A stretch of 34,255 bases of DNA. Source: Desulfuromonadales bacterium (lineage in GTDB: Bacteria > Desulfobacterota > Desulfuromonadia > Desulfuromonadales > BM103). The notes beneath the pieces were generated by a model. The model was not told the origin of the DNA and searched no databases. It saw nothing but the letters and a program-made list of their open reading frames with translations. Location of the stretch: positions 1 to 34,255 of the forward strand of contig JAQYVY010000037.1 of the NCBI GenBank assembly GCA_030145195.1. Direction: 5' to 3'. The translations under genes were made by a program, and so were the position numbers. Shown here piece by piece: positions 1-34,255 of this stretch. Numbering within the stretch: position 1 is the first letter of the stretch; every line of letters begins with the position of its first letter.

Positions 1-111
1 ACCTTGTTCGGAATTTTCCTGATTCCGGTACTCTATTATATCTTTCAGTCGTCTCGTGAAAAAGGCAGCGCCTGGCGCGCCCGAAGACGGGCAGAGAAAA
101 ACCATGAATAA
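1..111 (+). CDS. RND efflux transporter, C-terminal end (partial)
   Basis: The first 36 codons in frame 1 are open and end in TAA at 109-111. They encode a hydrophobic stretch (TLFGIFLIPVLYYIF) followed by a basic cytoplasmic tail rich in Arg and Lys. This matches the end of the last membrane helix of HAE1-type RND (AcrB/MexB-like) inner-membrane drug/proton antiporters. The gene begins upstream of the window. Its stop overlaps the start of the next gene by eight bases (ATGAATAA), and that gene encodes an outer membrane efflux factor, so the two are almost certainly co-transcribed as parts of a tripartite pump. The family call rests on a short fragment plus context; the substrate cannot be told. 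Confidence 0.75.
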   Translation, partial: TLFGIFLIPVLYYIFQSSREKGSAWRARRRAEKNHE

Positions 112-1576
112 ATTACTCACCCGTAATCACCCGAGGCGACCCGGTGGTGGCACCCGTTCAACCCTGCAACTGGTTGTGGTCGGATTGACTCTGAGCGGCT
201 GTATCACGGTGGGTCCTGACTACCAACCGGTCGAGCCTGCCGCTCCCGCAGCCTGGCACACAGAGTTGCAGCAAGGCCTCACTGCCGGCCAGGTCGATTC
301 CGCAACACTGGCCCACTGGTGGACGGTTCTGGAAGACCCGCAGCTCTCCGAGCTTGAAGAGCGGGCCGTGACCGGCAACCTGGAGCTGAAGGTGGCTCAG
401 GCCCGGGTCAATGAAGCCCGGGCCCTGCGGGGGATCAGCCAGGCTCAACTGTTTCCGACTCTGGATGCCGAGGCCGCGGCCAGCAAGTCGCGCAGCAGCG
501 CAAGCGGCGGCAGCGGACGCGAGCTCAAACACTATGCGGCCGGCTTTGACGCTGGCTGGGAAGTGGATGTCTTCGGTGGAGGGCGACGTTCGGTGGAGGC
601 GGCACAGGCGGGCCTTGAATCGACCCAGGAACAGCTGAACGGGGTTCTGGTCACTTTGCTGGCCGAAGTGGCGCTGAACTATGTGGAAGTGCGAACCTAC
701 CAGGCCCGCCTGGAGGCGACCGAAGCCAACCTCGCCGCCCTGCAAGAAAACTACGAAATCAACTTTTCACACTACCAGGCCGGACTGATCTCGGAACTGT
801 CGGCGCAGGAATCGCTCCGTATTCTGGAAAGCGCCCGCGCTAGAATTCCAGCCTTTGAAACCGGTCTGGCCGCCGCCAAGAACCGCCTCGCCGTGTTGTT
901 GGGAGAGACGCCGGGCAGCCTGCATCAGGAACTGCGGCAAAGGCTGGGCATCCCGGAACTCCCGGCCTCAGTTGTGATTGGGATTCCAGCCGAAACCTTG
1001 CGCCTCCGGCCTGACGTGCGCGCTGCCGAGCGCAACCTTGCGGCCCAAACAGCACGGATCGGGGTGGCAACCGCCGAGCTCTACCCCAAGTTTCAACTGG
1101 CCGGAACTCTGGGGCTTGAATCAATCGCCGCCAGAGATCTGTTTCAATCCACCAGCCGGGTCTGGGGCCTTGGCCCGAGCGCCAGTTGGCGCGTGTTTGA
1201 TGCTGGCGCTATCCGGCAGAACATCCTGGTACAAAATGCCCGCCAGGAGCAAGCACTGATCCACTATGAGGCGACCATCCTCCGGGCTCTTGAAGAGGTG
1301 GAAAATGCCCTGGTCGCCTATGCGCAGGAACAGTTGCGCAAAACGTCGATCAGCAAGGCCGCAACCGCCGCGGAACGGGCTGCACAACTGGCTCAGGATC
1401 AATACCAGGCCGGGCTGGTGGCGTTCAACAATGTTCTCGACGCGCAACGCGCACTGCTGTTGCTGCAAGATGAACTGGCCCAGAGCAACGGTGCGGCAAC
1501 AGCCAATCTGGTGCGCCTGTACAAGGCCTTTGGCGGGGGCTGGGATTCAAGCCTTATCCAGCCAGCGGCCAATTGA
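104..1576 (+). CDS. Outer membrane efflux lipoprotein, NodT/OprM family
   Basis: The product is about 490 aa, the usual length for TolC-like outer membrane factors of RND pumps. It starts with a basic N-terminus, a hydrophobic segment and a lipobox (LSGC, Cys33), so it should be a lipid-anchored lipoprotein. The mature protein begins with the GPDYQP motif typical of the NodT/OprM group, followed by two repeated OEP halves with long Ala/Gln/Glu-rich helices (roughly residues 80-270 and 290-480). The trimer would form a beta-barrel plus periplasmic alpha-barrel tunnel for export. I chose ATG 104 because it overlaps the RND gene stop; an in-frame GTG at 56 lies inside the RND gene. The adaptor (membrane fusion) gene presumably lies upstream of the window. 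The substrate is unknown. Confidence 0.92.
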   Translation: MNKLLTRNHPRRPGGGTRSTLQLVVVGLTLSGCITVGPDYQPVEPAAPAAWHTELQQGLTAGQVDSATLAHWWTVLEDPQLSELEERAVTGNLELKVAQARVNEARALRGISQAQLFPTLDAEAAASKSRSSASGGSGRELKHYAAGFDAGWEVDVFGGGRRSVEAAQAGLESTQEQLNGVLVTLLAEVALNYVEVRTYQARLEATEANLAALQENYEINFSHYQAGLISELSAQESLRILESARARIPAFETGLAAAKNRLAVLLGETPGSLHQELRQRLGIPELPASVVIGIPAETLRLRPDVRAAERNLAAQTARIGVATAELYPKFQLAGTLGLESIAARDLFQSTSRVWGLGPSASWRVFDAGAIRQNILVQNARQEQALIHYEATILRALEEVENALVAYAQEQLRKTSISKAATAAERAAQLAQDQYQAGLVAFNNVLDAQRALLLLQDELAQSNGAATANLVRLYKAFGGGWDSSLIQPAAN

Positions 1577-1703
1577 AAGCGTGCCCCATAACAACGTCCG
1601 CCTCAGCTCAAAAGTTTCACTGTCGTCTTTGACGATAAGTCCTGGTTGTGTTATTCCTAAAGTGGTGAATCAATCTAATCTGTTATGGCATTGAGGTGGG
1701 GCT

Positions 1704-2237
1704 GTGCGCTTACTCATTTTACTAACCATGCTGGGTCTTTTGCTCTTCCCCCTCGCAGCAGGTGCTGAATCAAAGGCCTACCAGGAAATCGGCGTGCGCG
1801 GTGGGACGGATGACAGCCGGCACAACCTGCAGGAAAACTATAACACCGGGGAGATTTACTTTTTACAGGCCTTACCCTGGGGCACCACTCTGGGCGATCA
1901 GACCACCTTATCCAGCCGTTTCGATATGGGTGCAAGCTATCTCAACGTCAAGGAGAGCGGCAATGTGATGCTGGCAGTCGGTGCCGACCTGGTGCTCGGC
2001 TTATGCAACGGCGGCATAGAGCTTGAGATCGGATTTCGTCCGACCTGGATGTTCGATCACACCTACGGCCAAGACAATTTCGGTGGCGGCCTGCAATTTT
2101 CCAATCATGTTGGCCTGGCCGTCATCTGGCAACCGCTCGTTCTCAGCTACCGCTATCAACACACCTCCAACGCACACCTTTACGAGCACAATCCCGGCCT
2201 CAACCTGCATCTACTTGGCCTGGGATATCGTTTCTAG
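1704..2237 (+). CDS. Acyloxyacyl hydrolase family protein (PagL-like lipid A deacylase)
   Basis: This 177-aa protein has a cleavable signal peptide (hydrophobic residues 2-18, likely cleavage after AGA) and alternating amphipathic strands ending in an aromatic residue (GYRF), as in small outer membrane beta-barrels. The segment YQHTSNAHLYEHNPGLN near residues 151-167 resembles the conserved PagL region, in which His and Ser two residues apart are catalytic; here these would be His153 and Ser155. PagL enzymes remove the 3-O-linked acyl chain of lipid A in the outer membrane. In PagL of Pseudomonas the third residue is a Glu 14 positions after the His; here that position is Asn167, with Glu161 nearby, so the triad is uncertain. 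The start is GTG 1704, preceded by a GAGGTGG ribosome-binding sequence. The gene follows the efflux gene after 127 bases. Confidence 0.72.
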   Translation: MRLLILLTMLGLLLFPLAAGAESKAYQEIGVRGGTDDSRHNLQENYNTGEIYFLQALPWGTTLGDQTTLSSRFDMGASYLNVKESGNVMLAVGADLVLGLCNGGIELEIGFRPTWMFDHTYGQDNFGGGLQFSNHVGLAVIWQPLVLSYRYQHTSNAHLYEHNPGLNLHLLGLGYRF

Positions 2238-2309
2238 AGTGATCGGGAGAAAACTTTTTTACCGCCCGTTCGCGGTGCTCACTCAAGACGCACCAAAAGT
2301 AGGCGCCAC

Positions 2310-2475
2310 TAGCAGCCTGTCGGACAATCAATAAACTGGCTGCAAATTCGTCTGTTTGGCCAACATTTCAGCTCCTTTTCGACCAATAGCTACGGCTATT
2401 ACTGTCAAAGGAGCCAAAATCTAGCCTCAAACATCCAAATTTTCGCTTCAGCCCTGATAGTCCGACAGACTGCTA
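2310..2475. repeat. MITE-like imperfect palindromic element
   Basis: The ends are near-perfect inverted repeats: TAGCAGCCTGTCGGAC at 2310-2325 and GTCCGACAGACTGCTA at 2460-2475, with one mismatch over 16 bases. The inside is also self-complementary: GCTCCTTTT near 2371 pairs with AAAGGAGC near 2407, around a central palindrome AATAGCTACGGCTATT at 2385-2400. The whole 166-bp segment can fold into one long hairpin. It has no coding capacity and lies between two convergent genes. Size, terminal repeats and lack of coding fit a miniature inverted-repeat transposable element or REP-like multicopy element. Copy number cannot be judged from one window. Confidence 0.7.
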
Positions 2476-2550
2476 GGCGAAGGCGCAAAGGAAAGACTGG
2501 TTGTCACACCGGGGGCAGCCCCGCAAAACTCGGGACAATCCCCAGACCAT

Positions 2551-3174
2551 TCACTCTTTCGTTAACGCAACCACCTCGCCAGCAAGCACTTTACTCAATT
2601 CGGCAACCAGCAAGCTCTCCGCCTTGATCAAGGCCGCATAACTTGCACCTTCAAGCGGTTGGCGATACTCACTCTTGCCCCCGGCAAGCAGCTCCCGACC
2701 TGTGGCATCAGACACCGTCCAGCGCGCACTGAGGACAGCCTCTCCACCCAGCGCACCATCCAATCGCACCAGATCGATCATGACCCGATAGGTCGGCTTG
2801 AAATGAGGCATCCACGGGAAAAAACCAACGTTTTCGACACCAAGCAACTGCCCGAGATTGTCGCCCAGAACCGTGGTTAAATCCTTTTCCAGCACCCCGG
2901 CCCAGCGATTGAACTCATCAAACTCATACTGATTGCCATGCTGCCGGGTCGCAATCTGTGAGCGTTTCAAACTATCCGGTATCGTGACGGGACCAATGCC
3001 CAACCGCACCTCTGGGAGCGCGCAAATCGCCTGCGTCTGGCCCAATTGCTCCATGGTCAAAAAGCTATAGTAGCTAACCGTCGGTGAGCTACGCCCCAGA
3101 CACCCTGCAAACAAAAGCAAGCAGACCAACAGCAGACCAAAAATCCTGACGCGACAAAGCTTAAGGTTACTCAT
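2551..3174 (-). CDS. pqiC: PqiC-type lipoprotein (ABC-type transport auxiliary lipoprotein, DUF330)
   Basis: This 207-aa protein has a signal peptide with a lipobox (FAGC, Cys25), then the start typical of PqiC proteins (SSPTVSYYSF). Later segments (GIGPVTIPDSLKRSQIATR, FDEFNRWAGVLEKDL) match the DUF330 pattern of a beta-sheet domain that binds the MCE partner. In E. coli, PqiC is an outer membrane lipoprotein that interacts with the periplasmic PqiB tube in envelope lipid transport. The start ATG overlaps the pqiB stop (ATGA at 3171-3174), so translation is coupled. It is the last gene of the operon. The family assignment is strong; its lipid cargo here is inferred only. Confidence 0.9.
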   Translation of the reverse strand: MSNLKLCRVRIFGLLLVCLLLFAGCLGRSSPTVSYYSFLTMEQLGQTQAICALPEVRLGIGPVTIPDSLKRSQIATRQHGNQYEFDEFNRWAGVLEKDLTTVLGDNLGQLLGVENVGFFPWMPHFKPTYRVMIDLVRLDGALGGEAVLSARWTVSDATGRELLAGGKSEYRQPLEGASYAALIKAESLLVAELSKVLAGEVVALTKE

Positions 3175-4835
3175 TTCTTTACGCCCTCCTTACCAAGGAT
3201 CAAGGCCTGCGGATCGCGCTCCAGATATTCCAGCAACGATCGGAGCGAGCGGATGGTCAGAGACAGTTCGTCGGTCACCTTACGGGCGTTATAATTCAGC
3301 GCTGAGTCGGGGCCAAGAGTGGCCTCAACGCCCTGCAAGGTCGCTTGCAGCCGATCCAGTGCCGCATTCACTTTCGGGATTGTCTCCTGATTGACCTGAC
3401 CCGAGATCGTCTTGATTTCCGCGAGCGTAACACCCAGCGCCTTAACGGCAACCTGCAGATCCTGGCCGATCTTGTCGAACGGTATCGTTTCGACCTTTTT
3501 TACGATTTGCGCAACGCTCTCGGTGATCTGCTCAAGAGGCGTCGGGATGGTCGGAATCACTGGATAAACCCCACTCATATCGGCTGTGGCCGGTGGCGCC
3601 TCCGGGTAAAAATCAACATCAATATAAAGCTGCCCGGTCAGCAGGTTCCCGGTTTTTAATTGTGCGCGCAGCCCTTTTTCGACGGCTTTGGCCAAGTCGT
3701 AGCCAAGGCCCTTATCTCCCAGAATTTCTTCCCGCTTATCCTGCGGGTTGATGAACGCACCCTCATCGGTGATCAGCACATCGACCCGCTCAGGTTCCAC
3801 CATAATCAGCACCGGAATCCTGACTTGCTGGGTTTCCCGGTTGATTTCAAGCTTGACCTCGATGACTTCGCCCATATGGATGCCCTTCATTTCGACCGGC
3901 GCTCCAGCCGATAACCCACGCACATTTTGATCGAAGTACATCAGGTAATAGCGCTTGATGGCATACGTCTTCTCCTCAATGCTCTTACGGTCCTTGAAAA
4001 GCTTAAACACTCTTTCTGCTTCGGCCTGGTCGGCACGGTCCCGATGCTCGGGCAGATCAAAAGACACCCCACCGAGCATGATTGAAACCAGTGACTGGGT
4101 ATCTAAATTGATTCCGGTAGCATCCATGGTTAAGTTGACCCCACTGGCATTCCAGAACCGGCTATTCTGGTAAACTTTTTCATGAAAAGGCCCCTTGACA
4201 AAGATTTTGATGTCAACCCCGTCACGGTCCAGATCGTAATCGTAATCGACGACCTGGCCGACCTTGATTCCGCGGTAATAGACCGGAGCGCCGCGGTCAA
4301 GCGAACCCAGTTGCTGTGAATGCAGGAGAAAGTGACGGCCAGGCATATCGGCCGTAATCAACGGCGGCTTTTCCAGACCCGTGAAATGATCGGCCCATTG
4401 GCCTTCATTGGACGGATTACAACCAATGTAAGCTCCGGAGAGCAAGGTCCCCAATCCAGAAACTTCTCCCGCCGCCACTTGGGCCCTAACCACCCAGAAC
4501 TGTGTTTTGTCCTTCATATAAGCCTCAGAGTCCTTGCTCATCTCAGCCGTGACGATGACGCCTGAATGATCCTGGCTCAAGACAATTTTCGTGACTTTGC
4601 CAATCGCGACATCTTTGAACTTGATCTTGGTCTTGTCAGCCTCCAGGCCGTCTGCCGTTTCGAATGCAATCGTTATGACGGGGCCCTTTTCTGACATCGC
4701 CTTAAAAGTCAACCAGCCGCCGATCAACAGCGCTATGATCGGTACCACCCAGACAATCGAGAAACTCCGCTTGGTCTGCACCAGAGCGAGAGGAACTTGT
4801 TCTCCTTGCTTCATTTCAGAATCCTCTTGATTCAT
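3171..4835 (-). CDS. pqiB: PqiB, MCE-domain envelope transport protein
   Basis: The product is 554 aa, close to E. coli PqiB (about 546 aa). One N-terminal membrane helix (about residues 25-44) is followed by three MCE/MlaD domains at about 50-140, 165-260 and 295-405. The pattern YYRGIKVGQV in domain 2 and PVEMKGIHMGEV in domain 3 are typical MCE signatures. A long C-terminal helical region (about 430-540) corresponds to the coiled helices that form the central needle of the PqiB hexamer. PqiB is thought to form a hydrophobic tunnel spanning the periplasm for lipid movement. The start ATG overlaps the upstream pqiA stop (ATGA at 4832-4835) with GGAGG just before it. It sits between pqiA and pqiC, the classic order. 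Confidence 0.96.
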   Translation of the reverse strand: MNQEDSEMKQGEQVPLALVQTKRSFSIVWVVPIIALLIGGWLTFKAMSEKGPVITIAFETADGLEADKTKIKFKDVAIGKVTKIVLSQDHSGVIVTAEMSKDSEAYMKDKTQFWVVRAQVAAGEVSGLGTLLSGAYIGCNPSNEGQWADHFTGLEKPPLITADMPGRHFLLHSQQLGSLDRGAPVYYRGIKVGQVVDYDYDLDRDGVDIKIFVKGPFHEKVYQNSRFWNASGVNLTMDATGINLDTQSLVSIMLGGVSFDLPEHRDRADQAEAERVFKLFKDRKSIEEKTYAIKRYYLMYFDQNVRGLSAGAPVEMKGIHMGEVIEVKLEINRETQQVRIPVLIMVEPERVDVLITDEGAFINPQDKREEILGDKGLGYDLAKAVEKGLRAQLKTGNLLTGQLYIDVDFYPEAPPATADMSGVYPVIPTIPTPLEQITESVAQIVKKVETIPFDKIGQDLQVAVKALGVTLAEIKTISGQVNQETIPKVNAALDRLQATLQGVEATLGPDSALNYNARKVTDELSLTIRSLRSLLEYLERDPQALILGKEGVKK

Positions 4836-5467
4836 GACTCGTCCTCCACAACATCCCAGATTAACCTTGGGTCAAAACTCTCTGAGGCGAGCATCGTCAT
4901 CACAACAACAGCGGCAAAGTAGATCGCAGCCGGCCCAGCTTCAATCTCGGCAAAAGCACCGAGTTTGACGAGAGCAACCAGAATGGTCACAACATAGATA
5001 TCAAGCATCGACCAACGCCCAACCGCTTCGGTAAATTGGTACAAACGGGTCCGGTCTCTGGGGCGTTTTATCGATTTAAACTGCACTGAAAGCAACAGGT
5101 AGATCAGGATCGTAAATTTCAGGAAGGGCACGAATACGCTCGCGGTGAAGATCACCAGTGCGATTGCCCAGGAGCCGCTGTGCATAAAGTAGATCACACC
5201 ACTCATGATGGTGTCAGCGGAAACCGAGCCCAACGTCGTGGTGATGGTCATCGGTAAAACATTGGCAGGAATATACAAGATCATGGCGGCCAGCACCAAA
5301 GCCCAGGTTCGCATCAGACTGTTCGGCTTGCGCTGATGCAGTTCCCCGCCACAGCGCGGACATGCGGCCTCTTGATGGGCGGCTCTTTGCGGCATGCGAC
5401 TGAGCAGGTGACAATCATGACAGCTGACCAGGCCCAGCTTTCGGGCGGAGGCAAAAGAAGCTTTCAC
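4832..5467 (-). CDS. pqiA: Paraquat-inducible protein A, second single-domain copy
   Basis: This 211-aa membrane protein has an N-terminal zinc-ribbon-like part with Cys pairs (CHDC and CPRC) and four hydrophobic segments, including YIPANVLPMTITTTLG, a hallmark of the PqiA domain. The later segment VGRWSMLDIYVVTILVALVKLG is also typical. E. coli PqiA carries two such domains in about 417 aa; here each is a separate gene. The start is GTG at 5465-5467, overlapping the preceding stop (GTGA), so the two halves are probably made together and may form a heterodimer equivalent to fused PqiA. PqiA is an inner-membrane protein that likely feeds the PqiB tunnel. Subunit pairing is my inference. Confidence 0.92.
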   Translation of the reverse strand: MKASFASARKLGLVSCHDCHLLSRMPQRAAHQEAACPRCGGELHQRKPNSLMRTWALVLAAMILYIPANVLPMTITTTLGSVSADTIMSGVIYFMHSGSWAIALVIFTASVFVPFLKFTILIYLLLSVQFKSIKRPRDRTRLYQFTEAVGRWSMLDIYVVTILVALVKLGAFAEIEAGPAAIYFAAVVVMTMLASESFDPRLIWDVVEDES

Positions 5468-6063
5468 GAGTCACCCCCAAGCCGCTCCCAGACCATGTGT
5501 GAATCCACCGCCGAGAGCGCAAAGGTCAGTACAAAGATCAAGAGTCCAAAAGCGATGACCGCTAACCCGGGGACAATCGTCGCCATCTTGCCGAGCTTGA
5601 CGATCGAAACCAAAATGCCAAGCAAGTAAATCTCCATCATGCTCCACGGTTTGACCTTTTGAAACAAGCGAAACATCGAGATAGCATACTTCACCCGGAA
5701 GTTCAGCTTCAGCGGTACAAAAATATAAAACAGGGCAAGCATCTGGAGCAGAGGAATCAAAAGACAGGTCAACAAAACCAGTGTCGCCAGTGAGATAATC
5801 CCCTGGTGGTAAAGTTGTTGAATTCCGCTGAGAAGTCCGGTCTGATTGCCGATCGCGCCGTTTTTCATCGCCAGGAAAGGAAAAGTCACCGCGACCACAT
5901 AGAGCACCAGCCCGGCGATAGTCCAGGCGAGAGTCCGGTTAATGCTGTCGACCTTGGTGCGAAACAACACCGAACCGCAACGTAGGCAACAGGCCGTGGC
6001 CGGCGCTGGCAGGGGTGGAATCTCCTGCACCAGGTCACACTCATGGCAAGCAATTTGATGCAT
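5464..6063 (-). CDS. pqiA: Paraquat-inducible protein A, first single-domain copy
   Basis: About 199 aa, a paralogue of the next gene and equivalent to the N-terminal half of fused PqiA. It begins MHQIACHECDLV, with two Cys pairs (CHEC, CLRC) that may bind metal, and continues with four membrane segments, including VVAVTFPFLAMKNG and KPWSMMEIYLLGILVSIVKLG, which are PqiA signatures. I prefer ATG 6063, preceded by GGGGAAG nine bases upstream; an in-frame TTG at 6081 would add six residues and also has a weak GGAG upstream. The gene follows the TAXI protein gene after about 40 bases on the same strand, and its stop overlaps the next start. Function as in PqiABC lipid transport is inferred from the family. 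Confidence 0.9.
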   Translation of the reverse strand: MHQIACHECDLVQEIPPLPAPATACCLRCGSVLFRTKVDSINRTLAWTIAGLVLYVVAVTFPFLAMKNGAIGNQTGLLSGIQQLYHQGIISLATLVLLTCLLIPLLQMLALFYIFVPLKLNFRVKYAISMFRLFQKVKPWSMMEIYLLGILVSIVKLGKMATIVPGLAVIAFGLLIFVLTFALSAVDSHMVWERLGGDS

Positions 6064-6101
6064 GCTTTTAAACTTCCCCAAAACAAGAGCTCCGGACTAT
6101 T

Positions 6102-7046
6102 TTATTTGCCGGAAACCATGTCCGTGCATCGATAGCCAAAATCTTTCAGAACCTTGCAGACAGTCAGCGAACGCAACGCTCCGACATGGCCGAGGTCAGG
6201 ATTATAACTGTTGAACAACACATCATTCCACTTGGGGTGACCGTTCTTCTTGAGCTCTGTTTCGTTAACGCGCAGGGAGAAATGGACCGAGCCGACCAAG
6301 TCATTGGCCAGCCCCTCCTCCTCGTGGATCATGGTGGCAAGCACCGAACGAACAGTGTAGGTGCTCACCTCATGGTCTAACCAGGGATAATCCTCTGGGC
6401 CAAGAATGGCCCGCGAATAAAAATTGGCGGCCTGGCGAAGCTGTGGCAAGGGGATCAGCTCAAGGCCGCTCTCTCCGATCAGCAGCGGGTAAGGCTTGCC
6501 TGCGGTGATAACAACCAGGTCAACGGTTCCGCCCTTCAGCTGGTCGATGGCCGTCGCGTAATCGTCGTAGAGGTACTGAAACTTTTTGCCGTAGAGCTCT
6601 TCGATGACCGCTGCCGTTAAGCATGAGCCGCTGCTCGCCATGCCGCAACCCACCACGAAACGTTTCTGTTTGGAGAAATCGAGATTGTTATCCCTGGCTT
6701 TGAGGAGGTGCACCTCCTCCCAATAGAGCGGCATCACCACGTGAATCTCGTCTTCAATTCTGGCCGAGGTGTTTTGATACAGGTTCTTTGATGCCTTGAC
6801 AAACGCATCGACCTGGAAGATGGCGAACTCCGTATTACTGTTGAACAGTTCGACGATATTCTCCCAGGACCCTTGCGAGGGGAGCACCTGCAGATGCACA
6901 CCGGTAGAATCGGTGACCGCCGACATTTCCTGGCCAAGCTGATAGTAGATGCCCTCTTCCGGGCCGGTCATCAACCGCAATTCGATGGCGCAGACAGCCG
7001 ATGCCGACAGACTGAGCAGCAGCACAACTAAAAGCAATTTTCGCAT
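6102..7046 (-). CDS. TAXI family TRAP-type solute-binding protein
   Basis: The product is about 314 aa with a clear signal peptide (MRKLLLVVLLLSLSASAVCA) and should be periplasmic. The mature part has the TAXI pattern: GIYYQLGQEMSAV, then a GSWENI segment, and FAIFQVDAF. These belong to the periplasmic binding proteins of TRAP transporters that normally work with a fused DctQM permease. ATG 7046 has an excellent AGGAGG ribosome-binding site; longer forms lack a signal peptide start. No TRAP permease lies in the window. Instead the gene is followed within about 40 bases by the two pqiA genes, pqiB and pqiC on the same strand, so it probably belongs to that operon. Its ligand and whether it delivers anything to the Pqi system are unknown. 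Confidence 0.85.
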   Translation of the reverse strand: MRKLLLVVLLLSLSASAVCAIELRLMTGPEEGIYYQLGQEMSAVTDSTGVHLQVLPSQGSWENIVELFNSNTEFAIFQVDAFVKASKNLYQNTSARIEDEIHVVMPLYWEEVHLLKARDNNLDFSKQKRFVVGCGMASSGSCLTAAVIEELYGKKFQYLYDDYATAIDQLKGGTVDLVVITAGKPYPLLIGESGLELIPLPQLRQAANFYSRAILGPEDYPWLDHEVSTYTVRSVLATMIHEEEGLANDLVGSVHFSLRVNETELKKNGHPKWNDVLFNSYNPDLGHVGALRSLTVCKVLKDFGYRCTDMVSGK

Positions 7047-7355
7047 GGGGAGCCCTCCTCGGGGCAAAGTGTCCTGATACAGCAAACCGACAGACGAACA
7101 ATCGCCCTTGGAACAGTTAGAATTCTAACATACCCCGCTTGGCTGACAAGCTCGGAAGTCTAGAATATTACAGTGATTCTTTCTGTTTTTAATTGTCATA
7201 ACCAGCACCGGCAAGCGACCATCTCTGGGGGGCGCTCACAGTATAAAGTCTGCCTTGAGTTAATCAGCAAACTGAAACCTCCCCTTGGAATTTATCTAAT
7301 CTCCTTATATACTTAGCGTCACACAAAGATGACAGAACACAGCAAGGAGAATAAA
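7047..7355. promoter_or_regulatory. Divergent intergenic region with a 14-bp palindrome
   Basis: This 309-base gap separates the divergent TAXI-pqi operon (-) and a lipoprotein gene (+), so promoters for both should lie here. A perfect palindrome GTTAGAATTCTAAC occupies 7116-7129, about 70 bases before the TAXI start, and on the minus strand overlaps a possible -10 like sequence (TATGTTAGAAT). It is a candidate operator; no regulator is known. I see no gene here. Confidence 0.4.
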
Positions 7356-8021
7356 ATGAGTAATTTTGGCAAAAGCTGGTCTGGCCCGGCGTTAGCGTTG
7401 GCAACCCTGCTGCTCTGCATCGGCTGTTCCAGCACGACCCTTTCCGGCTCCTGGAAAAGCCCCGAGTACACGGGCAAAGTAAAAAAAGTTTATATCGTCG
7501 GAGTGTCAAAGCAGGAAACCCGTCGGCGCATGTTCGAGGACCAGTTTACCCAGCAGCTCGGCAAATATGGCGTTGTGGGGATTTCCAGCTACCATGATTT
7601 TCCAACTGCGCAAAACGCAGACATAGGAGCCGTCACTGGAAACGTCAAAGCCAACGGTGCCGACTCGGTCTTGTTGACGCGCGTCCTCAGCAAGCGCACC
7701 GAAGAGGTCGTCAATCCTGGGCGCATTTCGACATACAACGTCTCTCCCAGTTACTACGGCAGGGGAGAAAGCTATCGTCCACAACCTTACTATCGCAACT
7801 ACAACAGCTACTACGACCGTCGCTACGAAATGACTTACGAGCCAGCCACCATAACGCAGTTTGTGGTTGTGACCCTGGAATCAAATCTCTACGATACCGC
7901 CTCCGGCGAATTGATCTGGTCAGCGCAACTCGAAACCCTCGTTGAGGGAACGATCGATTCTCTGGTCAAGGATTACATCAAGACCGTGACCACGGATTTA
8001 CACGATCAGGGCTTGATCTGA
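7356..8021 (+). CDS. Lipoprotein, DUF4136-like
   Basis: This 221-aa protein has a signal peptide with lipobox (CIGC, Cys24). The mature part (LSGSWKSPEYTGKVKKVYIVGVSK) and the alternating strands, with a central Tyr/Arg/Pro-rich loop around residues 125-165 and the ending SGELIWSAQLETL, resemble the DUF4136-type lipoproteins common in Desulfuromonadales, of unknown function. ATG 7356 follows AAGGAGA at good distance; an upstream ATG at 7329 lacks such a site. It is followed by a strong terminator, so it is probably a single-gene transcript. The location is likely the outer membrane, as no Asp follows the lipidated Cys. Molecular role unknown. Confidence 0.8.
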   Translation: MSNFGKSWSGPALALATLLLCIGCSSTTLSGSWKSPEYTGKVKKVYIVGVSKQETRRRMFEDQFTQQLGKYGVVGISSYHDFPTAQNADIGAVTGNVKANGADSVLLTRVLSKRTEEVVNPGRISTYNVSPSYYGRGESYRPQPYYRNYNSYYDRRYEMTYEPATITQFVVVTLESNLYDTASGELIWSAQLETLVEGTIDSLVKDYIKTVTTDLHDQGLI

Positions 8022-8047
8022 GCCGGGCCAGCAAACCAACAGGAGAG

Positions 8048-8082
8048 GGGTTCATTCCACACGGAATGGACCCTTTTTTTTT
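8048..8082 (+). terminator. Rho-independent terminator
   Basis: GGGTTCATTCC at 8048-8058 pairs with GGAATGGACCC at 8063-8073 (11 pairs, one G-U) around an ACAC loop and is followed by nine T residues. It ends transcription of the lipoprotein gene upstream. Confidence 0.95.
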
Positions 8083-8297
8083 CGAAACATTCCCTCTCAA
8101 CCGTAATTTTAATCCTGAGCATATGACCAAGTTGGCACCCTCTGTGCTCTCTAGTGGGGTAACAATGCGATGAACCAAGCGCCAAGGTCTGAGTTTATCC
8201 GGTAACGGCAATGACACCGGAAAGCTGCCAAACCCCATAACTACTTGGAACAACAGGCAGCCGAAGAACAACCTTCCAACCGAGAAGGATACGGGAC

Positions 8298-8510
8298 ATG
8301 AAACCAGCCGTCATCACCACCCTCATTACCATCCTGTTAATAAGCGGATGTGGAACGACCAAAGTCGTCACCACTAACGGTATAACCGAAAGAGGCATCA
8401 GCTTTGCGCCGATGTTCGACAACCCGACCAGGACTGACATGGATTCTCCAGCCTTCACCTCGACCCTCCCGGACCTCTGCCTGGGGGTCTCATCCAAGAT
8501 CAACTTCTAG
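8298..8510 (+). CDS. Small lipoprotein, 70 aa
   Basis: A short but credible gene: ATG 8298 is preceded by AAGGA at eight bases, and the protein has a classical signal peptide with lipobox ISGC (Cys18). The mature part is only about 52 residues with no recognised motif (GTTKVVTTNG, then a short polar tail ending in SSKINF). The stop lies 16 bases before the start of another tiny lipoprotein gene with a strong ribosome-binding site, suggesting a two-gene unit. The 215-base stretch between the terminator at 8082 and this gene must hold its promoter; I could not pick it with confidence. Function unknown. Confidence 0.7.
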   Translation: MKPAVITTLITILLISGCGTTKVVTTNGITERGISFAPMFDNPTRTDMDSPAFTSTLPDLCLGVSSKINF

Positions 8511-8526
8511 CGAAACGGAGGTCGTC

Positions 8527-8715
8527 ATGCGCCTGATCATATTCTCAGCACTCTTCTGCGTCCTTCTTCAATTCTATGGCTGTGTCGCAACCAAGCTGGT
8601 CACCCTGCCAATGCGTATCGCCGGGGAAGTGGTCGGTTTTGTGCCCGTGGTCGGCGACCTCGCCGAGGTTGCAATCGATACCACCGCCAACACCGTCGAT
8701 CTGGTTCCTCTTTAG
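8527..8715 (+). CDS. Small lipoprotein, 62 aa (NF038104-like)
   Basis: ATG 8527 follows GGAGG by five bases. The 62-aa product has a signal peptide with lipobox FYGC (Cys19) and a short mature part with the pattern ATKLVTLPMRIAGEVV, then VPVVGDLAEVAIDTTANTVD. Such very short lipoproteins with a VTLPV-like motif followed by a VGD segment are known in many proteobacteria as uncharacterised families; I recall the NF038104 group as similar, but this is from memory. A longer in-frame reading upstream overlaps the preceding gene and is unlikely. It is probably co-expressed with the 70-aa lipoprotein and sits on the outer or inner membrane surface. Function unknown. Confidence 0.75.
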   Translation: MRLIIFSALFCVLLQFYGCVATKLVTLPMRIAGEVVGFVPVVGDLAEVAIDTTANTVDLVPL

Positions 8716-8767
8716 GACAAGAACCTAGACTGAGGATTCGTCATTTTGCGATCTCTTTAAAAACCCA

Positions 8768-8804
8768 AAAGGCCTGGCAAGACAACATGTCTGGCCAGGC
8801 CTTT
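8768..8804. terminator. Bidirectional terminator hairpin
   Basis: AAAGGCCTGG at 8768-8777 and CCAGGCCTTT at 8795-8804 form a perfect 10-bp stem with a 17-base loop. T-rich sequence follows on both strands (TTATTATATA on +, TTTGGGTTTTT on -). It can end the small lipoprotein unit (+) and the tRNA transcript (-). Confidence 0.85.
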
Positions 8805-8814
8805 ATTATATAAC

Positions 8815-8890
8815 TGGTGGAGCCGAACGGGATCGAACCGTCGACCTATGCGTTGCGAACGCATCGCTCTCCCAACTGAGCTACGGCCCC
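8815..8890 (-). tRNA. tRNA-Ala (anticodon CGC)
   Basis: The reverse strand folds into a full 76-nt cloverleaf with encoded CCA: a 7-bp acceptor stem (GGGGCCG with CGGCTCC), D stem GCTC/GAGC, anticodon stem ATGCG/CGCAT with loop TTCGCAA, and T arm containing GTTCGATCC. The anticodon CGC reads GCG, alanine. The G3-U70 pair, the main alanine identity signal, is present, supporting the call. It lies 37 bases after the histidine kinase stop on the same strand and may be processed from a read-through transcript. Confidence 0.97.
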
Positions 8891-8927
8891 AAGTTGCTGA
8901 AAAATCTACCAAAAAACGGAAAAGATG

Positions 8928-11192
8928 TCAACTCTTCGGGAAACCGGGCGGTCGAACCGGTAAGCGAACGATGAAGCAAGCCCCTGCTTCACCATTGAGA
9001 ACTTCGATCTCGCCATGATGGTGAGCGACGACCCGATGCGAGATCGAGAGACCAAGGCCAGTGCCCTTGGCAAAGGTAGAAAAGAAGGGGTTGAAGATAT
9101 TGCGCATGACGTCCGGCGCAATCCCGCCGCCAGTATCCTCGACCTCAAGGACCAGCGCTTCATCGCCGCGCAGTGTGCCAGCCATGCCTCTGATCGTCAA
9201 GATGCCGCCCTTGGACATAACCTGGCGGGCGTTGATCATAAGGTTGAGCACGACTTGGCGTAACTGGCGACAGTCACCGATAACCACCGGTAGAGGGCGA
9301 CACAGTTCATCCACCAGCTTGATATTTTGTCGGATGCAATGTTCACGTTCCAGATCAAAAGCCTCCTGAAGAATCGTCTCAACATCACAGGTTTCAAGGC
9401 AAACCAACTGTTTTTTACTAAAAGACAGAATATTGCCGAGCAACTCTTCCATTCGAATCACTTCACGAGCCACAATCCCGGCATATTCGTTAGACTTGAG
9501 ATCCCCGAGATCCCGCTTGGCCAGCCGTTGGGCGAAACCACCGATGGAAACTAACGGGTTCTTCAACTCATGAGCGACCTGAGCCGCCATCTCCCCGAGA
9601 ACCGCCATCTTCTCGCCTTGAATCAACTGCTCCTGAACATCCTGCAATTCGTCGTGAGCCATCTCCAGTCGTTTCACCAACAGAGCATTGTCCATGGCCG
9701 AGCCAGCTTGACCGGCAAAGAGCTCCAGGAAATGCTTGCGATCAAGCGTAATCTCCTGTTTGCTGACCGGGTTGTCGACCAACAGAACACCCATGACCTG
9801 GCCACGTCCTGCCAGCGGCGCACAGGCATAAGGGCCAAGGTCGAGGCTCTCGGCAAGCAGCAATCCGCCAGCGGGCTCCTTTTGCGGATCCGGCACCAGA
9901 ACCACCTGATTCTCGCGGAAGGCTTTAGCCAAAGAGTTGTCTTCTGCATTGAGCGATAACCGCTGCTTAACAACCAACCGGTTGAAGGAAGAGTCCTTCT
10001 GAGCTTGCCGCGACTCTTCATCCAGAGGCAAATTTTCCCACGCCAAGGCATCCTTTCCGTCGGGCAGAACCAGATGGGCCAGTTCATGGGGGAGGCCGAG
10101 CATCCCTTGCATTGTGCCGGTTCGCTCATTCGCCAGGAAGAGCGTCGCCCGCTCAAAACCTCCCGCCTCAGATGCGGTCGCCACCGACAAGGTCAAATGG
10201 GTCAATTCGTCAAGATTCAGGGTGCGGTGCATGGCTCGGGAGACCCGGTAGAGCAACGAGATCTCTTGATGCGAAACCTGCTGGCGCTGCTCGGCAATAG
10301 CGCGCCTACCCAGCTCATGGTTCAATTCCTCATACGACTGGGACAGCTCTCTAAACAGCGTGGCGTAGGGAGTCCGCAAGGTCCCCTCAACCAGAGCGTA
10401 ATAAACCAGAAGCACACTCCCAAGCTTAAAGAGATGCCCGAAAAAGTTGGTATAGCCGTACATATCGGCATTGAGAGTAAGCATCAACCCTGAGAAGCTA
10501 CTCAAGCAGAGGGCTGCCAGCAAGGAAGCCATCAGGCGGGAGCTCAGGTACTGGTGTTTCAGCAGGAACTGTATGGCAGCCAGAGCAAGCATGGCGACAA
10601 CAATATATTCGAGACTGATTTTGAACGGGGTCAAGCCCTGCCCTTCAATCAGGCAGGCAGGAAAAACGTCAAGGGGCCAAATCAGGGCTATCAGCATGAC
10701 CGCCCCACCCATAAAACCAATCAGCCACCCCCAGGCAGAGAAAAGCATTTCCCGGCCCAGACGAAACCCGGCAGCAACAAACGTCACCGCACCCAGAAGC
10801 CGAGCCACCACCCATAATTGGGTTGCCATATCAGAACCGGCAGAGGGAAATATCTGCATTCCTTTGTAAGACAAAGTATGCAGCAGATCAACCATCCCCG
10901 CAGCGAGGAAGCCCACCGCCAGGACGACAAAGAACTGATTACGGACAAGATAGCGGGTATTCCAGCCAATCAGAAAAACGGTCGCGGCCAGAATAATACT
11001 GGAAAGTTCTATCAGGGTATGGAGCAGAAGATAGTTGAAACGACTAAGGACAAAAAGCAGAAGACCGACCGGCAAAACAACAGCCAAGCCGGTCCCAAAA
11101 GACAAGCGATGGGGTAAGGGACTATCAGCAGCAGTCATGTTGACTGCCAAGTTCGCCTCGCACTTCGGAGGCTGAGAATTATTGCGCGGCAT
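8928..11192 (-). CDS. MASE3-GAF sensor histidine kinase
   Basis: The 754-aa protein has an N-terminal multi-helix membrane sensor (about residues 30-270) containing DLLHTLSYKGM at 102-112, characteristic of MASE3. A coiled linker (about 280-310) leads to a GAF domain (about 310-505), then HisKA with the H-box HELKNP (phospho-acceptor His541), N-box (NLMINAR, Asn654), G1 (DTGGG, Asp686) and G2 (KGTGLGL at 709-715). All catalytic motifs are intact, so it should autophosphorylate. The ligand of the sensor is unknown. No response regulator is adjacent on this strand; a lone receiver gene lies at 14.6 kb. The gene is 36 bases downstream of the DksA-family gene, suggesting co-transcription. GGGAG precedes ATG 11192. 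Confidence 0.93.
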   Translation of the reverse strand: MPRNNSQPPKCEANLAVNMTAADSPLPHRLSFGTGLAVVLPVGLLLFVLSRFNYLLLHTLIELSSIILAATVFLIGWNTRYLVRNQFFVVLAVGFLAAGMVDLLHTLSYKGMQIFPSAGSDMATQLWVVARLLGAVTFVAAGFRLGREMLFSAWGWLIGFMGGAVMLIALIWPLDVFPACLIEGQGLTPFKISLEYIVVAMLALAAIQFLLKHQYLSSRLMASLLAALCLSSFSGLMLTLNADMYGYTNFFGHLFKLGSVLLVYYALVEGTLRTPYATLFRELSQSYEELNHELGRRAIAEQRQQVSHQEISLLYRVSRAMHRTLNLDELTHLTLSVATASEAGGFERATLFLANERTGTMQGMLGLPHELAHLVLPDGKDALAWENLPLDEESRQAQKDSSFNRLVVKQRLSLNAEDNSLAKAFRENQVVLVPDPQKEPAGGLLLAESLDLGPYACAPLAGRGQVMGVLLVDNPVSKQEITLDRKHFLELFAGQAGSAMDNALLVKRLEMAHDELQDVQEQLIQGEKMAVLGEMAAQVAHELKNPLVSIGGFAQRLAKRDLGDLKSNEYAGIVAREVIRMEELLGNILSFSKKQLVCLETCDVETILQEAFDLEREHCIRQNIKLVDELCRPLPVVIGDCRQLRQVVLNLMINARQVMSKGGILTIRGMAGTLRGDEALVLEVEDTGGGIAPDVMRNIFNPFFSTFAKGTGLGLSISHRVVAHHHGEIEVLNGEAGACFIVRLPVRPPGFPKS

Positions 11193-11228
11193 GACGAACT
11201 CCCGTCTGCCGACGAAGGTCGAATCAGA

Positions 11229-11585
11229 TCAGCCGATTTTTTCTTGACGTTCCTGCTCGGTCTTGCACTCGATGCACAAGGTCGTAACCGGCCTGGCCTT
11301 CAAACGCGCTTCGCCAATGTCTTCGCCGCAATCCTCGCATTCACCGAAGTCACCGGCTTCTATGCGTTCGATAGCCTCACGGATCTTGCCGATCAGCTTC
11401 CGCTCACGATCACGGATACGCAGTTCGAAATTCCGGTCGGACTCCAGAGAAGCCCGGTCGGTAGGATCGGGAAAGTTGGTTTTTTCATCCGTCATGTCGG
11501 AGACCGTCTTGCCAGCCTCACGCAGCAACTGATCCATCTGTTCCTGCAACAGCTGACGAAACTCTTCAGTCTTCGCTTTATCCAT
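11229..11585 (-). CDS. dksA: DksA/TraR family zinc-finger transcription factor
   Basis: The 118-aa product has an N-terminal coiled-coil region with the acidic tip motif DPTDRA (DxxDxA pattern, as in DksA), then a C4 zinc finger (C-x2-C, 17 residues, C-x2-C) near the C-terminus. DksA binds the RNA polymerase secondary channel and works with ppGpp in the stringent response. ATG 11585 follows GGAG at six bases; a longer in-frame opening has no good site. The product is somewhat shorter than E. coli DksA (151 aa), like many deltaproteobacterial members, and several DksA-like paralogues are common, so whether this is the main DksA is unsure. It lies directly upstream of the MASE3 kinase gene. Confidence 0.9.
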   Translation of the reverse strand: MDKAKTEEFRQLLQEQMDQLLREAGKTVSDMTDEKTNFPDPTDRASLESDRNFELRIRDRERKLIGKIREAIERIEAGDFGECEDCGEDIGEARLKARPVTTLCIECKTEQERQEKIG

Positions 11586-11661
11586 AAGAAGCTCCTCAAA
11601 CTTGAACGGGCACAAATTAAATGAAATCTAGCAACAAGTCAACTTAAATGCCAGCTCACTA

Positions 11662-12177
11662 TCAGAACTGCGCCATCAACACATAGACCAAGGCGGCAAC
11701 AGCAAACCAGGTTGTGACAATATCAGCTTGTCGCATGGGTGGTTTTTTCGCTAACTGTTGGGTTTCCTCTGTAATCGCATCCACCGGAAGCACCTTGACC
11801 AACTGCGCGATCAGCTGGGGGAATTTACTATAAGAGTTGGAAAAAATCAAAAAATCATCATCGCCAGCAGCCAAAGTCATGAAGACCCGGCTCCGCACCC
11901 TCACCGTTTCCAGAGAAGTCACTTTGGCAAAGAGAATCTGCCGTTGCCGAAAGGGCCGAAACGCCGTGACTCCAGTGGCATCGACAACCAGCCGCCGGAA
12001 GGCGCTCTCAACAAAGAAGGCGACCAAAGGCAGAACCATTACGGCCAAAAGGATGCTCTTGGCAACCGGCTGCCCCTGGACAATACAGACAACCAGGAGC
12101 ACAAGGGTCAAGCCAATCAGCAGCCCCAAAGGGACGACAAAGGCCCGACGGATGACATAAGTACGAGATTCATTCAT
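11662..12177 (-). CDS. Membrane protein with PH-like domain
   Basis: The 171-aa protein starts with two hydrophobic segments (about residues 11-33 and 38-58), followed by a soluble stretch resembling the bacterial PH fold (VVDATGVTAFRPFRQRQILFAKVTSLE, then DDFLIFSNSYSKFPQLIAQL), and ends with one more membrane helix (WFAVAALVYVLMAQF). Its start immediately follows the moaC stop with no gap, so it is translated from the same mRNA. Function is unknown; the link with molybdopterin synthesis may be only positional. The PH assignment is from pattern only. Confidence 0.7.
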   Translation of the reverse strand: MNESRTYVIRRAFVVPLGLLIGLTLVLLVVCIVQGQPVAKSILLAVMVLPLVAFFVESAFRRLVVDATGVTAFRPFRQRQILFAKVTSLETVRVRSRVFMTLAAGDDDFLIFSNSYSKFPQLIAQLVKVLPVDAITEETQQLAKKPPMRQADIVTTWFAVAALVYVLMAQF

Positions 12178-12666
12178 CTATGCTGTCTCCTCGTGGTTGA
12201 CAAAATGGCCACTACGGCCTCCGGCCTTTTCGACCAGACGGATCGCGCCGAGAGTCATGGTCTTGTCTGCAGCCTTGCACATATCGTAGATCGTCAATGC
12301 CGCCACCGAAACCGCAGTCAAGGCTTCCATCTCCACCCCGGTCTGGCCATTGACCTTGACGGTTGCCTCAATATCAACCCTGTTGTTTTCCTTATCGGGA
12401 GAGAATTCAACAGTAACGCTATTAATCAGCAACGGATGGCAGAGCGGAATCAGATCCGAGGTTTTCTTCGCGGCCATGATCCCGGCCAGACGGGCAACGC
12501 CGAATACATCACCCTTTTCAACCTTGCGATCAAGAATCCGCGCCAACGTTTCCGGCTGCATGGTTATGGCGCCGCGCGCCACCGCCACCCGCTTCGTTGC
12601 CGCTTTAGCTCCAACATCGACCATGATCGCCTTACCCTCAGCGTCAAAATGCGTCAGTTTATTCAT
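12178..12666 (-). CDS. moaC: Cyclic pyranopterin monophosphate synthase MoaC
   Basis: The 162-aa product matches MoaC along its full length: a start of the form [15 protein letters not shown], the core [12 protein letters not shown], and [20 protein letters not shown], which holds the catalytic Asp and Lys. MoaC converts the MoaA product (3',8-cyclo-7,8-dihydro-GTP) to cyclic pyranopterin monophosphate in molybdenum cofactor synthesis, in the cytoplasm. ATG 12666 is preferred over a TTG just before it. It lies 12 bases downstream of radA. The partner moaA is present at 23.6 kb on the same strand but not in the same operon. Confidence 0.97.
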
Positions 12667-12678
12667 CAACTCAGTCCC

Positions 12679-14046
12679 TTAATTAAAGAGATGCTCCAAC
12701 GCCTCACTCGCGTTGCGCACCCCAATCAGCTTAATCCCCTTCGGCACATCCAGATTTTTCAGGTTGCCCGCGGGTAACAGACAGCAATCGAACCCGAGCC
12801 GCGCCGCCTCCTTGACCCGAAGTTCCGGGCGTGAAACGGCCCGCACCTCTCCGGCCAGGCCAACTTCGCCGAACATCACCGTGCGGGCAGGGATGGCTCG
12901 ATTGAGATGACTCGACGCCAGCGCCGCCATCACCCCGAGATCAATCGCCGGTTCATTGAGCCGGACGCCGCCTGCGACATTCAAAAAAACATCCTGGGCC
13001 AACAGGGCGTAACCAACTTTCTTTTCCAGCACAGCCACCAGCAGTGAGACCCGATTGGAGTCGATGCCCATGGCCGTCCGCCGAGGATTGCCATAGGCCG
13101 CACCGGAGACCAGCGCCTGCAGTTCTACCAGAATTGGCCGGGTGCCCTCAATCGCCGACACCACCACACTCCCGGCGGCGTCTTCGGGGCGCTCAGCCAA
13201 AAAGATTTCAGAAGGATTGGTCACTTCGGCCAGACCAACATCCTTCATCTCGAACACGCCAATCTCGTTGGTCGAGCCGTAGCGATTCTTGACCGCCCGC
13301 AGGATGCGATAGGGATGACCGCCATCTCCCTCAAAATAGAGCACGGTATCGACCATATGTTCCAACATCCGCGGCCCGGCGATTGAGCCGTCTTTCGTCA
13401 CGTGACCAACGATAAAGGTCGGTACACCCTCACCTTTGGCGTAATACATCAACCGACTGGCGCACTCGCGCACCTGGCTGACACTCCCCGGTGCCGATTC
13501 CAGCGCTGCGGTGAAGACCGTTTGAATTGAATCGACCACCAGAAACGCTGGTTTGAGCTCCCGAGCCCGGTCGAGCACCGCCTCAAGAGAATTTTCTGCC
13601 AGCAGGAAAAGATCGTTGGCACTCACTCCGAGCCGTGAGGCGCGCAGCTTAACCTGCCGGGTCGATTCTTCCGCCGTCACATAGAGCACCGGCCCGGCCC
13701 CGGCCCAGCGTTCCGCAGCCTGCAACAGCAGCGTTGACTTGCCAATCCCCGGATCACCACCAATCAAGGTAAACGAGCCGGTCACAACCCCGCCGCCCAA
13801 CACCCGGTCAAACTCGGCGAACCCACACTCTTGCCGATCCTCGGTAGTGACCGTGACATCAGCCAGACGCTTCGGCGCAGTCCCGGAATTCTCAGGCAGA
13901 GCGCGTTTGCCTTTGGTGACAGTCACCGTCTCTTCGACCAGTGAATTCCACTGGCCGCAATCAGAGCATTTGCCCAACCATTTCGGGCTTTGCATGCCGC
14001 ACTGTTGGCAGGTATAAATTGTCTTCTGTTTCAAGGAAATCCTCAT
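12679..14046 (-). CDS. radA: DNA repair protein RadA/Sms
   Basis: The 455-aa product has all RadA hallmarks: an N-terminal C4 zinc finger (CQQC and CSDC), a RecA-like ATPase with Walker A GGDPGIGKSTLL, the RadA-specific KNRFG-type motif, here KNRYG in AVKNRYGSTNEIG, and a C-terminal Lon-protease-like domain (GGVRLNEPAIDLGV, FGEVGLAGEVR). RadA is a DNA helicase acting at recombination branch points. The Phe to Tyr change in the KNRFG motif is conservative. The gene is the first recognisable one of the minus-strand cluster radA-moaC-PH protein-dksA-kinase-tRNA. Its promoter must lie just upstream of 14046 in the gap that follows. Confidence 0.97.
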   Translation of the reverse strand: MRISLKQKTIYTCQQCGMQSPKWLGKCSDCGQWNSLVEETVTVTKGKRALPENSGTAPKRLADVTVTTEDRQECGFAEFDRVLGGGVVTGSFTLIGGDPGIGKSTLLLQAAERWAGAGPVLYVTAEESTRQVKLRASRLGVSANDLFLLAENSLEAVLDRARELKPAFLVVDSIQTVFTAALESAPGSVSQVRECASRLMYYAKGEGVPTFIVGHVTKDGSIAGPRMLEHMVDTVLYFEGDGGHPYRILRAVKNRYGSTNEIGVFEMKDVGLAEVTNPSEIFLAERPEDAAGSVVVSAIEGTRPILVELQALVSGAAYGNPRRTAMGIDSNRVSLLVAVLEKKVGYALLAQDVFLNVAGGVRLNEPAIDLGVMAALASSHLNRAIPARTVMFGEVGLAGEVRAVSRPELRVKEAARLGFDCCLLPAGNLKNLDVPKGIKLIGVRNASEALEHLFN

Positions 14047-14617
14047 CTTTTGAGAAAAGAATTATTCTAGGCTTAGTGGGTATAAGTGTCAACGACAGTT
14101 GCGGTTGATGGGCGTGGGCAAATTGTGCGAAATCAAGAGCAGGACCGACGGGTTGCACCCCCGGCACTTCCCCCCGAGTCAATGCAATCTTTCTTCCTGG
14201 TCATTGCTTCGTCCCCAACCGTCGTCAAATTCTTCACAGCACACACATGACTGGGTTATGAGATCGGTGATGAGATCGGGGTCGGACCAAATCAACTCGC
14301 GGTTATTATTGATTGTTGACCCTCATAAACACTATTTTTGGGCCTTATAACACGATTTTTTGGGTCAAAAATAGCTCTATAAGCAATTAATCCTTCGCAA
14401 AACAATTGCAGTAACTAAACTTGGTCCGCTCCATCCCTCCGCCCGGCCCTCCGCAAGTTCACTTCGTTGGTAGCGTACCCCTTTCTTCGAAAACCAGCAG
14501 ATTTTCCCTGCACTCGGTTATTTCCTCATTCCTTCCACAGTTGTTCCTTATTCCAGAGTTATTACTACACTCAACAACACAGCAGAGCTAAGGCTGATTA
14601 ACCGGAAAGGAGAGGAT
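14047..14617. other. Long intergenic region with inverted repeats
   Basis: This 571-base gap lies between divergent radA (-) and the receiver gene (+). I see no convincing gene. It is AT-rich in the middle and holds nested inverted repeats: CGGACCAA at 14283-14290 with TTGGTCCG at 14421-14428, and inside them CTATTTTTG at 14332-14340 with CAAAAATAG at 14366-14374. Promoters for both flanking genes should be here. The nested repeats may be a remnant of a small mobile element or a structured RNA. Confidence 0.5.
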
Positions 14618-15019
14618 ATGACGATGAATCTTTCATGCATCAGAATCCTGATCGTTGATGACAATGAGGTAATCCTTCAATTACTTAGAACCAAATTGTG
14701 TGGTTGCGGGTTTAGTGTGGTCACCGCAAACAGCGGAATCGAAGCCATACACAAGTTAACCAGAGATAGCTTCGACCTTGTATTGACAGATATCCACATG
14801 CCTGGACTCAACGGGAACATTCTCGCGCGCTACATTCGCAATGTCTGCAAGCATGTGCCTGTAATTGCAGTAACAGCGGCTCCCTGGTTGGCAAACGAGT
14901 CTTTTGATATGGTCATTGAGAAGCCTTTTGAGCTGAAGTTCTTGATGGACTCAATCGAATATTACCTCTCAGACAATTCGCAACAGCCCGAGCAGTATGA
15001 AGTGAAATGCTGCGTTTAA
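14618..15019 (+). CDS. Single-domain response regulator (CheY-like receiver)
   Basis: The 133-aa product is a lone receiver domain: the acidic pair Asp14-Asp15, phospho-acceptor Asp58 (LTDIHMPGLNG), Thr86 and Lys102 (IEKPF) are all present, so it should be phosphorylatable. There is no output domain. Single receivers act in chemotaxis-like signalling, phosphorelays or on partner proteins. GGAG precedes ATG 14618; a second ATG two codons later is possible. No kinase is adjacent on this strand; the MASE3 kinase at 8.9-11.2 kb lacks a neighbouring regulator and is a speculative partner. It may share an mRNA with the secreted protein 73 bases downstream. Confidence 0.92.
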   Translation: MTMNLSCIRILIVDDNEVILQLLRTKLCGCGFSVVTANSGIEAIHKLTRDSFDLVLTDIHMPGLNGNILARYIRNVCKHVPVIAVTAAPWLANESFDMVIEKPFELKFLMDSIEYYLSDNSQQPEQYEVKCCV

Positions 15020-15092
15020 AACGCATAGCATTGTGCAGTGTTCGTTTCAGACAAAGCAAAGCTTCCTAACCCCCATTTAAGAGGAGAATAGA

Positions 15093-15548
15093 ATGCGTAT
15101 TAAGATGACACTGTTGACGACTCTCTGCTTGGCACTCCCCTTCTGCGCTTTTGCCGATGAAGTCACCGATCTGAAGAAAAAAATCATTCTCGACCAGAAA
15201 AAATTGAGCATCATGGAAAACATGACTTTCAGCAATGATGAGGCAGAAAGTTTCTGGCCACTCTATAGCGAGTACCAAGAGAAATTTTTTAAGCTGGACT
15301 TGATGCGTTCAGCCTTGCACTCTTCTTATGTTGCAAACTATACGTCACTGACCGACCAACAGGCGGCAGAGATTATCGATGGTCTGTCTGATATTGTTGA
15401 TAACCGCCAGACGACCATCAAAAGATTCACTCTAGACCTGGAAGAGATCCTGCCCGTGAAAAAAGTCTTTCGCTATCTTCAGGTGGAAAACAATATTGCC
15501 GCAATTGAGCAGTATGAACTCGTCAAGAAAATCCCTTTACTGGAATAA
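15093..15548 (+). CDS. Secreted helical protein, Spy/CpxP-like (unknown function)
   Basis: The 151-aa product has a signal peptide (cleavage likely after CAFA) and a mature all-helical part with charged, heptad-like segments. The pattern FSNDEAESFWPLYSEYQEK, then SLTDQQAAEIIDGL, then ILPVKKVFRYLQVENNIAAI is shared by a broad family of small periplasmic proteins that resembles Spy/CpxP in layout (helices with a conserved LP-KK-x-R-Y-x-Q-x-E segment). Members often sit in envelope-stress or signalling operons; the function is not established. AGGAG precedes ATG 15093. It follows the receiver gene by 73 bases on the same strand. Confidence 0.72.
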   Translation: MRIKMTLLTTLCLALPFCAFADEVTDLKKKIILDQKKLSIMENMTFSNDEAESFWPLYSEYQEKFFKLDLMRSALHSSYVANYTSLTDQQAAEIIDGLSDIVDNRQTTIKRFTLDLEEILPVKKVFRYLQVENNIAAIEQYELVKKIPLLE

Positions 15549-15623
15549 ACGCCTTCCAGAGAGTATGGTTCCAAGGCTCAGAAAAGTCCCAGAGCAGTTT
15601 TGTCGGCCGGAGATCAAAAACCA

Positions 15624-15648
15624 AGAGCGACCCAGGGAAGGTCGCTCT
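15624..15648 (-). terminator. Terminator-like hairpin, minus orientation
   Basis: AGAGCGACC at 15624-15632 and GGTCGCTCT at 15640-15648 form a perfect 9-bp stem with a 7-base loop. On the minus strand it is followed by TGGTTTTTG, giving a terminator-like U tract; on the plus strand no U tract follows. No minus-strand gene precedes it, so it might belong to a small RNA, or serve as a weaker plus-strand terminator after the secreted protein. Confidence 0.5.
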
Positions 15649-15835
15649 CAGACAAATACTGAAATCCTGGTCGGGATGACTGCGACCCTTGAGTCGGGAG
15701 TGATCAAGCATCTGGATTGACTGTTCAGCAGTTTTGCCGAGCCGCAAAGCCAGGACATACGACCCAAAACGCAGTTCCTTTCGGGGCTGAAGTTCGTTGT
15801 GGCAATAAAGCCAATAAACACTCGCTCGTTGTACA

Positions 15836-16789
15836 ATGGCCACTATGAAAGTTTCGTCAAAGGTTCCCGCCGCGTTAAATGGAATGAGCGTTGCCGACTA
15901 TTTAGCAACCCGTTTTACATATTTGCCAGAAACCAGCTGGCGCGAATTGGTTCAAGAAGGCCGAATTTCTTGTAATGGTGTCATCTGTATTTTGACTACG
16001 ACTGTCGCCAGAGGCGACACCATCCATTGTGATATGCCCGATTTCGGCGCGCCCGCTGTCAACCTCGACTATACAATTGTTTACGCAGATGAATGGCTGA
16101 TCGGGGTCAACAAGCCTGCGGGACTTCGGGTTCACAGTCGCGGCAAATTCGTCAACGCCAATTTGATCTACCATCTTCGCCACGTCCGCCAACCCTCTTA
16201 CCCGGAAGCCCACCTGGTCAACCGGTTGGACGCCGACACCTCAGGCCTGGTGCTGCTGGCTCGCGACAAGGCAGTACTTCGCCAGTTGATGCATCAGTTT
16301 GCTGGCGGGTTGGTGACCAAAGATTATCTGGCCGTGGTTAAAGGTCGCCCTTGTCCTGCTCAGGGCACGATCAGCCTACCCATTGGCCCGGTTAAAGGGG
16401 CCAGAGTGCCCCGTTATGGCATCGACACGACCCTGGGGAAAACGGCCGTAACCCACTACCAAACCGTCCGCGAACTCACTGACAGCTTAACTCTGCTGGA
16501 GTTAAAACCTGAAACCGGCCGAACCCATCAACTGCGCGTCCATATGGCGGCCATAGGTCATCCCATCGCCGGTGATGCTCTCTATAGCATGAATGATGAC
16601 GACTATCTTGATTGGCTGCACAATCCTCCGACGCCGACGCCGACAACCCTGCAGCGTCAAGCTCTGCACAGCCACCAATTGCAGTTCTTCCATCCCATCC
16701 TTAAAACCACCTGCACCCTGAGCGCACCCTTGGCCTCGGACATCGCCCAGTTCATTAAAAATTTAAGCTCAGTCAGTAAATCGACCTAA
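15836..16789 (+). CDS. RluA-family RNA pseudouridine synthase
   Basis: The 317-aa protein has an N-terminal S4-like RNA-binding segment (SWRELVQEGRISCNGV, about residues 35-70) and a pseudouridine synthase domain. The catalytic motif is VNRLDADTSGLVLLAR with the nucleophilic Asp; the usual form is HRLDRDTSG, so His and the second Arg are replaced here by Asn and Ala. Other conserved parts are LIGVNKPAGLRVHS and LKPETGRTHQLRVHMAAIGHPIAGD. The enzyme isomerises uridine in rRNA or tRNA; the exact site cannot be told. No good ribosome-binding site precedes ATG 15836; an ATG three codons later is an alternative. Confidence 0.9.
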   Translation: MATMKVSSKVPAALNGMSVADYLATRFTYLPETSWRELVQEGRISCNGVICILTTTVARGDTIHCDMPDFGAPAVNLDYTIVYADEWLIGVNKPAGLRVHSRGKFVNANLIYHLRHVRQPSYPEAHLVNRLDADTSGLVLLARDKAVLRQLMHQFAGGLVTKDYLAVVKGRPCPAQGTISLPIGPVKGARVPRYGIDTTLGKTAVTHYQTVRELTDSLTLLELKPETGRTHQLRVHMAAIGHPIAGDALYSMNDDDYLDWLHNPPTPTPTTLQRQALHSHQLQFFHPILKTTCTLSAPLASDIAQFIKNLSSVSKST

Positions 16790-16798
16790 ACACGGCAA

Positions 16799-16930
16799 CT
16801 CAGCCACGAAGGAAACAAAAGGACCTCTCAGAAACTGATTCAACCCCCAACGGGTGAACGCCTGATCGCTGAAAATGCAACCGACTTGCTGCTTCAATGA
16901 CCTTCGTGTCTTTGTGTCTTCGCGGCAAAG
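16799..16930. repeat. Degenerate GCAAAGAC-type inverted repeat
   Basis: GCCACGAAGGAAACAAAAGG at 16803-16822 is loosely complementary to TGTCTTTGTGTCTTCGCGGC at about 16906-16925. The words (CGAAG, ACAAAG and their complements) are like those of the inverted repeat at 20245-20363, so both may be copies of one intergenic element family. The pairing is imperfect and the family membership is my inference. It fills the gap between the convergent pseudouridine synthase and radical SAM genes. Confidence 0.45.
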
Positions 16931-16942
16931 GTCTTTCCCGGA

Positions 16943-18550
16943 TCAACGGCATGAATCAGTAAAGAAAACCGCGTGATTGGAGGTAAACAGCGGTGGCGTG
17001 CGATTGACAATCGTGCGGATTGCCGCCGAACCGCGCAGACGCTGCTCAAGAAAACGGCGCGCGGCGGCGCGGTTCCAGGCGCTGTCGGAGTGAAATTTCT
17101 GGTAAAGACCGAGCGGGTTATTGGCTTCGATCGGTTCCGCCGCGGCAATGCCGTACTGCTGGGGGTTGTCAAGGAGTCCCGAGGCACGCGGCAGATTCAT
17201 GATCGCGAGATTCAGAAAAGATATTTCGGCTGCATGCAATTCGAGAAAATTCAGCGTCAGTTCGGCATCGGCCTCGGTTTCACCGGGGGTGCCGAGCATA
17301 ATGTAGACAAAGCTGGCGATGCCGGCAGCTGCCAGATTGGCCAGAACACGCGCGACCGATTCGAGGCGCACCCCCTTGCCGAGGCGGTCGAGCACGCTCT
17401 GCGAGCCACTTTCCAGCCCCAACTGCAGCATGCGGCAACCACTTCGGGCCAGGCGGGCAACGAAGCCAGCATCCTCCAGCACAGGCTCAAAACGGACAAA
17501 GCCGAACCAGTTGAGATCCGCCAATTCGTCGGCGCGTTCGGTCAGGACCTTGAGCATGTTGACCGGAACGGCGTTATCGGTCAGCTGAATATAGCGAACG
17601 CCGTAGCGCTCAGCCAACTGACGCATCAGGTCAGGAAGCTCGGCTGGATTTGTGGCGGTGTAGGGATGGACGGGCGCAGCCGCCTCCGGGCAGAAGAGGC
17701 AGCGCTGCCAGTAGCAACCTCGCGAGGTACTCAGCGGTAGCACCGGTTGTGGTGAGAAGTAGTCGGTGAGCCGGGCAAAAGTGAAGTCAGGGACAAAGCT
17801 GATGGTCGTCGCATCGGCCAGAGCATAGCTGTCATCGACCTCACCTTTAGCCAGAGCGGTCAAGGCCGCTTCACCGGGACCAAAGACCAGCCGATCAAAG
17901 GGTGACAAGCGCAAGTCGAGCCGCCGTAGTGGCTCCTGCCACGAAGTGATCAATCCGCCACCGGCAACCAGCAGAGCCTCAGGCAGCGCACGGCGCACAA
18001 GCCCGGCCAGTTCAAACGCCGGCAGGGCCTGATGCAGAAAATTGATGGAGATGGCGATAATGCGTGGTTGTGCCGCAATGATCTGGGGCAGCAGTTCCTC
18101 GCGAAAATAGGCTGCGAACAGAGTCTCAGCACCTCCGCTGGCGACCTGTGCCAGAGCTTCAGGGTTAAATGAGGAGAGCCCGGCATGCTGGTAATCGCCG
18201 AGGGTCAGGCGTTCGTCGCCGTTGCGGCTGTTCCACAGGGCCAACAGCCGATTGAGATAGCGCACGGCCGTGTTGTAACGGGCAAAGCTTTGCGTTGCCG
18301 CCGCCGACCGCAACAGCGACAGCGAAGCTGAGCGGTGGCGCAAGGCTCGTCGTAGACTGGTCTCGGGCGTGGCTCCGGCCCGGGTTGCCAGCCTCTCGCC
18401 ATCGAGCAGGTAAAGGTAGGCCTCCAGATTGGCGTCAATCGCTGTGGCTGTCAGCCCCTGAGCTTGCAGATGTGCCAGCAGAATCGCCAGAGCGAGTGGC
18501 GGCTCAGCGGGTTTCAGCGCTGGCGGTTGGAGGAGCAGGAGATCTGTCAT
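16943..18550 (-). CDS. B12-binding-domain radical SAM protein
   Basis: The product is about 535 aa. It begins MTDLLLLQPPALKP, typical of proteins with an N-terminal cobalamin-binding-like domain (about residues 1-230; the segment LLVAGGGLITSW and the nearby FGPGEAAL are characteristic). The radical SAM core follows (about 270-480) with the cluster motif in SRGCYWQRCLFCPE: Cys279, Cys284, Cys287, a C-x4-C-x2-C spacing rather than the usual C-x3-C-x2-C. Later parts (LQLGLESGSQSVLDRLGKG, VYIMLGTPGETEAD) are typical radical SAM. I chose ATG 18550 because upstream residues look unrelated, although only a weak AGG precedes it. The substrate is unknown; such enzymes often methylate or rearrange natural products, lipids or peptides. 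No RiPP precursor is visible nearby. Confidence 0.88.
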   Translation of the reverse strand: MTDLLLLQPPALKPAEPPLALAILLAHLQAQGLTATAIDANLEAYLYLLDGERLATRAGATPETSLRRALRHRSASLSLLRSAAATQSFARYNTAVRYLNRLLALWNSRNGDERLTLGDYQHAGLSSFNPEALAQVASGGAETLFAAYFREELLPQIIAAQPRIIAISINFLHQALPAFELAGLVRRALPEALLVAGGGLITSWQEPLRRLDLRLSPFDRLVFGPGEAALTALAKGEVDDSYALADATTISFVPDFTFARLTDYFSPQPVLPLSTSRGCYWQRCLFCPEAAAPVHPYTATNPAELPDLMRQLAERYGVRYIQLTDNAVPVNMLKVLTERADELADLNWFGFVRFEPVLEDAGFVARLARSGCRMLQLGLESGSQSVLDRLGKGVRLESVARVLANLAAAGIASFVYIMLGTPGETEADAELTLNFLELHAAEISFLNLAIMNLPRASGLLDNPQQYGIAAAEPIEANNPLGLYQKFHSDSAWNRAAARRFLEQRLRGSAAIRTIVNRTPPLFTSNHAVFFTDSCR

Positions 18551-18950
18551 CAGAAAAACCTGGTGAAGTTTGCAAGCCATAAGACAAATCAGCCATCTGG
18601 ACATCAGGAGGCTGGCGGTCTTGACCGTCCGCAACAAGAGATAGAAGCTTTGAGGTCAGGCTTGAGGTGACAGAGTTTTACGGTTAATGAGTTGACAGAA
18701 CCTCACCATGAAAAGCTCCTTCCAATGAATAGACAGCACCCCATTGCCCGTTGTTCTCTTCTACCTCAGGCTCCTAGACCATGTCAAACCATAGCCGGGA
18801 GAGAAAACTCCCTGGTCCCAAGCAATTATCCTTTCCTTCCGCATGCCGATTCTGAAGACAAGGAGAGTCAGGACCGCTCCCTAAGCACCATTGACTTGCA
18901 CTGTAATACAGAGACAGCCTACAATGAACTCTTAACGACAAGGGGGCCTT
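18551..18950. promoter_or_regulatory. Divergent intergenic region with candidate larA promoter
   Basis: This 400-base gap separates the divergent radical SAM gene (-) and the lactate racemase homologue (+). I see no supported gene. A possible sigma-70 promoter for the plus-strand operon is TTGCAC at 18896-18901 and TACAAT at 18920-18925 with an 18-base spacer, about 25 bases before the GTG start. The promoter is only a pattern match. Confidence 0.45.
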
Positions 18951-20219
18951 GTGTTTAAATCATCACTAAAATACGGCACAAAAACTTTGCCGGTAGAATT
19001 GCAGGCTCAATTGCTGACCACCAACTCTCCACCAGAGCCACCAGAGCCTACCACTGAGATTTGCAGAGCGTTGGCGACCCCCCTTGGTACACCACCACTG
19101 GCTGAGATTGTCCAACCCGGTGAACATGTGATTATCATCACCTCGGACATCACCCGCTATACTGGCAGTGAAATATACCTGCCCCTTCTGGTCGAGGAGT
19201 TAAACCGCTGCGGCATCCCCGATCGCGATATTGAAATCGTCATCGCCCTTGGCATTCACCGCAAGCAGTCGCCAGAGGAACATCAGAAAATTCTCGGTGC
19301 CCTTTATGGCCGGATCGCTGTCTTCGATCACGACTGTGACGATCCCGAGCAGCTGGTCGACCTTGGCCAGACATCAACCGGTCTGCCGGTTCAGATCAAC
19401 AGTCGCGTCGTAGCAGCAGACCGGGTGATCGTGACCGGCACCATCGGCTTGCATTACTTTGCCGGCTTTGGTGGCGGCCGAAAAAGCCTGGCTCCAGGCG
19501 TTGCCAGCCGGGAAACCTGCATGGCAACACACTTCGCCATCTTCAACCCGGCGGACGAGGGCGGCCGCAACGCGAAAGCCTGTACAGCCAACCTGGACGG
19601 CAATCCGGTGCACCTGGCGATCATGGAAGCAGCCAGAATGATCAAACCGGACTTTTTGCTGAACACGGTCTTAACGGCTGACAAAAAGATCGCAAAAGTT
19701 TTCTGTGGTGAACTTGAGCAGGCCCACCTGGCCGGCTGCGAACTGGCACACCGTCTCTATACTGCGCCGATGGTACATCCCGTTGATTTGGCGGTGGTCT
19801 CCTGCGGTGGCCATCCCAAAGACATCAACTTCATCCAGGCCCATAAGGCGCTTGATTATGGCGTGCAGGCCGTTCGCCCAGGTGGAACCGTGATCCTGCT
19901 CGCCGCCTGCCCGGACGGTTTCGGCAATGCCACCTTTTTCGACTGGTTCAATTACGAAGATCTGGACATTTTCGAAAAAGCCTTGCGCAGCCGCTACGAA
20001 ATCAACGGCCAGACCGCCTGGTCAACGCTGCACAAGGCACACACCTGGCGTGTTATCCTGATCAGTGAATTCGATCGTCAGCAAACCGAAAAGATGGGGA
20101 TGGAAAAAGCCAACGATCTTGACGAGGCCTTACAGATGGCTTACAAACAACTGCCGGAGAATCCAGAGCTTGTGGTGATCCCGGATGGCGGCACCATTTT
20201 ACCGGTCATAGCGCCGTAA
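18951..20219 (+). CDS. larA: Nickel-dependent lactate racemase family protein (LarA-like)
   Basis: The 422-aa product matches the LarA fold in length and motifs: GIHRKQSPEEH (His103), GLHYFAGFGGGRKSLAPG (His168, Lys178) and ATHFAIF (His194). They align in order with His108, His174, Lys184 and His200 of Lactiplantibacillus LarA, where the Lys holds the nickel-pincer cofactor and the His residues bind nickel or act in catalysis. It probably racemises D- and L-lactate or a related 2-hydroxy acid. GTG 18951 follows AGGGGG. It heads an apparent operon with an FAD-linked dehydrogenase and an Fe-S protein, fitting lactate use. LarBCE cofactor genes are not in the window. Family members with other 2-hydroxy acid substrates exist. 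Confidence 0.88.
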   Translation: MFKSSLKYGTKTLPVELQAQLLTTNSPPEPPEPTTEICRALATPLGTPPLAEIVQPGEHVIIITSDITRYTGSEIYLPLLVEELNRCGIPDRDIEIVIALGIHRKQSPEEHQKILGALYGRIAVFDHDCDDPEQLVDLGQTSTGLPVQINSRVVAADRVIVTGTIGLHYFAGFGGGRKSLAPGVASRETCMATHFAIFNPADEGGRNAKACTANLDGNPVHLAIMEAARMIKPDFLLNTVLTADKKIAKVFCGELEQAHLAGCELAHRLYTAPMVHPVDLAVVSCGGHPKDINFIQAHKALDYGVQAVRPGGTVILLAACPDGFGNATFFDWFNYEDLDIFEKALRSRYEINGQTAWSTLHKAHTWRVILISEFDRQQTEKMGMEKANDLDEALQMAYKQLPENPELVVIPDGGTILPVIAP

Positions 20220-20244
20220 GATGAGAGAAAAGACCTTTAAAGCC

Positions 20245-20363
20245 AAAGCTTAACGCAAAGGCGCCAAGAAAAACAGGTAAAGACGCAAAGGGTAAACCGA
20301 GAACTCGAAGTTGGGTCTCTACGTTCTCTTTCTTTTAAACTTCGCGTCTTTGCGTTACGCTTT
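20245..20363. repeat. 24-bp inverted repeat (AACGCAAAG-type) between larA and glcD
   Basis: AAAGCTTAACGCAAAGGCGCCAAG words at 20245-20268 match, with three mismatches, the reverse complement of 20340-20363 (arms of 24 bases, spacer 71). An extra GACGCAAAGGG lies at 20282-20292. Such CTTTGCGTC-rich inverted repeats are seen in intergenic regions of many bacterial genomes. It lies inside the lactate cluster and would put a large hairpin into its mRNA. Confidence 0.6.
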
Positions 20364-20408
20364 TCCCCAGGTTCAGATCATGATTTCACATTTATAAAGG
20401 CAAAGGAC

Positions 20409-21788
20409 ATGCTTTCTGCTCAAATCATAAAAGAACTGCAAGCCATCGTCGGCAACAAAAATATTACGACGGACAAGGCCGACCGGATCTGCTACTCCTA
20501 CGATGCCACCCAGCAGAGCTTTCTGCCTGAGGTGATTCTCCACCCCGGCTCCACCGAGGAAATCAGCCAGATCATGCGACTGGCCAACCGCGCTAAAATT
20601 CCGGTCTTTCCTCGCGGCGCGGGGAGTGGCTTCTCTGGCGGATCACTACCGACCAAAGGCGGAATCGTCCTCTGCACGGAACGACTTGACCAGATTTTAC
20701 TGATTGACGAAGAGAACCTGATTGCCATGGTCGAACCTGGGGTGGTGACGGAAAAGTTTCAACAAGCGGTCGAGAAGCTCGGCCTCTTCTACCCGCCCGA
20801 CCCGGCCTCCCTGAAATTTTCAACGCTGGGTGGCAATGTCGCCGAATGCGCTGGTGGTCCGCGTTGCGTCAAGTACGGTGTCACCAAAGATTTTATCATT
20901 GGCCTTGAGGTGGTCACCCCGACCGGCGATGTCATCACTACTGGCGGCCCGACTATGAAGGGTGTGGTTGGCTACGACCTGACCAAGCTGCTATGCGGTT
21001 CGGAAGGAACGCTTGGCATCATCACCCGGATTGTCATCAAACTGCTGCCACTTCCGGAAGCGAAGAAAACCATGCTGGTGTTGTTCAATTCCATTGACGG
21101 CGCAGCCGAGGCGGTTTCAGCGATTACCAAGGCCAAAATCATTCCGACCACCCTTGAGTTCATGGATGGAAAAACCATTGACTGCGTACGCCAGGCCACC
21201 GATCTGGCTGTTCCGGAGGGTGCCGAGGCGGTCCTGATCATCGAAGTCGATGGTGACCGGGAATTCCTCGACAAACAGGTCACGCGCATCTCTGGAATTA
21301 TTCAGCCTTTGGGCGTCATCGAAACCCGTATCGCCGCCACCCCAGAAGAGAGCGAAGCCCTCTGGCAGATCCGCCGCTCGGTTTCTGCTTCGCTGCGCAA
21401 AGTCAACCCGGACAAGTACAATGAGGACATCTGTGTACCGCGCAGCAAGGTGCCAGAGATGATCCGCAAAGTCGATGCCATCTCCGAAAAATACGGCATT
21501 CCGATTGTCAACTTCGGACATGCTGGGGACGGCAACATCCACGTCAACATCATGATCAACAAGAAACAGCCTGGAGATGAAGAGAAGGCCGAGAAAGCGA
21601 TCGAAGAGGTGTTTAAGGGTGCCCTCGAACTGGGTGGCACCATGAGTGGCGAGCACGGTGTCGGTATCGCCAAAGCCGCCTACATTCCGCTTGAGATCAG
21701 TCCACAGACCGCTTTCTATATGAAGACGATCAAACAGGCCCTTGATCCGAACAACATCCTTAATCCAGGCAAGATCTTTTTAGACTGA
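20409..21788 (+). CDS. glcD: FAD-linked lactate/glycolate dehydrogenase (GlcD-like)
   Basis: The 459-aa protein has an N-terminal FAD-binding (PCMH/FAD-binding 4) domain with FPRGAGSGFSGGSLPTKGG and PASLKFSTLGGNVAECAGG, and a C-terminal FAD-oxidase domain with NFGHAGDGNIHVN and SGEHGVGIAKA. These match GlcD and D-lactate dehydrogenases such as those of Desulfuromonadales. It oxidises D-lactate or glycolate to pyruvate or glyoxylate and passes electrons to its Fe-S partner encoded next. The order larA-glcD-glcF favours lactate, but glycolate is not excluded. AAAGG precedes ATG 20409. It is probably cytoplasmic or membrane-associated. Confidence 0.93.
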   Translation: MLSAQIIKELQAIVGNKNITTDKADRICYSYDATQQSFLPEVILHPGSTEEISQIMRLANRAKIPVFPRGAGSGFSGGSLPTKGGIVLCTERLDQILLIDEENLIAMVEPGVVTEKFQQAVEKLGLFYPPDPASLKFSTLGGNVAECAGGPRCVKYGVTKDFIIGLEVVTPTGDVITTGGPTMKGVVGYDLTKLLCGSEGTLGIITRIVIKLLPLPEAKKTMLVLFNSIDGAAEAVSAITKAKIIPTTLEFMDGKTIDCVRQATDLAVPEGAEAVLIIEVDGDREFLDKQVTRISGIIQPLGVIETRIAATPEESEALWQIRRSVSASLRKVNPDKYNEDICVPRSKVPEMIRKVDAISEKYGIPIVNFGHAGDGNIHVNIMINKKQPGDEEKAEKAIEEVFKGALELGGTMSGEHGVGIAKAAYIPLEISPQTAFYMKTIKQALDPNNILNPGKIFLD

Positions 21789-21862
21789 CGGGACGCGGGA
21801 CGAGGAACGAGGGACGCGATAAGCTTTTCCTCTTACTGCGTTCCGCGTACCTCGTACCGGAA
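21785..21862. repeat. GGGACGAGGGACG-type low-complexity inverted repeat
   Basis: The gap between the dehydrogenase and Fe-S protein genes is filled by a GGGACG/CGAGG-rich run at about 21790-21818 whose reverse complement is partly repeated at 21837-21860 (about 18 of 24 bases match). It forms a hairpin just before the Fe-S gene start at 21866. Similar GGGACGAGG runs occur in intergenic DNA of many bacteria; their role is unknown. Confidence 0.55.
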
Positions 21863-21865
21863 TTT

Positions 21866-23134
21866 ATGGCAAAATTAAAAAAACTAGAAGATTATCGCGA
21901 AGAGATCGAACAATGCGTGAAGTGTGGCGCCTGTCGTGCCCACTGCCCGGTGTTCAGCGTCGAGAAGCGGGAAGGCCGGGTCGCCCGCGGCAAAGTGGCT
22001 CTGGCTCACTCGGTGCTGAAAGGCGAGATTGCGCTGGAGGCCAAAGTCCTGGAAGACATGAGCCAGTGCCTGCTCTGCGGCAGTTGTTGCACTCAGTGCC
22101 CGAACAAGATCCCCACAGACGAGATTGTTGCTGCCACCAGACGCCGGATCGCTAAGCAGAAAGGCCTCTCAACCTTCGGCAAGGGCATTGCCGCGGTGCT
22201 GGGACGACCGAAGTTGATGAACCTGCTGGCCAAATCAGGTGGCGCCCTGTCGGCGCTCCTGTTTAAAAAACTTCCAGAGGACAGCGGACTCCACCTGCGC
22301 TTCCCGGCCCCGTATCTTGAGCAGGGGCGGACTCTGCCACCCATTACCGCCAAACCTTTCCGCGAGCGGGTTCCTGAGGTTATCCCCGGCGACCCGCAAC
22401 AACCGACCGTGCTCTTTTTCACCGGCTGCGGTATCAACTATATGTATCCGGCGATTGGCGAGGCCTTCCTCAAGGCGCTCAAGTTTCTCGGCGTAACGAT
22501 CATCATTCCTAAAGATCAGGCCTGTTGTGGCCTACCCGCAGTCAGCGCCGGGGCCACACAAACGGTCGAGAAACTCGCCGAGCAGAACCTTGCGGCGCTC
22601 AGTTGCCACCAGGCGGATTACATCGTTACGGCCTGCGCTTCTTGCAACGCGGGTCTCGGCAAAATCTATGCGGAGATGGGTGAAGAGTTCAAGCAACTCA
22701 CCTCAAAGACCATGGACATTTTTGTGTTTCTGGCTAAGCATGGACTGCTTGAAAAGCTGGCGGCACTGCCAAAAATCGAACCTCGCATCAAAGTCACCTA
22801 CCACGACCCCTGTCATCTGCGCACCCAAGGAATCACCAAAGAACCCCGGCAAATCCTCAGGGCCTTGCCTCAAGTGGACTTTGTCGAAATGCCTGACGCT
22901 GGCACCTGCTGCGGTCTAGGGGGGACCTATTCGGTTTACCACTATGAAAACAGCAAAAAAATTGGCGCGAAAAAAGCCGCCAACATTGCGTCCAGCGGTG
23001 CAGAGCTTGTCGCTACCGACTGTCCCGGTTGCATTATGCAGTTACAAGACAGTATCAATCACGCCACGGGCAAACAACGCTCCGTGCATATTCTGGAACT
23101 CCTTAATCAAGCGCTTCCAGACGACGATAGCTAA
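21866..23134 (+). CDS. glcF: Fe-S subunit of lactate/glycolate oxidase (GlcF-like, two CCG domains)
   Basis: The 422-aa product starts with two 4Fe-4S ferredoxin motifs (CVKCGACRAHCP and CLLCGSCCTQCP, about residues 17-80), followed by two CCG/DUF224 domains. The first carries ACCGLPA and TACASCNAG, the second TCCGLGG and TDCPGC. This is the structure of GlcF and related Fe-S proteins that accept electrons from FAD lactate or glycolate dehydrogenases and deliver them to quinone. It directly follows the GlcD-like gene on the same strand. ATG 21866 has only a weak GGA upstream, inside the hairpin region. The membrane quinone partner is not known. Confidence 0.92.
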   Translation: MAKLKKLEDYREEIEQCVKCGACRAHCPVFSVEKREGRVARGKVALAHSVLKGEIALEAKVLEDMSQCLLCGSCCTQCPNKIPTDEIVAATRRRIAKQKGLSTFGKGIAAVLGRPKLMNLLAKSGGALSALLFKKLPEDSGLHLRFPAPYLEQGRTLPPITAKPFRERVPEVIPGDPQQPTVLFFTGCGINYMYPAIGEAFLKALKFLGVTIIIPKDQACCGLPAVSAGATQTVEKLAEQNLAALSCHQADYIVTACASCNAGLGKIYAEMGEEFKQLTSKTMDIFVFLAKHGLLEKLAALPKIEPRIKVTYHDPCHLRTQGITKEPRQILRALPQVDFVEMPDAGTCCGLGGTYSVYHYENSKKIGAKKAANIASSGAELVATDCPGCIMQLQDSINHATGKQRSVHILELLNQALPDDDS

Positions 23135-23222
23135 TAATAACAAAAGATTGCGGGTCACCAAGAATCTGCTAAACTTCACTCATTGTGACAAAATCAAACC
23201 GTTCATTTAAGGAGAATAGAAG

Positions 23223-23540
23223 ATGAGAAACATCCTTTGCTTACTCGTTGTTGTTATGTTCTTAAGTGTCAGCGTGGCATGGGCGGTCCCATCCGGGAAA
23301 ACGCTTGAATTCAGCAACAGCCCGCAGGGTAGCGTTAACTTTGATGGCAAACTGCACAAAGACGCTGGCAACAAATGTAAGGACTGCCACAACAAGGAGA
23401 TGTTCCCCAAGATGAAGCAGGGGACCGTCGCCATCACCATGGACGAAATCTACGCGGGCAAACTCTGCGGCGTTTGTCACAATGGCGAGCGTGCTTTCAG
23501 TGCCCAAGGCAACTGCAACCGCTGCCACATTCCGAAATAA
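23223..23540 (+). CDS. Triheme c7-type cytochrome, periplasmic
   Basis: The 105-aa product has a signal peptide (hydrophobic residues 4-18, likely cleavage after AWA) and three CxxCH heme-binding sites: CKDCH, CGVCH and CNRCH. The spacing and the segments VNFDGKLH and CGVCHNGERAF match the c(7)-type triheme domain of Desulfuromonadales cytochromes, where further His residues act as axial ligands. It should be a periplasmic electron carrier. AGGAG precedes ATG 23223. It follows the lactate oxidation genes after 88 bases, on the same strand, and ends at a strong terminator. A role in taking electrons from lactate to outer-membrane or periplasmic reductases is an inference from context. Confidence 0.93.
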   Translation: MRNILCLLVVVMFLSVSVAWAVPSGKTLEFSNSPQGSVNFDGKLHKDAGNKCKDCHNKEMFPKMKQGTVAITMDEIYAGKLCGVCHNGERAFSAQGNCNRCHIPK

Positions 23541-23568
23541 CCGCCGACGCGAACTCAGCACAAAAAGC

Positions 23569-23602
23569 AAAAGGCCTTCTGGATTTTTCCAGAAGGCCTT
23601 TT
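23569..23602. terminator. Bidirectional terminator
   Basis: AAAAGGCCTTCTGG at 23569-23582 and CCAGAAGGCCTTTT at 23589-23602 form a perfect 14-bp stem with a 6-base loop. The stem ends in A runs on one side and T runs on the other, so it works on both strands, ending the cytochrome gene (+) and moaA (-). Confidence 0.97.
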
Positions 23603-23629
23603 CATTGCACTCAGCACTCAGCACTGCTT

Positions 23630-24610
23630 TCACCCACCAATCCCATGCATCCGTCGACGGGGGGCATTTTTTCCCGAATTTTTAAGCTGCTGTTTTTCCG
23701 GCTTGCCGCAAGCGGCGGCCAACAACAGCGCCTCCAGAGCCTGGTCATCGCCGCCACCGCGCAGAACCTGCTTCAAATCAATTTCGTGATCATCAAACAG
23801 ACAGCCACGCACCCGACCGTCAGCCATCACCCGCAGGCGATTGCATTCGGGGCAAAAGTGGCCTGAAGTCGAAGGGATCAAGCCGATTTGACCGATTGCA
23901 CCGGGTAGGCGATACCTGCGGGCTGGCCCCGCAGCTTCCGCTCTTGGCAAGGGCTCCAAGGCGCCAAAGGCACCAAGACTCGCCTCGACCTCCGCCATCG
24001 GCAAACCATCTTCGGCCGCAAAATCGAGATCAGCGCTGATTGGCATGTACTCGATAAAACGGACTTCCCACGGATGCTCTAGAGTCAAACGGGCAAAATC
24101 AGCAATTTCATCGGCATTGACGTTGCGCAAGGGGACGACATTAATCTTGATCGGCAGCATCCCGGCCTTTTCAACCGCGGTGATCCCGGCCAGCACTTGC
24201 TCCAAACCCTCTCGCCGCGTCAAACTCTTGAAGCGTTCCGCTTTCAAAGTGTCAAGGCTGATATTGACCCGCGACAGACCGGCCGCTTTGAGTCCAGGCG
24301 CATATTCCGCCAACCGGATGCCGTTGGTGGTCAGGGTGATTTCCGGCTTCTCCGGCAAGTTCGCCAACTGACCGATAAAACCGACAATCCCGCGTCTTAC
24401 CAGGGGTTCCCCCCCAGTCACGCGAATCTTGCGAATTCCCAGGCGGCAGGAGGCAGCGGCAACCCGGAGCAGCTCCTCGTAGCGCAAGACATCGTCATGA
24501 GACAAACCGACGACGCCCTCCTCCGGCATACAGTAGCGGCAACGCAAATTGCAACGATCCGTTACAGAAAGTCGCAGATAATCGATTTTTCGTCCAAATT
24601 GATCGTGCAC
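23630..24610 (-). CDS. moaA: GTP 3',8-cyclase MoaA
   Basis: The product is about 326 aa, the family length. The N-terminus has the radical SAM cluster motif C-x3-C-x2-C (CNLRCRYC, Cys20, Cys24, Cys27) within SVTDRCNLRCRYCMPE. TGGEPLVRRG and NISLDTL are typical, the C-terminal second cluster is CPECNRLRV with a later Cys (RGCLF), and the protein ends in the essential Gly-Gly tail. MoaA makes 3',8-cyclo-dihydro-GTP from GTP, the first step of molybdenum cofactor synthesis, and feeds MoaC. I chose GTG 24610, with GAGG ten bases upstream; the longer opening to 24781 has an unrelated N-terminus. Confidence 0.95.
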   Translation of the reverse strand: MHDQFGRKIDYLRLSVTDRCNLRCRYCMPEEGVVGLSHDDVLRYEELLRVAAASCRLGIRKIRVTGGEPLVRRGIVGFIGQLANLPEKPEITLTTNGIRLAEYAPGLKAAGLSRVNISLDTLKAERFKSLTRREGLEQVLAGITAVEKAGMLPIKINVVPLRNVNADEIADFARLTLEHPWEVRFIEYMPISADLDFAAEDGLPMAEVEASLGAFGALEPLPRAEAAGPARRYRLPGAIGQIGLIPSTSGHFCPECNRLRVMADGRVRGCLFDDHEIDLKQVLRGGGDDQALEALLLAAACGKPEKQQLKNSGKNAPRRRMHGIGG

Positions 24611-24811
24611 GGATAAGAATCCTCGACCAGGATGATTGATGTGCGGTTGAACCAAACAAATAAACGCGCTGGGTGACGCCGAGATCGCGGAGAAACGCCG
24701 CTTTCGATCAAGGATCATTCTAGCACTTTCAAGCGGGCTTGGGCAATTTTGGAAAGGTCTTTTGCACCAGAGTCCCGCCAAATGCTCCGAGGGACAGGAT
24801 GATGTTTTCTC

Positions 24812-25879
24812 TTAGCGCTTTTTGGGCGGAAGATAGGACTCAAAGGCCTTCTTGTCGGCCGCACAGCGATAAGCTTCGTCGCCATTGATGATCTTGGCCT
24901 TGAGCATGTCCATGATGTGCTGATCCATCATCTGCATCCCCTCGCCTTTTGCCGTCTGCATGATCGATGGCACCTGGAAGGTTTTCCCTTCACGGATCAG
25001 GTTGGCAACCGCAGTGTTGCAGATCAGGATTTCCAGGGCAGCGGCCCGGCCTTTGCCGTCGGCTGTTCGCAGCAGCTGCTGGCAAATAACCCCCTTAAGG
25101 CTCTCGCCGAGCATGGTACGTATCTGCTCCTGAGCGTCTTTGGGAAAAGCATCAATAATACGGTCGATGGTTTTGGGTGCCGAGTTGGTATGCAGAGTAC
25201 CAAAGACCAAATGCCCGGTTTCGGCAGCAGTCATGGCCATGGAGATGGTCTCCAGGTCTCGCATCTCACCAACCAGAATAACATCGGGATCTTCACGCAA
25301 AGCGGCACGCAGGGCGTTTGCAAACGACTGCGAATGCTGACCAATCTGACGCTGATTGAGAAGCGACATATGATTTTCATGAATGAACTCAAGAGGATCT
25401 TCGAGGGTCAGGATATGCTCGCGGCGAGTCTTGTTAATCAGGTCGATCATCGCCGCCAGGGTGGTCGACTTACCGCTACCGGTCGGGCCAGTCACCAGCA
25501 CCAGCCCCTTTTTCAGTTTGGTCAGTTTGCGGATCCCCTCGGGAAGGCCAAGTTGATCGGCAGTCAGAATCTTGGTCGGAATAATTCGAAAGACTCCGGC
25601 AATCCCCCGGTGGGTTTCCAGGAGATTACCACGGAAACGTGCCACCTCTGGCAAGGAATAGGCAAAATCGAGATCGAGGTTTTCTTCGAATTCTTCTCGC
25701 TGTTCCTTGGTCAGAATCTCATAAAGTAACCCTCTGGCTTGCTGATCGTTGAGGGGGGGATAATTAAGCTTTTCCATCTCGCCGTGCAGACGAAAAAGTG
25801 GCGGTGAACCGGTAGAGATATGAAGGTCACTGGCACCCTGCTGCTTTAACATCTTGAACAGTGAATCAATTTTTGCCAT
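24812..25879 (-). CDS. pilT: Type IV pilus retraction ATPase PilT family
   Basis: The 355-aa protein begins MAKIDSLFKMLKQQGASDLH, a PilT-type N-terminus. The ATPase core holds Walker A GPTGSGKST (Lys137), a Walker B region VILVGEMRD with the catalytic Glu, and the His-box GTLHTN. At the C-terminus NLIREGKTFQ and GMQMMDQ are PilT motifs. PilT powers pilus retraction by ATP hydrolysis at the cytoplasmic side of the pilus. ATG 25879 follows GAGGA; an upstream ATG at 25927 gives an unlikely extension. Several PilT paralogues are usual in this group, so the exact role (PilT or PilU-like) is open. It is not near other pilus genes in the window, and runs in the same direction as moaA. Confidence 0.93.
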   Translation of the reverse strand: MAKIDSLFKMLKQQGASDLHISTGSPPLFRLHGEMEKLNYPPLNDQQARGLLYEILTKEQREEFEENLDLDFAYSLPEVARFRGNLLETHRGIAGVFRIIPTKILTADQLGLPEGIRKLTKLKKGLVLVTGPTGSGKSTTLAAMIDLINKTRREHILTLEDPLEFIHENHMSLLNQRQIGQHSQSFANALRAALREDPDVILVGEMRDLETISMAMTAAETGHLVFGTLHTNSAPKTIDRIIDAFPKDAQEQIRTMLGESLKGVICQQLLRTADGKGRAAALEILICNTAVANLIREGKTFQVPSIMQTAKGEGMQMMDQHIMDMLKAKIINGDEAYRCAADKKAFESYLPPKKR

Positions 25880-26113
25880 GTTTTCCTCAATGTTACTTGC
25901 TACCCTGCATAAGCAACTGAAAGCCACTGCGCATTCTCTCAGACGGGCCTTTTCCTTGTCAAGCTGATTGCCTTATATGGCCGTTGTCGTGGATGGTCCG
26001 AGACGAAGGCCACCGCCAGATTTGAGGCAAACTGGATTCCGGGTTGATCTATGGGGTAAGATCATGGTAACAACCGCGCTGCAATGAACCTGAAGTTTTG
26101 GAGAAACCATTTT

Positions 26114-27088
26114 ATGAGTAAAGCCCTCGGCCTCTTTTCTGGCGGTCTCGACAGCACTTTAGCGGCGCTCTGTCTTAAACGTCAGAGCCTCGATGTTACC
26201 GCTGTCACCTTTGTGACGCCCTTTTTCGGCAGCGCTAAAGCCAAAAAGATGGCGCAACAACTCGACATCCCCCTGATCATCGAAAACATCAGTGACATTC
26301 ATCTCGACATGCTGAAAGCTCCCCGTTACGGTTACGGCAAGAACATGAACCCGTGCATTGACTGCCACGCCATGATGTTTCGGCTGGCCGGTGAGATCAT
26401 GATAGAGCGAGGCTTCGACTTTCTTTTTTCCGGGGAAGTCCTCGGCCAGCGGCCGATGAGCCAGAATGCCAACGCCTTACGTTCCGTCGCCAACTACTCT
26501 GGCCACCCTGACCGCATCCTCCGACCTCTGAGCGCCAAGTTGCTACCGACCACCCCCATGGAGCAAGAGGGCCTGGTCGATCGCGACCTGTTGCTCGACA
26601 TTCAGGGCCGCTCCCGCAAGCCTCAGGAAGCCTTGGCCAGAGAGTGGCAGCTAAAAGACTTCCCCTCTTCTGGAGGCGGCTGCTTGCTGACCGAAATCCA
26701 TTTTTCAGCACGGCTGCGTGATCTGTTTGACCACCAACCAGACTGCACCAGCAACGATGTTGAGCTCCTCAAAATTGGCCGCCAGTTCCGCCTTTCTGAG
26801 CTTTCCAAGCTGACCCTTGGCAGGCATCAGAAGGACAACGAGGCCATTCGAGAGACAGCTAGCGCCGCTCACATCATTTTGCGCACGCCAGGCCTGGCTG
26901 GACCGTTGGGCCTAGTTTCCGGCCAACCGACCGAGCAAGATCTTCAGGTCGCAAGTGCTATCATTGCTTCTTATTGCAAAGGCAAGGAGCAGAAGAAGGT
27001 CGAGGTCTTGGCAGAAACACCCGGCGGCGAGCAACGCTTTACGGTTACCCCCATGCCCAGAAGTGAAGTGAAAGCGCTGAGTGTCTGA
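26114..27088 (+). CDS. PP-loop ATPase with C-terminal NFACT-R_2-like domain (probable RNA thiolation)
   Basis: The 324-aa protein has an N-terminal PP-loop ATP pyrophosphatase with SGGLDS (about residues 8-13) and a conserved CIDCH motif in NMNPCIDCHAMMF, typical of ThiI/MnmA-like enzymes annotated as 2-thiouridine synthesis or tRNA modification proteins. The C-terminal part (LLKIGRQFRLSELSKLTLGRHQKDNEAI) resembles the NFACT-R_2 RNA-binding domain often found at the end of such proteins. It may adenylate tRNA for sulfur transfer, but no exact substrate is established. I chose ATG 26114, preceded by GGAG; an ATG at 26084 lacks one. It is divergent from pilT and faces groEL with a terminator between. 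Confidence 0.82.
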   Translation: MSKALGLFSGGLDSTLAALCLKRQSLDVTAVTFVTPFFGSAKAKKMAQQLDIPLIIENISDIHLDMLKAPRYGYGKNMNPCIDCHAMMFRLAGEIMIERGFDFLFSGEVLGQRPMSQNANALRSVANYSGHPDRILRPLSAKLLPTTPMEQEGLVDRDLLLDIQGRSRKPQEALAREWQLKDFPSSGGGCLLTEIHFSARLRDLFDHQPDCTSNDVELLKIGRQFRLSELSKLTLGRHQKDNEAIRETASAAHIILRTPGLAGPLGLVSGQPTEQDLQVASAIIASYCKGKEQKKVEVLAETPGGEQRFTVTPMPRSEVKALSV

Positions 27089-27120
27089 TAAATAGAGACT
27101 TTTCTACTTTATATTACGAA

Positions 27121-27153
27121 AAAAAGCTCCCCGGTTTCCTAGGGAGCTTTTTT
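27121..27153. terminator. Bidirectional terminator
   Basis: AAAAAGCTCCC at 27121-27131 pairs with GGGAGCTTTTT at 27142-27152 around a 10-base loop, with T residues following on the plus strand and a T run on the minus strand. It separates the PP-loop gene (+) and groEL (-). Confidence 0.96.
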
Positions 27154-27178
27154 ATATTTGGTGCTGAATGGACTGGCG

Positions 27179-28843
<1,665 letters not shown>

Positions 28844-28876
28844 TTATCCTCCGTAATCGGTATTGGGTGATGGGGC

Positions 28877-29164
28877 TTATTCGACGACGCCGAGGATGTC
28901 ATCCTCACGCATCATCAAAAATTCTTTGCCGTCTAGCTTGACTTCGGTGCCGGAGTACTTACCAAACAACACCTTGTCGCCGACCTTGACATCAAGCGGC
29001 AAAATCTTGCCGTCTTCAGTCACTTTGCCCTTACCAACGGCAATGACGTTGCCCTGCTGAGGCTTTTCCTTGGCGGAGTCGGGGATAATGATCCCGGAGG
29101 CTGTGGTGGTCTCCTCCTCGAGCCGTTCTACAATGATCCGGTCGTGCAAAGGTCTGATGTTCAT
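28877..29164 (-). CDS. groES: Co-chaperonin GroES
   Basis: The 95-aa product matches GroES throughout: [18 protein letters not shown] at the start, a mobile loop region ([18 protein letters not shown]) and [20 protein letters not shown]. GroES forms the heptameric lid of the GroEL chamber. GGAG precedes ATG 29164. It is the first gene of the groESL operon, with the CIRCE operator in its leader about 90 bases upstream. Confidence 0.98.
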
Positions 29165-29250
29165 AACGTGTTCTCCTTTTCCTGTAAAAATAAAAATGAC
29201 GGGATAAAAACCTGTCGGTTAGGTTCAGCCTGTCTTGTCAAAAGATACCT

Positions 29251-29277
29251 TTGGCACTCAGGACTGACGAGTGCCAA
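29251..29277 (-). promoter_or_regulatory. CIRCE operator (HrcA binding site)
   Basis: A perfect inverted repeat TTGGCACTC, 9 bases, GAGTGCCAA matches the CIRCE consensus TTAGCACTC-N9-GAGTGCTAA with one symmetric change per arm. CIRCE is bound by the HrcA repressor, which controls groESL heat-shock expression. It lies just downstream of the promoter -10 box in the groES leader. hrcA itself is not in the window. Confidence 0.96.
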
Positions 29278-29287
29278 AAGTAGGGTT

Positions 29288-29315
29288 AATATAATCAGCC
29301 CTCAGAGATTGTCAA
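29288..29315 (-). promoter_or_regulatory. groESL sigma-70 promoter
   Basis: On the minus strand TTGACA (29310-29315) and TATATT (29288-29293) are separated by 16 bases. The CIRCE operator starts 10 bases downstream, the usual arrangement for HrcA-repressed chaperone promoters. Confidence 0.85.
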
Positions 29316-29383
29316 GGGTTTTCCAGAAAAATTTCAGGAATAGGGGCAAGGAATCGCCAGGTGAAGAAATTGGGTGGAGGACA

Positions 29384-30502
29384 TTAGTTTTGCAGCGCCT
29401 TGAACAGTTCGGCGGCGAGAGTTTCGGCAATATTTTCTGCCAGATTAACACGCTCCACTTCAATGGTCGAACGGTCATGATCGAAGAAAATCTCAACCGG
29501 ATACTCAAAACGAAACTCAGGATCCTCTTGATTAGGCCGGAAATAGGTCAAACGAGCCCTGGCGCGCAGATCGGTGTTACAACAACCGGAGTCCTCAACG
29601 TAGGCATAAATTTCACCGGTCACGTATTTGCGCAGCGACAACCAGTCGAAACCGACCGTACGCAAGCCTTCTTTCAGAATAACGAACTTCAGGCCCGGGC
29701 TTTCGCCCCGCTCATTCAAAAGATCAACGAATCGATCGAAAATCAGCTCATCGACTTCACCGGGAACCATCACCGAAACAAACGGGACAACATAAATAAC
29801 GCCCGGTTCTGGCTCAGGATCAGGCAAAAGTTTGGGCGGTTGTGACCGGCGGGTTGACTGCAAGGGCAACGGAATCGATGACAAGAGCTTTTGGTCGTCC
29901 TCTAGCGTCGACTTTCTCGGCAAGCGACCCGGGCGCGGGATTGGAACCCCCGGCGGCCTCAGGCTCTGAGGTATTTCAGGTTGGGCAATGACGGTAGCGA
30001 CACCGCTCTCACCCAGGATCTCGGAAAAATATGCCGAGTGGTCTACAGGTGCTTCTTCAGACACGACAACCTCAGCGTCACCAGAAGTTGCTGAGACGAG
30101 GGCTTCACCCGACACCATGTTCTCAAGCAACGGTTGAGACACCTTGACAAGAGTGGTTGGAGCATCGAGCATCGTAGCTTCCGGTGTCGACACAATATCA
30201 GTAACAACTTGTGGAGACTCAGGCACAACAAGGTCTTCTGGGGCCTTCAACTCTTCCAAGACGTCCGGTTGTTGCGGTATAACCGCTACAATTTCATCCG
30301 GAGACGAAACCAAAACCACATCCTGCGGTTGCGCAGTAACCGGCGCTGGAGAAGGTTCCGCAAGTTCAGGAACAAGAACCACACCTTCGACAGCAATCGG
30401 TGCGGAAGCTTCGTCAGAGAACTCGAGTTTCGGGGGTTCACTCCCAACACAAGCCAACAGTGAGAAGCAGATTAAAATTGTAACAATAAGATATTTATTC
30501 AT
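29384..30502 (-). CDS. Lipoprotein with Pro/Val/Glu-rich linker and conserved-looking C-terminal domain (unknown)
   Basis: The 372-aa product has a signal peptide with lipobox LLAC (Cys18). Residues about 20-235 are low-complexity, rich in Pro, Val, Glu and Ala, with no clear fold, as in extended periplasmic linkers. From about residue 235 a more ordered region begins (GVIYVVPFVSVMVPGEVDE) and continues to the end, with alternating strands, a Cys pair in EDSGCCNTDLRA, and the helix LAENIAETLAAEL. I do not recognise the family. No Shine-Dalgarno precedes ATG 30502, but the start fits the signal peptide. It is the gene downstream of arsS. Likely an envelope protein reaching across the periplasm; function unknown. 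Confidence 0.75.
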   Translation of the reverse strand: MNKYLIVTILICFSLLACVGSEPPKLEFSDEASAPIAVEGVVLVPELAEPSPAPVTAQPQDVVLVSSPDEIVAVIPQQPDVLEELKAPEDLVVPESPQVVTDIVSTPEATMLDAPTTLVKVSQPLLENMVSGEALVSATSGDAEVVVSEEAPVDHSAYFSEILGESGVATVIAQPEIPQSLRPPGVPIPRPGRLPRKSTLEDDQKLLSSIPLPLQSTRRSQPPKLLPDPEPEPGVIYVVPFVSVMVPGEVDELIFDRFVDLLNERGESPGLKFVILKEGLRTVGFDWLSLRKYVTGEIYAYVEDSGCCNTDLRARARLTYFRPNQEDPEFRFEYPVEIFFDHDRSTIEVERVNLAENIAETLAAELFKALQN

Positions 30503-30514
30503 GGCAAGTTCAGC

Positions 30515-30543
30515 ATCCTAATCGCTCTCAACATCACTGTCAA
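30515..30543 (-). promoter_or_regulatory. Candidate promoter of the lipoprotein gene, possibly leaderless
   Basis: On the minus strand TTGACA at 30538-30543 and TAGGAT at 30515-30520 are 17 bases apart, a good sigma-70 match. The -10 box ends only 12 bases before the ATG at 30502, so the transcript would have a leader of only about 6 bases and no ribosome-binding site. Pattern match only. Confidence 0.5.
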
Positions 30544-30580
30544 TCCTGTTAACCAGGTTGATTTGATCAGAGCGCAGAAC

Positions 30581-30604
30581 GGCCTCCTGACAAGACAGGA
30601 GGCC
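30581..30604. terminator. Hairpin between arsS and the lipoprotein gene
   Basis: GGCCTCCTG at 30581-30589 pairs with CAGGAGGCC at 30596-30604, a perfect 9-bp stem with a 6-base loop. There is no U tract on either strand, so termination is uncertain; it may shape the arsS 3' end. Confidence 0.5.
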
Positions 30605-30663
30605 ACTTTCTTCACTCCAACCTGAATCAGTGGAGTCACTGACTCAGACCAAACAAAAAGCTC

Positions 30664-31620
30664 TCAGGCAACAAGAGCCCCACCACACGACGAACCGCAA
30701 CCAGCGGTACAACCAAAGCAATGATCAGCTGTCACAATGCGACGGTGCGTCAGTTGCTGCGGATCAAGCTGATCAATATGTCGCGGCAACTCATTAACCA
30801 AAGAGAGTCCGAGTGCACTGTTGAAATCACAATCGGACAAAGTTCCGTCCCAAGCCACGCTAATCTGGTGCCGACACATCAAGCCGAGCAGAGTTTCCGG
30901 GTTGAAACTCTCCTGCAACAGGGACTGATAATTTCCGGCGACACCGTCTTCCTGCAGATCACGAAAGAACCGGCCAAGAGGCATATTGGTGATAGTTAGC
31001 AAACGATTGAAATCGATTCCGTAACGTACTTTCAATTCACGACGATAGTCGTTTTCCAAATGCTCTTGTTCTGGCGGCAGGAACGCCCCGCCCGGATTGT
31101 AAACCAGATTTAAAGGGAGCTCATCTTTCTGGCCGTAACCGCAAGTATTAAGCCTGCGCATAGCTTCAATGCTACGCTTGTAGGCACCCTTGCCGCGTTG
31201 TTTATCGACATTTTCATCAAGGTAGCAGGGCAAGGAAGCCACCAGATGGACACCATGTTGAGCCAGGAATTCGGGAGTGTCGGCTTGTCCGGGCTCAAAA
31301 AAAACGGTGAGATTGGTTCGCACCTGTACAGGGAACCCCTCCACTCGCAATAACTTGACCATCTCACGGAAATGCGGATTAAGTTCCGGCGCGCCGCCGG
31401 TCAAGTCAACCTGAACCCCGGGCAAAGCCCTGGCAAGACGCAACACACTCTGTACCGTCTCCCAAGTCATGATCTCTGTGCGTTTCGGCGACGCCTCAAC
31501 GTGACAGTGACGACAACTCATATTGCAGAGCAGGCCGAGGTTGACTTGAATGGTCTGAACCGATGAACTCTTCAGGTCGCCACCGAGAGTTTGGCGGACA
31601 GAACGATCAAAATTATTCAT
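30664..31620 (-). CDS. arsS: Arsenosugar-type radical SAM protein ArsS
   Basis: The 318-aa product matches ArsS: N-terminal radical SAM motif C-x3-C-x2-C in LLCNMSCRHCHVEASP, then DLTGGAPELNP, RTNLTVFFEP, and LNLVYNPGG, and a Cys-rich C-terminus (CFGCTAGCGSSCGG). ArsS is named for proposed arsenosugar biosynthesis, adding a 5-deoxyadenosyl group to dimethylarsenical. Many bacteria carrying it lack other known genes of that path, and none (such as arsM) is in the window, so the true substrate is unsure. ATG 31620 follows GGAG at five bases; a longer frame to 31686 overlaps the upstream gene. It is cytoplasmic. Confidence 0.9.
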   Translation of the reverse strand: MNNFDRSVRQTLGGDLKSSSVQTIQVNLGLLCNMSCRHCHVEASPKRTEIMTWETVQSVLRLARALPGVQVDLTGGAPELNPHFREMVKLLRVEGFPVQVRTNLTVFFEPGQADTPEFLAQHGVHLVASLPCYLDENVDKQRGKGAYKRSIEAMRRLNTCGYGQKDELPLNLVYNPGGAFLPPEQEHLENDYRRELKVRYGIDFNRLLTITNMPLGRFFRDLQEDGVAGNYQSLLQESFNPETLLGLMCRHQISVAWDGTLSDCDFNSALGLSLVNELPRHIDQLDPQQLTHRRIVTADHCFGCTAGCGSSCGGALVA

Positions 31621-31678
31621 AACTTCTCCAGAAAACCGTAGTGCATTAATTCTACCGTATTCTTCCTCAAAGAGGAAG

Positions 31679-31885
31679 TCAGCCATGGGGCTCCGCGGAA
31701 AACTGACAGGACCAAGGCGCCTCTATTGTCTCCACAGTTACCCCGTAAAAGACAATCAAGCGGCGCGCCTGAAAACAGTGACAATCAACCGTGGTCGCAG
31801 CATGAACCAGACCGGTCACTGACAGAGATTGTAGCAGCAGGAGAAAAACCAAAATCGGGAGTTTAACAGAAAGGCGTCTGGTCAT
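31679..31885 (-). CDS. Short secreted protein with Cys-x-Cys motif, possibly truncated
   Basis: From ATG 31885 the reading gives 68 aa with a clear signal peptide (hydrophobic segment LPILVFLLLLQSL, likely cleavage after VHA). The mature part begins TTVDCHCFQARR and ends after about 40 residues. I recall longer secreted proteins of Desulfuromonadales sharing the CHCF start and continuing with conserved DP..ADPY and LAT.QN segments; these are missing here, so this may be a shortened or decayed copy. The stop lies 59 bases upstream of the arsS start, so they probably share an mRNA. No function can be given. Confidence 0.45.
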   Translation of the reverse strand: MTRRLSVKLPILVFLLLLQSLSVTGLVHAATTVDCHCFQARRLIVFYGVTVETIEAPWSCQFSAEPHG

Positions 31886-31984
31886 AGTAACCGTATGCCC
31901 AGACACCCGATGTAATACTTTGACCAAAATCAATTTATCAAACTCTTCTGTCTCTGGTTCCGTAAGCAAAGGGCGACGACACAA

Positions 31985-34084
31985 TTACTCCGGATTATGC
32001 CGTGCCAGCAACTTCTCGCCAACGGCTGAGCGTACAACGCCCTTGAGCGCCTCGACAATCACTTGATCGTAAGCGGCTCCGGAAGCATCCATAATCTGCA
32101 AGGTTTCATCCACCGTGCGAGAGCCCCGGTAGGCGCGCGGCGCGACCATGGCGCAAAAGCTATTCACCACTGACAATATCCGTGCGGGCAAACAAACCGC
32201 ATCGCCCTTCAACCCTTGCGGATAACCCTGGCCATCGAGAGTTTCATTCATCTGGTAGATCGCCTCGAAGATCGGCAGACCAAAATCAATATCCTGAAGA
32301 ACCTTGGCGGCATGATCGACATGCGACTCCATCTCACGCTTCTCCTCTGCCGTCAAGGCTTCGGCCTTGAAGAGCAATTGCCGATCAACAAACAGCTTGC
32401 CCACCTGCGACAGGTTCGCCGCTGTTTCAACGGTGGCAAGATCAAGCTCTGCTACGTTGAGAGTCTTAGCAACTTCAACCCCGAGGGTTCTCAATAACCG
32501 GGAATGTCCGGCCAAATAGGGATCAGTCAATTCGATAGCCCGCACTAGAGCCTCTACGGTTTTGGCGGTCGCTTGTTCCTGGCGTTTCTGGACTTCCACA
32601 AACTCCGTCACATCCCTGAGCACCGAGACAATGCCAGTCACATTGCCCTCAGCATCTTTAAGCGGTGACTTGGAGATCTGCAGATGATGCGGCTGGGATT
32701 GAATATAGAGGGTCTCATTGAACGTGACTGGCATTCCTCCGGTCTGAACCTGTTGGTCCGAATGCTCCAGACGACGAGCGGTGTCGTATCCGAACACGGC
32801 CTCATGATCCAGGCCGATTAATTCCTCGGGTTCACGCCCCACGGCCGTAGCAAAAGCCGGGTTTACGTAGAGATAGCGGCCCTGCACATCCTTAAGGACA
32901 ATGTAATCGGCAATCGTATTGTTGATACTGTCGAGCAGTTGTCGCTGTTGTTCAATCTCCTGCGCGAGAGCTTCAAAATGTTTAGCAACTTTGCGCTCCT
33001 GATTACTGATCAGCAACGCCCAGATGGCACCAAAGGTGACACCGAAAAAGAGTACCAGCAGTACGGCGATGCTCATCAACGATTTCTGCTGACCGCGCAA
33101 AGCTTCACGGGCCACGTCATAACTCGCTTCGACAACGATCCACATATCCGGGCCAGCGATTGGAAGCCCGAGCGAATAGGTTTTTGCTTCCCCGGTAAGA
33201 GCCGGGCGAACGGCGAACGGGAGTCGCTCTTTCTGATCAAAACCAAGCGACTGGCTAAGAGTCCGCAGTTTGCCTGTGAGCCAAGGGACGACCTCTTCGT
33301 AACCTTCTGCAGTTTTCTGCACAAAGCGGATCTGCTCCCCTTTCTCCATCAAGCTGCTGGAGTTCATCTGGTCGATGCGTTCTCCCGCCATCTGGGACAG
33401 CATCAGGACCGCGACCGGCGTCTTATCGAGACCACTCGCTTCGGGAGGAAAAATCGGCAGATACGCCTCCAGAACCAACCCGAGGCTGGTATTGCGCAAA
33501 GGCCCGAATTTAGGCGCCTGACTCTCCAAAACCAGCTTGAGCATATCCATCTGGTCGACACGCACAGGTGTGGTGGTGGCATCGGTAGCAATGTAAACGG
33601 TACCGCTGCGATTGACCACTCGTCCCTCCAGATAACCGGAGATCCGGGTAAATTCAACCAGCAAGCTCTGCATCATCGGCAACTGTGCGGCGAGCTGAGC
33701 CACGCCCTCATCGGGATCAGACTGACCGGGGAGAGGGCCAGAAACCAGCAGTGAAACATCATCTTCAACCAGATGAACCTCTGCGGCATAAAGTTTGAAC
33801 AGCTCCGAGTTGATCACCCGATTGGCCTGGCCAATCGCAGTTTCAAGCAAGGCTTCGGTCAGTTGCACCTGTGAGGCAGCCATCAGTTCGAGCCGTTTTT
33901 GCAGATTGGCCTCGAACTCCCGCTCTCTCAATTTCAGGCCCCAGGCAACCCAAATGATAGCCGCGATTGTGACCACGGCAATGATGCCAAGGCCGACCCA
34001 TAGCACCTTTTTCCTTGGCTCGGGCTGGTATTCTGGGGTCGCTTCCGAGCCAGAAATCGTCAGTTTCGTATCCTTTGACTGCAT
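31985..34084 (-). CDS. Membrane sensor with extracytoplasmic domain, PAS and degenerate HD-GYP domain
   Basis: The 699-aa protein has a first membrane helix (about residues 27-49), a large extracytoplasmic part (about 55-330) that looks like a double Cache sensor, a second helix (about 335-360), a PAS domain (about 385-495) and a C-terminal HD-GYP-like region (about 505-690). In the last, HSRLL (527-531), His591 and GYPQGL (620-625) are kept, but the HD metal pair is replaced by Ser559-Gln560 (NLSQVGK), the HHE motif reads MNE (612-614), and the later VaD segment is VVN. It is therefore probably not an active c-di-GMP phosphodiesterase and may bind or signal through partners. AGGAGAGG precedes ATG 34084. 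The next gene upstream is on the same strand, 33 bases away. Confidence 0.88.
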   Translation of the reverse strand: MQSKDTKLTISGSEATPEYQPEPRKKVLWVGLGIIAVVTIAAIIWVAWGLKLREREFEANLQKRLELMAASQVQLTEALLETAIGQANRVINSELFKLYAAEVHLVEDDVSLLVSGPLPGQSDPDEGVAQLAAQLPMMQSLLVEFTRISGYLEGRVVNRSGTVYIATDATTTPVRVDQMDMLKLVLESQAPKFGPLRNTSLGLVLEAYLPIFPPEASGLDKTPVAVLMLSQMAGERIDQMNSSSLMEKGEQIRFVQKTAEGYEEVVPWLTGKLRTLSQSLGFDQKERLPFAVRPALTGEAKTYSLGLPIAGPDMWIVVEASYDVAREALRGQQKSLMSIAVLLVLFFGVTFGAIWALLISNQERKVAKHFEALAQEIEQQRQLLDSINNTIADYIVLKDVQGRYLYVNPAFATAVGREPEELIGLDHEAVFGYDTARRLEHSDQQVQTGGMPVTFNETLYIQSQPHHLQISKSPLKDAEGNVTGIVSVLRDVTEFVEVQKRQEQATAKTVEALVRAIELTDPYLAGHSRLLRTLGVEVAKTLNVAELDLATVETAANLSQVGKLFVDRQLLFKAEALTAEEKREMESHVDHAAKVLQDIDFGLPIFEAIYQMNETLDGQGYPQGLKGDAVCLPARILSVVNSFCAMVAPRAYRGSRTVDETLQIMDASGAAYDQVIVEALKGVVRSAVGEKLLARHNPE

Positions 34085-34117
34085 TTCTTGCCTCTCCTTA
34101 TTGGTCGGGTAACAAGC

Positions 34118-34255
34118 CTATCGCAACGCCTGTGGCGATACATGGGCCCACCGGTAAAACTCGTTAACGGAATATTGCGGGACATAGTGCTCGTACTTCA
34201 AGTGGGAAAGCACCAGATCGGACACATTGTCGAGAACATAAGACTCACCACCAAG
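34118..34255 (-). CDS. Unknown protein, C-terminal end (partial)
   Basis: On the minus strand a frame is open from the window edge to TAG at 34118-34120, giving the last 45 residues of a protein: LGGESYVLDNVSDLVLSHL, then YEHYVPQYSV and EFYRWAHVSPQALR. It is soluble-looking and rich in aromatic residues. Coding is supported by the open frame and by the following gene starting 33 bases later with its own ribosome-binding site. I do not recognise the family. Confidence 0.6.
   Translation of the reverse strand, partial: LGGESYVLDNVSDLVLSHLKYEHYVPQYSVNEFYRWAHVSPQALR

Follow-up and report, generated by a model that had tools for sequence, protein, structure and literature searches.

What is known of TAXI proteins concerns mainly their role in feeding permeases. 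The 34,255-nucleotide stretch of Desulfuromonadales DNA analyzed here (contig JAQYVY010000037.1; hereafter the window) carries a TAXI gene directly upstream of a pqi gene set, which raises the question of what a TAXI protein does at such a site. The original prediction proposed that it may capture a periplasmic ligand and work for the Pqi machinery as a sensor or cargo carrier.

Organization of the TAXI-pqi locus

The ORF coordinates give the co-directional order TAXI, pqiA1, pqiA2, pqiB, and pqiC on the minus strand. The first gene (6102..7046) encodes a TAXI-family periplasmic solute-binding protein of 314 aa that belongs to a permease-less clade. It is followed by pqiA1 (5464..6081) for the N-terminal half of PqiA (PF04403, 147 bits; positions 10–202 of the 403 of pqiA_fam), which starts either with TTG at 6081 or with a better-placed ATG at 6063, and by pqiA2 (4832..5467) for the C-terminal half (PF04403, 187.3 bits; positions 211–402). 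The last two genes are pqiB (3171..4835), encoding three MCE (MlaD) stretches (PF02470, 123.7 bits), and a gene for a PqiC-like outer-membrane lipoprotein of the ABC_trans_aux type (2551..3174; PF03886, 127.6 bits). The four pqi genes are joined by three 4-base overlaps (pqiA1/pqiA2 GTGA, pqiA2/pqiB ATGA, pqiB/pqiC ATGA), and 38 bases separate the TAXI stop codon from the ATG at 6063. The arrangement originally described, including the overlaps and a gap of about 40 bases, was thus confirmed.

As judged from gene order and domains, the locus has the features of PqiABC, namely a single operon with PqiA domains, a PqiB with three MCE domains, and a PqiC lipoprotein. All three whole-protein NCBIfam models, those of PqiA, PqiB, and PqiC, scored below their cut-offs (PqiB 476.8 bits with NF008070, cut-off 525; PqiC 35.2 bits with NF033620, cut-off 200). 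E. coli PqiABC, as described in PMC10897342, has these components in the same order; the window differs in that pqiA is divided into two genes and is preceded by TAXI. The split pqiA had been noted originally and is present, but it is ordinary in this class: of the 79 paired loci outside the Desulfuromonadales family of the linked loci (hereafter the family), 68 have it. No other conserved head gene of pqi was found, as the co-directional ORFs just 5′ of pqiA1 at 79 loci formed no group of more than three members.

A consensus scan revealed a promoter-like site (TTGTCA-16-TAGAAT; 7122..7149, minus strand) upstream of the TAXI gene, ending about 75 bases ahead of its ATG. Within the gap between TAXI and pqiA1 the scan found neither a promoter-like nor a terminator-like site; in its calibration, terminator matches occurred at chance frequency and promoter matches numbered 6 versus 3.2 in shuffles. 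Two flanking genes lie outside the operon. The divergent gene up8 (7329..8021, plus strand), which had no Pfam or NCBIfam match, is a recurrent neighbor of the TAXI slot: it divergently adjoins TAXI in genomes G015 and G018 and lies near pqi in G012. At the other end, a gene for a PagL-like lipid A deacylase (1704..2237, plus strand; PF09411, 61 bits) is convergent with pqiC, and such a gene is also present in G015.

Predicted fold and pocket of the TAXI protein and search for a permease

The TAXI protein reached the Pfam cut-off of NMT1_3 with 51.5 bits, whereas its score with NCBIfam TIGR02122 (TRAP_TAXI), 67.3 bits, was below the curated cut-off of 84.35. Its N-terminus is hydrophobic and, by eye, resembles a Sec signal peptide in the translation. 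A profile of 11 clade members retrieved five PDB sequences at E ≤ 0.001, two of them named TAXI, two "immunogenic protein," and one "putative GluR0 ligand binding core." Modeling from 11 close sequences alone gave a poor structure (pLDDT 53); the AlphaFold2 model derived from a 31-row alignment, which omits L036, a near copy of L035, reached a pLDDT of 88.3. According to this model the protein has the two-lobed TAXI fold: six solved TAXI-type entries matched it at Z 26.2–27.7 with 17–21% identity, and the best other family at Z 14.4. The predicted fold is shared over residues 20–299 (Z about 27) with the binding proteins of TAXI-TRAP transporters such as VcGluP (VC0430, 8S4J) and the Thermus protein (1US4/8U79).

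Mapping of the VcGluP ligand contacts onto the clade, at about 17–20% sequence identity, gave seven retained and six altered positions. Y45, Y46, S75, Q93, and G156 are retained in 15/15 clade rows, E125 in 14/15 (D in the remaining row), and G203 in 14/14; S40, V44, H123, D157, Y200, and M201 are altered, D157 of VcGluP lying on the α-carboxyl side via a water. Since most residues that hold the amino and α-carboxyl groups of glutamate are retained, the ligand of the clade appears likelier to be small, polar, and amino-acid-like than a lipid, and this putative pocket speaks against a role as carrier of lipid cargo. Because six contact positions are altered, any assignment of a ligand class is a guess. 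The Y-Y-Q-E set is not special to the clade, being present in 5 of 16 other TAXIs, whereas Cys134 and Cys142 are clade-specific (15/15 rows versus 0/16 other TAXIs).

A whole TAXI-TRAP transporter would have a fused TRAP permease adjacent to the binding protein. As originally noted, none was found in the window: tblastn with the TAXI-type TRAP permease encoded elsewhere in the same genome, at C37, gave no homolog, and no TRAP family was present among the Pfam-scanned genes. With the C37 permease as sole query, no homolog was detected beside any of the 15 clade TAXIs, in the window and in stretches of 3.5–18 kb around 14 relatives, some cut short by a contig end; at other TAXI loci a permease homolog adjoined 12 of 15. 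The C37 permease is the only fused TAXI-type TRAP permease of the genome and has its own adjacent TAXI with the pocket residues F, Q, Y, and A, compared to Y, Y, Q, and E in the clade. The other two TRAP systems of the genome each have their own DctP. A non-TRAP partner is described for Bordetella BP0403 (TAXI-GltS) in PMC12344293, and the window resembles this case in that the operon partner of the TAXI gene is not a TRAP permease. It differs in that the neighbor is a lipid-transport operon and that a profile search of the genome found no GltS (PF03616). GltS, encoded in 6 of 22 family genomes, was accordingly rejected as partner of the window TAXI.

It is quite improbable that the window TAXI serves a permease, TRAP or not, from another locus of the genome. 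The C37 permease and the example of TAXI-GltS speak for such a permease; the separate TAXI of the C37 permease with its different pocket type, the DctP proteins of the other TRAP systems, and the missing GltS speak against it. The original prediction would have been refuted by a terminator behind the TAXI gene together with a TRAP partner elsewhere, but no terminator-like site was detected and the one candidate permease has a TAXI of its own.

Distribution of the TAXI clade and history of its linkage to pqi

The clade is narrow, occurring in 15 of 277 genomes of the class. The adjacency search showed that the TAXI-pqi neighborhood is not unique to the strain: the TAXI gene heads pqi in five of the 15 clade genomes, which represent five genera, is located apart from it in eight, and is undecidable in two. 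The linked relatives are G015, G002, G007, and, as far as its contig end, G001; their TAXI proteins are 54–58% identical to that of the window, and the gap before pqiA1 measures 83–111 bases compared to 38 in the window. This recurrence in four relatives makes the adjacency more than chance.

A subunit of Pqi would be expected to show constant linkage or co-occurrence, and neither was found. Five of the eight genomes with unlinked TAXI carry pqi elsewhere, and the 99%-complete G064 has the TAXI gene and no pqiA. Conversely, four family genomes (G003, G011, G012, and G013, two of them less than 90% complete) have pqi without a clade TAXI, and a search of 80 pqi loci outside the family found no TAXI gene. 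The 22 family genomes divide into 10 with both, four with TAXI only, four with pqi only, and four with neither (Fisher p 0.39). Class-wide co-occurrence is weak, with pqi in 10/15 TAXI-clade genomes versus 99/262 others (p 0.03, uncorrected for relatedness). An obligate Pqi subunit is thus unlikely; because TAXI and pqi also occur apart, the TAXI protein is probably a helper or neighbor and not a working part of the Pqi machine.

The surroundings of the linked loci vary. NhaA is encoded upstream of TAXI in G001, G002, and G007, and also in G008, where pqi would lie beyond the contig end; 3′ of pqiC either PagL or HD/HEPN genes are found. Genes that look unrelated, for a poly-A-polymerase/CCA-type nucleotidyltransferase, an aminotransferase, and HD and HEPN proteins, recur near pqi in the family, and in other genomes the TAXI slot is empty or filled by a DUF2092 gene.

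The TAXIs at the linked loci fall on both sides of a 100/100 split within the clade, and a single origin of the linked state was rejected, since placing the linked rows in one clade gave an AU p of 6e-45, with the window row on a long branch. Linkage therefore either arose repeatedly or is old and has persisted while copies moved, were exchanged, or were lost. In the rpoB tree, covering 16 of the 22 family genomes, G015 and G018 stand near G004, G014, G019, and G020 (branch 88/94, not starred). The placement of G015 in this tree and in the pqi tree, which omits G001 (PqiA1 truncated to 36 residues by a contig end), conflicts with the TAXI tree; this may reflect old paralogy or transfer.

TAXI proteins beside outer-membrane lipid genes

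A distinct TAXI lineage was found in a conserved TAXI-hydrolase-MlaA operon at 36 of the 42 best-scoring loci of X433, an alpha/beta-hydrolase-like protein, and at none of the next 28. In one genome the three genes are followed by those for MlaE, an ABC ATPase, and MlaD. Here TAXI is associated a second time with machinery for outer-membrane lipids. The operon shares with TAXI-pqi the lack of a neighboring permease and differs in its TAXI lineage and in having a hydrolase and MlaA. At E ≤ 1e-15, no X433 was detected in the window's genome. The idea of TAXI as a lipid carrier replacing MlaC was discarded because MlaC is present in the window's genome and in 204 of 277 class genomes. By hand count, MlaC also occurs in 23 of the 42 genomes that hold the top-scoring X433 loci; since 14 of the other 19 come from a single genus, nothing is drawn from this count. 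The literature covered, preprints and most subscription journals being outside its scope, yielded no pairing of a TAXI solute-binding protein with PqiA or MlaA and no TAXI in Desulfuromonadales or Geobacter. The one match for VacJ together with TAXI and a TRAP transporter was a Roseobacter proteome paper.

To the following explanation we give an even chance: a permease-less TAXI with a putative small-ligand, amino-acid-type pocket, which certain genera of a single Desulfuromonadales family carry as the first gene of the pqi operon, is a co-expressed accessory. A single transcript would carry TAXI and pqiAABC, so that the TAXI protein would be made whenever Pqi is made. It would act separately in the periplasm, binding a small polar ligand such as an amino acid or similar zwitterion, and would be useful under the same envelope conditions without being a structural part of Pqi. 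Such an accessory should also exist outside the operon, or in a genome without pqiA, and still be conserved; the facultative linkage and G064 agree with this, as does the lack of TAXI at the 80 outside loci. The short co-directional gap without terminator-like site also supports it, as do the gene order shared by the linked relatives, the predicted TAXI fold, the retained pocket residues, the missing GltS, and the lack of a permease homolog beside the clade TAXIs. Against it count the longer gaps of the relatives, which could accommodate a separate promoter, the six altered contact positions, the Y-Y-Q-E set in other TAXIs, and the lack of an association with pqi within the family; the head position conserved in five genera might also point to a real partnership.

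Such a partnership, with the TAXI protein sensing or carrying a ligand for Pqi and contacting PqiA or PqiB, is nevertheless rather unlikely in our view. The head position kept despite changing flanks, the MlaA-operonic lineage as an example of TAXIs with ties to an outer-membrane lipid system, and the weak class-wide co-occurrence are in its favor, and with the linkage recurring in five genera the original prediction is partly supported. The dedicated role is weakened by the 8/15 unlinked TAXIs, by G064, by the pqi loci without TAXI inside and outside the family, by the predicted pocket type, and by the proposal, described in PMC10897342, that PqiB spans the periplasm with its own channel. We likewise doubt that the TAXI gene is a neutral neighbor, kept by common descent between up8 and pqiA1 in a syntenic island and functionally unrelated to pqi. 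Unrelated-looking genes also recur around pqi, and the slot may hold nothing or DUF2092, but the co-directional gaps of 38–111 bases at all five linked loci and the origin of the slot TAXIs from both sides of the split argue otherwise. Beyond the accessory role, one may speculate, with little confidence, that permease-less TAXIs were recruited at least twice in Desulfuromonadia, with pqi and with hydrolase and MlaA, to act in the periplasm as receptors that serve the homeostasis of outer-membrane lipids. Their ligand might be a small polar compound arising from lipid damage or turnover, e.g., a head group, and they would monitor or gate lipid traffic instead of feeding a permease.

A clade without neighboring permease that retains much of a small-ligand pocket and heads a lipid-transport operon, together with the separate, strongly conserved TAXI-hydrolase-MlaA operon, suggests that TAXI proteins may also serve envelope maintenance. 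The two associations provide a concrete handle for finding out which conditions elicit a response from Pqi and Mla systems.

The TAXI-pqi gene order in the window and in related genomes

All five gene positions of the original prediction, a minus-strand TAXI gene (7046-6102) followed by pqiA1, pqiA2, pqiB and pqiC (to 2551), and the named overlaps were reproduced. Against the pqiA_fam model, PqiA1 aligns with the N-terminal half, and the C-terminal half is matched by PqiA2. PqiA is present in 108 of the 277 genomes surveyed in the class Desulfuromonadia, and from the 95 such genomes outside the window's family we sampled 80 loci, one per genome. A split pqiA is normal in the class, since the two halves were separate genes at 68 of the 79 outside-family loci having both; a single fused gene was present at the other 11. 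TAXI and pqiA1 are 38 bases apart when ATG 6063 is taken as the pqiA1 start, or 20 bases apart with TTG 6081. A sequence scan, which is weak evidence, detected a promoter-like site before the window TAXI and, within the gap, no site resembling a promoter or a terminator. Folds read by eye revealed GC-rich strong hairpins after the TAXI stop codon in two genomes with unlinked TAXI genes (G064, locus L051; G016, locus L040), and the window gap is unlike these.

The adjacency of TAXI and pqiA is not confined to the window strain. The TAXI gene is located directly before pqiA1 in the window's genome (G000) and in G015, G002, G007, and G001 (gaps of 38, 90, 111, 96, and 83 bases, respectively), the contig of G001 ending inside pqiA1. 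Linkage could not be scored in G008, whose contig ends in TAXI, and in G018, whose contig ends just after TAXI and a gene for a DUF2092 predicted periplasmic protein (L046 189-968). In G009, a relative is likewise encoded upstream of pqiA1, at a distance of two genes (L057 7641-8237). In eight genomes TAXI lies away from pqi; five of them (G004, G009, G014, G016, G019) carry pqi at another place, and PqiA was not found in G020, in G021 (59% complete), or in G064 (99% complete). TAXI was found at none of the 80 outside-family pqi loci, although contig ends truncate several of these stretches. Inside the family, 5/14 pqi loci were linked vs. 0/80 outside, with genomes counted as independent though they are related.

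Apparently unrelated genes are also kept near pqi in the family, namely nucleotidyltransferase, aminotransferase, PagL, HD, and HEPN genes, the divergent up8, and a gene for an MlaD protein paired with one for a binding protein of the ABC type. Conserved adjacency alone is therefore weaker functional evidence than it looks. The TAXI-pqi step is retained where the flanks differ, e.g., in G001, G002, and G007, which have NhaA upstream.

Several further features of these neighborhoods were observed. An MlaD gene and an adjoining gene for an ABC-type substrate-binding protein (PF04392) lie a few genes from pqi or from the TAXI slot in L046 (6811-9143), L053, L054, and L056, a further instance of a binding protein encoded next to an MCE protein. 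A co-directional gene for an NhaA-type Na+/H+ antiporter is located upstream of TAXI in four genomes (L047, L049, L050, L052), directly so in L047 and L050. In four unlinked genomes (L041, L042, L044, L045), the gene just upstream of TAXI encodes a small protein, and these proteins fall into one sequence cluster; the single member scanned belonged to the cytochrome c7 family. The up8 gene (window 7329-8021, plus strand) is without a family match and recurs beside TAXI or pqi, and G247 has two copies between pqi and the X433-MlaA genes described below (L127 6805-8064). Elsewhere in the window, the minus-strand gene at 16943-18637 encodes a B12-binding radical SAM protein, which matched 17 NCBIfam models at E ≤ 0.001, none above its own cut-off.

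Descent and predicted ligand pocket of the TAXI clade

According to the Pfam model, the window's genome has two TAXI genes, the window's own and one at C37 adjoining a fused TRAP permease gene. Orthologs of the window TAXI (E ≤ 1e-30) are present in 15 of the 277 genomes, 14 of the 22 in its own family plus G064 from another family, and form a clade whose separation from 17 other TAXI proteins is fully supported in the tree. With one permease as query, and with 3.5-18 kb covered around the gene in each of the 14 relatives, no TRAP permease homolog was found around the 15 clade genes; at other TAXI loci, one was located within 1.5 kb in 12 of 15 cases.

The unrooted tree of the clade contained one 100/100 split, with the window and seven unlinked genomes on side A and the other four linked genomes, the unscorable G008 and G018, and G064 on side B. 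With other TAXI proteins as outgroup, side B was weakly supported (82/65) and side A was not resolved. A single clade of the linked TAXI proteins was rejected by a tree test. The descent of TAXI was probably not simply vertical, since the rpoB tree joins the side B genomes G015 and G018 to G012 and to four side A genomes, G004, G014, G019, and G020 (88/94).

The predicted TAXI model (pLDDT 88.3, 31-row alignment) matched six solved TAXI-type entries with Z scores of 26.2-27.7, the next family scoring far lower (14.4). Glutamate contacts of VcGluP (PMC11574862) were placed on the clade by a sequence-based profile alignment at about 17-20% identity. Y45, Y46, S75, Q93, and G156 are retained in 15/15 clade rows, E125 in 14/15, and G203 in 14/14; S40, V44, H123 (to Y/F), D157 (to S), Y200 (to I/V/L), and M201 (to T) are altered. 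The Y-Y-Q-E set is common to 5 of 16 other TAXI proteins and absent from the permease-linked C37 protein. This pattern suggests that the clade ligand may be alpha-amino-acid-like with a different side chain. Cys134 and Cys142 occur in 15/15 clade rows and in none of the 16 others.

A TAXI-X433-MlaA operon

In G001, a second, different TAXI gene is followed by genes for X433, a protein of 433 residues, and MlaA (L047 3244-6423), an operon conserved in the class (L195-L224, L244-L253). X433 had no Pfam match and, judged by eye, appears to be an alpha/beta hydrolase (GYSLGG motif). It is present in 112/277 genomes. The 70 top-scoring loci were viewed by rank, the best 30 with roughly 1.5 kb of flanking sequence and the others with 2.5 kb, contigs permitting. 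MlaA lies beside X433 at 69 of these 70. TAXI lies there at 36 of the best 42 (26 among the top 30 and 10 among the following 12) and at none of the last 28, the boundary coinciding with a score drop from 470 to 445 bits. No TRAP permease homolog was found at the 18 loci viewed with wider flanks. In G045, the minus-strand run extends to TAXI-X433-MlaA-MlaE-ABC ATPase-MlaD (L234 1326-7484). In a tree built on 34 of 58 available rows (three of them duplicates), the X433-linked TAXI proteins group with two permease-linked glutamate-type TAXI proteins (93/92, not starred), apart from the window clade. This case is independent of that of the window, in whose genome X433 was not found, and it favors no more than the broad notion that lipid-transport neighborhoods can include TAXI proteins.

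Possible roles of the TAXI protein

The original prediction was that the TAXI protein may serve as a sensor or cargo carrier for the Pqi machine. The linked order in five genomes is consistent with such a dedicated Pqi role, and the TAXI carriers in which PqiA was not found argue against it; we consider it unlikely. That TAXI is a neutral neighbor of pqi would agree with the unrelated genes kept there and less well with a TAXI-pqi step retained between differing flanks, and appears improbable too. A distant permease partner is very doubtful: the C37 permease exists in the same genome, and it has its own adjacent TAXI protein. TAXI-GltS provides a precedent for TAXI with a non-TRAP partner (PMC12344293), and among open-access papers we found none joining TAXI with Pqi or with MlaA.

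The best reading, which we hold with about even confidence, is that the TAXI protein acts as a small-ligand receptor without a permease. It would be made together with pqi in some genera by putative co-expression and would stand outside the Pqi machine proper rather than being one of its parts.
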